Shown here: one piece after another, positions 1 through 64,000 of the stretch
How positions within the stretch are numbered: position 1 is the stretch's first letter
Layout: every line of letters begins with the position of its first letter
DNA from: Pseudacidovorax intermedius
GTDB lineage: Bacteria > Pseudomonadota > Gammaproteobacteria > Burkholderiales > Burkholderiaceae_C
Length of the DNA: 64,000 bases
Direction: 5' to 3'
Assembly: GCF_003350475.1 (NCBI RefSeq)
Contig: NZ_QQAV01000004.1
Coordinates: forward strand, 186,001 to 250,000
Made by a program: the position numbers and the translations under genes
The notes under the pieces: model-generated
Told to the model about the DNA's origin: nothing
What the model saw: the letters and a program-made list of their open reading frames with translations, nothing else
Database searches by the model: none

Positions 1-1225
1 CGTTGTTCTTGCGGCATCCGCCGACGACGCCGTCGCGGCGCAGGGCGTCGATCTGCTCGGGCGAGAAGCCGAGGTCGGCCAGCACGGCATCGGTGTCGGC
101 GCCCACGGCCGGCGCCGCGGGCGGGGCGGCCCGCGGCGCGTCGTCCAGCGTGTAAGGCAGGGCCAGCGTGGTGTAGCGGCTGCCGTCGGCTGCGACGGCT
201 TCGACCAGCATGCCGCTGGCCTGCACATCGGCGCTCTGCAGCACCTGGCTGTAGCTGCGCACAGCGCCCACCACGATCTGGTTGCGACTGAGCAGGGCCA
301 CGCATTCCTCGCTGCTGAAGGCGGAGAGGCACTCGCGCAGCACAGTGCGCAGTTCATCGCGGTGGCGCACGCGTTGCGCATTGCTGCAGAAGCGCGGGTC
401 GTCGACGAGCGCCTCGCGGCCCACCACGCGGCAGAAGCGCGCCCAGTGCTCGTCGGCATAGGCCGAGAGCACGATGTGGCCGTCGCGCGTGGGCACCACC
501 TCGGCGGCCGGCGCGTTGTGGGGCTGGCCGTCGCCGATGCGCGTGGGCTCGGGCGCGCCGCCCAGGTAGTCGCTCCAGGTGGTGGCCTGCAGGTGCAGCG
601 CCACTTCCAGCAGCGAGGTGCGCACCGTGGCGCCCTGCCCGCTGCGCTCGCGGCCGTAGAGCGCCGCCAGCACCGCCTGCGCGCCCAGATGGGCCGCCGC
701 CGCATCGACGATGGGCGCGCCCACCTTCTGCGGCAGCCGGTCGGGCTCGCCGGTGACGGACATCAGCCCGCTCTCCGCCTGGGCCGCGATGTCGTAGCCG
801 GGCCGTCCGCGCGACGGGCCCTGCATGCCGAAGCCCGAAATCGACAGGTACACCAGTCGCGGATGGCGTGCGCGCACCGCATCGGGGCCGAAGCCCAGCG
901 CCTCCACGGCGCCTGGGCGCAGGTTCTGCACCAGCACGTCGCTGGCGCCGATCAGCCGCCAGGCCACGGCGCGGCCCTCCTCGCGCTTGAGGTCCAGCGC
1001 GATGGACTGCTTGCCGCGGCTGTAGGCCCGCAGCATCGATTCGCCATAGCGCCCGATGTGGCGCGCCTGGTCGCCGGCCAGCGGTTCGATCTTGATGACC
1101 TGGGCGCCCAGTTCCGCCAGCACCATGGCGGCACCGGGTCCGGCGATGTACTGGCCCATGTCGATCACACGCACGCCATCGAGCGGCGTGGCGGCGCGGA
1201 CTGTATCGGTCTCTTGGAAGCTCAT
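1..1225 (-). CDS. Class III CoA-transferase (CaiB/BaiF family), 3' end off the window
   Basis: Moves CoA between an acyl-CoA donor and a carboxylic acid, activating a substrate for catabolism in the cytoplasm. The frame opens at an ATG whose complement is at 1223-1225 (MSFQETDTVRAATPLDGVRV) and stays open for 408 codons to base 2 of the window, so the C-terminus is missing. Family marks include the N-terminal GVRVIDMGQYIAGPGA stretch, the YSRGKQSIALDLK segment and a VGAPIVDAAAA segment that holds the expected catalytic aspartate. It diverges from the LysR gene at 1313, which is its likely regulator. The substrate cannot be told from sequence. Confidence 0.9.
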   Translation of the reverse strand, partial: MSFQETDTVRAATPLDGVRVIDMGQYIAGPGAAMVLAELGAQVIKIEPLAGDQARHIGRYGESMLRAYSRGKQSIALDLKREEGRAVAWRLIGASDVLVQNLRPGAVEALGFGPDAVRARHPRLVYLSISGFGMQGPSRGRPGYDIAAQAESGLMSVTGEPDRLPQKVGAPIVDAAAAHLGAQAVLAALYGRERSGQGATVRTSLLEVALHLQATTWSDYLGGAPEPTRIGDGQPHNAPAAEVVPTRDGHIVLSAYADEHWARFCRVVGREALVDDPRFCSNAQRVRHRDELRTVLRECLSAFSSEECVALLSRNQIVVGAVRSYSQVLQSADVQASGMLVEAVAADGSRYTTLALPYTLDDAPRAAPPAAPAVGADTDAVLADLGFSPEQIDALRRDGVVGGCRKNN

Positions 1226-1255
1226 GGACCGCGAAGTTACCGGCGGCGGCCATTC

Positions 1256-1267
1256 TTGAAAATTCAA
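1256..1267. promoter_or_regulatory. Candidate LysR operator between divergent genes
   Basis: An inverted repeat TTGAA-AA-TTCAA lies in the 87-bp gap between the CoA-transferase and the LysR gene, in a locally AT-rich patch. LysR proteins usually bind such dyads between their own gene and the divergent target. The role is inferred from position. Confidence 0.4.
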
Positions 1268-1312
1268 TAATCGTGAGGTCGTGATCACCAGGCGCTATCG
1301 CCGACCACCCCC

Positions 1313-2305
1313 ATGGACAGCCGGACCGACCACCTCGTGCGCAAGCTGCGCCTGCGCCACCTCGAACTGCTGGTCGCGCTGAGCGAGACCGCCACCATGC
1401 GCGGGGCGGCCGCCCGCCTGCACCTGAGCCAGCCGGCGCTGAGCAAGATGCTGGGCGAGATCGAAGCCTGCTTCGACGCTCGCCTCTTCGAGCGAAGCCA
1501 CCAGGGCATGCAGCCCAATGCGCTGGGCGCGAGCGCCGCCTACCGCGCGCGGGCGGTGCTCCATGAACTGGAACGCGCGACCGAGGAGGTGGCCGCCCTG
1601 AAAAGCGGCGCTGTGGCTCTGCTGCGCGTCGGCGCGCCGTCGGTGACCGCCGCCGTGCCCGCCGCGGTGGCCGAGCTGCGCCGTCAGGTGCCTGGCACCG
1701 TCGTGCAGATTCGCGAAGGACGGGTGCACGAACTGATCCAGCGGCTGCTGGCGGGTGAACTCGACTGTGTGTTCGGCGCAGTCACGCCCGAGCTGTTGGC
1801 CGCCGACATCATGCCGAGGCTGGAGCCCGTGCTCATGCTGGAGGACGAGCTGCACGTGCTGACGGCGGGGGCCCCGCCTCGCCCCGATAAGGGACGCCTG
1901 CACTGGACCGACCTGCGGGATGCGCCATGGATGGTGCCTCCGCGCGACACGCTGGTGCGTCAAGCCTTCATGACCGCCTTTCTCAACGAGGCCGCGGCGC
2001 CGCCGACACCCGTGATCGAGGTCATGTCCTCCGTGACCATCGGGGCGCTGCTGCGAGCCGATCCCACCCTGCTGTGCGCTGTTCGCCGCGAGCACGCCAC
2101 CGACGAACTGGCGCGTGGCGGCGTGCACCGCGTGGAGGTCACGCCCCGCGTACCGCTGCCCTCCTTCGGGCTGTTCATGCGGCAAGAGGACCTGCAGCGC
2201 CCGCCTGTCGTCCTAGCTTTTGCGGAAGCACTGCGCCGGGTGGCACGGCCGCCCCGGCCGCAACGGCTGGGTGCGCGCAAAACCCTTGAGGTACGAAGAA
2301 CTTAG
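1313..2305 (+). CDS. LysR-family transcriptional regulator
   Basis: A 330-residue activator or repressor with the LysR layout: a winged helix-turn-helix at about residues 12-70 (RLRHLELLVALSETATMRGA followed by LSQPALSKMLGEIE) and a periplasmic-binding-protein-like effector domain from about 95 to 310. It is transcribed away from the CoA-transferase, the usual arrangement of a LysR gene and its target. The C-terminus (RPPRPQRLGARKTLEVRRT) is basic and probably disordered. The effector is unknown. The start ATG follows the intergenic dyad by about 45 bp. Confidence 0.9.
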   Translation: MDSRTDHLVRKLRLRHLELLVALSETATMRGAAARLHLSQPALSKMLGEIEACFDARLFERSHQGMQPNALGASAAYRARAVLHELERATEEVAALKSGAVALLRVGAPSVTAAVPAAVAELRRQVPGTVVQIREGRVHELIQRLLAGELDCVFGAVTPELLAADIMPRLEPVLMLEDELHVLTAGAPPRPDKGRLHWTDLRDAPWMVPPRDTLVRQAFMTAFLNEAAAPPTPVIEVMSSVTIGALLRADPTLLCAVRREHATDELARGGVHRVEVTPRVPLPSFGLFMRQEDLQRPPVVLAFAEALRRVARPPRPQRLGARKTLEVRRT

Positions 2306-2310
2306 AGATC

Positions 2311-2327
2311 GTGACAAATTGTGTCAC
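2311..2327. repeat. Short inverted repeat GTGACA-N5-TGTCAC
   Basis: A perfect 6-bp inverted repeat starts 5 bases after the LysR stop, followed by TAGAAT (2328-2333), which could be a -10 element for the small gene at 2513. It may be an operator or a weak terminator. It has no U-run, so a terminator is less likely. Confidence 0.3.
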
Positions 2328-2512
2328 TAGAATCCGCGCGGGTTGCCGGGGCGGTTGTGTTCCCGGCGAATCCCGCGGGGGGCGGACGAGCCCGGCGTCG
2401 GCTGGCACAAAGATCGCTTCAGCCGCCTGCCTTGCGGCTTGGACGGTCAACCCGCCCGCTGCGCCCCATCCGGCGTCAGACCCCTGTCACATCGCGAGAG
2501 GACATTTGCGTC

Positions 2513-2623
2513 ATGGACCACAAGCAGTACGCGGCTCGGCGGAGGGCAGACCGCATCGGCAAGACCATCCTGGCCGTGCTTGCCGTCTGTCTGGTGGTGC
2601 TGATCGCCGTGCGCATGGTGTGA
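2513..2623 (+). CDS. Small single-pass membrane protein (36 aa)
   Basis: This short frame encodes MDHKQYAARRRADRIGK followed by one hydrophobic helix (TILAVLAVCLVVLIAVRMV). The positive N-terminus and hydrophobic C-terminus predict one transmembrane segment with the N-terminus in the cytoplasm. A purine-rich GAGAGG lies 11-16 bases before the ATG, a plausible ribosome binding site. It stands alone between the LysR gene and the tRNA. The function is unknown. The clean basic-head/hydrophobic-tail design and the upstream site argue that it is real. Confidence 0.5.
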   Translation: MDHKQYAARRRADRIGKTILAVLAVCLVVLIAVRMV

Positions 2624-2769
2624 CCCACGCCTGGAAAGCGACATGGACAATGGCAGGCCCTCTCGAGCAACGGCCCTGCCACTAGAATCACCGGCTTCGC
2701 GCCGACAGGCGAAACAGCGCTTCGACGGCCGCTGCTTCAGGCCTTGTGCCGGCCTGTACGCCCTTCTCA

Positions 2770-2846
2770 CTGCCCATAGCTCAACTGGATAGAGCAGCTG
2801 CCTTCTAAGCAGCAGGTCGGGGGTTCGAGTCCCTCTGGGCAGGCCA
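2770..2846 (+). tRNA. tRNA-Arg (anticodon UCU)
   Basis: A full cloverleaf can be folded. The acceptor strand CTGCCCA (2770-2776) pairs with TGGGCAG (2836-2842). The D stem is GCTC/GAGC, the anticodon arm is GCTGC-CTTCTAA-GCAGC with TCT in the anticodon position, and the T arm is GGGGG-TTCGAGT-CCCTC. The 3' CCA (2844-2846) is encoded. UCU reads AGA/AGG arginine codons, which are rare in this GC-rich genome. A possible -10 TAGAAT lies at 2683-2688, just after a GGCAGG...CCTGCC dyad. Confidence 0.95.
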
Positions 2847-3539
2847 CCCAAAGAAATTGAATCGGCCCGGTTTCCGTGGCGGCTGTTTGGCTTCTGTCAC
2901 CCCGCCACGGTGGTGGCCTGACAGGCGAGTTGCCGGTCGTCGTTTGCTTCGGCCTTGGCTGACGGGATGTCGAAGGCCACGTACAACAGCCTTGCCAGGT
3001 GGGACATACGTGAAGTCGCTGACCCACAACTGGTGTGGCCGCTCGGCACGGAATTGCCGATTGACCCGCTCCCTTGCGTCCACTGCAAGGGACAAGCCAA
3101 CCACTGATCACACGCCAAATGCCCTGGCTAACTACCGGCCCGCCGGAGCCGGAGCCGGTGGCGAGGATCTCCCTGGCGTCAGGCCGCGGGAACGTTGCGG
3201 GCGCGCGGGAAGCAGGAGCTGGGTCGGACTGCAAACGCATGGTGCGGTGATGGAAATGAAGGATCGAACCGCGGACAACGACCCCGCAAGTCCTGGCACG
3301 CTTCCAGGCAGCGGATGCGCAGAAGTGGGAGCGCATGATCACGTCTGCGCGCATCGAACCGGAGTGCCCCTTTGCGCCCGATGCCCGGCGCAAGCAGCGC
3401 ATCGGCACGCATGTCGTTCAATCTCTGCGGCGTCCAAAGAGAATCCGCCATGTCGGATTTCCGGCAAATGCGGTGCCGCAGGCCCTGCAAAAAGATGGCG
3501 CCCCGCCGGGCGCCAAACCACGGAAGAACCTCGTCCGTC
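2847..3539. other. Gene-free stretch with decayed mobile and receptor sequence
   Basis: About 690 bp downstream of the tRNA hold no intact gene. A decayed IS3-type transposase piece lies at 2897-3104 on the minus strand. On the plus strand at 3281-3364 one frame reads TPQVLARFQAADAQKWERMI, then TSARIEPE, which resembles the C-terminal tail of a Bug/TctC receptor but has no gene around it and no stop at the expected place. The rest shows no recognisable content. Confidence 0.5.
2897..3104 (-). pseudogene. Remnant of an IS3-family transposase (orfB)
   Basis: One minus-strand frame reads RERVNRQFRAERPHQLWVSD then FTYVP, a close match to the conserved start of the IS3-family orfB integrase core, where the first catalytic Asp lies in SDFTYV. 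The following conserved piece continues in other frames (TWQG, then LLYVAFDIPSA in place of LYVAFVID). At least two frameshifts and the loss of the rest of the integrase domain mark it as dead. No terminal inverted repeats or target duplications could be recognised. Confidence 0.75.
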
Positions 3540-4517
3540 CTAGTCGGCTGCCTTGAAGCCGGTCGCCTTGACCAGCGCGGCCCAACGGGCGGTGTCGCTG
3601 GCGATCTCGCTCTCGAATTCGGGGATCGAGACGTCGGGCACGTCGAAGTTCAGCATCTCGAGGCGAGCGCGGTAGGCCGGCTCCTTGTGCGCCTTCATCA
3701 CGGCGCTGCGGATCTGCTCCACGAGCTTCGGATCGGTGCTGCGCGGCACGAACACGCCGAACCAGATCGTCGTCGTCAGGTCGCCCTGGCCGACCTCCTG
3801 CAGCGTCGGCACGTCGGGCAGGTAGCGCGAGCGCTTCGGCCCGGTCACCGCAATGGCCCGCAGCTTGCCTTCCTTGATCTGCGGCGTCGCCGCTGCCAGT
3901 TGGGTGAAACCGAACGGAACCTGGCCGCCCAGGATGTCGGTGATCTGCGGCGCCGAACCCTTGTACGGAATGTGGACCATCTTCGCCTTCAGCTTCTCGT
4001 CGAGTTGGTAGCCCAGGAAGTGCGACGGCGTGCCGGGGCTGAACGAGGCATAGGCCGCCTTGTTCGCCGGGTCCTTGATCCACTGCGCCAGCTCCGCGAA
4101 GTTCTGCGCCTTGACCGAGGGGTTCGTCACCAGTACCAGCGGTGCCTCGACGGCCTTCAGGACCGGGACGAAATCGGACGGCTTCCACCGCAGCTGCGCA
4201 AAGGCAGCCGGGTTGATGGTCATCATGGACTGCGTGCCGATCCACAGCGTGTTGCCGTCGGTGGCCTTCAAGGCCATCTCGGCACTGAGGTTGCCGTTGG
4301 CGCCGGGCCGGTTGTCCACGATGAAGGTGCCGCCGGTGGTCTTGTTGAGCTGATCGGCGAGCGCCCGGGCGAAGGGGTCGAGCGCGCCCCCCGCCGGCAC
4401 GCCGACCATGATCGTCACCGGCTTGGTGGGCCAGGTCTGCGCCATCGCAGCGCCGCCCGCCATGCACAGCCCTGCCAACAGGGCACCCAATGCCTGCCTC
4501 GTCGTCTGTCGTTTCAT
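3540..4517 (-). CDS. Bug/TctC-family periplasmic solute-binding protein
   Basis: A secreted receptor of the tripartite tricarboxylate transporter type that captures carboxylic acids in the periplasm. The ATG at 4517 is chosen because GGAGAC lies just upstream and it gives a clean signal peptide (MKRQTTRQALGALLAGLCMA, cut near AMA-QT). An upstream in-frame ATG would only add 14 unlikely residues. The mature part starts WPTKPVTIMVGVPAGGALDP and carries the family segment VDNRPGANGNLSAE. No TctA/TctB membrane genes are nearby, as is usual for orphan Bug receptors. The ligand is unknown, but the catabolic setting suggests an aromatic or dicarboxylic acid. Confidence 0.9.
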   Translation of the reverse strand: MKRQTTRQALGALLAGLCMAGGAAMAQTWPTKPVTIMVGVPAGGALDPFARALADQLNKTTGGTFIVDNRPGANGNLSAEMALKATDGNTLWIGTQSMMTINPAAFAQLRWKPSDFVPVLKAVEAPLVLVTNPSVKAQNFAELAQWIKDPANKAAYASFSPGTPSHFLGYQLDEKLKAKMVHIPYKGSAPQITDILGGQVPFGFTQLAAATPQIKEGKLRAIAVTGPKRSRYLPDVPTLQEVGQGDLTTTIWFGVFVPRSTDPKLVEQIRSAVMKAHKEPAYRARLEMLNFDVPDVSIPEFESEIASDTARWAALVKATGFKAAD

Positions 4518-4668
4518 CGTCGTCTCCACACCCGTCTCACCGACAGGCAAAGTTTTCAACGCTTTCGATGCTGCCCTGGCCCAGGCACACCGTGTGCGCC
4601 GGGCGAATCTAGGTCACGACAAGATGATTGCAAAAATGAACCATTCCTAGGGTTTGCACGCCCTTGCC

Positions 4669-5151
4669 CTACTTCCGATGGAACTTGCGGCGATCCGCCT
4701 TCGGCAGTTGCGCGGGCGGCACCAGCGCGCCGGCGGTGGACTCCAGCATGGACATCAGGCGCCCCAGCTCGGCACGGTCCTGCGCCGAAAGGCCTGCCAG
4801 CAGCGCGCCTTCAATCTCCTGAACCACCGGATAGAGGTCCGCATAGATGTCCCGCGCCCGCTGCGTGAGGTGGACCTCGATGCAGCGCCGGTCGTTCGGA
4901 CGCGGAATCCGTTCGGCCAGGCCGCGCGCCACCAACTGCGTGACGGTGCGCGACGTGCGCGCGGGCTCGACGCTGGCACGCCGCGCCAGCGCGGTGGACA
5001 GCAGTGGCCCCTCCTGGCTCAGGACCACGATCAGCCGCCACTCGCGCCGGGTGATGCCGTACTTGCCTTCGCACAGCCGCACCAGGGGCTGCCCGCTCAC
5101 CGAGGCCAGTTTGGCCAGTCGAAACAGAAACAGGTCAGCCGTTCTCTCCAA
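4669..5151 (-). CDS. MarR-family transcriptional regulator
   Basis: A winged-helix repressor of about 160 residues of the type that senses phenolic acids. The core reads YGITRREWRLIVVLSQEGPL, then STALARRASVEPARTSRTVT (recognition helix), then LVARGLAERIPRPNDRRCIE with the DRR wing. No ATG lies at a sensible place. A TTG at 5149-5151 preceded by GGTGGAGACGG gives MERTADLFLFRLAKLASVSG and the usual family length. A longer ATG frame would overlap the oxidoreductase gene at 5327. It lies between the Bug receptor and the oxidoreductase on the same strand and probably controls one or both. Confidence 0.8.
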   Translation of the reverse strand: MERTADLFLFRLAKLASVSGQPLVRLCEGKYGITRREWRLIVVLSQEGPLLSTALARRASVEPARTSRTVTQLVARGLAERIPRPNDRRCIEVHLTQRARDIYADLYPVVQEIEGALLAGLSAQDRAELGRLMSMLESTAGALVPPAQLPKADRRKFHRK

Positions 5152-5326
5152 ACGCCGTCTCCACCATCCATGTGCGCCGCATTGCGGGTGATCCCTGCGA
5201 CGGATTAGAACAAGCGGTGCGCCACCTCCAGGGGTGCCGGCGAACGCTTGATGGCAGCCAGGACACGAACGCCAAGATCCCTTCATTCGCGCAGCCGCAG
5301 CCGTGCGGAGATGGCCACTCAGGTTC

Positions 5327-6331
5327 TCAGGGCACGAGCACGAGCTTGCCCTGCACCGCCCCCGCATCGAGTAGCGCGTGCACCTCGCGCGCCTGCGCGA
5401 GCGGATAGCTCGTCGTCGGCGAAGCCTTGACGGCTCCGTCGCGCATCAGGCCGATGGCGGTCTCCATCAAGGCGCGTCGCTGCCTGCGGTCGGCATCGAA
5501 GGTGTGGATGGAGAAGGTGCGCACCGCCAGGCTGCGGCTGAGCAGCGAGCGCAGGGTCAGGAAGACGTCCTCGGAGGGCAGCCCGGCGGCGATGTTGTAC
5601 GAGATCGCGGTGCCCATGGGCGCCAGCGCGCGGATGCAGGCGATGAGCAGGCGGTCGCCCACATGGTCGAAGGCCAGGTCCACGCCGCGGCCGCCGGTGG
5701 CGGCCATCACGCGCTCGGCCAGGCCCTCCGGGTCGCCGTCCACCAGGGTGGTCACGCCATGGGCCAGCGCATGGGCCTGCTTGGCGGGTGTGGAGGCAGT
5801 GCCGATCACCGTCATGCCATGGTGCGCCGCCAGCTGCGTGAGCGCGGTGGCCACGCCGCCCGCCGCGCCGGGCACCAGGATCGAGCGCACGGGCACACCG
5901 CCCTGCGTGCCCAGCAGCATGGCCTGCGCGAGCTGGACATTGCCCAGGCTCACGGCCTCGGTGTCCGAGATCGCGTCGGGCAGCACGAAGGGCGCCTCGG
6001 CCGGCACGGCGATGTACTCGGCATAGCAGCCGCCGCGCTGCGGCAGCTCGCGTGCGCTGACGAACACGCGCTGGCCGACGCGGTCCGCCGGCACGCCCTC
6101 GCCCACCGCCTCGATCACGCCGGCCATCTCGTTGCCGGGAATGGCCGGCATGGGCGGCATCCACTTGTAGATGCCCTTGCGGATGAGCACGTCCGGCCCG
6201 CCCGCGCCGATGGCGCGCGCGCGCACCAGCACCTGGCCCGGCCCGCAGGCGGGCACGGGCACATCCACCTCCTCCAGCACCTCGGGGCCACCGGGCACCC
6301 GCAGCTGGATCGCCTTCATCGTCGTCGCCAT
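5327..6331 (-). CDS. Zinc-type alcohol dehydrogenase / NADPH:quinone oxidoreductase family
   Basis: A medium-chain reductase of about 334 residues. The N-terminal GroES-like domain begins MKAIQLRVPGGPEVLEEVDV and holds GNEMAGVIEAVGEGV. The Rossmann domain carries the quinone-reductase style nucleotide loop GAAGGVATALTQLA. The structural-zinc cysteines are absent, as in the zinc-free quinone oxidoreductase branch, which reduces quinones or activated enones with NADPH. The start at 6331 (MATTMKAIQ) has an AGGAG upstream; MKAIQ four codons on is also possible. It lies 32 bp after the DUF1185-type gene, so they are probably co-transcribed. Confidence 0.88.
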   Translation of the reverse strand: MATTMKAIQLRVPGGPEVLEEVDVPVPACGPGQVLVRARAIGAGGPDVLIRKGIYKWMPPMPAIPGNEMAGVIEAVGEGVPADRVGQRVFVSARELPQRGGCYAEYIAVPAEAPFVLPDAISDTEAVSLGNVQLAQAMLLGTQGGVPVRSILVPGAAGGVATALTQLAAHHGMTVIGTASTPAKQAHALAHGVTTLVDGDPEGLAERVMAATGGRGVDLAFDHVGDRLLIACIRALAPMGTAISYNIAAGLPSEDVFLTLRSLLSRSLAVRTFSIHTFDADRRQRRALMETAIGLMRDGAVKASPTTSYPLAQAREVHALLDAGAVQGKLVLVP

Positions 6332-6363
6332 CGTGGGTCTTGCTCCTGGGGCTGGGACTGCGC

Positions 6364-6942
6364 TCAACGCTGGCCGTCGTGGACCGAGACCTGTTCCTTG
6401 GTCAGGCCGCCGAGCCGGGCATGCACCCGGCCGCCGGTGCCCATGACCAGGGCGAACAGGATCTCGTCCGGGCGCGGTGCGTCCTGGATGCCGACCTCCA
6501 TGCTGTTGAAGTGGCTGCGCACGTAGGCGGCATGGATGTAGTGCAGCGGCACCATCAGGCGGTAACCGGTGGCAGCCACGGCCTTGGCCGCCGGCACGAT
6601 GGCCTTGGGCTCGCCCAGCACCGCGCGCATGGCCCAGCCACCGGCTTCGTGCCAGACGGCGCCGTGCTCCATCTCGCCGTTGACGCCCACGATGGCGGCC
6701 TTGCTGTAGACCTCCACCTGGTCGCGGCCCAGCGTCTCCACCAGCTCCGTCGCGAGCGAAGTGCCCAGCGAGCGCAGCTCGGCCATGAAAGGCATCAGGT
6801 CGGGCTCGTAGCGGCCGGCATACGGGTTGCGGATGACGGCGCAGGCGGCCGCCAGCTTGAGCGGCCGGTCGGCCACCGGGCCACCCTCGTGGTAGATGGT
6901 CTCGACGGTCAGGCTGCGTTTGCGGATCTGGATCAGGGACAT
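6364..6942 (-). CDS. Amino acid synthesis family protein (DUF1185/PF06684)
   Basis: A 192-residue protein matching the PF06684 family, whose true biochemical role is unsettled despite its name. The family segments are clear: AAAVCAVIRNPYAGRY-like text (here AAACAVIRNPYAGRYEPDL), KAAIVGVNGEMEHGAVWHE, and AAYVRSHFNSMEVGIQDAPR. The ATG at 6942 has a GAGGTG five bases upstream. An ATG at 6963 overlaps the preceding stop and lacks such a site. It sits 17 bp after a Bug receptor, a common pairing in Burkholderiales catabolic clusters, so a role in uptake-linked catabolism is inferred. Confidence 0.85.
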   Translation of the reverse strand: MSLIQIRKRSLTVETIYHEGGPVADRPLKLAAACAVIRNPYAGRYEPDLMPFMAELRSLGTSLATELVETLGRDQVEVYSKAAIVGVNGEMEHGAVWHEAGGWAMRAVLGEPKAIVPAAKAVAATGYRLMVPLHYIHAAYVRSHFNSMEVGIQDAPRPDEILFALVMGTGGRVHARLGGLTKEQVSVHDGQR

Positions 6943-6959
6943 GGGAGCACCTCGCTCGT

Positions 6960-7928
6960 TCATTGTTTGGGAATCTGGGCCTCGTTGACCACCACGGTCC
7001 ACTTCTTGAGTTCGCTCTGGACCATGGCCGCCATCTCTTCCGGCGTGCTGCCGCGCGCCTCGCCGCCCATGTCTTCGAGGCGGCTGCGCACTTGCGGTTG
7101 CTGCAATGCCTTCTGCACCGCGGCGTTGAGCGGCTCGACGATGGCGCGGGACGTGCCCGCCGGCGCCATCAGGCCGGCCCAGGACGTGACCTCGTAGCCT
7201 GGCACGCCCTGCTCGGCCACCGTCGGCAGCTCGGGCATCTGGCCCCAGCGCCGCGGCCCGGTGGTGGCAATGGCGCGCATCTTGCCAGCCTTGATGTTGC
7301 CCATCACGGCCGTGGGCGGCGCGATGATGAAGGGCACCTCGCCCGACAGCAGCGCCGTGACCGAAGCCGCGTCGCCGCGGTAGGGCACATGCAGCATGCG
7401 TGCGCCCGACATCTTCACCAGCAGCTCGCCGGCCAGGTGGTGCGTGGAGCCGATGCCGGCCGTGCCGTACGACACCTGGGCGCCCGGCGCGCGGGCCGCC
7501 TTGAGCAGGTCGGCCAGCGAGGTGTAGGGCGAGTCCGCCTTCACCACGAGCAGGAAGGGGAAGAAGGTGATGGTGGAGATGCACTCGAAGTCCGCCACCG
7601 TCTGGTAGCTGAGCTTGTTGTAGAGCGCCCCCGCCACCGCATGGCCGCCAGTGGCCAGCAGCAGCGTGTAGCCATCGGGCTTGGCCCGCGCCACCGTGCC
7701 CGAGGCGATGGTGCCGCCGGCGCCGGTCTGCGCCTCGACCACGAAGGGCTGGCCCAGGGTCTTGCCCATCTCGGTGCCGACCACGCGGGCGATGGTGTCC
7801 GCATTGCCGCCGGCCGCAAAGCCCTGCAGCACGCGGATGGGCTTGTCGGGATAGCCCTGCGCCCGGGCTGTGAAGGGAAAGCTGCAGGCAAAGCCGAGGC
7901 CTGCAGCGAGAGCATCTCTACGCCGCAT
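6960..7928 (-). CDS. Bug/TctC-family periplasmic solute-binding protein (second copy)
   Basis: A second Bug receptor of about 322 residues. The ATG at 7928 follows GGAGACAACC and gives an N-terminus with a twin-arginine-like head and a secretion signal (MRRRDALAAGLGFACSFPFT, cut near ARA-QG). The mature part has YPDKPIRVLQGFAAGGNADT, VVEAQTGAGGTIASG and YRGDAASVTALLSGEVPF, all typical of the family. It is only distantly similar to the receptor at 3540, so the two probably bind different ligands. It lies between the FAH hydrolase and the DUF1185-type gene on the same strand. Confidence 0.92.
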   Translation of the reverse strand: MRRRDALAAGLGFACSFPFTARAQGYPDKPIRVLQGFAAGGNADTIARVVGTEMGKTLGQPFVVEAQTGAGGTIASGTVARAKPDGYTLLLATGGHAVAGALYNKLSYQTVADFECISTITFFPFLLVVKADSPYTSLADLLKAARAPGAQVSYGTAGIGSTHHLAGELLVKMSGARMLHVPYRGDAASVTALLSGEVPFIIAPPTAVMGNIKAGKMRAIATTGPRRWGQMPELPTVAEQGVPGYEVTSWAGLMAPAGTSRAIVEPLNAAVQKALQQPQVRSRLEDMGGEARGSTPEEMAAMVQSELKKWTVVVNEAQIPKQ

Positions 7929-8063
7929 GATGGTTGTCTCCGTTGAATTTCTTATGGCTCGCACCACCGGGCTGCCGGTGGGCGATGTGTCGCGCATCCC
8001 GGCCGGGATGCGCCGCACTCAGGGGCATCGACAGGCGCAGTCAGCGCCCGCCGATGCAGGGCT

Positions 8064-8927
8064 TCAGGCCTGCTGGACGATGGGGTTGCGCAGGGTGCCT
8101 ATGCCTTCGATCTCCACCTCGCACACGTCGCCGGCCTTCATGAATTGCGAGGGCTTCTTGCTCCAGCCCACGCCGGCCGGCGTGCCGGTGGCGATCACGT
8201 CGCCGGGGCTCAGGGTGAAGATGGTCGAGGCGTAATTGATGAGCGTGGGGATGTCGAAGATCATGTGGCCGGTGTGGCTGGACTGCACCACCTGGCCGTT
8301 CAGCCGGGTCTCCAGCTTCAATTGGCGGCCGGGCGCGATCTCGTCGGCCGTCACCATCCAGGGGCCGAAGCCGCCGGTCGATTCGAAGTTCTTGCCCGAG
8401 GCGATCTGCTTGGCATGGAACTGCCACTCGCGCACGCTGCCATCGTTGTAGCAGGAGTAGCCGGCCACATGCTCGTAGGCCTTGTCCTTGGGGATGTCGC
8501 GGCCGCCCTTGCCGATGATGACGGCCAGTTCGCCTTCCCAGTCCAGCGAATCCGACACCTTCGGATTGACGATGGGCGCGTTGTGCGCGGTCTGCGAGCG
8601 CCAAACGCGCAGGAAGATCGGCGGCATCTCCGACAGCTCGCGCTGCATGCCGGCGGCCAGCACTTCCTGGTGGTGGTCCATGTAGTTGCGCACGGCGCAG
8701 ACGATCTTCTCGGGCCGCGTGATCACCGGCAGGTAGGTGATGTCGGTCAGCTTGGCCACCACCGGCAGGCCTTCGACATGCTGGGCCGCCTGCAGATAGT
8801 CGCCCGAGGCGATGTAGTCGAGCAGCGTGGGCTGATGCGGGCGGGCATGACCGAGGTCGACGACGCCGTCGCCGACGACGGCGCCCCAGGTTTCACGGCC
8901 TTGGTGGAGGAAGGACAGCAGTTTCAT
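8064..8927 (-). CDS. Fumarylacetoacetate hydrolase (FAH) family protein
   Basis: A 287-residue cytosolic metal-dependent enzyme that hydrolyses, hydrates or decarboxylates oxo-acid ring-cleavage products. The start MKLLSFLHQGRETWGAVVGD is typical. The conserved core is present: KIVCAVRNYMDHHQEV, the metal-binding DWEGELAVIIGKGGRDIP, and DVIATGTPAGVGW. The ATG at 8927 was chosen over an in-frame ATG 43 codons upstream, which only adds low-complexity residues. It is co-directional with the VOC gene and the Bug receptor, so this run may handle an aromatic acid through its own ring-cleavage product. Confidence 0.9.
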   Translation of the reverse strand: MKLLSFLHQGRETWGAVVGDGVVDLGHARPHQPTLLDYIASGDYLQAAQHVEGLPVVAKLTDITYLPVITRPEKIVCAVRNYMDHHQEVLAAGMQRELSEMPPIFLRVWRSQTAHNAPIVNPKVSDSLDWEGELAVIIGKGGRDIPKDKAYEHVAGYSCYNDGSVREWQFHAKQIASGKNFESTGGFGPWMVTADEIAPGRQLKLETRLNGQVVQSSHTGHMIFDIPTLINYASTIFTLSPGDVIATGTPAGVGWSKKPSQFMKAGDVCEVEIEGIGTLRNPIVQQA

Positions 8928-8995
8928 GGGTGCTCCATTCGAGTGGGAAAGAGGTAGACAGGGAAGATGCGGCGCCGAAGCCGGCACCGTGTGGA

Positions 8996-9565
8996 TCACG
9001 CGCGGGCAGCCGATGCCGACGCCACAGGAGCCTTGGCCTGGAACCGGGCCTGCCACTGGTCCAGCGGCATGAAGGTGGGATCGGCGCGGCAGATGGCCTC
9101 GGTCTCGCGCATCAGCGTCTCGTCGTCCTTGTCGAGGTCGAGCGGGTCGCCGTGCGGCTGGGCCACGTAGAAGGGCATGTCCACGTACACCTCGACGGTG
9201 TTGCCTTCGGGGTCGCGCATGTACATCGACAGCGCGTTGCCGTGGTTGAGGCCGCGCACCTCGGTGGCGCCGCGCTCCCGGGCGCGCTGCGTCACCTCGC
9301 GCAGATGCTGGATGCTGGGCACGACGAAGGAGATCTGCATCACTGTGCTGAAGCTCGCATCGGCGGGTCGGCCCGAGGCCAGCACCAGCTGGTGGTGCTG
9401 GTCCTCGCTGGCGCTGGTGAACACCAGCTCGTTCTTGAAGGTGCTGCCCACGCCGCGATCGGTGATCGTGAGGTCGAAGGTCTCGGTATAGAACGCCACC
9501 ATCTTCTCCAGGTCGGTCACGAAGATGCCGAAGTGGGAAGGCGTGGGCCGCAGGACTTTGAGCAT
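8996..9565 (-). CDS. VOC-family protein (glyoxalase / extradiol dioxygenase fold)
   Basis: A 189-residue metalloprotein with paired beta-alpha-beta modules. The N-terminal motif SHFGIFVTDLEKMVAFYTET carries a metal-ligand histidine, and the C-terminal motif SMYMRDPEGNTVEVYVDMPF the conserved Glu. The 40-residue tail (LDLDKDDETLMRETEAICRA onward) is longer than in simple glyoxalases. It could be an extradiol dioxygenase, an isomerase or an accessory factor. Being next to an FAH hydrolase and a GntR regulator fits a role in aromatic or oxo-acid catabolism. GGAGAC precedes the ATG at some distance. Confidence 0.82.
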   Translation of the reverse strand: MLKVLRPTPSHFGIFVTDLEKMVAFYTETFDLTITDRGVGSTFKNELVFTSASEDQHHQLVLASGRPADASFSTVMQISFVVPSIQHLREVTQRARERGATEVRGLNHGNALSMYMRDPEGNTVEVYVDMPFYVAQPHGDPLDLDKDDETLMRETEAICRADPTFMPLDQWQARFQAKAPVASASAARA

Positions 9566-9616
9566 GGGGTTTCTTGTCTCCGTTGTTGTCTCGAATGGGT
9601 CGCCAGCCGTGTGTGT

Positions 9617-10327
9617 TCAGGGCGGCGGCAGGTCTTTCAGGATGTTCTCGACGTTGCGCTGCGTGCTGCGCATGTGCTCCTCGAGCAGAGCGCAGGCGGT
9701 GTCGGCATCGCGCCGCAGGGCGGCGTCCATGATCCGGCGGTGCTCGTTGGTCTTGCGCTTGGCCACCTTGCGAAAGCGCCCGCTGAAGCGCCGATAGCGC
9801 TCGGCCTGGTCGAACAGGCTTTCGCCCCAGCGCCGTTGCCGCTCCGATGGACAGGCAGCGAGCAAAGAAAGATGGAAGGCGCGGTGCAGGTCGGACCAGT
9901 GGTCGTCCAGGATGACCGGGCCGTCGGGCAGGCGGGCCTCGACCAGTTCCAGCCGATGGAAGGCCGCCACCACCTCGCTCTCCCAGCGGTCGTCGCCGTG
10001 CTGGATGGAATCGCGCAGGGCCGGCACGTCGAGCATCAGGCGCATGCGAGTGATGTCGGCCATGTCCTCGGCCGACAGCGGCGCGACGCGGAAGCCTCGG
10101 CGCTCGTCGGCGCGGATGAGGCCTTCCTGCGCCAGCCGGCTGAGGGCTTCGCGCAGCGGACTGCTGGAGAAGCCGTAGGCGTTCTGCAGTTCGTCCACCT
10201 TCAGCTTGACGCCCCCGGCGTAGGTGCCGCTGAGCACGTCCTGCCGCAGCCGGGCGAAGGCCTGGTCCACCAACGTGGGTTCGCGCAAGACGGCATCCGT
10301 TTTTTGCATGGACGCGATTTTATGCAT
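9617..10327 (-). CDS. GntR-family regulator with FCD effector domain
   Basis: A repressor of about 236 residues. The winged helix-turn-helix runs from about 18 to 85 (DQAFARLRQDVLSGTYAGG, then LQNAYGFSSSPLREALSRLA, then GFRVAPLSAEDM). An all-helical FCD ligand domain follows (ITRMRLMLDVPALRDSIQ to the C-terminus). The ATG at 10327 has GGAAG upstream; MQKTDAV at 10309 is an alternative that would leave the whole palindrome at 10319 outside the gene. It reads toward the VOC-FAH-Bug run and away from the flavin reductase, so it probably controls both. Confidence 0.9.
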   Translation of the reverse strand: MHKIASMQKTDAVLREPTLVDQAFARLRQDVLSGTYAGGVKLKVDELQNAYGFSSSPLREALSRLAQEGLIRADERRGFRVAPLSAEDMADITRMRLMLDVPALRDSIQHGDDRWESEVVAAFHRLELVEARLPDGPVILDDHWSDLHRAFHLSLLAACPSERQRRWGESLFDQAERYRRFSGRFRKVAKRKTNEHRRIMDAALRRDADTACALLEEHMRSTQRNVENILKDLPPP

Positions 10328-10330
10328 AAA
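10319..10330. promoter_or_regulatory. Candidate GntR operator (TTTATGCATAAA palindrome)
   Basis: A perfect 12-bp palindrome lies between the divergent GntR and flavin reductase genes. Two further TGCAT elements flank it (TTTGCATGG at about 10303-10311 and GTGCATAG at 10341-10348), so the region holds three spaced copies. This suits autoregulation by the adjacent GntR protein. The annotated GntR start codon lies inside the palindrome. Confidence 0.45.
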
Positions 10331-10364
10331 CTTTTCTTCCGTGCATAGTTCAATGGATCGATCG

Positions 10365-10955
10365 ATGAATGTTTCTTCCGACATCAGGCCTGCAGCGGCG
10401 GTTCGCCTGCTGGCCATCTCCGGCAGTCTGCGCCGCGCCTCTCACAGCACCGCGGTGCTGCGCCACATGGCCACGCTGCTGCCGGCAGACGCCCAGCAGC
10501 GTCTCTTCACGCTGGAGGAGATACCGCCCTACGACGGCGACGTGGACGGCCCCCAGCCGCCCGCGGCCGTCGCGGAGCTGAAGGATGCCATTGCCCAGGC
10601 CGATGGACTGGTGATCTGCTCGCCGGAATACAACTACGGCATGCCCGGCGTGCTGAAGAACGCCATCGACTGGGCCTCGCGGCCCGCCTTCGCCTCGCCC
10701 CTCAAGGGCAAGCCCGCGCTGGTGATCACGGCATCGCCCGGCGCCCTGGGCGGGGTGCGGGCCCAGGCGCAGATCCGCGATGCCCTGGCCGCCACGCTGG
10801 CCCGCCCTCTGTCGCGGCCCCATGTGGCCGTTCCGCTGATCGCGTCGCGCTTCCAGGACGGCCAATTGAGCGACGCCACGACGCTGGAGATGCTGCAGGC
10901 CGCCCTGGCCGACCTGCTGGCGGAGATCCGCCTGCTGGCCGCCGCGCGTGGCTGA
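10365..10955 (+). CDS. NADPH-dependent FMN reductase family protein
   Basis: A flavodoxin-fold reductase of about 196 residues that passes electrons from NAD(P)H to FMN or quinones. The phosphate-binding loop is LAISGSLRRASHSTAVLRH, and the flavin-contact motif is ICSPEYNYGMPGVLKNAIDW, both diagnostic. The start is uncertain: ATG at 10365 has a weak GGA seven bases upstream, and an in-frame ATG at 10353 adds four residues. It may supply reduced flavin to an oxygenase or protect from redox stress during catechol metabolism. It ends 7 bp from the convergent LysR gene. Confidence 0.88.
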   Translation: MNVSSDIRPAAAVRLLAISGSLRRASHSTAVLRHMATLLPADAQQRLFTLEEIPPYDGDVDGPQPPAAVAELKDAIAQADGLVICSPEYNYGMPGVLKNAIDWASRPAFASPLKGKPALVITASPGALGGVRAQAQIRDALAATLARPLSRPHVAVPLIASRFQDGQLSDATTLEMLQAALADLLAEIRLLAAARG

Positions 10956-10962
10956 ACAGCGT

Positions 10963-11880
10963 TCAATCGTCCTTCTTCTGCCAGCCGGGCAACCACTGCA
11001 GCAGGTGGTCGGCGAAGGCCTCGGCCGCCGGCGGCAGGGTGCGCACCGTCGAGCGGTAGAGGCAGACCGTGCGCACCGTCTCGGGCTCGACCACACGGCG
11101 CAGCACCAGGCCGAGCGGCCGCGCCACCACGCCCACGTAGGCCGGCGCGAGCGTGGCGGCCAGCCCCTGGGCGGCGATGCCCAGGGCGGTGGAGACGTTG
11201 TCCACCACGTCGACCGGCTCCACCCGTGCATCTGCGGGGGCATTGACATGCATCTGCGAGACGCTGCGCTCGTGGTCGCGCCCAGCGGCCACCAGGGCGT
11301 GGCCGTGCAGGTCGGTCCACCGCAGCTGCTTGCTGCGTGCCAGCGGATGGTCCGGCGCGCACCACAGCACCCAGCGGCTGTCGAAGACGGCCGTACCTTG
11401 CACACCTTCGCCGGTGGGCCGATCCGGCCCGACCGCCAGGTCGACGTCGCCGGCGGTGACCGCATCCACCAGCTGGTCGACCGGGAGGTCCTTCACCCGC
11501 ACGACAACACGAGGCCGCAGGGCCTGGAAGGCGCCGATGGCCGCCGGGATGGCCGCGCCGGCCAGCACCTGCGGGGCACCGACCCGCACGATGCCGGCCG
11601 CCTGGTTGCGCACGTCGGAGGCCGCGATCTCCGCGGCCTGCACATGCCGCAGGACCGTCTCGGCGGGCCCCAGGAAGTGCTGGCCCGCGCTGGACAGCGC
11701 CACGCGCCGCGTGGTGCGCTCGAAGAGGCGGAAATCGACGATGGCCTCCAGCTCGGCGATCAGCTGGCTCACGGCCTGCGCCGTGAGCCCCATGCGCTGC
11801 GCCGCGCCGGTGAAGCTGCGCTGCTCCGCCACGGCGACGAAAGCCTCGAGCTGGCGAAGGGTGTAGCGGGTCAGGGCCAT
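10963..11880 (-). CDS. LysR-family regulator, likely of the hpa operon
   Basis: A 305-residue LysR protein starting [20 protein letters not shown]. The helix-turn-helix is at about 3-60 ([20 protein letters not shown]), followed by the effector domain ([20 protein letters not shown] onward). The gene diverges from the hydratase operon at 12015, and a perfect 7-bp-arm inverted repeat lies in the gap, so regulation of that operon is likely. ATG 11880 is preferred over an upstream ATG that would cover the operator. It differs from the usual regulator type of enteric hpa clusters. Confidence 0.9.
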
Positions 11881-11889
11881 CGATCGATT

Positions 11890-11906
11890 ATCAAGCGCTG
11901 CTTGAT
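11890..11906. promoter_or_regulatory. Candidate LysR operator for the hpa operon
   Basis: ATCAAGC-GCT-GCTTGAT is a perfect inverted repeat starting 10 bp before the LysR ATG and about 110 bp before hpaH. It contains a LysR-type T...A dyad (TCAAGC/GCTTGA). Position and symmetry suggest a site for autoregulation and activation. Confidence 0.55.
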
Positions 11907-12014
11907 CACTGTTCCAAATCCATTGCTTGTGGCGGACGGCCATGCTGCCGAGACTTCGCCTTCATCAAGACGGCGCCTTGCCACCCATGGCAGGGCGATG
12001 CAGGAGACACATCC

Positions 12015-12821
12015 ATGACAGACACCCAGGAGCGCAACCGCGCGCTCGCCCACGAACTCATCGAGGCCGAGCGCAGCCGCCAGCCCGTCGAGCAATTCAG
12101 CAAGCGCCTGTCCGGCATGACCATCGCCGACAGCTACGCCATCCAGCGCGAATGGACGGCCCTGAAGCTGGCCGATGGCGACACCATCGTCGGCCGCAAG
12201 ATCGGCCTGACCTCGCGGGCCATGCAGATCGCCTCGCAGATCACCGAGCCCGACTACGGCGTGCTGCTGCAGAGCATGGTGATCGACAACGGCACCGAGG
12301 TGGAGGCCGCCCGCTTCCTGGTGCCGCGGCTCGAAGTGGAATTCGCCTTCATCCTCGCCAAGCCGCTGCGTGGGCCCAACGTCACGCTGTTCGACGTGCT
12401 CAACGCCACCGACTACGTGATCCCCGCGCTGGAGCTGATCGATGCCCGCATCGAGCAGTTCGACCGCGTGACCAAGGCGCCGCGCAAGGTGCTGGACACC
12501 ATCGCCGACAACGCCGCCAGCGCCGGCATCGTGATGGGCGGCCGCCCGATGCGCCCGGACCAGGTGGACTGGCGCTGGGCCGGTGCGCTGCTCTTCAAAA
12601 ACGGCGTGATCGAGGAATCGGGCCTGGGCGCCGCGGTGCTCAACCACCCGGGCAACGGCGTGGCCTGGCTGGCCAACAAGCTGGCGCCACACGGCGAGGG
12701 GCTGGAAGCGGGCCAGATCGTGCTGGGCGGCTCTTTCACCCGGCCGGTGCATTGCGCCGCCGGCGACACCTTCCACGCGGACTACGGTTCGCTCGGCTCC
12801 ATCTCCCTGAAGTTCGTCTGA
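12015..12821 (+). CDS. hpaH: 2-oxo-hept-4-ene-1,7-dioate hydratase
   Basis: Adds water to 2-oxohept-4-ene-1,7-dioate in homoprotocatechuate meta-cleavage, giving 4-hydroxy-2-oxoheptanedioate for the next gene. The 268-residue length equals that of known HpaH. Visible features are KIGLTS (62-67), PDYGVLL (79-85) and the paired acidic metal ligands in RLEVEF (Glu107, Glu109). It belongs to the FAH-fold hydratase family, so 2-oxopent-4-enoate hydratase is an alternative, but the HpaI partner points to the dicarboxylate. It opens the operon, and its stop TGA overlaps the ATG of hpaI by one base. Confidence 0.9.
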
Positions 12822-13624
12822 TGACCTCCACCGTGAACACCTTCAAGGCCGCACTGGCCGCACCCGGCGCTCAGATCGGCCTCTGGCTCGGCCTGGCCGA
12901 GCCCTACACCGCCGAGCTGTGCGCCACCGCCGGCTTCGACTGGCTGCTGGTCGACGGCGAGCACGGGCCCAACGACCTGCGCTCCATGCTGGGCACGCTG
13001 CAGGCGGTGGCGCCCTACCCCGCCCACCCCGTGGTCCGCATTCCGCACAGCGACGCGGCGCTGGTCAAGCAGGTGCTGGAGATCGGCGCCACCACACTGC
13101 TGGTGCCGATGGTGGAAGACGCCGAACAGGCCCGCGGCCTGGTGCAGGCCATGCGCTATCCGCCGCAGGGCATCCGCGGCGTGGGCAGCGGCCTGGCGCG
13201 CTCCTCGCGCTGGGGCGCCGACGCGCACTACCTGCAGACCGCCAACGACCGCATGTGCCTGCTGGTGCAGGTCGAAACGGCCTCCGCCCTGTCGCGCATC
13301 GACGAGATCGCGGCCGTGGAAGGCGTCGATGGCGTGTTCATCGGCCCGGCGGACCTGTCGGCCTCGATGGGCCTGCTGGGCCAGCCCGGCCATCCGGACG
13401 TGCGCGCGGCCATCGAGCATGCATTCGCCCGCATCCTGGCCGCCGGCAAGGCGCCGGGCATCCTGGCCACCGACGAGACGGCCGCCCGCCACTGGATCGG
13501 CAAGGGCGCACGCTTCATCGCCGTGGGCGTGGACGCGACCCTGCTGGCCCAGGCCAGCCGCGCCCTGGCCCGCCGCTTCAAGGAAGCCCCGGCGCCCGCC
13601 GCCGGCAGCACCTCGGGCTACTGA
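12821..13624 (+). CDS. hpaI: 4-hydroxy-2-oxoheptanedioate aldolase
   Basis: A class II pyruvate aldolase that splits 4-hydroxy-2-oxoheptanedioate into pyruvate and succinate semialdehyde. At 267 residues it matches HpaI. The catalytic His lies in VDGEHGPND (His48), the metal ligands are Glu152 (VQVETAS) and Asp178 ([11 protein letters not shown]), and the phosphate/carboxylate loop [12 protein letters not shown] is present. The same family includes 2-dehydro-3-deoxyglucarate aldolase, but the hydratase and dioxygenase neighbours support HpaI. It is translationally coupled to hpaH by a TGATG junction. Confidence 0.9.
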
Positions 13625-13626
13625 GC

Positions 13627-15066
13627 ATGCAGGCCGCACTGGACGAACTGCGCCAGGCCTTCGCCGGCCGCCTGCTGGTAGACGAGGCGGACAAGGCACC
13701 CTTCCTGACCGACTGGCGTCGCAAGTGGACCGGCCAGGCCGTCGCCGTGGCCCAGCCCGACAGCGCCGCCGACGTGGCGGCCGTGGTGCGCTGGTGCGCC
13801 CAGCACCGCATCGCCGTGGTGCCGCAGGGGGGCAACACCGGCCTGTCGGGCGGCGCCACGCCCGATACGTCGGGCCGCACGCTGGTGCTGTCGCTCACGC
13901 GCCTGAACAAGGTGCGCGCCATCGACACCATCAACAACACGCTGACGGTGGAAGCCGGCGTCACGCTGCAACAGGTGCAGGACGCCGCGCGCGAAGCCGG
14001 CCGGCTGTTCCCGCTGAGCCTGGCCGCCGAAGGCACCTGCACCATCGGCGGCAACCTGGCCAACAATGCCGGCGGCGTGCAGGTGCTGCGCTACGGCAAC
14101 GCCCGCGAACTGTGCCTGGGCCTCGAAGCTGTCACGGCACAGGGCGAGCTGTGGGACGGCCTGCGCGGCCTGCGCAAGGACAACACCGGCTACGACCTGC
14201 GCGACCTGTTCATCGGCAGCGAAGGCACGCTGGGCGTGATCACCGCCGCGGTGCTCAAGCTGCACCCGCTGCCCGCGGCGCAGGTGGCCGCCTTCGTCGC
14301 CGTGCCCGATCCGGCCGCCGCATTGCAGCTGCTGCAGCTGGCGCAGTCGCGCCTGGGCGCCGGCCTCACGGCCTTCGAGCTAATGAGCGACACCTGCATC
14401 GCGCTGGTCGAAAAGCACGTGGACAGTGCCCGCCTGCCGCTGGCCGAGCGCTCGCCCTGGTACGTGCTGCTGGAAGTCAGCGACAACGTGGACGAGGCCC
14501 ATGCCAGCGCCGCCATCGAAGGCCTGCTGGAGGCCGCGCTGGAGCAGGAGCTGGCCACCGACGCCGCCCTCTCCGCCACGCTGGCCCAGTTCCAGGCCCT
14601 GTGGGCACTGCGCGAGGACATCTCCGAATCGCAAGGCGCCGAGGGCCGCACCATCAAGCACGACATCGCGCTGCCCATCTCCCGCATCGCCGACTTCATC
14701 GCCACCATGGGCGCGGAGATCGAGCGCCGCTGGCCGGGCGAGCGGCTGGTCGTCTTCGGCCACCTGGGCGACGGCAACCTGCACTACAACCTCTCGCCCG
14801 CCGCCGACCGGCTGGGCGCGGAGCACCGCGCCGCCTTCGAGGCGCTCGAAAAGCCCATCAACCAGTGCGTGCACGACGCGGTCGTGGCCCATGGCGGCTC
14901 GATCTCGGCCGAGCACGGCCTGGGCGTGCTGCGCCGGGACGAATCCGCGCGCCACAAGTCGGCGGTCGAGCTGCGCCTGATGCAGGCCGTCAAGGCCGCG
15001 CTCGATCCGCACGGCCTCATGAATCCCGGCAAGTTGCTGCCACCCAACCAGGAGCATTCCGAATGA
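13627..15066 (+). CDS. FAD-linked D-2-hydroxyacid dehydrogenase (GlcD/D2HGDH-like)
   Basis: A 479-residue flavoenzyme of the vanillyl-alcohol-oxidase fold. The FAD-binding domain shows PQGGNTGLSGGATPD (66-80) and GTCTIGGNLANNAGG; the C-terminal oxidase domain shows HLGDGNLHYN and ISAEHGLG, where His residues bind metal and substrate in D-lactate and D-2-hydroxyglutarate dehydrogenases. It starts 3 bp after hpaI and its stop overlaps the hpaE ATG, so it is an integral operon member. It is not part of the textbook homoprotocatechuate route. It may oxidise a reduced 2-hydroxy side product or succinate-semialdehyde-derived hydroxyacid; this is inference. Confidence 0.88.
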   Translation: MQAALDELRQAFAGRLLVDEADKAPFLTDWRRKWTGQAVAVAQPDSAADVAAVVRWCAQHRIAVVPQGGNTGLSGGATPDTSGRTLVLSLTRLNKVRAIDTINNTLTVEAGVTLQQVQDAAREAGRLFPLSLAAEGTCTIGGNLANNAGGVQVLRYGNARELCLGLEAVTAQGELWDGLRGLRKDNTGYDLRDLFIGSEGTLGVITAAVLKLHPLPAAQVAAFVAVPDPAAALQLLQLAQSRLGAGLTAFELMSDTCIALVEKHVDSARLPLAERSPWYVLLEVSDNVDEAHASAAIEGLLEAALEQELATDAALSATLAQFQALWALREDISESQGAEGRTIKHDIALPISRIADFIATMGAEIERRWPGERLVVFGHLGDGNLHYNLSPAADRLGAEHRAAFEALEKPINQCVHDAVVAHGGSISAEHGLGVLRRDESARHKSAVELRLMQAVKAALDPHGLMNPGKLLPPNQEHSE

Positions 15067-16538
15067 CCACTTCCCTGCTGGACGTGGCGGGCGTCAAGGT
15101 CTCGCCCGACCACTACATCGACGGCCGCCGCGTGCCCTCGGCCACCACCTTCGAGCTCTTCAGCCCCATCGACCAGAAGCCGCTCGGCCGCATCGCCGAA
15201 GGCCTGGAGGACCACACCGAAGCCGCCATCGCGGCCGCGCAGCGCGCCTTCCCGGCGTGGAGCGCCATGAGCGCTTCCGAGCGCCTGCCCTATCTTGAGC
15301 GCTTCGCCGAGGAGATCGGCAAGCGTGCCGACGACTTCTGCCGGCTGGAGAGCACCGACGCCGGCGTGCTGCTCTCGCGCATGCGCCACGGCGTGGTGCC
15401 GCGCGCCATGCTCAACATCCGCTGGTTCGCGCAGCATGCGCTGGAACTGCAGAACCGCCCCATCGACACCGAGCAGGCCCACCACATCGTGCGCCACGAC
15501 CCGGCCGGCGTGGTGGTGATCATCACGCCGTGGAACGCGCCGTTGATGCTCTCCACCTGGAAGCTCGGCCCGGCCCTGGCCGCAGGCAATACCTGCGTGC
15601 TGAAGCCGCCAGAGTGGGCACCGCTGACCTGCTCGCTGCTGGCCGACTGCGCCGACGCGGCCGGCCTGCCGCCAGGCGTGTTCAACGTGGTGCAGGGCAC
15701 CGGTGCCAGCACCGGCGCATGGCTGGTGGGCGATGCGCGCATCGCGCGCGTCTCCTTCACCGGCAGCGTGCCCACGGCCAAGTCCATCGCGCAGGCCGCT
15801 GGCGCCAACCTGGTGCCCTGCAGCCTGGAGTTGGGGGGCAAGAGCCCCTTCATCGTGCTGGAAGATGCCGACCTGGACGGCGCAGCCGCCACCGGCGCGC
15901 TGATGTACCGCAACGCCGGCCAGGTCTGCCTGGCGGGCACGCGCTTCCTGGTACACGAGAAGGTGGCCGAGCGCTTCATCGCCACCATGCGCAGCCACGT
16001 CGCGAAGCTCAACGTGGGCGACCCGCGCGACGAGGCCACCGAAGTCGGCCCCATCATCCATCCGCGCCAGGTAGAGCGCGTCGAAGGCTTCGTGCAACGC
16101 GCCGTCGCGGCCGGTGCCGAGCTGCTGTGGGGCGGCGAGCGCCACGACTTCGGCGCCCAGTACTTCAAGCCCACCATGCTCACGCAGGTGGCGCAGGACA
16201 GCGAGATCGTGCAGAACGAGGTCTTCGGCCCCGTGCTCACGCTGCAGACCTTCGCCAGCGACGAAGAGGCCATCGCGCTGGCCAACGGCACCGACTACGG
16301 CCTGGGCGGCGTCTGCTACGGCGAGACCGGGCACGCCACCGAAATCGCCAAGCAGGTGCGCACCGGCTTCATCTGGGTCAACAGCTTCGGCATCCGTGAC
16401 CTGGCCGCGCCCTTTGGCGGCATCAAGCGCTCCGGCGTGGGCCGCGAAGGCGGCGACTGGAGCTTCGAATTCTTCTGCGACGTCAAGGACGTCGTGGTTC
16501 CCAAGAAGCCGTTCAAGGCGAGCTTCAGCCACCGCTGA
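15063..16538 (+). CDS. hpaE: Aldehyde dehydrogenase, probably 5-carboxymethyl-2-hydroxymuconate semialdehyde dehydrogenase
   Basis: NAD-dependent oxidation of the ring-cleavage semialdehyde to the dicarboxylate. The 491-residue protein has the full ALDH set: TPWNAPLMLSTWKLGPALAA, the active-site Glu256 in LELGGKSP, and the nucleophile Cys289 in NAGQVCLAGTR. HpaE is the best reading because the ring-cleavage dioxygenase follows immediately. Other family members such as betaine or succinate-semialdehyde dehydrogenases are possible by sequence. The ATG overlaps the FAD-dehydrogenase stop (ATGA). Confidence 0.85.
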   Translation: MTTSLLDVAGVKVSPDHYIDGRRVPSATTFELFSPIDQKPLGRIAEGLEDHTEAAIAAAQRAFPAWSAMSASERLPYLERFAEEIGKRADDFCRLESTDAGVLLSRMRHGVVPRAMLNIRWFAQHALELQNRPIDTEQAHHIVRHDPAGVVVIITPWNAPLMLSTWKLGPALAAGNTCVLKPPEWAPLTCSLLADCADAAGLPPGVFNVVQGTGASTGAWLVGDARIARVSFTGSVPTAKSIAQAAGANLVPCSLELGGKSPFIVLEDADLDGAAATGALMYRNAGQVCLAGTRFLVHEKVAERFIATMRSHVAKLNVGDPRDEATEVGPIIHPRQVERVEGFVQRAVAAGAELLWGGERHDFGAQYFKPTMLTQVAQDSEIVQNEVFGPVLTLQTFASDEEAIALANGTDYGLGGVCYGETGHATEIAKQVRTGFIWVNSFGIRDLAAPFGGIKRSGVGREGGDWSFEFFCDVKDVVVPKKPFKASFSHR

Positions 16539-16559
16539 ACGCACACAGGAGACATTTCC

Positions 16560-17426
16560 ATGGGACAGATCGTTGGATCGGCCATCGTGTCGCATCACCC
16601 CGGCCTGATGCAGTGCGAGGAGTTCCGCCGCCTGCAGGGCGCCGGAGAAGACTCGGACCTGATCGCCGGCTATGCCCGGCTGCGCGAGCGCATCGCGGCC
16701 GCGAAGCCGGACGTGGTCATGATCTTCGACAGCCACTGGTTCACCACCGGCTACCACCTGGTGGACGGCGGCGCGCGCTACAGCGGCACCTACATCTCCG
16801 ACGAGATGCCCTGGTACCTGCACGGCGTGCCCTTTACCTACCGCGGCCATCCGCGACTGGCCCGGGCGCTGGAGACCGCCTCGCGGGCGCGCCAGGGCTA
16901 TGTGCGCGTCATCGACCACCCCGATCTGGGTCGGCACTACGCCACGGTCAACCTGGTCAAGCATTTGCGGCTGGAGCTGGACGACACGCCGGTGGTGACC
17001 GTGAGCTCTTGCCAGAACTGCCGCTGGGAGCAGTTCCTCCAGTCCGGCGAGGACATCGGCGAAGGCATCCGCGCCAGCGGCCTGCGCGTGGTGTTGCTGG
17101 CCTCGGGCGCGCTCAGCCACAAGTTCAACGGCATCGACTGGAAGCCGAACCATCCGCGCATCTTCCACGAGAGCAACGTCTCCTCGCCCGAGAACATCGA
17201 GAGCGACAAGGGCGCCATCGCACTGATGGCCGAAGGCCGGCACGACCTGATCCTGGAGCGCTGGGACGCCGAATACCGACGCAAGCCCTGGGAGGCCTTC
17301 GGCGCGCACTACCTGCAGATGCTGGGCGCCATGGGCGGCGCCGACTGCCGCGCCAAGGGCGAGTCCCTGTCCGCCTACGAAAACGCCCGGGGCACCGGGA
17401 ACATCCACATCTGGTTCTCTGCCTGA
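16560..17426 (+). CDS. hpaD: Class III extradiol dioxygenase, HpaD-like (homoprotocatechuate 2,3-dioxygenase)
   Basis: An iron(II) enzyme that opens the ring of 3,4-dihydroxyphenylacetate. The 288-residue LigB-fold protein has the N-terminal metal His pair in IVSHHPGLM (His12/13), a second conserved His in IFDSHWF (His59) and ASGALSHKF in the C-terminal half. The pattern DSHWF, YISDEMPWYLHG and EGRHDLILE follows enteric HpaD closely. An AGGAGAC lies eight bases before the ATG. The exact catechol is inferred from the operon. Confidence 0.85.
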   Translation: MGQIVGSAIVSHHPGLMQCEEFRRLQGAGEDSDLIAGYARLRERIAAAKPDVVMIFDSHWFTTGYHLVDGGARYSGTYISDEMPWYLHGVPFTYRGHPRLARALETASRARQGYVRVIDHPDLGRHYATVNLVKHLRLELDDTPVVTVSSCQNCRWEQFLQSGEDIGEGIRASGLRVVLLASGALSHKFNGIDWKPNHPRIFHESNVSSPENIESDKGAIALMAEGRHDLILERWDAEYRRKPWEAFGAHYLQMLGAMGGADCRAKGESLSAYENARGTGNIHIWFSA

Positions 17427-17445
17427 GCCCCACACAAGAATCGCC

Positions 17446-18390
17446 ATGAACTTCGAATTCCCACTCCAGAGCCTGCCCACCGTGATGCAGGGCCCCCGCG
17501 TCGAGCGACGCCGCGTCCTCATCGGTGGCAGCGCCTTCTGGGGCACGATGGTGGAAGAAGGCGCCGACGCCGGCCGCCTGCGCCTGGACGATGGCCGCCT
17601 GCTGGACGCCGACGCGCAGACCTACCTGCCGCCGGTCAACCCGAGCAAGATCATCGCGGTGCACATCTCCTACCGCTCGCGCAGCATGGAGACCCGCAAC
17701 AAGCCCAAGCCGACCGAGACGCCCACCTACTTCACCAAGCCGCCGACCTCGCTCAACGGCCACAAGGGCCAGATCCTCAAGCCGGCGGACTGCAAGTACC
17801 TCAACTACGAGGGCGAGTACGCGGTGGTGATCGGCCGCACCTGCCGCAACGTCACGCCCGACGAAGCCTGGGACCACATCGAAGGCTTCTGCCCCGCGCT
17901 GGACATGGGCCTGCAGGACTTCCGCGACACCGACCAGGGCAGCATGCTGCGCGTCAAGGGCGCGGACACGCTGCTGCCCATCGGCCCGGGCATCGTGCGT
18001 GGCGTGGACCTGTTCGCGCAGACGCTGCGCACCTTCGTCGACGGCCGCGTGGTGCAGGAGGCGCACATCGGCGAAGAGACCATCTGGGGCCCGCACTACG
18101 TGATCGCCGACATCGCCCGCCACATCACCCTGATGCCCGGCGACGTGATCCTGATGGGCACGCCCTGCCATTCGCGCAGCGTCGACCCAGGCCATGTCGT
18201 GGCCTGCGAGATCACCGGCATCGGCCGCGTGGAAGGTACGGTGGTGGCCATCGACGCGCCGCGCGCGGCGGCCCTGGGCGTGGGCCATGCCCCCACCGAC
18301 AGCCCCGAGGTGCGCCGCGTGGCGCTGGGCTTCGACGAGCGCGTGCCGGAACACTTCAAGGCCAACCTGCGCGCGGCCAAGGGCGAATGA
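17446..18390 (+). CDS. hpaG: FAH-family isomerase/decarboxylase (HpaG-like)
   Basis: A 314-residue fumarylacetoacetase-fold protein placed right after the dioxygenase. In homoprotocatechuate catabolism HpaG decarboxylates 5-oxopent-3-ene-1,2,5-tricarboxylate and isomerises the product that HpaH uses. Conserved blocks are KIIAVHISYRSR, LNYEGEYAVVIGRTCRNV (metal-binding acids) and DVILMGTPCHSRSVDPG. Enteric HpaG is a fusion of two such domains; here there is one, with an 80-residue N-terminal cap. No separate hpaF isomerase gene is present, so this protein or an unlinked one must supply that step. Confidence 0.78.
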   Translation: MNFEFPLQSLPTVMQGPRVERRRVLIGGSAFWGTMVEEGADAGRLRLDDGRLLDADAQTYLPPVNPSKIIAVHISYRSRSMETRNKPKPTETPTYFTKPPTSLNGHKGQILKPADCKYLNYEGEYAVVIGRTCRNVTPDEAWDHIEGFCPALDMGLQDFRDTDQGSMLRVKGADTLLPIGPGIVRGVDLFAQTLRTFVDGRVVQEAHIGEETIWGPHYVIADIARHITLMPGDVILMGTPCHSRSVDPGHVVACEITGIGRVEGTVVAIDAPRAAALGVGHAPTDSPEVRRVALGFDERVPEHFKANLRAAKGE

Positions 18391-18485
18391 TCGGCAAGGT
18401 CTGCGTTCAGGCCCATGGCGCGACCCTGGACGCGGACGACGCCGTCTCGATGCATGTCCGGCCGTTCCACTGGACCCAACCATGA
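18387..18485 (+). CDS. Possible 32-aa ORF coupled to hpaG
   Basis: An ATG overlaps the hpaG stop (ATGA) and opens a 32-codon frame starting MIGKVCVQAHGATLDADDAV. The coupling is the only support; there is no family match and no membrane segment. It may be the decayed 5' end of a lost operon gene or chance. Confidence 0.2.
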   Translation: MIGKVCVQAHGATLDADDAVSMHVRPFHWTQP

Positions 18486-18587
18486 CATGCATCAAAAGCC
18501 TTGGATGAGTGCCTGGGAAGATCGTCGTGCACCCGGACACACGTGCTCCAACCAGTGCGGCACCCCCGAAAATTCTGCAAGGCTCCT

Positions 18588-19166
18588 ATGCGTCGCTCCT
18601 TCGATTCCAGGGTTTCCAGAGAAAGTCTGTTCATACCGGCGCTGGCCCCCTTCTACGAGAACTTCGCGCAGCCTCTGGGATGGCTGTTGCTCCGGCTGGC
18701 CCTGGGCGGCTGGCTGCTCCACGAGGGCTGGCCGAAGATCCTCGATCCGATGGGCCAGGTGCAGTTCGTCGAGATGATCGGCTTCCATCCGGGATGGCTG
18801 TTCTCGCCACTGCTGGCCGTCATGCAGGTCGTCGGCGGTGCTGCCATCCTGCTGGGCTTTCTTACCCGGCCCTTCGCCCTGGCCAACGCGGTCATGCTGT
18901 TCGTGACGGTGTGGTTCCACTTCCACTTCCCGTACAACGCCCAGCCGCTTCTGACCAGCGCGGGCCTTGAAGCGATCAAGGCCCATCCGGAGTTCCTGAC
19001 GCCCAATGGCACGAAGCGGCTCATGGACGCCGGTGTCGCGTTCACGGACCTGCTGCAAGGCAAGGCCGTGCAGCTGTCCAGCATCTGGGCCTTCGGCTGC
19101 CTGTTCTTCGCGGCCTTCGGTGGCGGGGTCTGGTCGGTCGATCGACAGCTCAAGAAGTCCTTCTGA
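18588..19166 (+). CDS. DoxX-family membrane protein
   Basis: A 192-residue protein with four hydrophobic helices (about 30-48, 66-90, 95-115 and 160-185). The first carries the DoxX motif PLGWLLLRLALGGWLLHEGW; the second FSPLLAVMQVVGGAAILLGF. DoxX proteins are linked to redox balance or act as membrane subunits of oxidoreductases. ATG 18588 (MRRSFDSRVSRESLF) is preferred over an upstream frame rich in Arg and Cys. It follows the hpa operon but is separated by about 200 bp, so it is probably its own unit. Confidence 0.82.
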   Translation: MRRSFDSRVSRESLFIPALAPFYENFAQPLGWLLLRLALGGWLLHEGWPKILDPMGQVQFVEMIGFHPGWLFSPLLAVMQVVGGAAILLGFLTRPFALANAVMLFVTVWFHFHFPYNAQPLLTSAGLEAIKAHPEFLTPNGTKRLMDAGVAFTDLLQGKAVQLSSIWAFGCLFFAAFGGGVWSVDRQLKKSF

Positions 19167-19476
19167 GGCGACCCCGCTCCGCACGGGCACGATCCGGCCG
19201 AGGCGTCCTCCAGATGCGGGGGTGGGCAATGACCTGGCACCGCTCGTAATGATCGCGGGCATGGAGAAGGGGTGACCCTCTAAGAGGGCCGCTGCCCCAC
19301 AGCGCCGTTGGGACCGCACTGGCGTGCCTGCGCCAAGCCGGCTGAGAGATCTGCGCGTTGCCCTGCCTCGACCTACCGCGGACCCAAGGCTTGTCCTACG
19401 TGCCCCGGCACAGCCTGCATGCAGACTCCGCGCCAATGTTGCACGAACACGTGCGCCGACAAGGAACCCGAGCCAC
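19167..19476. other. Intergenic stretch with no recognisable gene
   Basis: About 310 bp between the DoxX gene and a small unknown gene. A short perfect hairpin CCCTC-TAA-GAGGG lies at about 19274-19286 but has no U-run. No promoter, RNA gene or conserved frame was seen on either strand. Confidence 0.5.
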
Positions 19477-19767
19477 ATGACTGACACCCCCGACCCCCGA
19501 TTTGCTGCCTGGATGAAGGCGGAGCGCGACTCGTATGAGGCGATCCATCAGCTTCAGCAGAGCACGCAGGGTGGACGGCGTGTGGCCGAGGCGGAGGCGT
19601 TGGCCCGGATCTCGGCGCTGCGGCGTGAGGCAGACCGGCGCTTGGCGGAGCTGTGCCGGACCGAGCAGGCCATCGCGCGCGTCGATGCGCGGGCAGAAGC
19701 GGAAATCCCGAGAGTGCCCTTCACCCGGCCCGCTTCCGGCGCGGCAGGCCTCAGCTACAAGCACTGA
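19477..19767 (+). CDS. Small helical hypothetical protein (96 aa)
   Basis: A charged, Ala/Arg/Glu-rich protein (MTDTPDPRFAAWMKAERDSY, then a long predicted coiled coil RRVAEAEALARISALRREAD to EQAIARVDARAEAEIP). There is no signal peptide or membrane segment, so it is cytosolic. AAGGA precedes the ATG at a fair distance. The function is unknown; the coiled coil suggests it dimerises. It is alone, upstream of and convergent with cadR. Confidence 0.5.
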   Translation: MTDTPDPRFAAWMKAERDSYEAIHQLQQSTQGGRRVAEAEALARISALRREADRRLAELCRTEQAIARVDARAEAEIPRVPFTRPASGAAGLSYKH

Positions 19768-19838
19768 AGACAGATCGTCCTGCCACGGGGTCGGGGCGCG
19801 ATGGCGCGTCGACCCCGTTTCCGTTCTGCGTTTTCGCC

Positions 19839-20303
19839 TCAAACATGGCGCCGGGGTGTGCCGCCAGGGCCGACGCCATCAGCGGGTTGTGCGTCTGCCC
19901 GTTCATGCAAGGCCTCGATGGTGTGGCAATAGCTGTCCTGCCCATCGCAGCGGTCGCGCAGCGTCTTCAGGTCCTGCTCCAACGATCGAAGCTCCGCGAT
20001 GCGCTCGCGCACATGGCCCAGGTGCGCGTTGAGCACGTCGCAGGCCGCGCTGCAGTCGGCCTTGCTGCGCAGGTCCAGCGACAGCAGGGCACGCACCTCG
20101 TCCAGCGACATGTCCATGGCCCGGCACATGCGGATGAAGCGCAGGCGGTGCACGTCGTCGGCGCTGTAGAGCCGGTAGCCGTTGTCGGCCCGCTGCTCCG
20201 CGCCGAGCAGGCCCTCCTTTTCGTAGTAGCGGATGTTGGCGGCGCTGACGCCCGAGCGACTGGCTGCCTCGCCGATGCGCAGGTGGGGGCTTGCAGAAGG
20301 CAT
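19839..20303 (-). CDS. cadR: MerR-family Cd(II)/Pb(II)-responsive regulator (CadR/PbrR type)
   Basis: Senses divalent heavy metals and underwinds the divergent promoter. The 154-residue protein has the MerR helix-turn-helix (RIGEAASRSGVSAANIRYYE, then KEGLLGAEQRADNGYRLYS), a dimer helix and a metal loop. Cys84 (SKADC), Cys119 and Cys126 (RCDGQDSYC, spacing C-x6-C) match the three ligands of CadR and PbrR. A second Cys at 88 and Cys60 are extra. The ATG at 20303 lies just upstream of the -35 element of the cadA-like promoter, the standard divergent layout. Confidence 0.92.
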   Translation of the reverse strand: MPSASPHLRIGEAASRSGVSAANIRYYEKEGLLGAEQRADNGYRLYSADDVHRLRFIRMCRAMDMSLDEVRALLSLDLRSKADCSAACDVLNAHLGHVRERIAELRSLEQDLKTLRDRCDGQDSYCHTIEALHERADAQPADGVGPGGTPRRHV

Positions 20304-20305
20304 GC

Positions 20306-20336
20306 TTGACCTTGAAGTGGCTTGAAGGTTTTCAAT
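20306..20336 (+). promoter_or_regulatory. MerR-type promoter with long spacer for the cadA-like gene
   Basis: TTGACC (20306-20311) and TTCAAT (20331-20336) are separated by 19 bp instead of 17. The spacer holds the dyad ACCTTGAAG-TGG-CTTGAAGGT (20309-20329), symmetric except for one base pair. Over-long spacers containing a dyad are the hallmark of promoters switched by MerR-family proteins. The adjacent cadR makes the assignment firm. Confidence 0.88.
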
Positions 20337-20359
20337 GCTGGCACGAAAGCGAAAACCCG

Positions 20360-22525
20360 ATGACGAGCCGCCCTTCCCCCTCCCTCGCCGGCGAGCCGGC
20401 GCACCGCCACCACACGCCGCGCACCCACGCCACGGAGCCGGTCGCCCCGCCTGCGGCACCGCGCACGCTGCGCATTGCCGCAGGTTGCGGTACCGGCTGC
20501 GGATGCAGCGCCCCCCCGCCTGCGGCCGCCCCCGCCCACCGCCACGCCGACCATGGCCATAGGGACGACGATGGTCACGCGCACGACCATGACAGTGCCC
20601 ATGCCCACCCGCATGCGCACGAGGCCGGTGATGGGCACGACCACGGCCCCCTGCCCGGTCCAGCCCGCATCGCCGCTGCCCTCGGCGTCGCCATCGCGGC
20701 CGAGCTGAGCCACCTGTTGCTGCCCGACGCCCTGGCATGGCGGATCGCAGGCATGGCTCTGGCCGCCGTGGCCATCGCGCTGGCCGGCACCGGCATCTAC
20801 CTGAGTGGGCTGCGCGCCCTGATGCGTGGACGCCTGGGCATCGACACGCTCATGGCCGTGGCGGTGACGGGCGCCTTCCTGATCGGCCAATGGCCCGAGG
20901 CGGCCATGGTGATGGCGCTGTATGCGCTGGCGGAGCTGATCGAGCACAAGGCGGCCGACCGCGCGCGCAACGCGATCTCGGGCCTCATGGCGCTGGCACC
21001 CGACGACGCCGAGGTGCAGGCTGCCGACGGCAGCTGGCAGCGCGTGCCCGCCACCAGCGTGGCCCTGGATGCCATCGTGCGCATCCGCCCGGGCGAGCGC
21101 GTGCCGCTGGACGGCGAGGTGAGCGCCGGCCGCAGCACGATCGACCAAGCAAGCGTGACCGGCGAAAGCATCCCGGTCGACAAGACCGTCGGCGACCCCG
21201 TGTTCGCCGCCACCGTCAACCAGGGCGGCGAGCTGCAGGTGCGCGTGACGGCCGTGGCCGGACAGACCACGCTGGACCGCATCATCGAAGCCGTCGAGAA
21301 GGCGCAGGAGTCTCGGGCGCCCACGCAGCGCTTCGTCGAGCGCTTCGCCGCCATCTACACGCCGGCAGTGTTCATCGCCGCGGCGGCCGTGGCCGTGCTG
21401 CCGCCCCTGCTGCTGGACTGGGCCTGGCTGGACGCCATCTACAAGGCGCTGGTTCTGCTGGTCATCGCCTGTCCGTGCGCGCTGGTGATCTCCACGCCGG
21501 TGACGGTGGTCAGCGGCCTGACGGCGGCCGCGCGCCGCGGCATCCTCATCAAAGGCGGCACGCACCTCGAAGGCGCGCGGCGGCTCCGGGCCATCGCGCT
21601 CGACAAGACCGGCACGCTGACCCAGGGCAAGCCGGTGCTGGTGCACTGGCAGGCCTGGGGCGATGCAGATCCGGCCCATGTGCAATGCGCCGCCTCGGCC
21701 CTGGCGGGCCGCTCGGACCATCCGGTCTCGCTCGCCATTGCCCAGGGCCTCACGAGGATCGGCGCAATACCCGAGGTCGACGAGTTCGAAGCGCTCGCCG
21801 GACGCGGCGTCCGGGGCGTGGTCGACGGACTGCCGCTGGTGCTCGCCAACCACCGCCTGATCGAGGAGCAGGGGCTGTGCAGCCCGGCGCTGGAAGCCCT
21901 GCTGGCCGACCACGAGGCGCAGGGCCGCACCCTGACCCTGCTGGCCGGCGAACATGCGGTCCTCGGCGTCTTCGCCGTGGCGGACACGCTCAAGGCCGGC
22001 TCCAGGGAAGCGGTGGCACGCCTGAAGCGCCTGGGCGTCACGCCCGTGATGCTGACGGGCGACAACCCCAGCACCGCCCGCGCCGTGGCCGAGCAGGTCG
22101 GCATCGCCGACGCGCGCGGCGGCCTGCTGCCGCAGGACAAGCTGGCTGCCATCCGCGACCTGCAGCAGCGCCATGGCGTCATCGCGATGGCGGGCGATGG
22201 CATCAACGATGCGCCCGCCATGGCCCAGGCCGACATCGGCTTCGCCATGGGTGCCGCGGGTACCGACATCGCCATGGAGACGGCCGACGTGGTCATCATG
22301 AACGACGACCTGGGCCGCATCGCCGACACCGTGGCGCTGTCGCGCCGCACCCATGCGCTGCTCTGGCAGAACATCACGCTGGCCCTGGGCATCAAGGCGG
22401 TGTTCTTCGCCCTCGCCATTGCCGGCCAGGCCACCATGTGGATGGCGGTGTTCGCCGACATGGGAGCCAGTCTGCTTGTGGTGGCCAACGGGCTGCGGCT
22501 GCTGCGCGGCTTGCCCGGGCGCTGA
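20360..22525 (+). CDS. cadA: P1B-type heavy-metal ATPase (Cd/Zn/Pb exporter)
   Basis: Pumps Zn(II), Cd(II) or Pb(II) out of the cytoplasm. The 721-residue protein has the actuator TGES (267-270), the CPC metal site (371-373) in helix 6, the phosphorylation loop DKTGT (415-419), SDHPVS in the nucleotide domain and GDGINDAPAMAQ. A Lys in helix 7 (ALGIKAVFF) and an Asp in helix 8 (ADMGASLLVV) mark the Zn/Cd/Pb subgroup. The N-terminus lacks a ferredoxin-like metal domain; instead it has AGCGTGCGCS and a His/Asp-rich stretch at about 59-96. An upstream in-frame ATG lies inside the promoter, so 20360 is the start. Confidence 0.92.
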   Translation: MTSRPSPSLAGEPAHRHHTPRTHATEPVAPPAAPRTLRIAAGCGTGCGCSAPPPAAAPAHRHADHGHRDDDGHAHDHDSAHAHPHAHEAGDGHDHGPLPGPARIAAALGVAIAAELSHLLLPDALAWRIAGMALAAVAIALAGTGIYLSGLRALMRGRLGIDTLMAVAVTGAFLIGQWPEAAMVMALYALAELIEHKAADRARNAISGLMALAPDDAEVQAADGSWQRVPATSVALDAIVRIRPGERVPLDGEVSAGRSTIDQASVTGESIPVDKTVGDPVFAATVNQGGELQVRVTAVAGQTTLDRIIEAVEKAQESRAPTQRFVERFAAIYTPAVFIAAAAVAVLPPLLLDWAWLDAIYKALVLLVIACPCALVISTPVTVVSGLTAAARRGILIKGGTHLEGARRLRAIALDKTGTLTQGKPVLVHWQAWGDADPAHVQCAASALAGRSDHPVSLAIAQGLTRIGAIPEVDEFEALAGRGVRGVVDGLPLVLANHRLIEEQGLCSPALEALLADHEAQGRTLTLLAGEHAVLGVFAVADTLKAGSREAVARLKRLGVTPVMLTGDNPSTARAVAEQVGIADARGGLLPQDKLAAIRDLQQRHGVIAMAGDGINDAPAMAQADIGFAMGAAGTDIAMETADVVIMNDDLGRIADTVALSRRTHALLWQNITLALGIKAVFFALAIAGQATMWMAVFADMGASLLVVANGLRLLRGLPGR

Positions 22526-22540
22526 GGGGCGCGGCGCCGC

Positions 22541-22870
22541 TCAGCCGGCCATGGCCCGGCAGGCCTGGGCGCAGTCTCGGCAGGCCTCGGCACAGGCCTG
22601 GCAGTGGTCAGCCTCGTGCTGGGCGCACTCGGCAGCGCAGGCGTCGCACAGACGGGCGCAGAGCGCGCAGATGGCCGCCGCATGCTCGCTGCCGCGGGCC
22701 ACCGCCGCTGCCGCGAACTGACAGGCCGCGGCGCAGTCCATGTCGAGACGGATGCAGCCGGCCATCGCGCCCGGATCGGGCTCGCGCAGGCAGGCTGCGG
22801 CGCAATGGCTGCAGGCCACGGCACAGGCGTTGCAGGCGTCGATGCAGTCCTGGTGATCAATGGGGGTCAT
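22541..22870 (-). CDS. Four-helix-bundle copper-binding protein (Csp / DUF326 type)
   Basis: A 109-residue cytosolic protein with about 19 cysteines, many in CxxxC spacing on helices (CIDACNACAVACSHCAAAC, CARLCDACAAEC, CQACAEACRDCAQAC). This is the pattern of copper-storage proteins, whose four-helix bundle binds Cu(I) through Cys residues pointing into the core. No signal peptide is present, like Csp3. It converges with the cadA-like gene and diverges from the copper efflux genes, so it may be copper-induced. The start at 22870 is preferred over an upstream ATG. Confidence 0.85.
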   Translation of the reverse strand: MTPIDHQDCIDACNACAVACSHCAAACLREPDPGAMAGCIRLDMDCAAACQFAAAAVARGSEHAAAICALCARLCDACAAECAQHEADHCQACAEACRDCAQACRAMAG

Positions 22871-22895
22871 CGCAATGTTCCTTTCATTGGTGGAG

Positions 22896-22910
22896 GGCAA
22901 GCGTCTTGCC
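22896..22910. promoter_or_regulatory. Inverted repeat GGCAAG-CGT-CTTGCC
   Basis: A perfect 6-bp inverted repeat with a 3-bp centre lies 26 bp upstream of the csp gene and about 140 bp before the next plus-strand gene. It resembles copper-regulator dyads (GGCAAG halves occur in CueR-type sites). No clear -35/-10 pair could be set on it, so this is a suggestion only. Confidence 0.35.
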
Positions 22911-23047
22911 GAGTGACCCAAGCCTGCGACGGCGTGCACATCGCGATGTCGGACGATGGTGCATGAGGCTGCGAGGGCAAGGCTGGCTCCGCAGCGGCGC
23001 AGCGGCCCTGCGGGGCGTCAAGGCCCGTGCTGGCGTGCACTCCTAGA

Positions 23048-23515
23048 ATGCCGCCCGTGCGCCTCTTCGTCCTGGTCCTTGCCCTCGTCCTGCTGCCCTT
23101 GCGTGGCTGGATCGGTGGCGCCATGGCGGTGGAGGTCACACCCGCCGCGCCGTCCACACATGCCGCCCACGCGGCCAATCCGATGCCGGCGCCGCAACAC
23201 ATGCCGGCGATGGCGGCTGCCACAGCGCAGCCCCCGGCGCACTGCCATGAGCATGCCGCGGATGAGGGACACGGCATGCAAGAAGCATCGCCCCACGTCG
23301 CCAGCGCCCTCTCCGTGGCGCACCAGGGCGACGACAGCGGCACCGCGCACGACCACGGCCACTGCGGCCTCTGCCAGATCTGCCATTCGGTGGCGATGAC
23401 CGACGCGGCACCGGCAGCCCCTGTCGCGCCGCCCGCACGCGTGCACCCCCGCAGCAGCGCCCCGCACTTCGCGAGCGCCCTGCTCGCCCAGGCCGACAAG
23501 CCGCCCATTTCCTGA
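23048..23515 (+). CDS. Secreted Cys/His-rich protein of a copper cluster
   Basis: A 155-residue protein with an N-terminal hydrophobic signal (MPPVRLFVLVLALVLLPLRG). The mature part has a Met/His-rich stretch (HMPAMAAATAQPPAHCHEHA) and a compact metal motif HDHGHCGLCQICHS. It resembles the DUF2946-like periplasmic proteins often found beside copper efflux genes, but that family match is only by eye. It probably binds copper in the periplasm. It lies about 80 bp upstream of the TolC-type gene on the same strand. An in-frame start 7 codons earlier is possible. Confidence 0.65.
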   Translation: MPPVRLFVLVLALVLLPLRGWIGGAMAVEVTPAAPSTHAAHAANPMPAPQHMPAMAAATAQPPAHCHEHAADEGHGMQEASPHVASALSVAHQGDDSGTAHDHGHCGLCQICHSVAMTDAAPAAPVAPPARVHPRSSAPHFASALLAQADKPPIS

Positions 23516-23593
23516 ACGTCCTGCCCGTAGTCCGTCCGCTGCAGCCGTCCTGACGCGCCGCAGTGCCGATGCATTGCTTCAAGGAGCGTTCTC

Positions 23594-25138
23594 TTGTCCA
23601 CCCCTCTCGTCCCGCGCAGCGTGCGCGGGCTGCCGCTGCGGCGCCGTCACGGCGAAGCGCCGCCATTTCCCCATCTTTCCATCGCGGCGCCGCCCGCCAT
23701 GTTGCGCCGTGCGTCCTGCACGGCCCTGGCAGGCGCCGCCCTGCTGCTCGCCGGCTGCGCCAGTCTGTCGCCCGAGGGCGATGCACCGCAGGCACTTTCG
23801 CTGGTGCAGGGCCAGCCGCTCGTCGGCGACGCCCGGCCCCAACGTCGGCCCGACACCGCATCCGCGGCGCAAGCGGAGGCGCTGCTGGTCCGGCCGCTCG
23901 ACCAACAGGCGGCCGTGCGCATCGCCCTGGCCCAGAGCCCCCGCATGCAGGCGGCTTTCGCGGCCCTGCAGCTGTCCGACGCCGAGCGCGTGGAAGCGGC
24001 CTCGCTGCCCAATCCCGTGTTCTCCTTCGGCCGCCTGCGAGAGGGCCGCGAACTGGAGCTCGACCGGCTGATCAGCTTCAACGTGGTGGGCCTGCTCACC
24101 CTGCCGTGGCGCGCCCGCTGGGCCGACCAGCGGCAGGAGGCCGCCCGGCTTGATGCGGCGCAGGCGGTGCTGCAACTGGCGGCCGACACGCGCCGTGCCT
24201 GGCTGCGCGCCGTCGCCGACCGGCAGAGCGCTGTCTACCTGCGCGACGTGCGCGATGCCGCCGAAGCTGGCGCGACGCTGGCCCAGCGCATGCAGAAAGC
24301 CGGCAACTGGCCCGCACTGCAGGTCGCGCGCGAACAGTTGCAGCAGGCCGACGCACAGGCCCAGTTGGCCCGGGCCGAGCAGGCCGCGACCGCCAGCCGT
24401 GAGGCCCTGGTCCGTCTGCTCGGGCTCGATGGCGCGCAGGCCGCGCGGCTCACGCTGCCCGACCGCCTGCCCGACCTGCCCGCCTCGCTGCCGGCCGATG
24501 CCGACCTGCAAGCGCAGGCCCTGCGAGATCGTCTGGACCTCCGCGCCGCCCGCGCCGACGCCGCAGCCACGGCCGAAGCGCAGGGCCTGACGCGCGCCAC
24601 CCGCTTCGTCGACGCCATGGAGCTGGGCGTTGCGCGCAACACCACCTTCACCAACGACATCGACCGCGGCCGCAGCACGCAACGCGGCTGGGAGATCGGC
24701 CTGCCGATCCCGCTCTTCGACTTCGGCCAGGCGCGCAGTGCGCAGGCCGAGGCACGCTACCTGCAGGCCGCCGCCCGCGTGCGTGGCGTGGCGCTGGCCG
24801 CCGTGAGCGAAGTGCGCGAGGCCGAGGCCGCCCGCCGGCATGTGTGGCAGATCGCGCATCGCTACCAGGCCGAGGTGCTGCCGCTGCAGCGCCAGATCAA
24901 CGACGAGATGGTGCTGCGCTACAACGCCATGGGTGCCAGCGTCTGGCAGCTGCTGGCCGAAGCCCGCGCCAGTGCGCGAACGGTGGATGCGGCCATGCAG
25001 GCCCAGCGCGACTTCTGGCTCGCCGAGGTGGATCTGCAGATGGCGCTGACCGGCAGCTCGCCCGCCGGCCTCTCGGCCCTGCGCGGTGCAGGGACGGGCG
25101 CAGCCCTCGCCAGCTCGACGAACGAAGGAGGCCACTGA
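23594..25138 (+). CDS. TolC-family outer-membrane lipoprotein of a metal efflux system
   Basis: An outer-membrane channel of the CusC/CzcC kind. The fold is seen in two long-helix repeats (VRIALAQSPRMQAAFAALQL, and EIGLPIPLFDFGQARSAQAE to VSEVREAEAARRHVWQIAHR). A lipobox LLLAGC follows MLRRASCTALAGAA, with ATG 23699. The strongest ribosome site (AAGGAG at 23581-23586) instead serves a TTG at 23594, which adds 35 residues before the signal. Either start is possible. No partner RND pump or adaptor gene is in the window. It overlaps the multicopper oxidase start by one base (TGATG). Confidence 0.85.
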   Translation: MSTPLVPRSVRGLPLRRRHGEAPPFPHLSIAAPPAMLRRASCTALAGAALLLAGCASLSPEGDAPQALSLVQGQPLVGDARPQRRPDTASAAQAEALLVRPLDQQAAVRIALAQSPRMQAAFAALQLSDAERVEAASLPNPVFSFGRLREGRELELDRLISFNVVGLLTLPWRARWADQRQEAARLDAAQAVLQLAADTRRAWLRAVADRQSAVYLRDVRDAAEAGATLAQRMQKAGNWPALQVAREQLQQADAQAQLARAEQAATASREALVRLLGLDGAQAARLTLPDRLPDLPASLPADADLQAQALRDRLDLRAARADAAATAEAQGLTRATRFVDAMELGVARNTTFTNDIDRGRSTQRGWEIGLPIPLFDFGQARSAQAEARYLQAAARVRGVALAAVSEVREAEAARRHVWQIAHRYQAEVLPLQRQINDEMVLRYNAMGASVWQLLAEARASARTVDAAMQAQRDFWLAEVDLQMALTGSSPAGLSALRGAGTGAALASSTNEGGH

Positions 25139-26535
25139 TGGACCGCCGACACTTCTTCTCCGGCGTGCTGGCCGGCGCCGCCGCCGGTGCCGTCAGCCGC
25201 GTCGCCCTGGCCGCCGTGCCCGAGGCCGCGCAGCAGACCGGCCCCGCCACCGCCCCACCGCTCCTGCCGCCCGACGGCCGGCCCTACGACCCGGTCGTCA
25301 CCCTCAACGGCTGGAGCCTACCCTGGCGCATGAAGGACGGCGTCAAGGAATTCCACCTCGTCGCCGAGCCCGTGGTGCGCGAGATGGCGCCGGGCTTCAA
25401 GGTCAACATGTGGGGCTACAACGGCCAGTCGCCCGGGCCCACCATCGAGGTGGTCGAAGGCGATCGGGTGCGCCTGTTCGTCACCAACCGGCTGCCCGAA
25501 CACACCACGGTCCATTGGCATGGACAGCGCGTTCCCAACGGCATGGACGGCGTCGGCGGCATCACGCAGCCGCACATCCCGCCGGGCAAGACCTTCGTCT
25601 ACGAATTCACCGCGCGCCGGCCCGGCACCTTCATGTACCACCCGCATGCGGACGAGATGGTGCAGATGGCCATGGGCATGATGGGCTTGTGGGTGACGCA
25701 CCCCAAGGTGCGCAACCATCCGCAGATCGCGCGCGTGCAGCGCGACTTCTGCTTTCTCCTCGGCAGCTTCGACGTCGAGCCCGGCAGCGCCACGCCCAAG
25801 GTCAACACCATGACCGACTTCAACACCTGGGCCTTCAACAGCCGCGTCTTCCCGGGCATCGACCCGCTGTGCGTGAGGCGCGGCGACCGGGTGCGCATCC
25901 GCGTGGGCAACCTCACCATGACCAACCATCCGATCCATGTGCACGGCCATGAATTCGAGGTGACGGGCACCGATGGCGGCGCCGTGCCGCGCAGCGCCCG
26001 CTGGCCCGAAGTGACCACCGATGTCGCCGTCGGCCAGATGCGCCAGATCGAGTTCATCGCCGACGAGGAAGGCGACTGGGCCCTGCACTGCCACAAGAGC
26101 CACCACACCATGGGCCCCATGGGCCATGACGTGCCCACCATGATCGGCGTGGACCACCGCGGCGTCGCCGACACCATCCGCCGGCTGGTGCCCGACTACA
26201 TGGTGATGGGCGACAAGGGCATGGCCGAGATGGGATCCATGGAGATGCCCCTGCCCGACAACACCCTGCCCATGATGACCGGCCGCGGCCCCTTCGGCCC
26301 GGCCGAGATGGGCGGCATGTTCACGCTGCTGAAGGTGCGGCGCGACCAGGCGCCGGGGGACTTTCACGACCCGGGCTGGTTCCGGCATCCGGCAGGCAGC
26401 GTGGCGCATGAGGTCGATGCGGGCCAGGCGCCTTCGGCGGTGAGCCGAAGCGATGAGGCGGGCGCTTCAGCCTCCGGCACAAGCGATGCCGCCCCCGCCT
26501 CTGTGCGCAAGCCCGCCGGCCATGACCGCCACTGA
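25138..26535 (+). CDS. Multicopper oxidase, Tat-exported
   Basis: Oxidises Cu(I) or other substrates in the periplasm. The N-terminus MDRRHFFSGVLAGAAAGAVS has a twin-arginine signal. Copper sites are intact: HWHGQR (about 126), YHPHADEM (168), HPIHVHGHEF (264) and HCHKSHHTMGPM (317), giving the trinuclear centre and the type 1 site with its Met ligand. Met/Gly-rich loops near the C-terminus (MVMGDKGMAEMGSMEMPLP) resemble copper-recruiting segments. The last 50 residues are low complexity. It is coupled to the TolC-type gene. Confidence 0.92.
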   Translation: MDRRHFFSGVLAGAAAGAVSRVALAAVPEAAQQTGPATAPPLLPPDGRPYDPVVTLNGWSLPWRMKDGVKEFHLVAEPVVREMAPGFKVNMWGYNGQSPGPTIEVVEGDRVRLFVTNRLPEHTTVHWHGQRVPNGMDGVGGITQPHIPPGKTFVYEFTARRPGTFMYHPHADEMVQMAMGMMGLWVTHPKVRNHPQIARVQRDFCFLLGSFDVEPGSATPKVNTMTDFNTWAFNSRVFPGIDPLCVRRGDRVRIRVGNLTMTNHPIHVHGHEFEVTGTDGGAVPRSARWPEVTTDVAVGQMRQIEFIADEEGDWALHCHKSHHTMGPMGHDVPTMIGVDHRGVADTIRRLVPDYMVMGDKGMAEMGSMEMPLPDNTLPMMTGRGPFGPAEMGGMFTLLKVRRDQAPGDFHDPGWFRHPAGSVAHEVDAGQAPSAVSRSDEAGASASGTSDAAPASVRKPAGHDRH

Positions 26536-26586
26536 ACGGCTGGCCGCCCTGAACCGCGAACCACCCCGCCATCGAAAGTCACGACC

Positions 26587-27075
26587 ATGCAATCTTCTTC
26601 CTCCTCCTCCATCGCGTCTCCCCGTCGCCGCCTGCTCCTGACCGCCTTGCCCCTCACGGCCCTCCCCATCGCCGGCACGGCGGTCGCGGCCGCGCCCAGG
26701 GTGGACGTCTGGAAAGACCCGAACTGCGGCTGCTGCGTGGACTGGGTGAAGCACCTGAACGCGAACGGCTTCGCCACCCGCGTACACGAAGAGGGCAACG
26801 CCCGCGTGCGCCAGGAGGCGGGTATTCCTCGGACGCTGGGCTCCTGCCACACGGCAAGCGTCGGCGGCTACGCCATCGAAGGCCATGTGCCTGCCCGCGA
26901 CATCCACCGCCTGCTGCGCGAGAAGCCGGCTGGCGCCATCGGCCTGGCCGTGCCGGGCATGCCCATCGGCTCGCCCGGCATGGACGGCCCCGCCTATGGC
27001 GACCGCCGCGATGCCTACGACGTGCTGCTCGTGCTCGCCGCGGGCGGCACGCGCGTATTCCAGCGCTATCGCTGA
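26587..27075 (+). CDS. DUF411 metal-binding protein
   Basis: A 162-residue periplasmic protein with a twin-arginine-like signal (SPRRRLLLTALPLTALPIAG). The mature start VDVWKDPNCGCCVDWVKHL carries the CGCC site of DUF411, and GSCHTASVGGYAIEGHVPA is the second conserved block. DUF411 proteins are regularly linked to copper tolerance and probably bind or pass copper. It lies 51 bp after the multicopper oxidase and 33 bp before the CusF-like gene. Confidence 0.88.
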   Translation: MQSSSSSSIASPRRRLLLTALPLTALPIAGTAVAAAPRVDVWKDPNCGCCVDWVKHLNANGFATRVHEEGNARVRQEAGIPRTLGSCHTASVGGYAIEGHVPARDIHRLLREKPAGAIGLAVPGMPIGSPGMDGPAYGDRRDAYDVLLVLAAGGTRVFQRYR

Positions 27076-27108
27076 GCCTGCACCTTCCACCTACTCAAAT
27101 CATCGAAC

Positions 27109-27420
27109 ATGAACAAGAGAAGCTTCCTCGCCCTGCTGTTGCCCGCCGCCGTCCTGGGGGTCTCGCCGGCCGCCTTCGCACAGGCCGAAGCGCCACTGCC
27201 CCCGGTCGAAGGCGAAGTCCGCCGTGTCGATGCCGCCCAGGGCCGCATCACGCTGAGGCACGGCGACATTCCCAACCTGGACATGGGCGCCATGACCATG
27301 GTCTTCCGCGTCCACGACGCCGCCATGCTCAAGGACCTCAAGGCGGGTGACAAAGTGCGCTTCACGGCACAGATGGTCGACGGACAGCTGACGGTGATGT
27401 CGCTGATGCCGATGCGCTGA
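27109..27420 (+). CDS. CusF-like periplasmic copper-binding protein
   Basis: A 103-residue secreted protein (signal MNKRSFLALLLPAAVLGVSP, cut near AFA-QA) with a small beta-barrel. The CusF metal motif aligns as HGDIPNLDMGAMTMVF: His and the two Met of MTM keep the E. coli spacing, but the Trp that caps Cu(I) in CusF is replaced by Met (LDM). This could give an all-His/Met site. It ends the copper run and converges with the ketoreductase gene. Confidence 0.85.
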   Translation: MNKRSFLALLLPAAVLGVSPAAFAQAEAPLPPVEGEVRRVDAAQGRITLRHGDIPNLDMGAMTMVFRVHDAAMLKDLKAGDKVRFTAQMVDGQLTVMSLMPMR

Positions 27421-27452
27421 GGTGCATGAACAGGAACGGCGGAAAGGCGGCC

Positions 27453-28184
27453 TCAGGCCATCCCGCCATTCACCGAGATCACCTGCCCCGTGATGTACCC
27501 CGCCTCCGCGCTCGCCAGAAAGCCGGCCAGCGCAGCCACCTCTTCGGGTGTGCCGGCGCGCTGCGCGGGCACCATCTGCTTGACCATCGCGGGGTCGAAG
27601 GCCGCATCCGCCATGGGCGAGGCGATGATGCCCGGGGCGATGGCGTTGACGGTCACGCCGCGCGAGGCGACTTCCATCGACAGCGCCTTGGTCGCGCTGT
27701 TGAGCGCGCCCTTGGCTGCGGCGTAGTTGACCTGGCCGCGGTTGCCCATGATGGCGGCCACGGACGAGATGTTGAGGATGCGGCCCCAGCGCGTGCGCAG
27801 CATGGGCAGCAGCAGCGGCTGGGTGACGCGGAAGAAGCCGTTGAGCGACACATCGATGACCCGATGCCACTGCTCGGGCCGCATGCCGGGCATCACGGCG
27901 TCGTCGTGGATGCCCGCGTTGTTGACCAGCACCTGCACCGGTCCGCCCTCCAGCATGCGGGCGCAGGCGGCCGCCGTGGCTTCGTCGTCGGTCAGGTCGA
28001 AGACATGGCATTCGGCCTGGCCGCCGGCCGCGACGATGCGTGCGGCCAGGGCCTCGACGGCCTCCCGGCGGCCGTTGGCATGCAGCAGCACGGTGGCGCC
28101 GTCGCGCGCCAGGCGCTCGGCAATGGCGCCGCCCAGGGCGCCGCTGGCACCGGTGACGAGGGCGCGCTTGTTCTGAAGGGTCAT
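27453..28184 (-). CDS. 3-oxoacyl-ACP reductase, FabG family (ApeQ-like)
   Basis: Reduces the 3-keto group after each extension round of polyene building. The 243-residue short-chain reductase has TGASGALGGAIAERLA (cofactor loop), NNAG, and the catalytic Ser-Tyr-Lys set in NISSVAAIMGNRGQVNYAAA followed by Lys. It ends the minus-strand cluster, 61 bp after the dehydratase gene. The neighbours, not the sequence alone, mark it as the aryl-polyene ketoreductase instead of the housekeeping FabG. Confidence 0.88.
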   Translation of the reverse strand: MTLQNKRALVTGASGALGGAIAERLARDGATVLLHANGRREAVEALAARIVAAGGQAECHVFDLTDDEATAAACARMLEGGPVQVLVNNAGIHDDAVMPGMRPEQWHRVIDVSLNGFFRVTQPLLLPMLRTRWGRILNISSVAAIMGNRGQVNYAAAKGALNSATKALSMEVASRGVTVNAIAPGIIASPMADAAFDPAMVKQMVPAQRAGTPEEVAALAGFLASAEAGYITGQVISVNGGMA

Positions 28185-28245
28185 GGAAAAGTACCTCCGT
28201 CGGTGCCGGTGTCACGGACACCGGTCGTGATGGCCGGGCAGGCGC

Positions 28246-28710
28246 TCAGGGCGCGGCGTCCGGCAAGGGCGTGTTGAGAACGACCACCGCCCGCCCGTCC
28301 GCGACGGGCCGGCCGTCGGCATCGAGCACGCGGAAGGCATAGAGCACCTGCTGCGCATCGCCCGACAGGCGTTCGGCATGCAGGTGCAGCGGTGCGGGCG
28401 CATCGTCGAAGCGGGCGCGGTGCAGGCGCACGTTGCGGGTGCTGGCCAGGTAGCCGGCCGCGGGCGGGCCGTCGCCGGTGGCCAGCAGACCGCCGTGCAG
28501 CGCCATGGCCTGCGCCGCGAACTCGATGGCGCAGGGCGCGAGCAGGCCCGAGGCCGTGCGCATCGGATTGGCCGGGTCCGCATGGGTGGTGGTCGTGCAA
28601 TGGATGGACTGCGCATCCCAGGCTTCGAGCCGGTCGAGCAGGCACATGCCGCCTGCATGGGGAATGCGCGCGGCGATGCCGCTGCGGTCGAGGGTGGCAG
28701 GCGCGGTCAT
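28246..28710 (-). CDS. Hotdog-fold 3-hydroxyacyl-ACP dehydratase (ApeP-like)
   Basis: Removes water to set each double bond of the polyene. The 154-residue protein starts MTAPATLDRSGIAARIPHAG and has the ApeP-type motif IPHAGGMCLLDRLEAWD with the active-site His, then PCAIEFAAQAMALHGGLL. It is shorter and more divergent than FabZ. The ATG overlaps the methyltransferase stop (ATGA), so the two are coupled. Confidence 0.85.
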   Translation of the reverse strand: MTAPATLDRSGIAARIPHAGGMCLLDRLEAWDAQSIHCTTTTHADPANPMRTASGLLAPCAIEFAAQAMALHGGLLATGDGPPAAGYLASTRNVRLHRARFDDAPAPLHLHAERLSGDAQQVLYAFRVLDADGRPVADGRAVVVLNTPLPDAAP

Positions 28711-29471
28711 GGCAGGTCCGAGATCAGCAGCACATTGGCAAAGGGCGTGCCCTGGCTCATGGGCATGGGCTGCACCGCGAAGTCCAGGCGCTGCAGCAAG
28801 CCGATCCACTCGTCCAGCGTGCGGCCCCAGGTGGGCGAGACCTTGTGGCCGCGGATGCGCGTCACGGTGCGGTCCACCCACTGGCTGATGGCGAAGCCGC
28901 GGCGGCTGGCGGCATCGCCCACGCGCAGCAGCAGCCGGCCGGGCACGCCGTCACGCTCTGCGGCACCCGCGGTCAGTGCATCGCGCACCCGCAGGAGCAC
29001 GCCTTCCTGCGCGGCATGGTCCACATAGTGCAGCACGTCGAGGATCACGACCACGTCGCAGGCCGGGAAGTCGGCCTCGCACATGTTGCCGCAGACGATG
29101 GTGGGCGTGGGCCGGATGTGGCCGACGGAGCGTTGCGCGCGCTCCACGTCGCGCGGCATCAGCTCGATGCCGGTGTAGCGGGCATCGGCGGGCAGCGGCG
29201 CCCATGCGCCGGGCCAGCGGCCCTCGGCGCGCATCGCATGGCCCGTGTGCAGTACGTTGGCGAGCAGGCTCTGGCCCGAGCCGATGTCGAGCATGCGGGG
29301 TCGGCCCTCGCCGATCAGGCCGCGCTCGACGATGCCGCGGAACACCGGGTCATGGCCCAGCTTGCCGCGTGCGAAATGCCAGGCGAAGTTGCCGCCCTGG
29401 CGGTAGGGCTCGGTGGCGCGGGCGTGGAGTTCGCGCCACGCGGCGTCGGGAGAAGGCGGGGTCGAGGTCAC
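28707..29471 (-). CDS. SAM-dependent methyltransferase of the polyene cluster
   Basis: A class I methyltransferase of about 254 residues: MLDIGSGQSLLANVLHTGH binds SAM, VVVILDVLHYVDHAAQ is motif IV, and a FAISQWVDRTVTRIRGH segment follows. Such enzymes accompany aryl-polyene clusters and may methylate the aryl head. The start is set at GTG 29471 because upstream of it lies a palindromic repeat; the ribosome site is weak. A longer frame runs through the repeat but reads as low-complexity text. Confidence 0.8.
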   Translation of the reverse strand: MTSTPPSPDAAWRELHARATEPYRQGGNFAWHFARGKLGHDPVFRGIVERGLIGEGRPRMLDIGSGQSLLANVLHTGHAMRAEGRWPGAWAPLPADARYTGIELMPRDVERAQRSVGHIRPTPTIVCGNMCEADFPACDVVVILDVLHYVDHAAQEGVLLRVRDALTAGAAERDGVPGRLLLRVGDAASRRGFAISQWVDRTVTRIRGHKVSPTWGRTLDEWIGLLQRLDFAVQPMPMSQGTPFANVLLISDLP

Positions 29472-29489
29472 AGGCGGGTCGTCTTGGCA

Positions 29490-29612
29490 CCCTCTCCCCT
29501 GGCGGGAGAGGGCGGGGGAGAGGGGGCGGCAGCCGGGGCACGGACCGAGGTGGGGGCAAGGCACCAGCCCACTCTCCCCCACCCCTCTCCCGCGAGGGGA
29601 GAGGGGCGAAGA
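29490..29612. repeat. REP-like intergenic palindrome cluster
   Basis: About 120 bp made of CCCTCTCCCC / GGGAGAGGG blocks in both orientations, capable of long hairpins. It sits between the deacetylase and methyltransferase genes, the only sizeable gap in the cluster. Such GC-rich palindromic units recur between genes in many Comamonadaceae; whether this one is dispersed in this genome cannot be seen here. Confidence 0.6.
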
Positions 29613-29630
29613 CCGGTTACGCCGAGCGGT

Positions 29631-30446
29631 TCACGCATGGCCGAGCGCATGCGGCAAGGTCACGGCACGCAGGCCCTGGCGGGAGAACTGGTCGAGCAGC
29701 GGCGGCAACACGTCCAGAATCACCGGCCGGCCGGTGCGCGCCAGCGCCGCGTGGCCATCGTGCAGCAGCAGGATGTCGCCTGCACGCAGGTCGCAGGTCA
29801 GGCGTGCCAGCACGCGGGCCGGGTCGCGCTCGCGGGTGTCGAAGCCGCGGCGGGTCCAGCTCACCAGTTCCAGACCCAGGCGATGCAGCACCGGGGCCAG
29901 AAAGGGATTGCGCAGGCCCGCGGGCGCGCGAAAGCAGGTGGGGCGCTGGCCGATGACGGCCTCGATCATCTGCTGCGCGCGTTCGATCTCGGCATGGAAT
30001 CCGCGCGGGCCCAGCACCGAGAAGTTGTGCCGATGCCGCGCCGTGTGGTTCTGGATGCTGTGGCCGCGGGCGACGATCTCGCGCGCGAGGGCCGGATGCG
30101 CCTGTACCCGCTCGGCGATGCAGAAGAAGGTGGCCTTGTGGCCATGGGCGTCGAGCAGGTCGAGCACGGCCGGCGTGACCGCCGGCTCGGGCCCGTCGTC
30201 GATGGTCAGCGCCACTTCGTTTCGCGCTTCGGCGGCGGCGGGCAGGCGCAGCGTGTTCTGGCCTAGCCAGTGGCTGCGCGGCGTGAGGCCGATGGCGGTG
30301 ATGGCGGCATGGTTGAGCACCACCGCGCCCAGCGCCCAGGGCCAGGCAGCCGGCACGAGCAGGCTCGCTCCCAACGCGCCCGCGTGCAGCACCGCACTGC
30401 CCTTGAGGAAGGGCGTGGGCTGCCAGCGGTCGGCCAGGGCGCTCAT
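29631..30446 (-). CDS. Polysaccharide deacetylase (NodB domain)
   Basis: A 271-residue metal-dependent deacetylase. Two N-terminal hydrophobic helices (SAVLHAGALGASLLVPAAWP, ALGAVVLNHAAITAIGL) anchor it in the inner membrane. The NodB domain has the first acid motif TIDDGPEP, HSIQNHTARH with the metal His residues, and RAPAGLRNPF. It overlaps the MMPL stop (ATGA). A deacetylase fits modification of the polyene's sugar or lipid anchor, but this is inference. Confidence 0.85.
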   Translation of the reverse strand: MSALADRWQPTPFLKGSAVLHAGALGASLLVPAAWPWALGAVVLNHAAITAIGLTPRSHWLGQNTLRLPAAAEARNEVALTIDDGPEPAVTPAVLDLLDAHGHKATFFCIAERVQAHPALAREIVARGHSIQNHTARHRHNFSVLGPRGFHAEIERAQQMIEAVIGQRPTCFRAPAGLRNPFLAPVLHRLGLELVSWTRRGFDTRERDPARVLARLTCDLRAGDILLLHDGHAALARTGRPVILDVLPPLLDQFSRQGLRAVTLPHALGHA

Positions 30447-32845
30447 GCCTTCGCCGTCCGCGCGAAGGCCGCCGACAGCAGCAGCGCCAGCAGCGCGCCG
30501 GGCGCCACCACCTGGCCGATGGACGCCAGCGAGGGGATGTCGGAGATGGCGATCAGCGTGAACGAGATCACCGTCGTCAGGTTGGCCAGCATCAGCGAGG
30601 CCAGCGTGTCCTCGTCGGCATGGCCGGTCTCGCGCAGCTGGTCGAAGAAGAGCGCGTAGTTGGAGCCCACGGCCACCACCAGCAGCAGGCCCACCAGGTG
30701 CAGGATGGACAACGCCATGCCCATGGCCGCCATCGCACCCAGCGTGAGCGCGACGGCCGCGGCCAGCGGCTGGCACACGGCCAGCAGGCGGCGACCCGAG
30801 CGCAGCCATGCGCCCAGCAGCAGCACCACGGCCAGCGCGCCCAGGCCCACCTGCACGAAGGCCTCGTGCAGGTAGCGCTTGTAGAGCGCACCCAGCTCCT
30901 CGCCGACCTCGGCCACCGACACGCCCGGCAGGCCCTGCAGGGCGGCGACGACGTCCGCATGCTTGAACTGCGGGCCGGGGTGCAGCGAGATCATCGCGGC
31001 CCAGCCGCCACCCGGTCGCTCGAAAAGCAGCGCGTCGACCACGGCGCCGAGCGGCCCCTGCCGCGCGTCCTCGCGGCTGATCAGCGGCGCGGCACGCGCC
31101 GCCTCGACCTGGGTCACGAAGGGCGCCAGACGGTCGGCCGCGATCGGCAGACCAGCCGTGGCCTCTTCGAGCCGGGCACGCAGCGTCGTCGCGTCGGGCA
31201 GCGCCTCGCGCCGCCGCATCTGCAGGGCGTGGCTGGGCAGGATGCGGGCCACGCTGTCGTAGCCCAGCAGCACGCCGCGCTCGACCAGCGGGTCGAGCCG
31301 CGCGCCGGCCGTCTCGGCCTGGCGCAGCGCCGCCTCGACGGTGTCGCCATAGGCCACCACCAGCGTGGCGCCGTCGCTGGCGCCGATGTCGCCGCGCAGT
31401 TGCTCGTCCAGCGCCTGCGATTCGCGCGAGACCGGGCTCATCGAGCTGAGGCCGGCGCGCCAGAGCTGATCGCCCTGCCACAGCACCAGCGCGAAGCCGG
31501 CAACCGCCAGGGCCATCAGCGGCAGCCGCAGGCGTGGCAGCGCGCGCACGATGGCGCCGGCCGCGTGCGCCATGTAGCGGCGCAGGCCGCGGCCCGAGGC
31601 GCCCTGCGGCGCCAGCACCGGCAGCAGGAAGCGCGTGGCCACGGCCGCGGCCACCAGGCCGGCAATGGAGAACACGCCCAGTTGCGCCAGGCCCGGGAAA
31701 CCCGAGAAGACCAGCGCCGCGAAGCCCGCTACTGACGTGAGCAGGCCCAGCCGCACCGTGGGCCAGTGCAGGTCGCGCCAACGCTGCCAGCCGGCCTGGG
31801 CCACACCCTCGCCGGCCACCTGGCGGGCCTGGATCAGGTAGTAGATGGCGTAGTCCACCGTCTCGCCGATCAGCGTGCTGCCGAAGCCGAGCGTGAGCCC
31901 GTGCACGCCGCCGAAGACCAGGCTGACGGCGGCGGTGCCCACCACCACGCCGGTGGCCACCGGCAGCATGGCGATGACCAGCGCACGCAGCGCACCGAAG
32001 GCCAGCAGCAGCAGGCCGCTGACCACGATGGCCCCCACCACCGCCAGGTGGACGGCCTCGCGCTTGATGCTATCGCGGCTCTGCACCGAGAACACGGCGG
32101 TGCCGCTCATCAGCAGGCGCGTGTCGGTGGCGCCCACCTGGGCGGCGGACTGGGCGAAGTCGGCCTGGATGGTGGCGATGGCCTGCGCCTGGGCGTCCAG
32201 GTCGCCGCCAGCGGCACGCGTGCTGGCCAGCAGCAGCGCGCGCGGCGCCTCGCGCGCGGCCCACACGCCTTCGACGCTGCGGGGTGCCGTGGCCGGGATC
32301 AGCGTCTCGGCCATGCGGGCCGACTCACCGGTGGGATCGCGCTCCAGCAACGGCTTGAAGGCATTGCCGCCCGGCGTGCCCAGCAGCGAGAGCGTGTCGA
32401 GGATGGCGTTGCGCAGCCCCTCGACGGTGAAGTGCTCGGGCGTGATCGCGGGCGAGAGCTGGTAGCGACGGTCGAAGACCCAGGTACCCGCATCGCGCCA
32501 TTCGCTCTGGTCGCCGTTCTGGACCTGGTCGAACAGGCCGCTCTTGCGCAGGCGCTGACCCAGCTCGCGCGACACGGCCGCGCGCTGGGCCTCGTCGCGC
32601 CCACCCTCGATGCCGATGAACAGGGTGCGCGAGGCCACACCGGTCTGGATCTGCTCGATCAGCATGCGCTGGCGCGCATCGGGATGGGCGGGCAGGAAGG
32701 CCGACAGGTCGGCGTCGAACCTGGAGCGGGCGATCACCGCGATACCAGCCGCGAGCACCAGCAGCCAGATCAGCACCACGGCCAGCCGCCGCGCCGGCGA
32801 CAGGCCGGCATCGCGGGCCGGTGCAACAGGAGGACGGCCGCTCAT
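30443..32845 (-). CDS. MMPL/RND-type exporter of the polyene cluster
   Basis: An 800-residue inner-membrane transporter with the RND plan: helix 1 near 20-35 (LAVVLIWLLVLAAGIAVIAR), a large periplasmic loop, helices 2-6 at about 245-400, then the same repeated (helix 7 near 430; helices 8-12 at 660-790). GSTLIGETVDYAIYYLI resembles the conserved GD-Y motif of MMPL exporters, with Glu-Thr in the place. Aryl-polyene clusters carry such a protein to move the lipid-like product outward. It overlaps genes on both sides by ATGA. Confidence 0.88.
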   Translation of the reverse strand: MSGRPPVAPARDAGLSPARRLAVVLIWLLVLAAGIAVIARSRFDADLSAFLPAHPDARQRMLIEQIQTGVASRTLFIGIEGGRDEAQRAAVSRELGQRLRKSGLFDQVQNGDQSEWRDAGTWVFDRRYQLSPAITPEHFTVEGLRNAILDTLSLLGTPGGNAFKPLLERDPTGESARMAETLIPATAPRSVEGVWAAREAPRALLLASTRAAGGDLDAQAQAIATIQADFAQSAAQVGATDTRLLMSGTAVFSVQSRDSIKREAVHLAVVGAIVVSGLLLLAFGALRALVIAMLPVATGVVVGTAAVSLVFGGVHGLTLGFGSTLIGETVDYAIYYLIQARQVAGEGVAQAGWQRWRDLHWPTVRLGLLTSVAGFAALVFSGFPGLAQLGVFSIAGLVAAAVATRFLLPVLAPQGASGRGLRRYMAHAAGAIVRALPRLRLPLMALAVAGFALVLWQGDQLWRAGLSSMSPVSRESQALDEQLRGDIGASDGATLVVAYGDTVEAALRQAETAGARLDPLVERGVLLGYDSVARILPSHALQMRRREALPDATTLRARLEEATAGLPIAADRLAPFVTQVEAARAAPLISREDARQGPLGAVVDALLFERPGGGWAAMISLHPGPQFKHADVVAALQGLPGVSVAEVGEELGALYKRYLHEAFVQVGLGALAVVLLLGAWLRSGRRLLAVCQPLAAAVALTLGAMAAMGMALSILHLVGLLLVVAVGSNYALFFDQLRETGHADEDTLASLMLANLTTVISFTLIAISDIPSLASIGQVVAPGALLALLLSAAFARTAKA

Positions 32846-33462
32846 GAACCGGCGGGCCCCGGCACGATGTTCATCACCGAGCGGTCGCCGCCGATGAATT
32901 CCATCTCGATGCCGCGCACGTCGCTGCCGATGCCCGACAGGCGCAGGCTGCGCACCTGGGCGGCCAGCGCGGGCAGCGTGGGGACGAGGTCCAGCGTCCA
33001 GGCCTTGGCATCGCCCTTCACGTCGGCCTTGAAGTAGCGCAGCAGTGCAGGCGCGTTGCCGCTCAGGGTGCCGCGCATGGCTTCCATCATGCCCTGCAGC
33101 TCGGGCATGGCGTCCAGGCTCAGGGTGCGGGTACGACCGCCGCGCGAAAGGATCAGCACGTTGCCCTGCACCTCCATCGACTCCGGCCGGGGCGTGAGCG
33201 TGCGGCGCACCAGCTTGTCGGGGGCGACGAAGCTGAGCACGCCGGCGGAGTCGAGCGGGCCGTCCAGGCCGCGCACATAGCGCTGCTCGGTGAAGCGGGC
33301 CTCGCCGCTGCGGCGCTGGGCCAGCAGGGCCATCAGCTCGTTGAGGTCCAAGGCCCAGGCGGGCGCGGCCAGCAGGCCGGCCAGCGCCAGCAGCAGCGCG
33401 GCGCGCAGGCGCACGCCACCCAGGGCCTCACGCACGCGGCGAATCTTCGAGCCAGAAGTCAT
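32842..33462 (-). CDS. LolA-like outer-membrane carrier protein
   Basis: A 206-residue periplasmic protein with a signal peptide (RLRAALLLALAGLLAAPAWA-L) and a LolA-like half-barrel (ARFTEQRYVRGLDGPLDSAG, VLSFVAPDKLVRRTLTPRPE). In these clusters it is thought to take the product or lipid across the periplasm beside the MMPL exporter. Its start (ATG 33462) lies inside the end of the acyltransferase gene, with 35 bp overlap in another frame. Confidence 0.85.
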   Translation of the reverse strand: MTSGSKIRRVREALGGVRLRAALLLALAGLLAAPAWALDLNELMALLAQRRSGEARFTEQRYVRGLDGPLDSAGVLSFVAPDKLVRRTLTPRPESMEVQGNVLILSRGGRTRTLSLDAMPELQGMMEAMRGTLSGNAPALLRYFKADVKGDAKAWTLDLVPTLPALAAQVRSLRLSGIGSDVRGIEMEFIGGDRSVMNIVPGPAGS

Positions 33463-34462
33463 GGAAATTGAACCAGTTGTGGGGATGGGCGCGGCACAGG
33501 TCTTCCAGGCGCCGCACATAGGCTTCGAGGGCGTCGCGGATGCGGCGTTCCCGCTCGGCGGGGTCGAGGCCGCGGGCGCGGCGCGGCGTGGGCGTCCCAC
33601 CTTCGGAAGACGGCGTCGTGGCGGCAGGCACCGGCGCCGAAAAATCGGCCAGGGGCTCGAACACCACGCGGTAACGGTTGCCGCCCAGGTACAGCCCGGC
33701 CATGAACACGGCCGGCCGGCGCAGCAGCGCCGCGAGCCGGAAGGGCCCGTCGTTGAACCAGGCCGACTGGCCCAGGAAGTCGATCTGCACGCGGTTGCCG
33801 CGCTGGCCGGCGTCGTCCTCACCCACGGCCAGGGTGCGGTCGCCGAGCATGCCGGCCATGCGGCCGCTGTCCAGCCAGTCGCGCAGCTCCAGCATGGCGG
33901 CGGGCCGGCCCAGGGCGATGATGTGCGGCCGGTACTCGGGCAGGCTGATGGCTTCGAGCACGGCGTTGATGCGCCGCGCGTTGTCGGGGTACATGAGCAT
34001 GGCCAGCCGCAGATCGACCGGCGCCTCGGCCTGCTGACGGCAGGCCGACAGGGCCTCGAAGCTGCCGATGTGCGCGCCGACGAGAAAGGCGCCGCGGCCC
34101 GCGCGCACATCGGCTTCCACGGCCTCGCCGCCCTGCACCTGCACGTCGAAGAGCGACATGCGCCCGCGCAGGAAGTACACCCGGTCGAGCACCGTCGACG
34201 CGAAGTTGTGCAGCAGCCGGTAGCCATCGCGCCAGCCCGCCTTGGGTCCGATGGCCCGCGCCAGGTAGCGCCGCACATGGCGCCTCGGCGTGGGCGCGAA
34301 GAGCAGGAAGTACAGCGTGATCGGATGCAGGACCAGCCGCGTGAGTGGCCGGCCGCAACGCAGCGCCATCCAGCAGATGAAGCGCAGCGCCAGGATGTTG
34401 CTGCGCTCGGGCGCGCGGGCCCAGTCGGTGCCGGGGCGCAGGTCGTCGCCGAGGGCGCTCAT
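33428..34462 (-). CDS. LpxL/HtrB-type lysophospholipid acyltransferase
   Basis: A 344-residue membrane-bound acyltransferase. The catalytic region FLVGAHIGSFEALSACRQQA has the His...Glu pair in the family's HxxxxE form, followed by YRPHIIALGRPAAMLELRDW. It probably transfers the polyene or an acyl chain to the lipid anchor. Its ATG is the last in a chain of three stop/start junctions made by the 62-bp tandem repeat just upstream, so its translation may depend on passage through two tiny ORFs. Confidence 0.85.
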   Translation of the reverse strand: MSALGDDLRPGTDWARAPERSNILALRFICWMALRCGRPLTRLVLHPITLYFLLFAPTPRRHVRRYLARAIGPKAGWRDGYRLLHNFASTVLDRVYFLRGRMSLFDVQVQGGEAVEADVRAGRGAFLVGAHIGSFEALSACRQQAEAPVDLRLAMLMYPDNARRINAVLEAISLPEYRPHIIALGRPAAMLELRDWLDSGRMAGMLGDRTLAVGEDDAGQRGNRVQIDFLGQSAWFNDGPFRLAALLRRPAVFMAGLYLGGNRYRVVFEPLADFSAPVPAATTPSSEGGTPTPRRARGLDPAERERRIRDALEAYVRRLEDLCRAHPHNWFNFHDFWLEDSPRA

Positions 34463-34524
34463 TGAGAACCTCCGGCTTCGCCTGCGGTGCGAGCGCCCTT
34501 CGGAACGGCCGGGCGGGCGCTCAT
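34459..34524 (-). CDS. 21-aa mini-ORF 2 in the repeat
   Basis: Starts MSARPAVPKGARTAGEAG and ends GSQ with a TGA that overlaps the acyltransferase ATG. GGAGG lies six bases before its ATG. The peptide is the same as mini-ORF 1. It is more likely a translation-passing element than a functional peptide. Confidence 0.4.
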   Translation of the reverse strand: MSARPAVPKGARTAGEAGGSQ

Positions 34525-34586
34525 TGAGAACCTCCGGCTTCGCCTGCGGTGCGAGCGCCCTTCGGAACGGCCGGGCGGGCGCTCAT
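34521..34586 (-). CDS. 21-aa mini-ORF 1 in the repeat
   Basis: Its ATG overlaps the ligase-dehydratase stop and its TGA overlaps the ATG of mini-ORF 2. The sequence starts MSARPAVPKGARTAGEAG. Its last residues (EAGGSQ) equal the last residues of the ligase gene, because both come from the repeat. Confidence 0.4.
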   Translation of the reverse strand: MSARPAVPKGARTAGEAGGSQ

Positions 34587-36307
34587 TGAGAACCTCCGGC
34601 TTCGCTCGCGGTGCGAGCGCCCTCGCCCGGCAACCAACGGCCGCTGGCAGCCACGGTGTCGCCCATGCGCACCTCGAAGCGCACGCCCGCGGCGGCGCCC
34701 GTCTCGGGCTGCAAATCGAAGACCAGGTCCGCGCCCGGCCGCACCGGCGCCAGGAATTTGGCCGCCGCCAGCATCGGTGCATCGCCCAGGCGCGCGCGCA
34801 GCGAGGGCACGCCGCGCATCGCCTCCAGCAGTTCGGCGAGCAACAAGGCGCCCGGCAACAGCGGCTGGCCGGGGAAATGACCAGCAAAGGCGGGATGGTC
34901 CTCGGGCACGCGGTGCGACAGCCGGACCGGGCTGCCATCGGCCGCCAGCTGCGCCAGGGCGAATTCGCGCAACTCGCGCCGCGTGAGCTTGCCGGTGCCC
35001 ACGCGCGGCAGCGCCTGCACATGCACCACGCGGCGGGGGACGAACACCGGCTCGACGCGCTCGCGCAGGCCGGCGATGACCGTCGCGGCATCCACCGAGG
35101 GCGCCACCACGAAGGCCACCGGCCGCACCACGCCGTCGGCCACGTCGTCGGGCAGCCAGAAGGCGCCGTCCTCGACGCCAGGAATGCTGTTGAGATGGAA
35201 GTCGAGGTGGCCCAGCGACGTCCGCCGGCCCGCCACATGGACCAGATCGTTGGCCCGGCCCAGCAGGCGGAATCGACCATCACCCAGCAGCTCCAGCAGG
35301 TCGGCCATGGGCGTGGGCGCGGGAATGAAGTCGCCCGAGAAGACGAAGCGCTCGGCACCATCCGGGCCGGTCTCGGCCTGCACGCGGATGTCGCCCATCA
35401 CTTCCCACACCTCGCTGCGCACCGGGCAACGGGTGGCGACCTGGCCGGTCTCGGTGCTGCCGTAGATCTCGACCATCACGCCACCCGTGGCACGCTCGGC
35501 CTGGGCCGCCAGTTGCGGCGACAGCGGCGCGGTGGCGGACAGCACCATGTCCACCGGCGGCACGGCCAGCCCGGACTGCAGGAGCGTCTTGAGGTGGAAG
35601 GGCGTGGTGACCAGCGCGCGCGGCCGTGGCACCGACTCCAGCGCCTGCACGATGTCGGCCGGATAGAACGGCCGCCCGGCCTCGAAGGCCGGCCCGCCGA
35701 GCATGGCCAGCAGCGCCGAGGATTCGAGGCCGTAGCTGTGCTGCACCGGCACGGTGGCCACCAGCGTCAGGCCTCCCAACGATGACAGGCCAAGCAATTG
35801 ACAGAGCCGCGGCACCGCGGCGGCCACGTCGCCCACCAGCGTGCCCCAGGTCTTGGCATGCGGCTGCGGCACGCCGGTGGAGCCCGAGGTGAGCAGGCTG
35901 GCCGCGTGGCGGTCGAGCGCGATGGCCGCCCAGTCGGGCATGGCGGCCAGCGGCGTGCGCGCCCCATCGGCGTCGACCGCGACGCGCTGCGCGAGGCCGG
36001 CGCCGTAGGGCTCGCCGGGGTCGACCAGCGCGAAGGCCGCGGGCTGCTCGGCACAGACGCGGGCCAACGTGTCCTCGCGCGCATCGGGCGGCAGCAGGCT
36101 GGCATGGCCCCGCAGCAGCGCCGCCGCCAGGCCGACGGAAAAGCGGTAGCGGTCACCGCACAGGTTGACGGCCGGCCCTTGGGAAGGAAGCTTCGCCGCA
36201 ACGGCCTCAACATCGGCCAGCCAGGCCAGTGCACTGATCGGCCGGCCATGGCGCCAGGCCAGCGGCGCGCGCAGGTCGCGCGGGCCGAGCAGAAAGGACA
36301 CGCTCAT
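34583..36307 (-). CDS. AMP-dependent ligase fused to a FabZ-like dehydratase (ApeH-ApeI-like)
   Basis: A 574-residue fusion. Residues 1-450 form an adenylating enzyme: SGSTGVPQPH (141-150), IYGSTETGQ (281-289), GTGKLTRREL with the catalytic Lys440. In aryl-polyene systems this part activates a hydroxybenzoate-type starter. Residues 460-565 are a hotdog dehydratase: HRVPEDHPAFAGHFPGQPLL with the active-site His, then PGALLLAELLEAM. The two are separate genes in the E. coli cluster. The ATG overlaps the preceding stop. The final 14 residues come from the tandem repeat. Confidence 0.88.
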   Translation of the reverse strand: MSVSFLLGPRDLRAPLAWRHGRPISALAWLADVEAVAAKLPSQGPAVNLCGDRYRFSVGLAAALLRGHASLLPPDAREDTLARVCAEQPAAFALVDPGEPYGAGLAQRVAVDADGARTPLAAMPDWAAIALDRHAASLLTSGSTGVPQPHAKTWGTLVGDVAAAVPRLCQLLGLSSLGGLTLVATVPVQHSYGLESSALLAMLGGPAFEAGRPFYPADIVQALESVPRPRALVTTPFHLKTLLQSGLAVPPVDMVLSATAPLSPQLAAQAERATGGVMVEIYGSTETGQVATRCPVRSEVWEVMGDIRVQAETGPDGAERFVFSGDFIPAPTPMADLLELLGDGRFRLLGRANDLVHVAGRRTSLGHLDFHLNSIPGVEDGAFWLPDDVADGVVRPVAFVVAPSVDAATVIAGLRERVEPVFVPRRVVHVQALPRVGTGKLTRRELREFALAQLAADGSPVRLSHRVPEDHPAFAGHFPGQPLLPGALLLAELLEAMRGVPSLRARLGDAPMLAAAKFLAPVRPGADLVFDLQPETGAAAGVRFEVRMGDTVAASGRWLPGEGARTASEAGGSQ

Positions 36308-36927
36308 TGCTTGGCAGGCGCGTAGAAGGCGCGAACGGCATCGATCAGCCGCACGCGCTCGAACTCGGGATGCAGGCGGTAGCGCAGCAGGTATTCGCCG
36401 ACGAACAGGGCGCCGACGCCGACGGGCGTGATCACGTTCGAGAACAGCGACCAGTCCTCGAAGGGGCGCAGCAGGTACACGGCCAGCGACAGCACGCAGA
36501 CCGCGCAGAAGTACACGGTCCACACCGCGGTGACGCGGGCCGTGTAGCGCCGCATGTCGGGCGTGAGCGTGTGGATTCGCTGGGCGAACTGCCCGATCAA
36601 TGAGGTTTGACCTGCGCGCAGCGTGCCGCCGAACCAGCCGGCCAGCAGCGCGTTGATGCCCACGTGCTGCAGCACATAGAGCGGATTGGGGTCACCGGCA
36701 TGGCCGCTCATGACCAGGGCCAGCCCGGCCAGGCCCAGCACCGCCACCAGTGCCAGCCCGGCACGGCCGAGGTGCTGGCCCGCCAGCCCCATGCCGGTGA
36801 GCCACAGCGGCACCAGCAGCACGACCACCGCCCAGGGCTCGGCCGCGTGGTAGACCATCATCCAGTGCGAGGCGCCGGCATAGGCCACGCCCACCAGCAG
36901 CATCAGCGCAATGCGCCAGGCGGGCAT
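36304..36927 (-). CDS. COG4648-type membrane protein of the polyene cluster
   Basis: A 207-residue protein with about five transmembrane helices (RIALMLLVGVAYAGASHWMM, AVVVLLVPLWLTGMGLAG, LALVAVLGLAGLALVMSG, then VTAVWTVYFCAVCVLSLAVY and VITPVGVGALFVGEYLL). The segment LQHVGINALLAGWFGGTLR is typical of the conserved aryl-polyene/xanthomonadin membrane protein. Its role is unknown. It lies 5 bp after the ACP gene. Confidence 0.82.
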   Translation of the reverse strand: MPAWRIALMLLVGVAYAGASHWMMVYHAAEPWAVVVLLVPLWLTGMGLAGQHLGRAGLALVAVLGLAGLALVMSGHAGDPNPLYVLQHVGINALLAGWFGGTLRAGQTSLIGQFAQRIHTLTPDMRRYTARVTAVWTVYFCAVCVLSLAVYLLRPFEDWSLFSNVITPVGVGALFVGEYLLRYRLHPEFERVRLIDAVRAFYAPAKQ

Positions 36928-36932
36928 GCCCC

Positions 36933-37214
36933 TTACCCGGCCTTGTTGGCGGCGACGTGGGCCGCCAGCGCGCGCAGCGAGGCAAAGATCTGCTGGTTGC
37001 GCTCGTCGTCCGAGCGCAGCTGGAAGCCATAGCGACGCGAGATCTCCAGCGCCACTTCGAGGATGTCGATGGAGTCCAGACCCAGCCCGTCGCCGTACAG
37101 GGGCGCCTCGGGGTCGATGGACTCGGGGGCCACTTCGAGATTGAGGGCGCTCACCAGCAGTTCGGCCAGCTCGTTCTCGAGCGGAGTGCGGTCAAAAGAG
37201 GTGGTCGAGGACAA
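36933..37214 (-). CDS. Acyl carrier protein of the polyene cluster (ApeE/F-like)
   Basis: Carries the growing chain on a phosphopantetheine arm attached to Ser48 in [16 protein letters not shown]. The TTG at 37214 is chosen because GGGAG lies upstream and it gives a 93-residue ACP starting [24 protein letters not shown] at 37253 gives a longer, poorly conserved head. The gene is first in the cluster, just after a TATAAT. E. coli clusters have two ACPs; only one is seen here. Confidence 0.85.
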
Positions 37215-37276
37215 GAGGGGCTCCCGGATGTGTAGAGATGAACCGTCGGCCACAGCCCGTACGGCAAAAGAGAAAA

Positions 37277-37282
37277 ATTATA
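37277..37282 (-). promoter_or_regulatory. Consensus -10 element TATAAT for the polyene operon
   Basis: On the minus strand a perfect TATAAT lies 63-68 bp upstream of the TTG start of the ACP gene. No good -35 could be placed 16-18 bp further upstream, so the promoter may be activator-dependent. The next plus-strand gene diverges from here. Confidence 0.5.
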
Positions 37283-37390
37283 GGAGTCGCCCCGATGGCC
37301 ATGGCCGCGGCCGGCGCGGCCGCGACACCCTGGCGCAGCCCTCGCCCTTCGGTAGACTGCCGCGGTTTTTCGCCCTCATCCGGGAGTCCC

Positions 37391-38938
37391 ATGGCCGATC
37401 CTCTGCTGCTGGCGCGCCACGGCGCCATCGAATGCTTCCTGCTGCCCGCCCTGGCCAATCGCCATGGTCTGATCACCGGGGCCACGGGCACCGGCAAGAC
37501 CGTCACGCTGCAGACCCTGGCCGAGCGCCTGTCGGGCATCGGCGTGCCCGTCTTCATGGCGGACGTGAAGGGCGACCTGAGCGGCATCAGCCAGCCCGGC
37601 CGCATCGGCGAACGGATGGCTGCCACGCTCAAGGAGCGCGGCATCGAGCTGCCCACGCCGCAGGCCTGCCCCGTGACGCTGTGGGACGTCTTCGGCGAGC
37701 AGGGGCATCCGGTCCGGGCCACCATTTCCGACATGGGGCCGCTGCTGCTGGGCCGAATGCTGGACCTCAACGAGACCCAGGCCGGCGTGCTCAACCTGGT
37801 GTTCAAGATCGCCGACGACAACGGCCTGCTGCTGCTCGACCTGAAGGACCTGCGGGCCATGCTGGCCCATGTGGGCGAGAACGCCAAGCAGTACACCACC
37901 AGCTACGGCAACATCAGCGCCGCCAGTGTGGGCGCCATCCAGCGCGGGCTGCTGGCCATCGAATCGCAGGGCGGCGACCGCTTCTTCGGCGAGCCCATGC
38001 TGGACATCCAGGACTTCATGCAGACGGTAGAGGGCCGCGGCGTGGTCAACATCCTCGCGGCCGACAAGCTGATGAACGCGCCGCGCCTGTATGCCACCTT
38101 CCTCCTGTGGATGCTGTCGGAGCTGTTCGAGCAGTTGCCCGAGGTGGGCGACCTGGACAAGCCCAAGCTGGCCTTCTTCTTCGACGAGGCGCACCTGCTG
38201 TTCAAGGACGCGCCCAAGGCGCTGGTCGAGCGCATCGAGCTGGTGGTGCGGCTGGTGCGCTCCAAGGGCGTGGGGGTGTACTTCGTGACGCAGAACCCGC
38301 TGGACATCCCGGACTCGGTGCTGGCCCAGCTCGGCAACCGGGTCCAGCACGCGCTGCGTGCCTTCACGCCGCGCGACCAGAAGGCCGTGCAGTCCGCCGC
38401 CAGCACCATGCGCCCCAAGCCGGGCCTGGACATCGGCCAGGCCATCACCGAACTGGCCGTCGGCGAGGCCCTGGTCAGCCTGCTGGATGAAAAGGGCCGG
38501 CCCGGCATCACCGAGCGGGTGTTCGTGCTGCCTCCCGCGGGCCAGATCGGGCCGGTGTCGCCGGAGCAGCGCCGCTCGCTCATGAGCGGCTCGCTGGTGG
38601 CCGGCGTTTACGAACAGGCGGTGGACCGCGAATCAGCCCACGAGAAGCTCAAGGGCCGTGCCGCGTCGGCACCGGACGCGCCGGCGACGGCCCGGCCCGA
38701 CGGGAACCGCCCTGGCAGCGCTGCGGGAACGGGGGCAAACGGAGGAAATGCGGGCCAGGCCGAAGGAAGCTTCCTGAACGATCTGCTCTTCGGGACGACC
38801 GGGCCGCGAGGCGGGCGCAAGGACGGTCTGGTGCAGACGCTGGCCAAGTCTGCGGTGCGCACGGTGGGCACCAATGTGGGCAAGGAAATCCTGCGCGGCG
38901 TGCTCGGCGGCATCTTCGGCGCCAAGAGCCGGCGCTGA
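37391..38938 (+). CDS. HerA-like ATPase (DUF853, YjgR type)
   Basis: A 515-residue P-loop ATPase. The Walker A loop is GATGTGKT (30-37) and Walker [13 protein letters not shown]. Conserved blocks [17 protein letters not shown] and [18 protein letters not shown]-like text (here [20 protein letters not shown]) identify the DUF853/HerA-ATP-synthase-like family. Its role is unsettled; DNA translocation is proposed for relatives. The ATG at 37391 has GGGAG upstream. The region 460-500 is a Gly/Ala/Pro linker. Confidence 0.88.
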
Positions 38939-39045
38939 GACTGCCGCCTGTTTCAAGCAGTGCCGCGGCCGCATTGCGGCGTCGCGAAGGAGCGCACGGC
39001 GATGTCACCGGCATCCGATGCCGGCTCCTGCGGCGGCAGACGACC

Positions 39046-39165
39046 TTAGTAGGTCGGATAGCGCACGGCGTCTTCTTCGGCGTTGCGGCTGCGGCCGACC
39101 ATGAAGCCGACCAGAACGGTGCCGCACACCACGCCCAACATGAATCCTGCAATGACCATCAACAT
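39046..39165 (-). CDS. Small membrane protein (39 aa)
   Basis: A short frame in a 436-bp gap: MLMVIAGFMLGVVCGTVLVG, then FMVGRSRNAEEDAVRYPTY. One hydrophobic helix is followed by a charged cytoplasmic tail. GGAGACG lies at ribosome-site distance before the ATG. The rest of the 38,939-39,374 gap shows nothing recognisable. It resembles DUF3789-like short membrane proteins, by eye only. Confidence 0.6.
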   Translation of the reverse strand: MLMVIAGFMLGVVCGTVLVGFMVGRSRNAEEDAVRYPTY

Positions 39166-39374
39166 GGCGCGTCTCCATTCGTTGTGAGGGAAGCCCTGGC
39201 GGCCGCTGTCGGACGCCCGCCGTGCTTCCTGAATGTGACGATACCGTGATCGTTCCTCCGCAGCGATGGGAGTTAACCCAGTGTTAACAACTCCGACCTG
39301 CGCGTCGGTGAGGGCCGCGCCAGCCCGTCGGCGGCGACGCGCGGCGCGCCGGACTGGCGATTCAGTCCGCCGTC

Positions 39375-40766
39375 ATGGCGCGATGGGATGATCCGGAGTC
39401 GCTGCCCCTGCAACCCATGCCGCCATCGCCCGACACGTCTTCCAATACTCCGCCGATCGGCTTCGGCCGCGCCCTGCTCTTCTGGCTCAAGCTGGGCTTC
39501 ATCAGCTTCGGCGGGCCGGCCGGCCAGATCGCCATCATGCATGCCGAACTGGTCGAGCGCCGGCGCTGGATCAGCGAGCGCCGCTTTCTGCATGCCCTCA
39601 ACTACTGCATGCTGCTCCCCGGCCCCGAGGCACAGCAACTGGCCACCTACCTTGGCTGGCTGATGCACCGCACCTGGGGCGGCATCGCGGCAGGCCTGCT
39701 GTTCGTGCTGCCCTCGCTGGTGCTGCTGATCGGGCTGTCGTGGGTGTACATGGCTTTCGGGCAGCAGCCTCTCGTCTCCGCGGTGTTCCACGGCATCAAG
39801 CCGGCGGTCACCGCCATCGTGCTCCAGGCGGGCTGGCGCCTCGCAGGCCGTGCGCTGCACAGCCGCCCGCTGATGGGCATCGCTGCGGCGGCCTTCATCG
39901 CGATGGCCGTGCTGCACCTGCCTTTCGTGCTCGTGCTTACCCTGGCGGCACTGGCCGGGCATTGGGGCGGAAGGCGCTGGCCCGGTGCTTTCCAAGGCCG
40001 GGGGGCCCCTGCAGTTGCGGCGTCCGGCGATGCGTCGGCGCCCGCCGCCTGGATCGACGACCACAGCCCGCCCCCGGCGCACGCCCGCTTCTCGCGCGGC
40101 CGGATGGTCCGCGTGGTGGCGGTGTGCGTCGCCCTCTGGGCTGCGGGCATGGCCGCCGCCATCGCCATCGGCGGACTTCAAGGCACCCTGGCGCGCATGG
40201 GCTGGTTCTTCACCAAGGCGGCCTTCATGACCTTCGGCGGCGCTTACGCCGTCCTGCCCTATGTGTACCAGGCGGCCGTCGAGCACTACCACTGGCTCTC
40301 GGGCCCGCAGATGATCGACGGGCTGGCGCTGGGAGAGACAACGCCCGGCCCGTTGATCATGGTGGTGGCGTTCGTGGGCTTCGTGGGGGGCTGGAACCAG
40401 CTGGCACTGGGCCCGGACCTGCCTTTCCTGGGCGGCGCAGTGGCAGCGGTGGCCGTGAGCTTCTTCACCTTCCTGCCGTCGTTCCTGTTCATCCTGGCGG
40501 GTGGCCCGCTGGTGGAGTCGACCCGCGGCCGCCTGGGGCTGGCCGCGCCCATGGCGGCGATCACGGCGGCGGTCGTGGGCGTGATCGCGCAGCTAGCCCT
40601 GTTCTTCGCCGGCCATGTGCTGTGGCCCGAGGGACAGGGCTTCGATGCCGGGGCTTCGGTGCTGATGGTGCTCGCCGCCTTTGCGCTGATCCGGTTGAAG
40701 TGGGGCGTCATGCCGGTGCTAGCGGCAAGCGCGGCGGCAGGACTGGCGCTGCGGATGCTGGCCTGA
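39375..40766 (+). CDS. chrA: Chromate transporter, two-domain ChrA
   Basis: Exports chromate from the cytoplasm. The 463-residue protein has two homologous CHR halves, each with the family signature: FWLKLGFISFGGPAGQIAIM with LLPGPEAQQLATYLG, and FFTKAAFMTFGGAYAVLPYV with LGETTPGPLIMVVAFVG. About ten helices and a hydrophilic central linker (about 205-240) are seen. The start may be ATG 39375 or an internal ATG 15 codons later; neither has a strong ribosome site. A terminator follows about 75 bp after the stop. Confidence 0.92.
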   Translation: MARWDDPESLPLQPMPPSPDTSSNTPPIGFGRALLFWLKLGFISFGGPAGQIAIMHAELVERRRWISERRFLHALNYCMLLPGPEAQQLATYLGWLMHRTWGGIAAGLLFVLPSLVLLIGLSWVYMAFGQQPLVSAVFHGIKPAVTAIVLQAGWRLAGRALHSRPLMGIAAAAFIAMAVLHLPFVLVLTLAALAGHWGGRRWPGAFQGRGAPAVAASGDASAPAAWIDDHSPPPAHARFSRGRMVRVVAVCVALWAAGMAAAIAIGGLQGTLARMGWFFTKAAFMTFGGAYAVLPYVYQAAVEHYHWLSGPQMIDGLALGETTPGPLIMVVAFVGFVGGWNQLALGPDLPFLGGAVAAVAVSFFTFLPSFLFILAGGPLVESTRGRLGLAAPMAAITAAVVGVIAQLALFFAGHVLWPEGQGFDAGASVLMVLAAFALIRLKWGVMPVLAASAAAGLALRMLA

Positions 40767-40836
40767 GCAGACGGCGACGCGGGCGATCGGATCGACGAAG
40801 GCGCGACCGTACAATCCGCGCCCGCCGCTCCAAAGC

Positions 40837-40864
40837 AAAAAGCCCGCACTGGGCGGGCTTTCTG
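40837..40864 (+). terminator. Intrinsic terminator after chrA
   Basis: AAGCCCGC-ACTG-GGCGGGCTT forms a GC-rich stem followed by TTCT, preceded by AAAA. It can work on both strands. It marks the end of the host genes before the prophage. Confidence 0.75.
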
Positions 40865-40994
40865 AGCAGCCTGGTGACGACCACCAAGTGCTTCGTTTGG
40901 CTCCCGAGGCAGCTATCACTACGAACAACTCGGGTGCAACTGAATCTGCCGCCCTCTCTCACACGAGAGCCCAAAAGCCGCAGTGAGGAGGGTA

Positions 40995-41012
40995 TGACCA
41001 GCTAGCTGGTCA
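40995..41012. repeat. 18-bp perfect palindrome TGACCAGCTAGCTGGTCA
   Basis: A perfect palindrome flanked by GAGGAG and CTCCTC half-arms. The stop codon of the leftmost prophage gene lies in its right end. It may end transcription of that operon or be part of the prophage end. No second copy is visible in the window. Confidence 0.5.
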
Positions 41013-41297
41013 CTCCTCCCGAAAGCTGAGCATCGCGGGCCGGCCAGGGGGGCAGTTCAGCACCTCGCATGCGGCCACCTGGGCCTCCGAGAACACTTCG
41101 ACGGCGCGCTGCTCGGTGGGCGTCAGCCCGGCATCCTCCGGGAAACCCCTGTCGTCCCAGTCTTCCTCCATGGCCAGCGCGCCCCAGGCGGCCATTGGAT
41201 CCACGTCAGCCGCGGCAAAAACCGCCATTGCGGCCCTCAGGGCCGCCTCCAGTTCGGCTGGCGTGGCGCCCTCGTGCACTACTTCCAACTGCATCAT
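41010..41297 (-). CDS. Acidic phage protein of unknown function (95 aa)
   Basis: An acidic helical protein starting MMQLEVVHEGATPAELEAAL and ending NCPPGRPAMLSFREE. It has no signal or membrane segment. It is the last gene of the minus-strand operon led by the SOS-type box; its ATG overlaps the SRAP stop. It is not recognised. An acidic, small partner of an SOS protein could be a DNA mimic or inhibitor, but nothing proves this. Confidence 0.55.
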   Translation of the reverse strand: MMQLEVVHEGATPAELEAALRAAMAVFAAADVDPMAAWGALAMEEDWDDRGFPEDAGLTPTEQRAVEVFSEAQVAACEVLNCPPGRPAMLSFREE

Positions 41298-41965
41298 GGG
41301 GTGATCTCCTCGACCGGGCCGGCCCGGAAGACTTCGACAGGGGCGAGGCGCAGCAGCGAGCGTGCTTCCTCGACGGTACCGGCCAGCCACTGGTCCCAGT
41401 CGCTGGACTCCAGCGGGATGACGCTCCGTTTGTCCTGCTGGTCGGACGGCAGTTTCGGATCGGGCTTGTGCATGCGGCGCATCAGAGGATGCTGGTCGGC
41501 ATTGACGGTCAGCATGGTGTAGCTCTCGACCGTCTCGCCGGTGGCTTTGTCCGTCCAGGTGTTCCAGAGGCCCGCCAGGCCCCACGGCGCACCATCTGCA
41601 CGGCGAAATGTCCACCAGACGTTCCGCCCGCTTTCCCAGTTTGGCTCGTCGAAGCTCAAGGCCGGGATGATGCACCGCTGACCGCGCTTCCATGGGTCTC
41701 GGAACGTGGCCTTCTCCGCCAGCTCCTCAGAGCGGGCATTGTTGGTGGAGTAGGTCAACTTGGCCGTCTTGGCGAACCACGGCACCAGACCCCACTGCCC
41801 CACGATCAGCTCGCGCTCGTAGCCCGTTTCGTTCCGGGCGCGGCGGATGAAGGGGGCCGGTGCACGAGGGAAAACGTGCTGCTTCCAGGGCATCGGGTTG
41901 CGGGCACCAATGTGGAACAGCCGTTCCAGCTCGGCCTCATTCGGAGCGACGTATCGGTTGCACAT
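41294..41965 (-). CDS. SRAP (YedK/HMCES) abasic-site-binding protein
   Basis: Forms a thiazolidine crosslink with abasic sites in single-stranded DNA through Cys2, protecting them. The 223-residue protein begins MCNRY with the catalytic Cys right after Met1, and has NNARSE, the RCIIPA block (here GQRCIIPALSFDE) and the late His in PLMRRMHKP. Phage copies are common. It lies third in a minus-strand operon whose promoter region carries a LexA-like box, fitting the family's link to the SOS response. Confidence 0.92.
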   Translation of the reverse strand: MCNRYVAPNEAELERLFHIGARNPMPWKQHVFPRAPAPFIRRARNETGYERELIVGQWGLVPWFAKTAKLTYSTNNARSEELAEKATFRDPWKRGQRCIIPALSFDEPNWESGRNVWWTFRRADGAPWGLAGLWNTWTDKATGETVESYTMLTVNADQHPLMRRMHKPDPKLPSDQQDKRSVIPLESSDWDQWLAGTVEEARSLLRLAPVEVFRAGPVEEITP

Positions 41966-42212
41966 GTCCGATTCTGTGGCGCCGCGCTGGCGCGAGCCAA
42001 TAGGACCACGCCCCTTTCGCCCAGGCAGCGGTGTACAGCATGGCCAGCGCGAACATGCCCCACTGGCCTGCGCTCCAGGTAGACGCGAGGAAAAAGGGCT
42101 GGCTGACCAGCCCGAAGAGGCATGCCCATCGCGCCCAGCTGGGACGACGATCCTGCGACAGCCAGGCCGCGGCCGCGCCGCAGGCCAGGATCACGGCCTG
42201 ATCAGCTCCCAC
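41937..42212 (-). CDS. Small phage membrane protein (about 91 aa)
   Basis: Three hydrophobic segments (DQAVILACGAAAAWLSQ, WARWACLFGLVSQPFFLAST, GQWGMFALAMLYTAAWAKGA) and a basic tail. A GTG at 42212 preceded by GGTGGA is the likely start; it overlaps the preceding gene by 11 bp. The end overlaps the SRAP start by 29 bp. The function is unknown; the shape would allow a holin- or exclusion-type role. Confidence 0.6.
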   Translation of the reverse strand: MGADQAVILACGAAAAWLSQDRRPSWARWACLFGLVSQPFFLASTWSAGQWGMFALAMLYTAAWAKGAWSYWLAPARRHRIGHVQPIRRSE

Positions 42213-42396
42213 GAGCCGATTCCACCGGGGCGAGCCAGCGTGCCGCGGCCGCGGCCGGCGCGAGCTGACGCAGATCCGCGTCGTGTGCCAGTTCGCGCGC
42301 AGTCGCCTCCAGTTCGAGGGGATCGACAGAGCGCCAGTGCTGCTGGAGACGGTGGGCGCAAGCCGCAATCCATAGTTCGTCGTCGTGGTGTTCCAT
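42202..42396 (-). CDS. Small phage protein (64 aa), first gene of the SOS-type operon
   Basis: Starts MEHHDDELWIAACAHRLQQH and is helical and acidic, then Ala-rich. It begins 18 bp downstream of the LexA-like box, so it leads the operon with the membrane protein, SRAP and the acidic protein. It is not recognised. Confidence 0.55.
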   Translation of the reverse strand: MEHHDDELWIAACAHRLQQHWRSVDPLELEATARELAHDADLRQLAPAAAAARWLAPVESARGS

Positions 42397-42414
42397 GAGC
42401 GCAGTCTAGCCATT

Positions 42415-42438
42415 AACACTGTATATTTCACCAGTGTT
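42415..42438. promoter_or_regulatory. LexA-like SOS box between divergent phage genes
   Basis: AACACTG-N10-CAGTGTT is a perfect 7-bp dyad containing CTG-N10-CAG with an AT-rich centre (TATATTTCAC), the layout of LexA boxes (CTGT...ACAG, one half-site base off). It lies between the SRAP operon and the plus-strand gene at 42452, so both could be DNA-damage-inducible. Confidence 0.7.
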
Positions 42439-42451
42439 TTCGGAGATATTC

Positions 42452-42694
42452 ATGACATGGAACCAAAGCAGCGGCGTGCTCTGCAAGATGCTGGGACCGG
42501 AGGTGTCCGATGCGGCGCGGTTGCTGCCGACCCCCGGCCCTGACCAGCCGAAGACCGCAACGGTCGAGATGGACACAGCCCAAACGGGACGGGTGCGGGT
42601 GACGCTGGAATGCCGGCTCTGGAAGCATTACAAGATGCGCCACTGGGGCTGGCACGCTATCCACGCGGAGCGCATCGATGGCAAGGATCAATGA
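42452..42694 (+). CDS. Phage protein of unknown function (80 aa)
   Basis: Starts MTWNQSSGVLCKMLGPEVSD and has a basic, Trp/His-rich end (WKHYKMRHWGWHAIHAERID). CGGAGA lies six bases before the ATG, which itself is 14 bp after the LexA-like box, so the gene may be SOS-controlled. No family was recognised; the basic end could bind nucleic acid. Confidence 0.55.
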   Translation: MTWNQSSGVLCKMLGPEVSDAARLLPTPGPDQPKTATVEMDTAQTGRVRVTLECRLWKHYKMRHWGWHAIHAERIDGKDQ

Positions 42695-42920
42695 GCCCAT
42701 GGCCGCGAGCGCCCTGGGCCACCCCACCCTATTGCGCGTGCCGGCCTGGTACAGCGAACGCATCCAGGACGAGATCGTGCTGCCTCTCCCTCCGGAGGAA
42801 TACGACATCGAGCCCGGCGAGGGCATCAATGGGCGCTGGGTGGTGACCAGCAGCAGCGGCGCGGTCGTCTACAACGGCATCGGCCCGGTCGAGGTGGTGC
42901 GCTCACCCGCGCCGTTCTGA
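42678..42920 (+). CDS. Phage protein of unknown function (80 aa)
   Basis: A mostly beta-type small protein (PEEYDIEPGEGINGRWVVTS, SSGAVVYNGIGPVEVV). It overlaps the previous gene by 17 bp; MAASALG at 42699 is another start. It lies just before the DNA-packaging genes. It is not recognised. Confidence 0.5.
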   Translation: MARINEPMAASALGHPTLLRVPAWYSERIQDEIVLPLPPEEYDIEPGEGINGRWVVTSSSGAVVYNGIGPVEVVRSPAPF

Positions 42921-42982
42921 GCCATTCCAGGGCCGACCGCCCCCCTTTTTTCGCCTTGCGTCGGTGCCCATGATGGCCGACC

Positions 42983-43960
42983 GTGGCAAAAGACTGGTCA
43001 TCGCAGCTCAATCAGGTCAACTTCCAGTGTCGGCTGTGCCGCCACGCGTGGGAGGGACCGCCTGACCTGATCGAGGACGATCCGGAGGCCGAGCACCACC
43101 CCTACCGGTACTTCGCCGACTGTCCACGGTGCGACTCGCCGAAGCAGCCGCAGGCCGGCTGGGCCCGCGCCCTGCTCAAGGCCCACCAGGCTGCCACCGG
43201 GCCGGTGACGCCGAAGGGCAAGGCGGCAACCGCGGCCAATCTGGCCGGCCACCCCACGCCAGAGGAGACGCTGCGGACCCGCTTCAACGCGATGAAGCAC
43301 GGCATGGCGGCGCGCACGGCCACCTACTTCCCGGCCAAGCCTGACCGCTACGCCTTCTGCGAAGGCTGCGAGGTCAATCGGCTGTGGTGCTCGGAGCAGC
43401 CGGCCTGCGTGAAGCAGACCGAGATCTTCATGCTGCACCACGCCGCCTTTGAGCAGCGCAATCCCAAGGTGCTGGGCAAGCTGCATGCCGACCTCCAGGC
43501 CTCCCTGACCGCGAGCCTGCAGATGCTGCTGCAGTCGGTGCTGGGGGATGGCGTGGTCATCAAGACGCCGCGGGTGGAGCTGTCCCGGGAGGGCGTGCCT
43601 GTGGCGCTCACCTACACCGACGCCGCCGGCGAGGTGCACCACATCTACGACTACCGGGCGAACCCTGCATTCAAGCCCATCGCGGACCTGGTGACGCGCC
43701 TCGGCCTGTCGATGGGCGATCTGGGCCTGACGGTGCGCGCGGGCGAGAGCGAAGAAGACCGGATGGCTGGCACGCTCAAGCTCGACCAGGCCTCCAAGGA
43801 AACGCTGGTCGAGTTCAACCAGCGCATGGCGGTGGGCGTCGAGGCGATGCGCGAGCGCCTGGGCCGCGCTGGCCAGCGCATGCGCGCTGATCCGGTCCTG
43901 ATCGAGCACCAGGCGCAACAGCAGGCCGAGGACCGCCGAACAGGCGGCAAGGCCGAATGA
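42983..43960 (+). CDS. Zinc-ribbon DNA-packaging protein, likely terminase small subunit
   Basis: A 325-residue protein directly before the large terminase, overlapping it by ATGA. The N-terminus has a zinc ribbon (CRLCRHAW...CPRCDS, Cys17/20 and 47/50 approximately), then TPKGKAATAANLAGH and RFNAMKHGMAARTATYFPAK, text typical of phage small-terminase relatives, and a second Cys group (CEGCEVNRLWCSEQPAC). The C-terminal 100 residues are helical. The start is GTG 42983. Its place argues for DNA recognition during packaging. Confidence 0.65.
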   Translation: MAKDWSSQLNQVNFQCRLCRHAWEGPPDLIEDDPEAEHHPYRYFADCPRCDSPKQPQAGWARALLKAHQAATGPVTPKGKAATAANLAGHPTPEETLRTRFNAMKHGMAARTATYFPAKPDRYAFCEGCEVNRLWCSEQPACVKQTEIFMLHHAAFEQRNPKVLGKLHADLQASLTASLQMLLQSVLGDGVVIKTPRVELSREGVPVALTYTDAAGEVHHIYDYRANPAFKPIADLVTRLGLSMGDLGLTVRAGESEEDRMAGTLKLDQASKETLVEFNQRMAVGVEAMRERLGRAGQRMRADPVLIEHQAQQQAEDRRTGGKAE

Positions 43961-45573
43961 GCCGCACCAGCGCGGCCCAGCGCCGCAAGAGCAGCATCGT
44001 CGCGGAGGAGGAGATCCTGCGCTTCGCGTCGCCCGATCCGGCCACCGGCGTGCGCCCGCATGCCCTTTGGCACAAGCACATCCATAACGTCGAGCTCGAC
44101 CCCATGCAGCTGCTCAAGATGCAGGAGATGGACGAGCACGAGAACACGGTGGACTTCAGCTGCCGTCGCACCGGCAAGACCGCGGTGAAGGAGATGCACA
44201 TCCTGGAGCAGCTGGCGACCCGCCCTCACCAGGAATGCGGCATCGTGGCGCCGCGGATGCAGCAGAGCCTCAACAACCTCACCTACCAGACCGACGCCAT
44301 CAAGCGCAGCCCCATCCTGAGCGCCTTCGTGGCCTATGAGGCCGGCCGCCCCCAGATCAAGGACACCGGCTTCGGCTTCGTGAACAAGAGCAAGGCGGGC
44401 GCCTACGGGATCATGTCGCAGATCGACGGCGACTCGATCACCATCGCCGACATCGAGGAAGTCGACGACATGCCGCAGGACCGGCTGCTGAGCCGCTTCC
44501 TGCCCATGCTGGGCGCCGCCCGCCGCCTCGGCGCCGACCCGCGGCAGCATCAGTTCAAGCCCAGCGTGCGGATCACCGGCGTCTACAAGGGCGCCGACGT
44601 GCTCAAGAGCCTGATCGACACCGGCGAATACCACGTGCTGCCCGCCGTCGACGTGCACCTGGGCGTGGAGATGGGCATGGTCGATGCCGGCTGGGCCGAC
44701 AGCATGCGCAAGCAACTGCCGGCGGATGAATACCTGCGGCAGTTCCTCTGCCAGAACGTCCAGGCCCGGAACTGGATCTGGGAGACCTACATCAAGCGCG
44801 CCGGCGCGCTCGGCCTGGAGGCCGGCCTGCAGCGCGCGCAGCCGCTGCCCGGCGTCCGGTACCGCCGGCGCGGCCTGATCGGCTTTGGCTACGACCACAC
44901 CGGCCACGGCGAGAAGCCGGAGGCCTCGAAGAGCGCCCTGGTGGTGACCGAGCAGCTCGGCAACTGGCTGACCTTCCCCTTCGTGTACGTCTGGCCGCCC
45001 GGCATCGACGACAGGGTGATCGGGCGGGACCTCGTCGCCTTCTGGGACTACTTCCGGCCCGACTACGCCATCGGCGACGCCTACGGTGTGGGCATGCTCA
45101 CCGCGGTCAACGACGATCTGTTCCAGAAGGGCCTCACGCACGTCAACCGCGAGACGGTCAACGACGGCGAGAGCAATGCCAGCGCCTGGAGTGGCTGGGC
45201 CTTCGCTCCCATGCGCTTCGAGGGCATGACCAAGCACGTGATGGCCAGCGCGCTGCGCGAGGCCTTCCACCACGGCCGCGCCGCCTATCCCTACGTCGAC
45301 CTGCTGGACGATGCGCACGAGCCCGACGAGTGGCTGGCCTTCGTGCGACAGCTCGGCAACATGAAGGCCGAGCCCACCAAGGCCAGCTACAGCAGCTTCG
45401 TCATGGCCGACCCCAAGGTCGGCGACGACTTGTTCGACGCCGCGTGTGCCGCCGTGTACGCCCTGCTCACCCGAGGCCTGGCCGATGCGCCGGCCGTGAT
45501 CTCCCAGCGCAAGATGACGCGCGAGCAGCTGCTGGCCTCGCCCGCCGCCGGCCTGGCGCTGGGCTACCGATGA
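43957..45573 (+). CDS. Phage terminase large subunit
   Basis: The packaging motor and nuclease, 538 residues. The ATPase part has a Walker A variant SCRRTGKTA (68-76) and an acidic ADIEEVDD block as Walker B. The nuclease part has GYDHTGHGEKPEASKSALVV (first acid), IGDAYGVGM (second) and KVGDDLFDAACAAVYAL (last acids). It follows the small subunit and precedes the portal gene, as in most tailed phages. Confidence 0.9.
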   Translation: MSRTSAAQRRKSSIVAEEEILRFASPDPATGVRPHALWHKHIHNVELDPMQLLKMQEMDEHENTVDFSCRRTGKTAVKEMHILEQLATRPHQECGIVAPRMQQSLNNLTYQTDAIKRSPILSAFVAYEAGRPQIKDTGFGFVNKSKAGAYGIMSQIDGDSITIADIEEVDDMPQDRLLSRFLPMLGAARRLGADPRQHQFKPSVRITGVYKGADVLKSLIDTGEYHVLPAVDVHLGVEMGMVDAGWADSMRKQLPADEYLRQFLCQNVQARNWIWETYIKRAGALGLEAGLQRAQPLPGVRYRRRGLIGFGYDHTGHGEKPEASKSALVVTEQLGNWLTFPFVYVWPPGIDDRVIGRDLVAFWDYFRPDYAIGDAYGVGMLTAVNDDLFQKGLTHVNRETVNDGESNASAWSGWAFAPMRFEGMTKHVMASALREAFHHGRAAYPYVDLLDDAHEPDEWLAFVRQLGNMKAEPTKASYSSFVMADPKVGDDLFDAACAAVYALLTRGLADAPAVISQRKMTREQLLASPAAGLALGYR

Positions 45574-45583
45574 GGACCATCCC

Positions 45584-47083
45584 ATGAACACCGCTCCCAC
45601 CGGCGCCCCGCGCGGCCTGCTCGGCGCCCTGCCCGCGCTGTGGTCCCGGCTCTTCCAGCGCTCACCCGCCGCGGCGCCGCGGGCGCTGGCCGAGGCGCAG
45701 CCCTCCAAGCCCATGGGCGAGGCCTTCGCCGACTTCAACCCCGGCGCGTCTCGGCCTCCGAACGAGGTCGGCGCGCGCGTGCCCAGCGACCTGGCCATGG
45801 AGCGGCTCTACCGCACCATGTGGATCGACACCGAGCGGCGCGCGCTCATCCGCTCGATCCGCGAGATGGACGTGCTCGACGGCCGCGTGAAGCGGATCCA
45901 CGGCCGCGTGGCGCGCGACTGCATCCGCGGCGGCCTCGTCTTCCAGGCGGCCGAGCGCAGCAGCAGCCAGACCCTGAAGCGCGAGTGGGAAGCCTTCCGC
46001 GGCCGCCTGCAGCTCGACGTGGGCGAAAAGCTCAAGAGCGACGCGCGCGGCTTCGTGATGGAGGGCAATCTGCCGCTGCAGCTGGTGCTGGACGATGCCA
46101 GCCCGCGGCGCGTGGTGTCCGCCATCCGCATGCCCAGCGACACCATCCAGCCCATCACCGACATGAACGGCCGCTTCAGCGACCCGGCCCGCGCCTACGA
46201 GCAGCGCGACGTGATGACGGGGGAGGTGCTGGCCCGCTTCGCGGCCTGGCAGCTCATGATGGCCCGGCTGGACCCGGACAACTATGACGATCAGGGGAGC
46301 CTCGGCCGGCCCTTCCTCGACGCCTGCGCGACCACTTGGCGCAAGCTCGTGATGACCGAGGAAGACCTGGTGATCCGCCGGCGCGTGCGCGCGCCGCTGC
46401 GCCTGGCTCATGTGCTCGAAGGGGCCGACGATGCGGTGATCGCCAAATACCGCCAGGACGTGGAAGGCGAGCAAGGCCAGATCACGACAGACTTCTACCT
46501 GAACCGGAAGGGCAGCGTGACGGCCATCCAGGGCGACGCCAAGCTGAACGAGATCGAGGACGTGGTCCACCTCCTGGACACGTTCTTTGCCGGCTCGCCA
46601 GCTCCCAAGGCCTTGTTCGGCTACACCAACGGCCTGTCGCGCGACATCCTGGAGGATCTCAAGCGCGACTACTACGACGAGGTGGACGGCGTGCAGGACA
46701 GCCTGGCGCAGGCCTACAACCTGGCCTTCCGCATCCACCTGCTGTTCCGCGGTATGGATCCGGGCGCCGACGAGTTCACCATCCGCTTCGCAGAGCGCCG
46801 CACCGAGACGCCGAACCAGGTGGCCGACCTGGCCCTGAAGTGGCTGGCCCTCGGCTTGCCACGCGACTTGATCTATGCCGACATGGGGCTGGATCCGGCC
46901 TTCGTGCGCTCCAAGGCAGAAGAGGAAGCACAGCGCACCGACCCCTACCCGGTGCCCCCCGGCGGCACCGGCGCGCCGCCCACGCCCTCGCGCGTGAGCA
47001 TCACTCCCGGCAACGCTCGCAAAGGCGAGAGCGGCACGGCCGTGAGCCAGCCGGGCAGCAACGGCGGCGCCGGCCGCGCCTGA
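45584..47083 (+). CDS. Phage portal protein
   Basis: A 499-residue protein forming the dodecameric vertex through which DNA enters. It has the stem/clip text of portal proteins (RALIRSIREMDVLDGRVKRI, LPLQLVLDDASPRRVVSAIR, LFGYTNGLSRDILEDLKRDY) and a disordered, Pro/Gly-rich tail from about 455. Position between terminase and minor head gene supports the call. AGGACCATCCC precedes the ATG. Confidence 0.85.
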   Translation: MNTAPTGAPRGLLGALPALWSRLFQRSPAAAPRALAEAQPSKPMGEAFADFNPGASRPPNEVGARVPSDLAMERLYRTMWIDTERRALIRSIREMDVLDGRVKRIHGRVARDCIRGGLVFQAAERSSSQTLKREWEAFRGRLQLDVGEKLKSDARGFVMEGNLPLQLVLDDASPRRVVSAIRMPSDTIQPITDMNGRFSDPARAYEQRDVMTGEVLARFAAWQLMMARLDPDNYDDQGSLGRPFLDACATTWRKLVMTEEDLVIRRRVRAPLRLAHVLEGADDAVIAKYRQDVEGEQGQITTDFYLNRKGSVTAIQGDAKLNEIEDVVHLLDTFFAGSPAPKALFGYTNGLSRDILEDLKRDYYDEVDGVQDSLAQAYNLAFRIHLLFRGMDPGADEFTIRFAERRTETPNQVADLALKWLALGLPRDLIYADMGLDPAFVRSKAEEEAQRTDPYPVPPGGTGAPPTPSRVSITPGNARKGESGTAVSQPGSNGGAGRA

Positions 47084-47087
47084 GCCC

Positions 47088-48164
47088 ATGAGGGAGGCCG
47101 CCGCCATCCGCCGGGCCAGCCGGCAGGCCCGCGTGGCCATGCAGGCGTTGGACCAGGCCAGCGCCGAAGAGCTGCTGCAGATCCATCAGGACGCCGCCGC
47201 CGAGGTGCGCGCGCGCATCGCCGCGGCCGCCGACGCCGGCGGGCTGGTGCAGGTCGCCCAGCTGCGCAACCTTCTCCGCCAGATCGAGGACGTGATCGAC
47301 ACGCTGGCGCAGCGCCGCGACGAGCTGCTGGCCAGCCGGCTGGATGACGCCGCCCGCCTGGGCGCGCGCCCGTTCACCCTCCAGGGCGTGGCCGCCGTGG
47401 GCGGCGGCACGGCGCCGCTCGACTCGGCCATGGCAGACCAGATCGCCACCAGCGCCGTCAATTTCGTCCGCTCCCTTCGAGAGGCCGATGGGTTGGTGCT
47501 GTCCGATCGGCTCTGGCGCCTCAACCGCGGCGCGCGCGAAGCCGTGACGCGCGTCGTCGAGCAGGCCGTGGTGCAGGGCACCAGCGCAACCCAGGCAGCG
47601 CAGCAGTTCATCCTGCGGGGCGAGCAGGTGCCAGGCGACATCGCGGCGCGCGTCATGCGCGGCCGCGCGAGCGAGCTGGCCCAGGCCGCTGGCGATCTGC
47701 TGGGCGACCGCAACCGCGGCGCCTTTGCTCAGGCCGAGCGCGTCATGCGCACCGAGATCAACCGCGCCCACGGCGAGGCCTACATGGCCGCCGCTGTGCA
47801 GACGCCCGGCTTCGCGGGCTTTCGGTACCTGCTGAGCCCGGCCCATCCGGCCCCCGACATCTGCGACCTGCTCTCGACGCAGAACCTGCACGGCCTTGGG
47901 CCAGGTGTCTACCCCTCCCGGGAAGAGACACCATGGCCAGCGCACCCCAACACGCTGAGCTTCCTCGTGATGGTGTTTGCCGACGAGATCACCGACCAAG
48001 ACCGCGCCGGCAAGGAGACGCCCCTGCAGGCGCTGGGCCGGCTCACTGCCGAACAGCGCGACGGCGTCCTGGGCAAGACCAAGGCGAGCTACTTCGACCA
48101 GGGGCTGCTTCGCACTGGGATGATCCGCAGCCCCCTGCGCGCGGTGCGCGGGCGAGTCGAATAG
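47088..48164 (+). CDS. Phage minor head / head morphogenesis protein
   Basis: A 358-residue protein of the SPP1 gp7 / Mu F type. The diagnostic C-terminal region is RVMRTEINRAHGEAYMAAAV, then AHPAPDICDLLSTQNLHGLG and PWPAHPNTLSFLVMVF, with Cys/His spacing like the family. The N-terminal 120 residues are a helical bundle. It starts 4 bp after the portal stop. Downstream the operon is broken by island A. Confidence 0.82.
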   Translation: MREAAAIRRASRQARVAMQALDQASAEELLQIHQDAAAEVRARIAAAADAGGLVQVAQLRNLLRQIEDVIDTLAQRRDELLASRLDDAARLGARPFTLQGVAAVGGGTAPLDSAMADQIATSAVNFVRSLREADGLVLSDRLWRLNRGAREAVTRVVEQAVVQGTSATQAAQQFILRGEQVPGDIAARVMRGRASELAQAAGDLLGDRNRGAFAQAERVMRTEINRAHGEAYMAAAVQTPGFAGFRYLLSPAHPAPDICDLLSTQNLHGLGPGVYPSREETPWPAHPNTLSFLVMVFADEITDQDRAGKETPLQALGRLTAEQRDGVLGKTKASYFDQGLLRTGMIRSPLRAVRGRVE

Positions 48165-48473
48165 CGCGGTACCTGCGCATCGAAGCGGTGCAGTTCTTCA
48201 ACTTTGGTCGCGAAAACTTCGAAGTTTTCAGCCGCTGAATTTTCAGACTCGAAGAAGGGGCTCCGAAAATTAGGCCCTCTAAAACAAGTGTAGATAAGCG
48301 TAGACAAGTGGCGTTGGGTTCGCGGGAACGAATTTCTAACCTAATATTTGAAAACCAATTTGATGCATTGTTTGATTAATCATTTGATAGTTCTAATTAG
48401 AGAATCAAAAATAGACAGCGATTTCCGCGAGCGAAACAGGGCTCCCGAACCGAACCGCCGCGCCCGCGCTCAC
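48165..48473. other. AT-rich non-coding left part of island A, with palindrome
   Basis: The composition drops sharply to AT-rich at about 48,240-48,420, unlike the rest of the prophage. GAAAACTTCGAAGTTTTC (48212-48229) is a perfect 18-bp palindrome. TAGATAAGCG and TAGACAAGTG (48292-48311) are adjacent near-repeats of 10 bp, flanked by ACAAGTG. No convincing gene was found on either strand. Confidence 0.6.
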
Positions 48474-48681
48474 GGCCGCCGCGCTCGCGGCATAGGGCCG
48501 CCGTGCTCGCCGTACCGGGCCGCCGTGCCCGCGCCGTGCGGCCGCCGTGCCCGCGGTACCGGGCCGCTATGCTCGCGCCGTGCGGCCGCCGTGCCTGCGG
48601 TACCGGGCCGCCGTGCTCGCGCGGTGGGGCCGCCGTGCTCGCGGTACCGGGCCGCCGTGCTTGCGCTGTAGGGCCGCCGCA
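48474..48681. repeat. 22-bp minisatellite, nine full copies
   Basis: Units begin every 22 bp from 48474 to 48650 with GGCCGCC, mostly GGCCGCCGTGC, then a partial tenth. Unit ends alternate between a GGTACCG type and a GCCGTGC type, giving a 44-bp higher-order period. Since 22 is not a multiple of 3, no frame is kept, so it is not coding. From 48682 to 48944 there is GC-rich then AT-rich text with no recognised gene. Confidence 0.9.
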
Positions 48682-48944
48682 GCAGCGCGCGCAAGCCTGC
48701 ATGCGCGCGAATCCGTAGCCACGCCGTGCGGAAATTCGCGACCGCACTGACACCACAACCGTCCAGACGACGGGGCAGCGCCGGCGCATCGCGTCCACGC
48801 CAGTCCGCCAGAGTTCACGGCCGTCCAACTCCCATCACGATTCGGTTCGATTCGGCCTCATTGAGCACTATTTAAATCTAGGACGTCAAAGACCTTTAAT
48901 TGCCGCCCGGAACCTGTTTATGATTGCTGCCAACTCCCAGGCGC

Positions 48945-48977
48945 AAAAAAGGCCAGGTCCGGTTAAGGAACTGGCCT
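48945..48977 (-). terminator. Intrinsic terminator reading leftward
   Basis: On the minus strand AGGCCAG...CTGGCCT forms a stem with a 14-base loop followed by TTTTTT. It would stop transcripts entering the minisatellite from the right. On the plus strand the stem is followed only by GGTTT. Confidence 0.6.
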
Positions 48978-49005
48978 GGTTTGCCCTCGGAGGAGGAACC
49001 ATCAG

Positions 49006-49047
49006 GGTGACACCCGGACGGGCTTGGTCGGCTCCCCGAGTGTCACC
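49006..49047 (+). ncRNA. Strong hairpin in the leader of the 44-aa gene
   Basis: GGTGACACCCGG pairs with CCGAGTGTCACC over 12 positions with one mismatch, enclosing 18 bases that can pair further (GGGC/GCTC). It lies 42 bp before the 44-aa gene. It may be a leader structure controlling that gene, or a small RNA element. Confidence 0.45.
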
Positions 49048-49089
49048 TCTGCTGGATGTTTCGACAACCTAAGCAGAAAGGAGGCACGG

Positions 49090-49224
49090 ATGGCTGCATG
49101 TATGCACTGCCGTCCAGCAACCTCCCGCGTCATGCTGAGCCCTGAGCTTGTCCGCCTTGTCGGCGGCGCCATGCTGTCTCAGCTGATCGGGAAGGTGTTG
49201 GAGGCCCTGCAGAGTCTGTTCTGA
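49090..49224 (+). CDS. 44-aa protein with amphipathic C-terminal helix
   Basis: Starts MAACMHCRPATSRVMLSPEL and ends with an amphipathic helix (VRLVGGAMLSQLIGKVLEAL then QSLF). AAAGGAGG, a near-perfect ribosome site, lies seven bases upstream, much stronger than for neighbouring phage genes. It is flanked by hairpins and followed by a terminator, so it is an independent unit inside the head operon. Membrane-active toxin-like, holin-like or regulatory peptides have this shape; the function is not known. The CxxC near the N-terminus is notable. Confidence 0.6.
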   Translation: MAACMHCRPATSRVMLSPELVRLVGGAMLSQLIGKVLEALQSLF

Positions 49225-49301
49225 CTGCGCACGAGTGGTGGACCTGTTCTGCGGAACAGGTGGGTTCGCCGTAGTGGGCGAACCGCTTTCAAGACGATCC
49301 A

Positions 49302-49327
49302 GGGGGCCGGTTGGCCCCCTTTTTTTG
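49302..49327 (+). terminator. Intrinsic terminator closing island A
   Basis: GGGGGCC-GGTT-GGCCCCC followed by TTTTTTT. A second hairpin GGTTCGCC-N6-GGCGAACC lies just upstream (49263-49284). The terminator is nearly identical to the one at 63416 that closes island B. Confidence 0.92.
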
Positions 49328-49372
49328 CCCCGATGAAGCCCGAATGATCCAGCCCGCAACGGGTACTGGATC

Positions 49373-52036
49373 ATGAAGAAACAACGCTCCCTCATCGCCC
49401 TGGCGGCAGCACTGCTCGCAGGCTCTGCAGCAGCGCCGGCCGGGCGGCACATCCGGCTCGCCGAGGATGACAAGCCCACGCCTGGGCTGGTGCGCTTCCT
49501 CTCACAGGCGATCACGCTGGCCGATGGGGCGACGCAGTCCTGGGTGACGGTCACCCGGGCCGGCGACTTCTCCGACCCGCGCTACGGCAACTTCAGCATC
49601 ACGCTGTCGATGCTGCAGCAGATGGTGCGCAACTTCGACGCACGCGTCGTAGGACAGGACATCTTCCTGGACGTCGCGCACCGGCACAGCGATGGCGCCG
49701 CCGCGAAGGTGCTCAAGCTGGCCGTCGAAGGCAGCAAGCTGCGCGCCCTGGTGGAGTGGACGCCATTCGGCATCCAGGCCGTCAAGGACCGCGGCTTCGC
49801 CTACCTGTCCGCTGAGTACCACGAGGCCTTCGAGGATCCCGAGACCAAGAAGCAGCACGGCTGCACGCTTCTGGCCGCCGGCCTCACCACCCGCCCCGTC
49901 ATCAAGCGCCTGGACCCGATCCAGCTGTCGGCCGACGACGCCGACCACGACGCCCCCGCACGGACGGCGATCTCCCCTTCCCTTCTTCGAGAACTGCAGG
50001 AGCAGCACGTGAACTATCTCGACCAACTCAAGGCCAAGTACAAGGCACTGGGCCTTTCCGACGACGTGGCGACGAAGCTGCTGGCCGAGGCCAAGAAGCA
50101 GTTCGACGCCGCGGCCAGCGACCAGGTGAAGAGCCTGGCCCTCGTCGACACCTGGGCCGCCGCCGGCCAGAGCGTGCTCGACCAGCTCAAGGCCCTCGGC
50201 CAGGGCAACCCGGCCCAGCCCACGCCGCAGAACGTCACCATCACCCTGGCCACGCCCCAGACCGACGTCGCCGCCGCAGTGCAGAAGGCGCTGGCCGATC
50301 GCGACACCGCCGCGGCCGATGCCCAGACCAAGCTGCAGGGCCGCCTCACCCTCCTGAGCGACACCCTGAAGGCCGACCTCAAGGAACTGGCCGAGCCCGA
50401 GATCAAGGCGCTGGCCGATGCCGTGGCGCCGCTCATCACGGTGGCCAGCACCGACGACCAGGTGAAGGCCCTGGCTGGCCTGCAGGTGCGCCAGGTGCAG
50501 CAGCTGTCCGCGCAGGCCAAGCTGCAGGGGCTGGGCTACGTGGAGATCGCAGGCAGCGCCCGCATCGCCGTGGACAGCAGCAACAGCATCAAGTCGCTGC
50601 AGGAGACCGTGGACAAGCGCCTGGGCTACACCGGCATGAGCGAGGCCGTCCGCTTCGAGAAGACCGGCGGCAAGCTGCTTGCGGCCAACAAGGAATTCGC
50701 CGAGAAAGCCCTGGCCGCCTTCGACCGCGAACACGGCCACAAGCTGGACGCGGAGCACAAGATGCTCGCCGGCGGCGTGGGCAGCGTGGCCGACGTCAAG
50801 GTGCCCGTGGTGGCCGAGCGCACGGTGCTGCGCGAGGCGCTCTACCAGCTCACCAGCCTGAACCTGGTCAACGTGGGCACGGCGCCGTTCGCGAACGTCA
50901 TCACGGTGCCCTTCAGCTACCGCGACGTGACGGCCGCCGGAGTCTCGGCGCTGCGCCGCTACGAAGGCCAGGGCATCCGCCGCGCTGGCGTGATCCAGAC
51001 GCAGGAAGAGGCCCGCCCCCTGCCGCAAAAGCTCGCCTACCTGGTCAGCTCCGAGCTGAAGCTGCTGATGAGCGCCTCCCCCATCGACTGGGACCCGGTT
51101 GCCGAGAACGTGCGCAACATCGTCCGCATCGTGGCCGAGGACACCGAGGCACTGAACTACAACGAACTGGTCTTCAGCGCCGACGAGGCCGTGCTGGCCG
51201 ACCTGAACGACGTGCTGACCGCCCAGGTCAACGGTAACAACACGGTGTTCGTCACCACGAAGTTCCCCGTGGTGCGCCCCCGCACGATGTACGACATCCA
51301 GGGCAATCAGGTGGGTGCCACCGTCAATCCGCTGACGGTGACGCTCAACGGCGTGGCCCGCGCACCCTACGTGCTGCCGGCGGACGGCTCGGCCCTGGCC
51401 AACGGCCTCTACTACGTCATGGACTGGAACCTGGGCGAGCTGCGCTTCGTCGACCAGACCGGCGCCGTGGTGGCACCCACCAACGGCTGGGTGCTCTCCG
51501 TGGTGGGCAAGGCCAGTACCAACCGCTCGCTGTTCGACACCGACGCGGTGAACGGCGAGACGGTGCGGCAGCGCTACGACCGCCTGCTGACCGCCATCGG
51601 CAGCCGGAAGGTGGTGGTGGAGAACGACCGCTTCTACACGGCCAACGTGGCCATCATGAGCGGCGCGCTCGACAACGCCTTGACGCAGGCCGAGAGCTTC
51701 ACTGCCTCCGGCGCGCGCACGGCCACGGGCCTGGGCCCGGACGGCAGCGTGGGCATCACCAAGGGCGTGCCCACCTTCAACCCGCGCGCGCCGGGCCTGG
51801 TGATGGGCGACACCCGCATCATGGTGGGCGAGCGCGGCAACACCCGGTTCCGCATGGTCAAGCCCTTCTCCATGACGGAGCAGCAGCAGGTGCGCAACGC
51901 CCAGGGCCTGTTCACCGACCAGCAGGAGGCCTTCGGCACGCAGTGGGTGGTGTCGCACACCCCGACGCCGCTGAAGAACAGCCTGACCAGCATCATCGTG
52001 TACAGCGCCGGCGCCCGGGTGGCGCGCGTGGCCTGA
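49373..52036 (+). CDS. Fused prohead protease-scaffold-major capsid protein
   Basis: One 887-residue frame. Residues about 30-190 resemble the Mu gpI-type protease (VTVTRAGDFSDPRYGNFSIT, VEWTPFGIQAVKDRGFAYLS, TKKQHGCTLLAAGLTTRPVI). Residues about 200-410 are charged helix, as in scaffolds. Residues about 430-887 are the capsid protein (TGGKLLAANKEFAEKALAAF, VPVVAERTVLREALYQLTSL, FRMVKPFSMTEQQQVRNAQG). In Mu-like phages these are separate genes. The first 22 residues (MKKQRSLIALAAALLAGSAA) look like a signal peptide, odd for a head protein. No stop or frameshift separates the parts. Confidence 0.8.
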   Translation: MKKQRSLIALAAALLAGSAAAPAGRHIRLAEDDKPTPGLVRFLSQAITLADGATQSWVTVTRAGDFSDPRYGNFSITLSMLQQMVRNFDARVVGQDIFLDVAHRHSDGAAAKVLKLAVEGSKLRALVEWTPFGIQAVKDRGFAYLSAEYHEAFEDPETKKQHGCTLLAAGLTTRPVIKRLDPIQLSADDADHDAPARTAISPSLLRELQEQHVNYLDQLKAKYKALGLSDDVATKLLAEAKKQFDAAASDQVKSLALVDTWAAAGQSVLDQLKALGQGNPAQPTPQNVTITLATPQTDVAAAVQKALADRDTAAADAQTKLQGRLTLLSDTLKADLKELAEPEIKALADAVAPLITVASTDDQVKALAGLQVRQVQQLSAQAKLQGLGYVEIAGSARIAVDSSNSIKSLQETVDKRLGYTGMSEAVRFEKTGGKLLAANKEFAEKALAAFDREHGHKLDAEHKMLAGGVGSVADVKVPVVAERTVLREALYQLTSLNLVNVGTAPFANVITVPFSYRDVTAAGVSALRRYEGQGIRRAGVIQTQEEARPLPQKLAYLVSSELKLLMSASPIDWDPVAENVRNIVRIVAEDTEALNYNELVFSADEAVLADLNDVLTAQVNGNNTVFVTTKFPVVRPRTMYDIQGNQVGATVNPLTVTLNGVARAPYVLPADGSALANGLYYVMDWNLGELRFVDQTGAVVAPTNGWVLSVVGKASTNRSLFDTDAVNGETVRQRYDRLLTAIGSRKVVVENDRFYTANVAIMSGALDNALTQAESFTASGARTATGLGPDGSVGITKGVPTFNPRAPGLVMGDTRIMVGERGNTRFRMVKPFSMTEQQQVRNAQGLFTDQQEAFGTQWVVSHTPTPLKNSLTSIIVYSAGARVARVA

Positions 52037-52041
52037 TCGCC

Positions 52042-52551
52042 ATGGCCAAGAAGTACATCGAGAACACGGGCCGCGAGGTCATGTTCGTGGGCGGCTGCAT
52101 GATCCAGCCCGGCGAGGGCCGGGACATCGACGAGATGTTCCTGCCGCCCGAGCACCGCACGCCACCGCCCGCCGACGAGCCGCCGCCCGCCGCCTCCCAG
52201 GACGAGCTGCTGGAGCAGCTGCGCGCCCAGTCGATCGCTGCCATCAAGCCGGAGCTGTCTGCACTCAAGCAGGAGGCCCTGGACCGCTTGGCGGAGCTGG
52301 AAGGCGCCCAGGCCACGCCGCGCACCACGCTGCTGGGCCTGATCGACGCGGAGCGCCTGCGCCGCTCGAACGAGGCGCTGGAGGCCGAGCAGGAGGCCCA
52401 TCGCATCGCTGCGCTGGGCACTGCGGAGCAGCGCGTGAAGGACGCCGAGGCCCTGCTGGCCGCCGCGACGCCCGAGACCCGCGCGGCCGCCGATGCCGAG
52501 CTGACCGAGGCGCGCGCGGCACTGGCCGCCCTGCAGGGCCCGGACGCCTGA
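52042..52551 (+). CDS. Phage head-region protein (169 aa)
   Basis: The N-terminal 30 residues (MAKKYIENTGREVMFVGGCM, IQPGEGRDIDEMF) form a small beta unit typical of short phage decoration or head-fibre proteins. The rest is a Pro-rich linker and a long coiled coil (ALKQEALDRLAELEGAQATP onward). It starts 5 bp after the capsid stop. Function unknown; a head accessory role is inferred from position. Confidence 0.6.
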   Translation: MAKKYIENTGREVMFVGGCMIQPGEGRDIDEMFLPPEHRTPPPADEPPPAASQDELLEQLRAQSIAAIKPELSALKQEALDRLAELEGAQATPRTTLLGLIDAERLRRSNEALEAEQEAHRIAALGTAEQRVKDAEALLAAATPETRAAADAELTEARAALAALQGPDA

Positions 52552-52570
52552 GGCGCACCAGGGGAGAACC

Positions 52571-53194
52571 ATGGCCGGCACGATGTCGCTCGAAGACCTG
52601 ATCGCGGACCTCAAGGAGACGCTGCACGATGCGGCGACCGTCTTCGAGAGCGACGACGACGCGGCCTTCAAGCGCTTCCTGGTCCAGGCGCTGCCGGACA
52701 TGGAGACCAAGCGGCCCCTGACGCGCCTGGGCGGCGTGGAGCTGCAGGCTGGCCTGCCACGGTACAGCCTGGCCAACGTGCCGGACTTTGCCGCCTACAA
52801 GACGCACCTGTGGGACCGGTGCATGCCGCGCCCCTGGGAGCCGGGCTATCCCGGCGCCCTGCCCCGCGTGAGCGCCGCGCGCGACGATGGCCAGTGGTGG
52901 CTGCTGTTCGACCCCGCGCCGACGTGGAAGCACATCGGCGCGCTGGGCTACAGCTTCCGCTTCTGGTACTTCGGCCGCCACGTGCTCGGCGCGGTAGCCG
53001 AGAACACCACCATCGCCGAGGCCGATCGCGGCCTCCTGCTGCTGCGCGCTCAGGTCGAGGCCATGCGCGAGCTGGCCATGCGCAACGCCGGCAAGCCCGT
53101 CCAGATGCGTGACGGCGTGAGCGGCGTGGCGCGCAACAGCACGCCGGCCGCGCTGTACGAGCAGCTGCTGCGCGTCTTCAAGGAGACCCGCTGA
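52571..53194 (+). CDS. Phage connector-region protein (207 aa)
   Basis: A cytosolic protein beginning MAGTMSLEDLIADLKETLHD, with a central WWLLFDPAPTWKHIGALGYS block. GGGGAGAACC lies before the ATG. Its stop overlaps the next ATG by one base. Position between capsid and gp10-like genes suggests a head-completion or adaptor protein; the family was not recognised with certainty. Confidence 0.6.
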   Translation: MAGTMSLEDLIADLKETLHDAATVFESDDDAAFKRFLVQALPDMETKRPLTRLGGVELQAGLPRYSLANVPDFAAYKTHLWDRCMPRPWEPGYPGALPRVSAARDDGQWWLLFDPAPTWKHIGALGYSFRFWYFGRHVLGAVAENTTIAEADRGLLLLRAQVEAMRELAMRNAGKPVQMRDGVSGVARNSTPAALYEQLLRVFKETR

Positions 53195-53727
53195 TGTCCG
53201 GCGTGCAGCACAACGCACACGAGGCCGCGGCCCGCATCGCCGCCCGCGCCGCGGCGCTGCCCGGCGCCGTGCGCCGGGAGATGCTGGTGCAGGGCGGCCG
53301 CGTGGCCGTGCGCATGCGCGAGCTGGCCCCCAAGGCGCAGTCGCTGCTGGCCAACAGCATCCGCCCGGTGCTGGAGGGCGACACGGTCGCCATTCGGCCC
53401 GCGATGCCCTATGCCGGCTGGCGGGAGCGCGGCACGCGCCCCGGCCCCATTCCGCGCTTCGAAGATCCGGCCGCCACCGACCTGGTCCGCTGGCTGGAGC
53501 GCCGCGCCTTCGCCGGCACACGCACCCCGCGCCGCGGTTCCCGGGCCGCGGCTGGCCGAAGCCGCGAGCTGCGCGACCGCTACGAAGGCCTGGCCTGGCA
53601 CATCCGGCGCCGCGGCACCCAGGCCACGCCCTTCGTGGAGCCCACGGCGCGCGAGCTCGCCGGCAGCGTGGCGCAAGCCCTGCGCCGCGTGGTGCTGGCC
53701 AGCAGCGGCGCAGGGGGTACGTCATGA
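53194..53727 (+). CDS. HK97 gp10-type head-tail connector / minor tail protein
   Basis: A 177-residue basic protein. MPYAGWRERGTRPGPIPRF and the C-terminal TPFVEPTARELAGSVAQAL match the gp10 family, in which a G-tRP/IP motif and a P-F-P-like tail recur. It lies in the expected place before the tail terminator gene, overlapping it by ATGA. Confidence 0.75.
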   Translation: MSGVQHNAHEAAARIAARAAALPGAVRREMLVQGGRVAVRMRELAPKAQSLLANSIRPVLEGDTVAIRPAMPYAGWRERGTRPGPIPRFEDPAATDLVRWLERRAFAGTRTPRRGSRAAAGRSRELRDRYEGLAWHIRRRGTQATPFVEPTARELAGSVAQALRRVVLASSGAGGTS

Positions 53728-54158
53728 CCTCGGCCCGCGTGAGCCAGCGCGACACGCTGCTGGAGCTGATGAAGACCGACATGCAGACGCTGCTGCCCAC
53801 CCGCGTGGTACAGCGCACGCTGCTGGACCCCGCCCAGATCCCGATCAAGGACCTGCAGAAGGGCGTGGTGTGCGTCGTCGCCGCCGGCGGAGGCAGCTTT
53901 GCCAACTACCAGGGCCGCGAGGGCGAACTGGGCACCGTCAAGGGCTCCATCGTGGGCTACGTACAGGTGGGCGAGAAGGAAAAGCCCATCGAGACGGAGC
54001 GGGCCGAAACGGCGCTGCTCGAAGAGGTGCTGGGCTGGTTCGGCCAGGCCCACCCGCCCGGCCTGGGCAGCGCCTACCCCCTGGAGTACACGCAGAGCCA
54101 GCAGATGGAGCACCCCATCGGCTGGTTTGCCCTGCGCTTCGAACTGAGGCACGTATGA
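53724..54158 (+). CDS. Probable tail terminator (lambda gpU-like position)
   Basis: A 144-residue protein (MTSARVSQRDTLLELMKTDM, GSIVGYVQVGEKEKPIETER, MEHPIGWFALRFELRHV) with the alpha/beta feel of tail-completion proteins. The call rests on position between the gp10-like gene and, after the lysis insert, the tail tube. Its stop overlaps the next start. Confidence 0.6.
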   Translation: MTSARVSQRDTLLELMKTDMQTLLPTRVVQRTLLDPAQIPIKDLQKGVVCVVAAGGGSFANYQGREGELGTVKGSIVGYVQVGEKEKPIETERAETALLEEVLGWFGQAHPPGLGSAYPLEYTQSQQMEHPIGWFALRFELRHV

Positions 54159-54475
54159 CCGACGACACCCCGCATTCCGAGGAAAGGCGCCTCATGAAGT
54201 TCGACCCGACCATCAACACCGGGACGATCCTGCAGATCTGCGTGCTCGTGGTCGGCATGGTGATGGGCTACGCCGCCCTCAAGAGCGAGCTGGAGACGCA
54301 GAAGGTGGAGGTGACCGCCAACAAGCTGGCCGCCGAGCGTGCCGACCTGGCGCAGGAGAACGCGCTGAAGGATCTGCGCACCGACATGCGCGAGCTGCGC
54401 AAGACCGTCGACGACATCAAGGAAGGCGTGGCCATCCTGCGCGGCCGCGCGGCGGACACGGGGGCCAAACGATGA
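54155..54475 (+). CDS. Membrane-anchored coiled-coil protein of the lysis cassette
   Basis: A 106-residue protein with one membrane helix (TGTILQICVLVVGMVMGYAA) followed by a coiled coil (SELETQKVEVTANKLAAERA, LRTDMRELRKTVDDIKEGVA). This is the shape of spanin-like or Mu-type holin-accessory proteins. It is coupled on both sides by 4-bp overlaps, the second with the endolysin. Confidence 0.65.
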   Translation: MTDDTPHSEERRLMKFDPTINTGTILQICVLVVGMVMGYAALKSELETQKVEVTANKLAAERADLAQENALKDLRTDMRELRKTVDDIKEGVAILRGRAADTGAKR

Positions 54476-55032
54476 AGCCCGTCCTGACGCCGGCGGACTT
54501 CGCCCGCGCCGCCGCCACGCTGGGCTGCGAGATCGCCGCCATCCAGGCCGTGTGCCAGGTGGAGGCACCCCGCGGCGGCTTCCTGCCCGATGGCCGGCCG
54601 GTGATCCTCTTCGAGCGGCATCAGTTCAGCAGACGAACGGGCAGGGCCTACGACGCGAGCTACCCCGACATCAGCAGCCCCAAGCCCGGCGGCTACATCG
54701 GCGGAGCGGCGGAACACGACAGACTGGCCCGCGCCGCCGCTCTTGACCGTCCCATGGCTCTGCAGTCGGCCAGCTGGGGGCGGTTCCAGATCATGGGCTT
54801 CAACTACGAGGCCTGTGGCTTCAGCAGCCTGCAGTCCTTCATCAACGCGATGTACCGCAGCGAGGGTGACCAACTGGACGCCTTCGTGGAGTTCATCGCC
54901 TCCGAGGGGCTGGCCGACGAGCTACGCGAACACCGCTGGGCCGACTTCGCGCGCCGCTACAACGGCCCCGAATACGCCGCCAACCGCTACGACACCAAGC
55001 TGGCCGCCGCGTACGCGGCCGCGAAAGGCTGA
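54472..55032 (+). CDS. Endolysin, N-acetylmuramidase (DUF3380) family
   Basis: Cleaves peptidoglycan at lysis. The 186-residue protein starts in a helical frame (LTPADFARAAATLGCEIAAI) with the catalytic Glu in QVEAPRGGFLPDGRPVILFE, then SWGRFQIMGFNYEACGF and RRYNGPEYAANRYDTKLAAA, matching the N-acetylmuramidase family PF11860. There is no signal peptide, so a holin is needed; one follows. Confidence 0.9.
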   Translation: MKPVLTPADFARAAATLGCEIAAIQAVCQVEAPRGGFLPDGRPVILFERHQFSRRTGRAYDASYPDISSPKPGGYIGGAAEHDRLARAAALDRPMALQSASWGRFQIMGFNYEACGFSSLQSFINAMYRSEGDQLDAFVEFIASEGLADELREHRWADFARRYNGPEYAANRYDTKLAAAYAAAKG

Positions 55033-55034
55033 CC

Positions 55035-55451
55035 ATGGGCGCCCTGCTTCAGCTCCTGCCGTTCATCACGCAGATCTTCGACAAGGTGCTGCCGGACAAG
55101 ACGGCCGCCGACGCCGCCAAGCTCCGCCTGGTCGAGCTTGCCCAGCAAGGGGACCTGGAACAGCTCAAGGCCGACGTGGCCATGGCCACGGCCCAAACGG
55201 AGGTCAACCGGATCGAGGCCGCCAGCACGCGCCTCTTCGTCGCCGGCTGGCGGCCCTTCGTCGGCTGGACGTGCGGGCTGGCCGTGGCCTTCAAGTACAT
55301 CGGTGGCCCCGCCCTGTTCATGCTGTGCCAGGCCATCGGCCATCCGGTGACCCTGCCCGAAATCGACACCGCCGAGTTGTGGCCCCTACTGCTGGGCATG
55401 CTGGGCCTGGGCAGCCTGCGCACCGTCGAGAAGGTCAAGAAGGCCGCCTGA
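55035..55451 (+). CDS. Holin of the 3TM (GTA-holin-like) family
   Basis: A 138-residue protein with a helical head (ALLQLLPFITQIFDKVLPDK), the conserved SRSWRPFVGW-like element (here LFVAGWRPFVGWTCGLAVAF) and two to three membrane helices. This fits the 3TM holin family that permeabilises the membrane for the endolysin. It starts 3 bp after the endolysin stop. Confidence 0.85.
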   Translation: MGALLQLLPFITQIFDKVLPDKTAADAAKLRLVELAQQGDLEQLKADVAMATAQTEVNRIEAASTRLFVAGWRPFVGWTCGLAVAFKYIGGPALFMLCQAIGHPVTLPEIDTAELWPLLLGMLGLGSLRTVEKVKKAA

Positions 55452-55477
55452 GCACCTTCGCACTTCCAGGAAGACCC

Positions 55478-55663
55478 ATGCCCAAGAGAACCAGCCCCGA
55501 CACCTCCACCGCCACACCGGGTGCACCGGTACCCGACCGCGGCGGCGTCTACCAGCTCGACCCCGCCGCGAACACCCTGACCCAGCTGGAGGGCCTGCCC
55601 GACCCCGCCGCGGCGCCACCGGCGCCCACCGCACAACCCGAAGGAACCAGCGATGAAAACTAA
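55478..55663 (+). CDS. Short Pro/Thr-rich phage protein (61 aa)
   Basis: Starts MPKRTSPDTSTATPGAPVPD and is almost wholly disordered, Pro/Ala/Thr-rich. CCAGGAAGACCC lies upstream of the ATG. Its end overlaps the tail tube start by 11 bp. It may be a small structural or regulatory protein. Confidence 0.5.
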   Translation: MPKRTSPDTSTATPGAPVPDRGGVYQLDPAANTLTQLEGLPDPAAAPPAPTAQPEGTSDEN

Positions 55664-56585
55664 CCGCCGCCTCGTCCAGGTGAAGGTGGAGGCCACGCCC
55701 GGCACGCCGGCCGTGCCCAACCCGGCCACCGACGCCCTCATGGCCGTCGACTTCAAGTGGGACAACGCCGCCGAGCCCGTCACCGACGAGTTCAAGTACG
55801 CCGCGGGCTACTACGGCGCCAAGGACAGCTTCACCGTGAGCCTGTCGCGCCGCTGCAGCTTCACCCTGCCCGTGGTCGGCGGCGGCACGCCGCTGGGCAC
55901 TAACCTGCCGGCGCCGCTGCTGGCCATGTACCGCGCCGCCGGCCACGCCGCCGTCGTCACCGCTGCCACCAGCGTGGTGTTCAACCCCGTCTCCGATGCG
56001 ATGGAGGCGGCGACGCTGCTGGTGAACGACGACGGCTTCCTGCGGCGCATGACCTACTGCCGCGGCGACGTGAACTGGGTGTTCGAGGAAGGCAAGGTGC
56101 CCCGCGCGAACTTCTCGCTGCTCGGCACCTACGAAACGCCGACCGACCAGGCCATGCCGGCCGCCACGATGCCGACGCTGCAGAAGCCCCAGGGCTTCAA
56201 CAAGAGCAACAGCGTGGTCACCCTGGGCGCCCTGGCGCTCAAGTGCCAGCGCGTCGAGATCCGCGCCGGCCGGCAGAACAGCTACCGCAACTTCGCTGGC
56301 GCCGAAGACGTGGTGCCCACCGACGCCGAGGCGCAGGCCATCCTGAAGTTCGAGCTGCCCACCGTGGCCCAGTCCAGCGTCTACGCTGACCTGGAGACGA
56401 ACCAGGTGCGTGCCCTGTCGCTCACCCACGGCCAGGTCGCCGGCAACCGCGTGGCGTTCGGCGCCGCCGCGGCGCAGCTGGTAACCCTCTCCGAGGAAGA
56501 GGACCGCGGCATCCTGATGGTCACGGCGACCTACAACCTGAAGCCGCAGGCCGGCAACGACCAGTACCTGATCACCCTCACCTGA
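55653..56585 (+). CDS. Major tail tube protein
   Basis: A 310-residue beta-rich protein. The start MKTNRRLVQVKVEATPGTPA and the block YAAGYYGAKDSFTVSLSRRC are typical of siphophage tube proteins, whose N-terminal part begins with a -kvE-tyGt- type strand. Its position just before the G/GT chaperone pair supports the call. Confidence 0.82.
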   Translation: MKTNRRLVQVKVEATPGTPAVPNPATDALMAVDFKWDNAAEPVTDEFKYAAGYYGAKDSFTVSLSRRCSFTLPVVGGGTPLGTNLPAPLLAMYRAAGHAAVVTAATSVVFNPVSDAMEAATLLVNDDGFLRRMTYCRGDVNWVFEEGKVPRANFSLLGTYETPTDQAMPAATMPTLQKPQGFNKSNSVVTLGALALKCQRVEIRAGRQNSYRNFAGAEDVVPTDAEAQAILKFELPTVAQSSVYADLETNQVRALSLTHGQVAGNRVAFGAAAAQLVTLSEEEDRGILMVTATYNLKPQAGNDQYLITLT

Positions 56586-56587
56586 CC

Positions 56588-56947
56588 ATGCCTGACGACA
56601 AGACCCCGTTCTTCGCCCTCGTGGAGCCCAAGGACTTCCGCTGGGAGGTCAAGGTGCCCGTGCCCGCCGATGGTCGCTACGTGTTCGCCACCTTCACGGG
56701 CGTGTTCCGGTACCGCCGCGCCGAAGATCTGGCGGAATGGCTCGCCCCCGGCGGCAAGCCGCGCACCGACGCCGACCTGGCTGCAGACGCCCTGATCGCG
56801 GTCGAAGACGTGCGCGGCGATGACGGCGACTGGCTGCCGAGCGACGCTGCGCTGAAGGCCCGCATCCTCGCCGTCGACCGCGCGCCGGCGGCGGTGGTGG
56901 CGACCTACCTGGCGGCGCTGCGCGGGGTGGCCGCCGAAAAAAACTGA
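56588..56947 (+). CDS. Tail assembly chaperone G (0-frame product)
   Basis: A 119-residue protein ending AAEKN right at a slippery heptamer. It carries beta-strand text EVKVPVPADGRYVFATFTGV and helices. In lambda-like phages gpG coats the tape measure with the frameshifted GT product. It lies between the tube gene and the tape measure gene, the invariant place for this function. Confidence 0.8.
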   Translation: MPDDKTPFFALVEPKDFRWEVKVPVPADGRYVFATFTGVFRYRRAEDLAEWLAPGGKPRTDADLAADALIAVEDVRGDDGDWLPSDAALKARILAVDRAPAAVVATYLAALRGVAAEKN

Positions 56948-57330
56948 GGGCGGCCGCCCGGCACTGGGCCCGCAGTGCCAGGCGGCCCAAGCGCGACGCC
57001 GAGGCCGACCGAAGGGAGCGGCAGCGCTGGGGCATCGATGAGGCAACGTGGGAGGCCGCAGGCGCCTGGGCCGATGAGGACAGCGGACGCGACGACACGC
57101 CGGCAGCGCCGGGCCCCTTCGCGGTGTGGCCGGAGAACTGGCCCGCCATCGCGCTGTTCTGGCGCGTGCAGCGCTGCTGGCGGCTGGCGCCGCTCGGCGG
57201 CTGGGTGGGACTGGACTGGGCTCAGTTGCGGGCCCGGCTCGGCCCCAAGGGCCAGGACGAGGTGGACGCCCAGGCCCACCGGCTGGACATGATCGAAGAC
57301 GAGGTGCTGGACGTGCTGGCCAGCGATTGA
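56588..57330 (+). CDS. Tail assembly chaperone GT (-1 frameshift product, DUF1799-like tail)
   Basis: If ribosomes slip back one base at 56938-56944, translation continues from CTG at 56944 for 128 more codons and ends at TGA 57328-57330, giving about 247 residues. The added part (RRPKRDAEADRRERQRWGID, WPENWPAIALFWRVQRCWRL, LDMIEDEVLDVLASD) is open and resembles DUF1799-type tail proteins. A GTG-led frame from 57124 is the only other way to express it. Confidence 0.75.
56938..56944 (+). promoter_or_regulatory. -1 programmed frameshift site A AAA AAC
   Basis: The 0-frame codons GAA AAA AAC TGA place the heptamer A-AAA-AAC in exact X-XXY-YYZ phase, one codon before the stop. The -1 frame is open for 128 codons beyond. 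GC-rich text follows that could fold as a stimulator. Confidence 0.82.
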
Positions 57331-57339
57331 AGGAGGCCC

Positions 57340-60000
57340 ATGAGCCAGGTCGAAGAAGTCGGAATCATCATCCGCGCCGATGGCACGGTCGAGCTGGCCA
57401 ACGGCATGAAGCTCTCCAGCGACCAGGTGAAGAACCTGGCCCGCAACCTGGACGAGATGAGCGGCCGCCTCGACACGGCCGACAAGAACGCGAAGAAGGC
57501 CGCGCCCACCATGCGCGAGATGGGCGAGCAGCTCGGCCAGGCGGGCCAGGCGGCCGTCCAGCTCGGCAAGGACCTCGCCTCCGGCAACCTGCAGGGCGCT
57601 GCCGGGAGCCTGGGCACGCTCACGAACGCCGCCGGCGGCCTGAACCTGTCGCTGGGCGCCATGGTGGGCATCGGCGCCGCGGCCGCGGCCGGCGTGGCGC
57701 TGGTGGGCTATGCGGCCTCCAAGGGCAAGGACGAAGTGCGCGGCCTCGCCGACGCGCTCATCCTCTCCGGCAACTACGCCGGCACCACCTCCGCCCAGAT
57801 GTTGGACATGGCGGCCAGGATGGACAAGGTGATCTCGACCGAGTCCAAAGCCATCGACGTTCTGCAGCAGCTGACGGCGAGCGGGCAGATCGCCGGCAAC
57901 GAGTTCGAGAAGCTCGGCGTGGCCGCCATCGCATGGGAGCGCGCCACGGGCACGGCCATCTCCAACACGGTCAAGGAATACGTGCGGCTGGGCGAGGACC
58001 CGGCCAAGGCCTCGGCCAAGCTGAACGAGCAGATGAACTATCTCTCCATCAGCACCTACAAGCGGATCCGGGACCTGGAGGAACAGGGCCAGAAGGAAGC
58101 CGCTGCCGCTGTTGCCCAAGAGGCCTACGCGCAGGCGCTGAGCACCCGGGCCCGCCAGGTCGAACAGAACGCCGGGATCATGACCAAGGCCTGGCGCGCC
58201 GTGCGCGACGGGGCCATGGAGGCATGGGACGCAATGCTGGGCATCGGCCGAACCTCGTCCACGAACGAGAGGATCGCCACGCTCGAACGGCAGATCTCCG
58301 GCATCCAGACAGGCACCGAAGGCCGCTCGGCCAGCGGCCAGACTCGCCTCGCAGGCCTGCAGGCGCAACTGGCCGCCCTCAAGGAGGTAGAGCTGCTGCA
58401 ACGCCGCGCCGCGACCGCGGAGGGTGACCGCGCTCGCGAGGTGAAGGCCTATCAAGCCGCCGATCAGGAGTGGAGCAAGATCGTTCAGGCCAACCTGACC
58501 AAGCAGGAGCAGCTCGAAAAGAAGATCGACAACATTCGCACCACCGGCCGCGCGATGAAGTTGCCCGAGAAGGACATCGAAGAGCAGGTGCGCCGGGCTC
58601 GCGAGGCCGCGGCCGAGAAAGGCAGCGCCCCCAAGGCCTACACCGACGACGCAGCCACCCGCTATCTGCAGGGCCTGCGCGACTCCAATGCGGCGACGCT
58701 GGCGCAGCTGGCCAGCACCGACCGCCTGACCGAAGCCCAGCGCAAGCAGGCCGAGTTCATCCAGCTGATCGCCGACCTCAAGGAGAAGAAGGTCCTGACG
58801 GCCGATCAGAAGAGCCTGCTGGCGGCCGAAGGCCTCATCGAGGCTCAGCTGAAGGAGAACGTGCTGGCCGAGCGCCTGGTGGCGATCAAGGACGCCCAGG
58901 CCAAGAAGGAGAAGGAGCGCGAAGAGGTGGCCAAGCGCGCCGAGCAGGCGCTGATCGGGCTGCGCGCGAACCGGGAGGAGCTGCAGCGCAACCTCACCCA
59001 GCAATACGACCGCCGCCTGGCCGTCTTCGGCCTGGGCAGCGAGGCGCGTGAGCAGCTCGAATCCACCTTCAACCTGCAGGACCGGTATGTGAAGCTGCAG
59101 CAGGACCTGACCGAGCGCGCGTCAAAGGGCGGCTGGATGGGCTCGGCCGCCTACCAGGCTGAAGCCCGCGAGATCGAGCTGGCCCTGAAGAAGTCGCTGG
59201 CGGATCACGACGCCTACTACGCCGGCCTGAAGGAGCGGCAAGGCAACTGGGCGTTGGGCGCCCTGCAGGCCTTCAACAACTACCAGACGAGCGCCGCCGA
59301 CGTGGCCGGCCAGACCGAAGCCGCCTTCACCAACGCCTTCAAGGGCATGGAGGATGCACTGGTGAAGTTCGCCCAGACCGGGAAGCTGGACTTCAAGAGC
59401 CTGGCCAACTCGATCATTGCGGACATCATCCGGATCCAGACCCGCGCGGCCATGTCGGGCGTGCTGAAGTCGATCATGGGCGCCGCCTCCGGATGGCTTG
59501 GCGACGAAGCCGGCATGAGCATCAACAACACGTATGGGCCGAAGACTCAGGCCGGCATGGACAACCTGGTCAACAACATCCTGGCCGATCCGACCAAGAA
59601 CGCCAAGGGCGGCGTCTACACCTCGCCCTCCCTGTCCGCCTTCAGCAGCCAGGTCTACAGCAGCCCGCAGTTCTTCGCCTTCGCCAAGGGCGCCGGCGTG
59701 TTCGCAGAGGCCGGGCCCGAGGCCATCATGCCGCTCAAGCGCGGCCCGGACGGCTCCCTGGGCGTGGGCGTGCACGGGGCTGGCGCCGGCGCCGTCACGC
59801 TGCCGGTGCAGGTGAACGTGACGAACAACGGCCAGCCCGTCAGCGCCACGGTACAGCAGCGCCGCACCGACCAGGGCCTGCAGATCGACATGGTGCTGGA
59901 CCAGCTGGAGGGCCGCATGGCCGAGCGCGTGGCCACGGGCCAGGGATCCATGAGCCGGGCGATGGAAAGCCGCTACGGCTTGTCGACGGCGGTGGGCTGA
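57340..60000 (+). CDS. Tail tape measure protein
   Basis: An 886-residue protein that sets tail length. It begins MSQVEEVGIIIRADGTVELA, has a hydrophobic helix (LSLGAMVGIGAAAAAGVALV) followed by the tail-length motif DALILSGNYAGTTSAQMLDM, a long coiled coil (about 300-560) and a C-terminal lambda-H-like part (QTSAADVAGQTEAAFTNAFK, VFAEAGPEAIMPLKRGPDGS). The last is a common ending. It starts 9 bp after the GT stop. Confidence 0.92.
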   Translation: MSQVEEVGIIIRADGTVELANGMKLSSDQVKNLARNLDEMSGRLDTADKNAKKAAPTMREMGEQLGQAGQAAVQLGKDLASGNLQGAAGSLGTLTNAAGGLNLSLGAMVGIGAAAAAGVALVGYAASKGKDEVRGLADALILSGNYAGTTSAQMLDMAARMDKVISTESKAIDVLQQLTASGQIAGNEFEKLGVAAIAWERATGTAISNTVKEYVRLGEDPAKASAKLNEQMNYLSISTYKRIRDLEEQGQKEAAAAVAQEAYAQALSTRARQVEQNAGIMTKAWRAVRDGAMEAWDAMLGIGRTSSTNERIATLERQISGIQTGTEGRSASGQTRLAGLQAQLAALKEVELLQRRAATAEGDRAREVKAYQAADQEWSKIVQANLTKQEQLEKKIDNIRTTGRAMKLPEKDIEEQVRRAREAAAEKGSAPKAYTDDAATRYLQGLRDSNAATLAQLASTDRLTEAQRKQAEFIQLIADLKEKKVLTADQKSLLAAEGLIEAQLKENVLAERLVAIKDAQAKKEKEREEVAKRAEQALIGLRANREELQRNLTQQYDRRLAVFGLGSEAREQLESTFNLQDRYVKLQQDLTERASKGGWMGSAAYQAEAREIELALKKSLADHDAYYAGLKERQGNWALGALQAFNNYQTSAADVAGQTEAAFTNAFKGMEDALVKFAQTGKLDFKSLANSIIADIIRIQTRAAMSGVLKSIMGAASGWLGDEAGMSINNTYGPKTQAGMDNLVNNILADPTKNAKGGVYTSPSLSAFSSQVYSSPQFFAFAKGAGVFAEAGPEAIMPLKRGPDGSLGVGVHGAGAGAVTLPVQVNVTNNGQPVSATVQQRRTDQGLQIDMVLDQLEGRMAERVATGQGSMSRAMESRYGLSTAVG

Positions 60001-60002
60001 CC

Positions 60003-60365
60003 ATGGCAGCCTTCCCCCACGACTACGTCCGGCTGAGCTGGACCGACAGCGCCGACAAGCCCGCGCCCATCATGCTGCGCAGCGAGATGGAGCGCGGCGT
60101 GCCCAAGCAGCGCCGCATTGCCGCCGACGCGCTCACCGAGGTGCCGGTGACGCTGTTCTTCAACACGGCCCAGGCCGCGGCGGACTTCGAGACCTGGTTC
60201 TACAGCCAGGGCCTGGCCTGGTTCGACTTCACCCACCCACGCACCGGCACCGTGGTGCAGGCCCGCATCGTGGGCGGCGACCTGGGCGCGCTGACGCCGG
60301 CGACGGGCACCTGGGCGCGTAGCAAGCGGCAGGTGACGGTGGAGTACCTGCGCGCCGTGCTGTAG
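60003..60365 (+). CDS. Minor tail protein (lambda gpM-like position)
   Basis: A 120-residue beta protein (MAAFPHDYVRLSWTDSADKP, WFYSQGLAWFDFTHPRTGTV). It follows the tape measure by 2 bp, where gpM-like tail-tip proteins lie. The continuing tail-tip gene (63471) is displaced by about 3 kb of cargo. Confidence 0.7.
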   Translation: MAAFPHDYVRLSWTDSADKPAPIMLRSEMERGVPKQRRIAADALTEVPVTLFFNTAQAAADFETWFYSQGLAWFDFTHPRTGTVVQARIVGGDLGALTPATGTWARSKRQVTVEYLRAVL

Positions 60366-60373
60366 CCCAGGCC

Positions 60374-60850
60374 CTATTTTCTGATCGCCGACGGCATCAG
60401 GGCCCAGAACTCTCTTGCCTTGCCGCGAGACACGACGATGGAAAAGCTGTCGACGAACAGGAAGGTGTGCGTCTCGTAGTCATCCAACTGCAGCACCAGT
60501 CTGTCCCCACCTCCGAAGGTGTCGATGGAGGCTTCGATCAGCCGGGCAATGGGGATGCGCTTCAGGATGCTGAAGCGATCCGAGTCCCACTGCTCGATGT
60601 AGATGCTCTGATTCGTCAGCACGATCACGCCGGACTTCGGATACGAAGCCATCCGGAGATTTCTGGCATCGCTGAAGCCGCGCGTGTTCGCGTGCCATTC
60701 AACGGGCGAGACGAAGCGCACCGCGTTGTCTGCGACGGGCAGCGCATCTGCGGCACTCTGCTGGAGCCTCTGCGCATCGACGGGCCCCACCGCGCATCCC
60801 GCCAGCGCAACGACAGCGAGAACAGCCCCCAGCAGCCTCCACAGCTTCAT
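60374..60850 (-). CDS. Lipoprotein cargo gene in reverse orientation
   Basis: A 158-residue lipoprotein: MKLWRLLGAVLAVVALAGCA has a perfect lipobox LAGC. The mature part has a PH/GRAM-like beta pattern (YPKSGVIVLTNQSIYIEQWD, DRLVLQLDDYETHTFLFVDS). AGGAGAGG lies upstream of the ATG, and a 13-bp-arm dyad lies just before that. Opposite orientation to the tail genes and its own control mark it as a prophage cargo (moron) gene, likely expressed in the lysogen. Surface exclusion or envelope modification is possible. Confidence 0.78.
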   Translation of the reverse strand: MKLWRLLGAVLAVVALAGCAVGPVDAQRLQQSAADALPVADNAVRFVSPVEWHANTRGFSDARNLRMASYPKSGVIVLTNQSIYIEQWDSDRFSILKRIPIARLIEASIDTFGGGDRLVLQLDDYETHTFLFVDSFSIVVSRGKAREFWALMPSAIRK

Positions 60851-60874
60851 GAACGTTCCCTCTCCTAGTTGATC

Positions 60875-60906
60875 ACTGCGACTTTAATGCAGTAAAGTCG
60901 CAGTGC
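60875..60906. promoter_or_regulatory. 13-bp-arm dyad upstream of the lipoprotein gene
   Basis: CACTGCGACTTTA-N6-TAAAGTCGCAGTG is a perfect inverted repeat. It lies 24 bp upstream of the lipoprotein ATG, and its AT-rich core could overlap a -10. A repressor operator is likely; a transcript hairpin is the alternative. A second perfect hairpin GCCTGAT-N5-ATCAGGC adjoins it (60905-60923). Confidence 0.65.
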
Positions 60907-60958
60907 CTGATGGTGAATCAGGCCGAGTTTGACAGCTCGAAGATCACTGCCGCGTCGG

Positions 60959-60994
60959 CCGCATCAACGCTTCCTGTTGAAATGCGGCTTTTTC
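60959..60994 (+). terminator. Intrinsic terminator reading rightward
   Basis: GCCGCAT-CAAC-N7-GTTG-AA-ATGCGGC followed by TTTTT. It would stop late tail transcripts before the next cargo unit, or end a short RNA starting near the dyad. Confidence 0.75.
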
Positions 60995-61094
60995 GTTCGC
61001 GCCCCAGTTTTGGCGGCTCGGCGGGAGGGCTCACGCCCTGCCGGCTTACGCAAGTGGTCCCGGTCTGTCAACCCGTTCGAGCCGCCGCCCTCGT

Positions 61095-61122
61095 TTGACA
61101 GCGGGAGCGGTGGTTGTAGCAA
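61095..61122 (+). promoter_or_regulatory. Promoter candidate for the island B cargo operon
   Basis: A perfect -35 TTGACA (61095-61100) and TAGCAA (61117-61122) with a 16-bp spacer lie 25 bp before the 114-aa gene. CTGTCAA (61065-61071) forms an inverted pair with TTGACAG (61095-61101) and may be an operator half. Confidence 0.55.
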
Positions 61123-61146
61123 ATCGACCATCTGCGAGGCCACACC

Positions 61147-61491
61147 ATGGCTACCACTGCCACCGCCACCGAGTCCGTCAGGGCTCCCTCCCCCTTCAAG
61201 TCCTACCCCGCCAAGATCCAGCGGCAGCTCAGCATCGAGCTGATCGACATGCTCTCCGGCGTCACTGACGACGCTGCCCGGGCCAGCAGCGCCCTGCAGG
61301 GCCTGGCCCAGCTGCTGGAGGGCTGCGCCCCCGGCCACGAGCTGCAGGCCGGCAACCTGCGCGAGCTGGTGGAGCCCATCTGCCTGTCGATGGACAACGT
61401 GGCGGCCGACCTGGCGGCCATGCTCAACGTGGAAGGCTGGCGCGCCCGCGCCGGCGCACTGGCCAACGCCACGAAGGGCGCTGCGGCCTGA
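61147..61491 (+). CDS. Small helical protein leading the TcmP unit (114 aa)
   Basis: Starts MATTATATESVRAPSPFKSY; the rest is three or four helices (RQLSIELIDMLSGVTDDAAR, CLSMDNVAADLAAMLNVEGW). It has no membrane segment. It resembles DUF3077-like phage/plasmid proteins only loosely. It is the first gene after the cargo promoter, 104 bp upstream of the three-Cys gene, so it may belong to the same unit. Confidence 0.5.
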   Translation: MATTATATESVRAPSPFKSYPAKIQRQLSIELIDMLSGVTDDAARASSALQGLAQLLEGCAPGHELQAGNLRELVEPICLSMDNVAADLAAMLNVEGWRARAGALANATKGAAA

Positions 61492-61595
61492 TCCGACTGG
61501 GAGCGCCGCCCGCGCTGCTCACCGGACAATGGCGGCGGCGCCCCTACCTTTCGGCCGATAGCGGCCGTGCCCCCAACACATAGACTGGACTGAAC

Positions 61596-62471
61596 ATGGC
61601 CAAGGATTCACGCATCGAGTGGACGCACCACACGTTCAACCCCTGGTGGGGTTGCGTCAAGGTGTCGCCGGCCTGCGATCACTGCTACGCCGAAGCCTGG
61701 GCCAAGCGCGTTGGCTCGGACGTCTGGGGCCCCGAAACGGGCCGCCGCTTCTTCGGCGACGCTCATTGGAAAGAACCGCTGAAGTGGAACCGCGACGCGG
61801 AGGCCGAAGGCGTGCGCCGCCGGGTGTTCTGCGCCTCCATGGCGGATGTGTTCGAAAACCGCGACGACCTGATCGAGCCCCGCAAGCGCCTGCTGGACCT
61901 GATCGAGGCCACGCCCATGCTGGACTGGCTGCTGCTGACGAAGCGCATCCACCTGGTGAAGAAGCTGCTGCCCAAGGGCTACAAGTTGCCAAAGCACGTG
62001 TGGCTCGGCACCACGGTGGAAAACGCCGAATACGCCAAGAAGCGGCTGCGCTACCTGCTCGAGTTCGACACGCCCTCGGTGCGCTTCGTGTCGTGCGAGC
62101 CCCTTCTAAGTGAGTTGGATCTGACCGCCTACCTGCAGCCGAATGCCGCAGGCGTGCGTGTCGACTGGGTGATTGCGGGTGGTGAGAGCGGGCACGGTGC
62201 AAGACCGATGAACCCAGCGTGGCCGGAGGCGCTGCAGAAGCAGTGTGCCGACGCGGGCGTGCCCTTTCACTTCAAGCAATGGGGGCACTGGGCTCCGGTC
62301 GATCCCCTTGCACTTCCGCAAGGCCTGCCGGAGAAGAAGGTCGTCCGCTTCTACCGCGGTAGAGAGGCCGTGCCTGTCGTCAGTGTTGGCAAGACCGCCG
62401 CAGGGCGCATTCTTCGAGGACGCACATGGGATCAATTCCCCGCGACAAGGGGCCTGACACACACAGCCTGA
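61596..62471 (+). CDS. Three-Cys-motif protein, phage Gp37/Gp68 family (PF07505)
   Basis: A 291-residue protein. The name-giving motif is WWGCVKVSPACDHCYAE with Cys20, Cys27 and Cys30 (C-x6-C-x2-C), which may hold an iron-sulfur cluster as in radical-SAM-like enzymes; the family's reaction is not established. Other conserved blocks are RRVFCASMADVFEN, WLLLTKRIHLVKKLLP and WVIAGGESGHGARPMNPAW. It overlaps the TcmP gene by 46 bp, the hallmark pairing of the family. It is cytosolic. Confidence 0.92.
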   Translation: MAKDSRIEWTHHTFNPWWGCVKVSPACDHCYAEAWAKRVGSDVWGPETGRRFFGDAHWKEPLKWNRDAEAEGVRRRVFCASMADVFENRDDLIEPRKRLLDLIEATPMLDWLLLTKRIHLVKKLLPKGYKLPKHVWLGTTVENAEYAKKRLRYLLEFDTPSVRFVSCEPLLSELDLTAYLQPNAAGVRVDWVIAGGESGHGARPMNPAWPEALQKQCADAGVPFHFKQWGHWAPVDPLALPQGLPEKKVVRFYRGREAVPVVSVGKTAAGRILRGRTWDQFPATRGLTHTA

Positions 62472-63394
62472 AGCTTTTCGACGCCGACGAGCTGACCGAC
62501 CCGCCGCAGACTGCCGGCGGCGTGGTTGAGATGCCGTCCACCTTCCGGAAGAGCGCCTTCGATGGCTATCCGGTGTGGACCGAGAACAAGTCGAAGCTGA
62601 TTCAGCAGTACGTCTACCACTTCATCATGGTCACGCACCATGGGACGTACATCGATGGCTTCGCCGGCCCCCAGGTCGAGGAATACAACGACGATTCCTG
62701 GTCGGCCAAGCGTGTGCTGGAGATCAAGCCGCCATGGATCAGGCGCTTCATGCTCTGCGATCTATCCCCCGCCCAGGTGGGCCGCCTGGAACAACTGAAG
62801 CAGGAGCGCCGGGACGCCGGCGACAAGCGGAAGATCGAGATCCTCGGCGGCGACTTCAACGTGGTGGTCGACTCGATCCTGACCCCAGACAACATCGGCG
62901 AGCGCGAGGCAACCTTCTGCCTGCTGGACCAGCGCACCTTCGAATGCCAGTGGAAGACGGTGGAGAAGCTGGCGGCTTACAAGTCGCTGTCGAAGATCGA
63001 GCTGTTCTACTTCGTGCCCGTAGGCTGGCTCAACCGGGCGATGTCGCGAACCACCAAGCAGGAGGACAAGCTGCGGGCCTGGTGGGGCCGTGACGACGTG
63101 GACATCGTGCGGAATGCACGGCAGGTCGACGTGGCCGAGCTGTTCGTGGACCGCTTTCAGCGGGAGCTGGGCTACAAGAAGGCCCTGGCGTGGCCCATCC
63201 ACGACCGCGGCAGCGAAGGTCGGGTGATGTACTACATGATCCACGCCACGGACCATCCGCAGGCGCCGAAGCTCATGAACCGGTCCTATTGGAAGTCCAC
63301 CAAGGCGGCCGAGCCCATGGCCCACACCCAGGCGGTGCTCGAGGGCTTCGAGCTGGGTGGTGCGCCACTCCAGGGGCCGCCGGCGGGCGAATAG
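62426..63394 (+). CDS. tcmP: Three-Cys-motif partner protein TcmP
   Basis: A 322-residue protein of the family defined by its partner, the Gp37/Gp68 protein. Conserved parts are WTENKSKLIQQYVYHFIMVT (51-70), YIDGFAGPQ (75-83), which looks like the nucleotide or SAM loop of a methyltransferase-type fold, and FCLLDQRTFECQWKTVEKLA, where most relatives have a LDP-G type motif. GAGGA lies before ATG 62426 and supports the long overlap; ATG 62531 is an alternative. A terminator follows the stop. The biochemical role is not known to me; a joint nucleic-acid-modifying or defence role is inferred. Confidence 0.88.
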   Translation: MGSIPRDKGPDTHSLKLFDADELTDPPQTAGGVVEMPSTFRKSAFDGYPVWTENKSKLIQQYVYHFIMVTHHGTYIDGFAGPQVEEYNDDSWSAKRVLEIKPPWIRRFMLCDLSPAQVGRLEQLKQERRDAGDKRKIEILGGDFNVVVDSILTPDNIGEREATFCLLDQRTFECQWKTVEKLAAYKSLSKIELFYFVPVGWLNRAMSRTTKQEDKLRAWWGRDDVDIVRNARQVDVAELFVDRFQRELGYKKALAWPIHDRGSEGRVMYYMIHATDHPQAPKLMNRSYWKSTKAAEPMAHTQAVLEGFELGGAPLQGPPAGE

Positions 63395-63415
63395 CGCCGG
63401 CACGCCGTGCACTCT

Positions 63416-63439
63416 GGGGGCCGATTGGCCCCCTTTTTT
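63416..63439 (+). terminator. Intrinsic terminator closing island B
   Basis: GGGGGCC-GATT-GGCCCCC followed by TTTTTT. It is the twin of the terminator at 49302 (one loop base differs). It separates the cargo from the resumed tail genes. Confidence 0.92.
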
Positions 63440-63450
63440 CGTCCTGCCGC

Positions 63451-63465
63451 GGCACCTAAGGTGCC
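63451..63465 (+). promoter_or_regulatory. Hairpin GGCACC-TAA-GGTGCC before the tail gene
   Basis: A perfect 6-bp stem with a 3-base loop ends five bases before the ATG at 63471. There is no separate ribosome site, so the hairpin covers the initiation region and may limit translation unless late transcripts refold it. Confidence 0.45.
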
Positions 63466-63470
63466 GGGCC

Positions 63471-63947
63471 ATGAGCTTGACTCCCAGCACTGTGCGCGCC
63501 CTGCAGCGCGTGGACGACACCGGCGGCATGCTGGTGCTGCTGGACATCGACCATCCCTCCCTGTCGGGGCCGGTCCACATCGTCAACGACACGCGCGGGC
63601 TCACCAGCCGCGGCATCGACTACATCGCCCTGCCCTTTGCGGTGACCCTGCCGCAGGACAAGAGCAAGGAGATCCCGCGCGCCCAGCTGCAGGTGGACAA
63701 CGTGGGCCGCGAACTGACGGCCGAGCTGGAACGCCTGCCGCCGGGCGCGGTGCTGACGGCCACCATCTCCATCGTGTACCGCGGCTCGCCGGACACGGTG
63801 GAATACGCCTTCACCTCGCCGCTGTCGTCGGTGCGGGCAACCGTGCAGAGCGTTTCCGCGTCGATGGGGCCGGATGACGTGATGCGCCTGCCGGCGGTGC
63901 GCGTGCGCTTCGACCCGCGCACGGCGCCGGCCGTCTTCCCGGGGTGA
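63471..63947 (+). CDS. DUF1833-family minor tail protein
   Basis: A 158-residue tail-tip protein (VRALQRVDDTGGMLVLLDID, DYIALPFAVTLPQDKSKEIP, VQSVSASMGPDDVMRLPAVR). DUF1833 proteins take the place of lambda gpL between gpM- and gpK-like genes in related phages. It is coupled to the next gene by a TGATG junction. Confidence 0.82.
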   Translation: MSLTPSTVRALQRVDDTGGMLVLLDIDHPSLSGPVHIVNDTRGLTSRGIDYIALPFAVTLPQDKSKEIPRAQLQVDNVGRELTAELERLPPGAVLTATISIVYRGSPDTVEYAFTSPLSSVRATVQSVSASMGPDDVMRLPAVRVRFDPRTAPAVFPG

Positions 63948-64000
63948 TGGGCATGGACGAGATGCTCCGGCGCGCCCAGGCCTACGTGGGCCTGCCCTAC
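63947..64000 (+). CDS. Tail-tip protein, NlpC/P60-type start (cut by the window)
   Basis: Only 18 codons are visible (MGMDEMLRRAQAYVGLPY). An opening with A..Y.GLPY is typical of NlpC/P60 peptidase-domain tail proteins (lambda gpK), whose catalytic Cys comes soon after. Position after the DUF1833 gene agrees. Confidence 0.6.
   Translation, partial: MGMDEMLRRAQAYVGLPY

Follow-up and report, generated by a model that had tools for sequence, protein, structure and literature searches.

What are two genes of the DUF5131 (Gp37/Gp68) and TcmP families doing between the tail genes of a prophage, and what governs their expression? Our study addresses this question in Pseudacidovorax intermedius, within the window, that is, the whole analysed stretch of 64,000 nucleotides. 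This pair is widespread; a search of open-licence literature found no function published for it. An earlier note on this DNA had described the two genes as a self-contained unit placed inside the tail genes, with its own TTGACA promoter, a gene for a 114-aa protein, a terminator and a lipoprotein gene in reverse orientation. The elements that we identified are as follows, in their order along the window.

60006-60365: tail gene left of the insert (phrog_384)
60366..63470, no strand assigned: cargo insert of 3105 bp, between two tail genes
60374..60850, minus strand: small lipoprotein-like ORF of 158 aa, divergent to the cargo operon, N-terminus MKLWRLLGAVLAVVALAGC
60874..60905, no strand assigned: leader-head dyad, near-perfect, with arms of 16 nt (94%)
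60892..60943, plus strand: a1/b1-like C4 target region upstream of the C4 RNA; its TTGACAG (60929-60935) is an exact 7-mer complement of C4 61065-61071
60905..60994, plus strand: isrK-like leader RNA with a terminal terminator-like hairpin (RF01394, 27.1 bits, under the cut-off of 50)
61006..61092, plus strand: C4 antisense RNA (Rfam RF01695, 56 bits, cut-off 45, full length, positions 1-87)
61065-61071, plus strand: b' segment CTGTCAA, within the C4 RNA
61095..61101, plus strand: downstream C4 target b2, TTGACAG, exact complement of C4 61065-61071
61147..61491, plus strand: ORF of 114 aa, first gene after C4, at the icd/orf45 place
61596..62471, plus strand: DUF5131 (Gp37/Gp68) protein of 291 aa (from Pfam, fold, TIGR04471 and hhalign)
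62426..63394, plus strand: TcmP of 322 aa, LLDQR clade, predicted class I methyltransferase fold (from TIGR04474, fold, RlmJ comparison and tree)
63416..63439, plus strand: intrinsic terminator closing the unit, stem 63416-63433 with 7 G-C pairs, then T6
63471-63947: DUF1833 minor tail gene right of the insert (phrog_396)

Much of the gene layout in the earlier note was borne out: tail families flank the insert on both sides, the 114-aa ORF is real, the reverse lipoprotein-like ORF is present, and TcmP overlaps the DUF5131 ORF by 46 bp. The terminator was also recovered; since four terminator-like sites were found within 58000-64000 against 3.3 expected, and its fold was matched by 10 of 200 shuffles, this call rests on shape and place. 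In four related prophages (L150-L153) the two tail genes abut, with their matches at most about 20 bp apart, and these empty junctions argue against a core virion or packaging gene set, which we rejected. The nearest intact pair found belongs to another phage, where it lies in a slot between terminase and portal (identity 80% for DUF5131 and 58% for TcmP). The empty sites, together with this different slot, support the assignment of the unit as accessory cargo of a prophage, as the earlier note had proposed. Profile searches found no family above cut-off for either the lipoprotein-like ORF or the 114-aa ORF. The latter had no phage homologue at E 0.01 and was matched in one of 300 genomes of the order, namely its own; its only relative is partial and 32% identical, and is encoded some 23.5 kb further downstream on this contig.

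The proposed promoter did not survive. A scan of 58000-64000 gave zero sigma-70-type sites, and the motif at 61095, taken before for a -35 box, is the C4 target b2, which co-varies with its C4 RNA: the 7-mer of C4 has its own complement downstream in 24 of 25 C4 loci, compared with 9 of 522 crossed combinations, and an own upstream complement is likewise present in 24 of the 25. TTGACA occurs five times in the 64-kb window against 11.7 expected, and three of the five copies fall inside 172 bp, where they make up the two C4 targets and the complementary C4 segment. The energies of the C4-target RNA duplexes are unexceptional (0.109 and 0.198 of random windows were as low), and the upstream target region scored 18.2 bits with RF03163, under its cut-off of 46.7. 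The dyad at the leader head, which occurs once in this genome when up to three mismatches are allowed, is a possible operator or RNA hairpin. The sequence 5' of the start of the 114-aa ORF (to 61145) aligns with the region 5' of the first ATG in seven other C4 loci. Because a phage-immunity-type C4 RNA precedes the genes, self-contained expression is not supported; this RNA and its leader had been absent from the earlier note.

The arrangement resembles P1/P7 immI (c4-icd-ant) and Gifsy-1 isrK-orf45-anrP, which likewise combine a C4 RNA, targets on both sides, a short leader ORF and further genes, but here two putative enzyme genes replace the antirepressor and late tail genes surround the operon. 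In relatives, the genes that follow C4 belong to several anti-repressor families and also to replication and thymidylate synthase families. No antirepressor gene is present downstream of this C4, where DUF5131 and TcmP stand instead; as read from gene order, the cargo occupies the antirepressor's place of P1-type c4-icd-ant operons. A search of 13 other DUF5131 loci and of one more locus with a sub-threshold C4, 14 in all, gave no C4 over the cut-off, and C4 control may therefore be particular to this phage.

The first protein of the pair matches DUF5131 (PF07505) at 270.3 bits (cut-off 28.9, E 1.9e-80). The CX6CX2C motif reported in the earlier note corresponds to C20, C27 and C30, which are invariant among 45 DUF5131 sequences. 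That note had also named loss of this Cys triad among relatives as a test, and we found it retained: CX6CX2CY occurs at 78 of 80 genome loci (one ORF starts at a contig end, one has another spacing) and at 79 of 80 viral loci (one has another spacing). Sequence searches for solved relatives gave no meaningful matches. For the predicted model, all fold matches under E 1e-3, six in number, are to spore photoproduct lyase (E 1.3e-4, prob 1.00, partial, TM-score 0.39), with low model confidence near the Cys motif (block means 52 and 72). TIGR04471, "radical SAM mobile pair protein A", was matched by 41 of the 45 members at E <= 0.01 (best 4.8e-17) and TIGR04470 (pair protein B) by four. The names of these families likewise speak of a mobile pair; however, the window's DUF5131 reaches 21.4 bits against the TIGR04471 equivalog cut-off of 355, over residues 80-228 only, and its partner is TcmP. 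Comparison by hhalign with the PA0069 radical-SAM family aligned NPWWGC-x6-C-x2-CYA with NPYSGC-x3-C-x2-CYA (E 0.0011, probability 20%, 0 of 100 shuffles as good, with 50% match columns in local mode; weaker, at 0.83, with first-sequence match columns). These results are consistent with the cluster-type Cys motif suggested before, and DUF5131 looks like a radical-SAM enzyme of the spore-photoproduct-lyase-like type. With spore photoproduct lyase and PA0069-type proteins it may share the fold, judging by the partial match of the model, and it shares a Cys triad in an NP-x2-GC...CYA context; it differs in being smaller, in its TcmP partner and in its CX6CX2C in place of the canonical CX3CX2C spacing. 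Other Cys spacings exist in the radical SAM superfamily.

TcmP was identified with TIGR04474 (154.5 bits, cut-off 53, E 4.8e-45), and both motifs quoted in the earlier note, YIDGFAGPQ and LLDQRTFE, are present. Its model gave methyltransferase-type fold matches (best E 9.2e-5, partial, TM-score 0.37), and we predict a class I methyltransferase fold. The only invariant columns in 48 TcmP sequences, K55 and D168, were placed by hhalign on K18 and on the motif IV Asp (D164 in E. coli) of RlmJ, in an alignment that starts at RlmJ position 16 (E 3e-4, probability 40%, 0 of 100 shuffles as good, under the same settings as above; weaker, at 0.017, with first-sequence match columns). DP-type TcmPs taken alone gave no RlmJ match (E 0.22). 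RlmJ is an rRNA methyltransferase in which K18 and D164 are both essential, as a passage of PMC3814359 states. The fold and this alignment agree with the SAM site suggested for TcmP. The fold class and the two residues are common to TcmP and RlmJ (the 23S rRNA m6A2030 methyltransferase), whereas the RlmJ N-terminal tail with the essential Y4 and H6 lies outside the aligned part, and motif IV reads DQR (LLDQRTFE) rather than DPPY, with no DPP[YF] in the window's TcmP, so the protein is not filed as RlmJ. The earlier note had contrasted LLDQRTFE with the LDP-G type motif usual in TcmP. A reading of LLDQRTFE as an oddity is not supported, because LLDQR TcmPs form one clade with 100/100 support; decay of a methyltransferase was rejected on the same grounds, since the LLDQRTFE-type motif recurs at 18 of the 80 genome loci and, counting the window's own region, at 10 of the 80 viral loci.

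Mean column identity is 20% for TcmP (48 sequences) and 57% for DUF5131 (45 sequences). On the tree, the DUF5131 partners of LLDQR TcmPs need 15 label changes, at least three of them forced by supported branches, and the window's DUF5131 nests among those with DQ-long partners; by these trees, DUF5131 lineages have exchanged TcmP partners. Among 200 genomes of the family, DUF5131 is found in 27 and TcmP, above cut-off, in 15, and in phage records the numbers are 147 for DUF5131 and three, by tblastn, for TcmP. When the best 80 viral loci with DUF5131 were inspected, 57 showed no TcmP ORF (some are cut by contig ends), which indicates that the pair is not obligatory.

A link of the families to defence, suggested in the earlier note, gained ground. 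Among the PADLOC models, DUF5131 matches PDC-M41B (2.6e-53) and TcmP matches PDC-M41A (1e-13), so that, by these two matches, both components stand side by side here. PDC-M41 is a PADLOC candidate for phage defence from guilt by embedding, on which no paper was found in the open-licence literature; the window pair differs from it in that the TcmP match covers only part of the protein (residues 93-223 with the best model) and in being phage cargo behind a C4 RNA. A survey of gene neighbourhoods counted PADLOC families 449 times among 150 neighbours of relatives compared with 56 among 150 control genes. In addition, an S. meliloti expression table within PMC12445080 has the TcmP gene SMa2243 and hna (SMa2245), a gene of phage defence, as adjacent entries, and part of PMC12988326 also points to a defence link.

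Taken together, we tentatively favor, at a little under even chances, the explanation that a temperate phage here carries, as cargo, a conflict module that has moved horizontally, modifies nucleic acid and is silenced by C4 in the lysogen. DUF5131 would be the radical-SAM enzyme of the spore-photoproduct-lyase type and TcmP its methyltransferase-fold partner. From these likenesses we infer that the pair may modify or un-modify nucleic acid bases, most likely those in DNA or RNA that belongs to a competing phage or to the infected cell. The conserved catalytic core would be DUF5131, and the fast-evolving, exchangeable TcmP could provide the choice of target or a second step on adenine. The C4 RNA would pair with the two TTGACAG sites and block translation of the 114-aa leader ORF, which would silence the pair. 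The timing is borrowed from P1, in which C4 RNA inhibits synthesis of the downstream antirepressor according to passages of PMC8201110 and PMC12197685: the pair would stay off in a quiet lysogen and come on where C4 is absent or has been lost, as when the phage enters a new cell or is induced. A sharper form of this explanation, which we consider doubtful, is that of a nucleic-acid-modifying weapon, in which the radical-SAM core is lyase-like and its methyltransferase-fold partners can be exchanged. Silenced by an immunity-type C4 RNA of the temperate phage, it would fire in cells without that C4 (naive cells or heteroimmune lysogens); C4 would be the antidote or licence, and RNA would tie a conflict module to phage immunity.

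It is unlikely, in our estimate, that the pair instead serves self-protection, modifying the phage's own DNA at entry or replication against host restriction and being switched off by C4 after lysogeny, with bacterial copies captured from phages or repurposed. The same P1-derived timing would suit an early anti-restriction function, the likeness to spore photoproduct lyase and adenine methyltransferase points to nucleic acid bases here too, restriction-modification genes occur among the neighbours of the LLDQR clade, and DUF5131 is frequent in phages. However, the defence-rich neighbours of copies on genome contigs would be surprising if the gene served phage self-protection alone, and TcmP is rare in phage records. 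Less probable still is a standing defence, in line with the earlier note, in which the pair would be expressed in the lysogen to block infecting phages and C4 would merely dampen it. The PDC-M41 match, the defence families near relatives and the listing beside hna would fit, as would the match of the PDC-M30 B model to the window's DUF5131; according to PMC10855318, 32 P. aeruginosa strains have a predicted PDC-M30 and 68.8% of these are resistant, a correlation only. Against this, the action of C4 on the P1 antirepressor implies that lysogens should keep the operon off, and the promoter scan came back empty. A switch-off by C4 in the lysogen sits awkwardly with standing defence. Finally, a role in repair or housekeeping for host fitness, with DUF5131 as a photoproduct-lyase-like repair enzyme and TcmP as an RNA methyltransferase, draws on the top fold match and on RlmJ, but is very improbable given the patchy occurrence in the family, the mobile and defence context and the strong divergence of TcmP.

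From these results the DUF5131-TcmP pair gains a chemistry open to test, that of a radical-SAM enzyme together with a methyltransferase fold, and a rule, that of a core enzyme whose partners are exchangeable; in a single phage it also gains a switch. Should the C4 control prove true, immunity RNAs of the antisense kind would rule more than antirepressors, and removing one small RNA would offer a simple route to activating and studying the module.

The DUF5131 (Gp37/Gp68) and TcmP genes form an already known pair of families that is listed as a defence candidate. The open reading frames, their overlap, the terminator and the tail-gene surroundings are all as the earlier note described them according to our ORF calls, profile searches and site scan, with profile scores of 270.3 bits for DUF5131 (cut-off 28.9) and 154.5 bits for TcmP (cut-off 53). 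At E 0.001 or better, the DUF1833 minor tail protein has matches in eight of 200 family genomes, one of them the window's own; in all four of the other genomes with the strongest matches, the DUF1833 gene and a tail gene like that at 60006-60365 adjoin within about 20 bp. The same two genes are 3105 bp apart in the window, where the insert contains:

60374-60850 (-): lipoprotein-like ORF
61006-61092: C4 antisense RNA of the RNA leader
61147-61491: 114-aa ORF
61596-62471: DUF5131
62426-63394: TcmP
after TcmP: terminator

The nearest intact pair found (L177; 80% identity in DUF5131, 58% in TcmP), with a similar overlap of 40 bp, lies between the terminase large subunit and portal genes; thus, the same cargo, which in the window sits among tail genes, occupies different late-gene slots. 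The region of the insert is part of a 49,844-base viral contig in IMG/VR, but the TcmP of that contig is 100% identical and it is hence not independent. In two relatives (L020 on G027:C88 and L025 on G078:C3), the tail site is empty, and their contigs carry a longer DUF5131 at another position, about 13 and 40 kb away. The lipoprotein-like ORF, with a lipobox LAGC by eye and without a family match, could at a guess be a superinfection-exclusion lipoprotein. About 23.5 kb downstream, at G000:C4:270728-270898 (L309), a small ORF matches residues 38-95 of the 114-aa ORF at 32% identity and precedes a gene resembling an integrase by eye; this locus falls inside the IMG/VR contig, provided that the contig is collinear.

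The earlier note had proposed a TTGACA promoter for the unit. The TTGACA at 61095 is present, yet the scan of 58000-64000 gave no sigma-70-type promoter, and the hexamer belongs to the downstream target (TTGACAG, 61095-61101) of a full-length C4 antisense RNA (56 bits, cut-off 45), which together with one tRNA makes up all the Rfam matches over cut-off in the 64-kb window. The C4 target family (60892-60943, 18.2 bits) and isrK (60905-60994, 27.1 bits) match under cut-off in their expected places. TTGACAG also occurs at 60929-60935, each copy being the exact complement of the C4 segment CTGTCAA (61065-61071), and a second segment, GCAAGUGGU (61050-61058), forms 8 of 9 pairs by eye with ACCAUCUGC (61127-61135), immediately ahead of the 114-aa ORF. 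A near-perfect 32-bp dyad at 60874-60905, between the divergent lipoprotein-like gene and the leader, has no second copy in the genome when up to 3 mismatches are allowed and is possibly an operator.

We compared the window with 30 other C4 loci (29, plus one at 44.2 bits, below cut-off), and the C4 segment was found by pattern in 25 of these 31 rows (L281, L287, L291, L294, L298 and L305 were dropped). The exact complement of a row's own 7-mer is present just downstream of C4 in 24 of the 25 and upstream in 24 of the 25, compared with 9/522 and 1/522, respectively, when rows with different 7-mers were crossed. On the sequences compared, this matching is co-variation of a predicted antisense pair; taken by themselves, the duplex energies do not stand out. 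The sequence leading up to the 114-aa start codon (window piece ending at 61145, just before the ATG) aligns with that preceding the first ATG of seven other C4 loci. Across the 30 relatives, 74 ORFs follow C4; among the matches listed for them, which cover the first 25 of the 49 families, phrog_63 (anti-repressor Ant) matches four, phrog_373 (anti-repressor) two, and a Rha-like family and three further anti-repressor families match one each, alongside replication, thymidylate synthase and other families. Published work describes the P1 antirepressor as regulated by C4 and Icd, with mutations near C4 that may alter its expression (PMC8201110), c4 RNA as blocking translation around the ribosome-binding site, and Gifsy-1 anrP as requiring translation of orf45 (both PMC12197685). 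C4 exceeds its cut-off in 28 of the 200 family genomes, the window's own included, and none reached the gathering threshold in 14 loci searched (13 with DUF5131, plus the sub-threshold C4 locus); C4 control therefore seems to belong to this phage rather than to the pair generally.

DUF5131 was present in 27 and TcmP, over cut-off, in 15 of the 200 family genomes; 19 of 299 phylum genomes had TcmP over cut-off. By tblastn, 147 phage records carry DUF5131 and three TcmP, which also occurs on three plasmids. A TcmP ORF accompanies 23 of the best 80 of 368 viral DUF5131 loci and 68 of 80 genome loci, the latter figure being biased because these loci were chosen for similarity to a paired query.

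Profiles and a structure model (pLDDT 82.9, pTM 0.85, low confidence in the Cys region) make DUF5131 a probable radical-SAM enzyme. All six PDB matches of the model under E 1e-3 are spore photoproduct lyase, at a modest TM-score of 0.39. The NCBIfam family 'radical SAM mobile pair protein A' was matched by 41 of 45 members (best 4.8e-17; the window's protein 1.4e-4 over residues 80-228, with the Cys motif outside), and 'pair B' by four (best 0.0014). By hhalign, NPWWGCVKVSPACDHCYA of DUF5131 aligned with NPYSGCEHGCVYCYA of 11 PA0069-type radical SAM proteins (E 0.0011, probability 20%), a score reached by none of 100 column shuffles. The Cys triad, whose loss across close relatives would have counted against the earlier note's reading, is retained at 78 of the 80 genome loci and at 79 of the 80 viral ones.

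TcmP has a predicted METHYLTRANSFERASE fold (pLDDT 83.9, pTM 0.79), and its model matches class I methyltransferases as well as spermidine synthases and other related proteins with a SAM fold; the best match has E 9.2e-5 and a TM-score of 0.37. Weak matches of its profile in the family survey were RlmJ-like proteins (13 read), recognised as such by their motif and the RlmJ paper; an E. coli control also matches below cut-off. Aligned by hhalign with 12 RlmJ-like proteins (L057, with a long N-terminus, was excluded), 48 TcmPs gave E 3e-4 and probability 40%, and none of 100 shuffles scored as well. Just two TcmP columns are invariant: K55 aligns with RlmJ K18, and D168 with the Asp of motif IV (D178 in L046), which we equate with E. 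coli RlmJ D164. Alanine mutants of K18 and D164 both abolish RlmJ activity (PMC3814359). By motif IV subtype, LLDQR (the window's) and DQ-long TcmPs alone match RlmJ weakly (0.004 and 0.0025), and the lack of a match for DP-type TcmPs alone (n=19; E 0.22) counts against the likeness.

In the TcmP tree, a branch supported at 100/100 sets the 26 LLDQR rows apart from the rest, the 11 DQ-long rows have 99/98, and two DP rows on long branches are unsurely placed. By motif, the DP type lies beside the DQ-long type in 25 of 33 genome loci and beside LLDQR in 1 of 18, some loci being cut by contig ends. In the DUF5131 tree (102 rows, 6 unlabelled; quick method, SH-aLRT only), 15 changes are required for the LLDQR-partnered rows, supported branches forcing at least 3 of them, and the window, L062 and L177 all fall within a supported group of 27 rows, of which 21 are DQ-long-partnered. 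The DUF5131 core and its TcmP partner have been reassorted, and we infer a common core enzyme with exchangeable partners. In the nearest bacterial relative, L062 (Xylophilus sp.), TcmP (791-1678) looks truncated at the C-terminal end.

The window proteins match both PADLOC models of PDC-M41 (PDC-M41B and PDC-M41A); PDCs are, according to PMC12988326, candidates from guilt by embedding, most of which await validation. The neighbourhood survey for defence context proposed earlier covered 80 of the 119 genome loci found: their 150 immediate neighbours match 449 PADLOC families, against 56 for 150 control genes from 20 arbitrary stretches, although the measure is coarse (redundant models, a few near-copy loci, mechanical gene calls, counts per family and not per gene). 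The first 25 of the 449 include ThsA/ThsB, AbiEii, SoFic, mad3/mad8 and RecD-like families, while those listed for the controls occur in one member each. The controls were drawn from relatives of the window and from other proteobacteria and have longer genes (mean 313 vs 266 aa), and one control stretch itself carries type III R-M genes. For the 19 LLDQR loci, in one of which TcmP is broken, 66 neighbours match 82 families; R-M genes, type IIG among them, come first, with housekeeping genes too. DUF6471 (PF20075), the commonest neighbour family (7 of the 150 immediate neighbours of the genome loci), is possibly a regulator or a further component. One expression table of PMC12445080 lists an S. 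meliloti TcmP gene, SMa2243, beside the phage-defence gene hna (SMa2245).

The literature searched yielded no function for this known pair; our study adds its probable chemistry, an inferred partner rule and a proposed C4 latch. Such a latch speaks against a shield that is active at all times in the lysogen; it favours a pair that acts upon entry or induction, or against cells that lack this C4.
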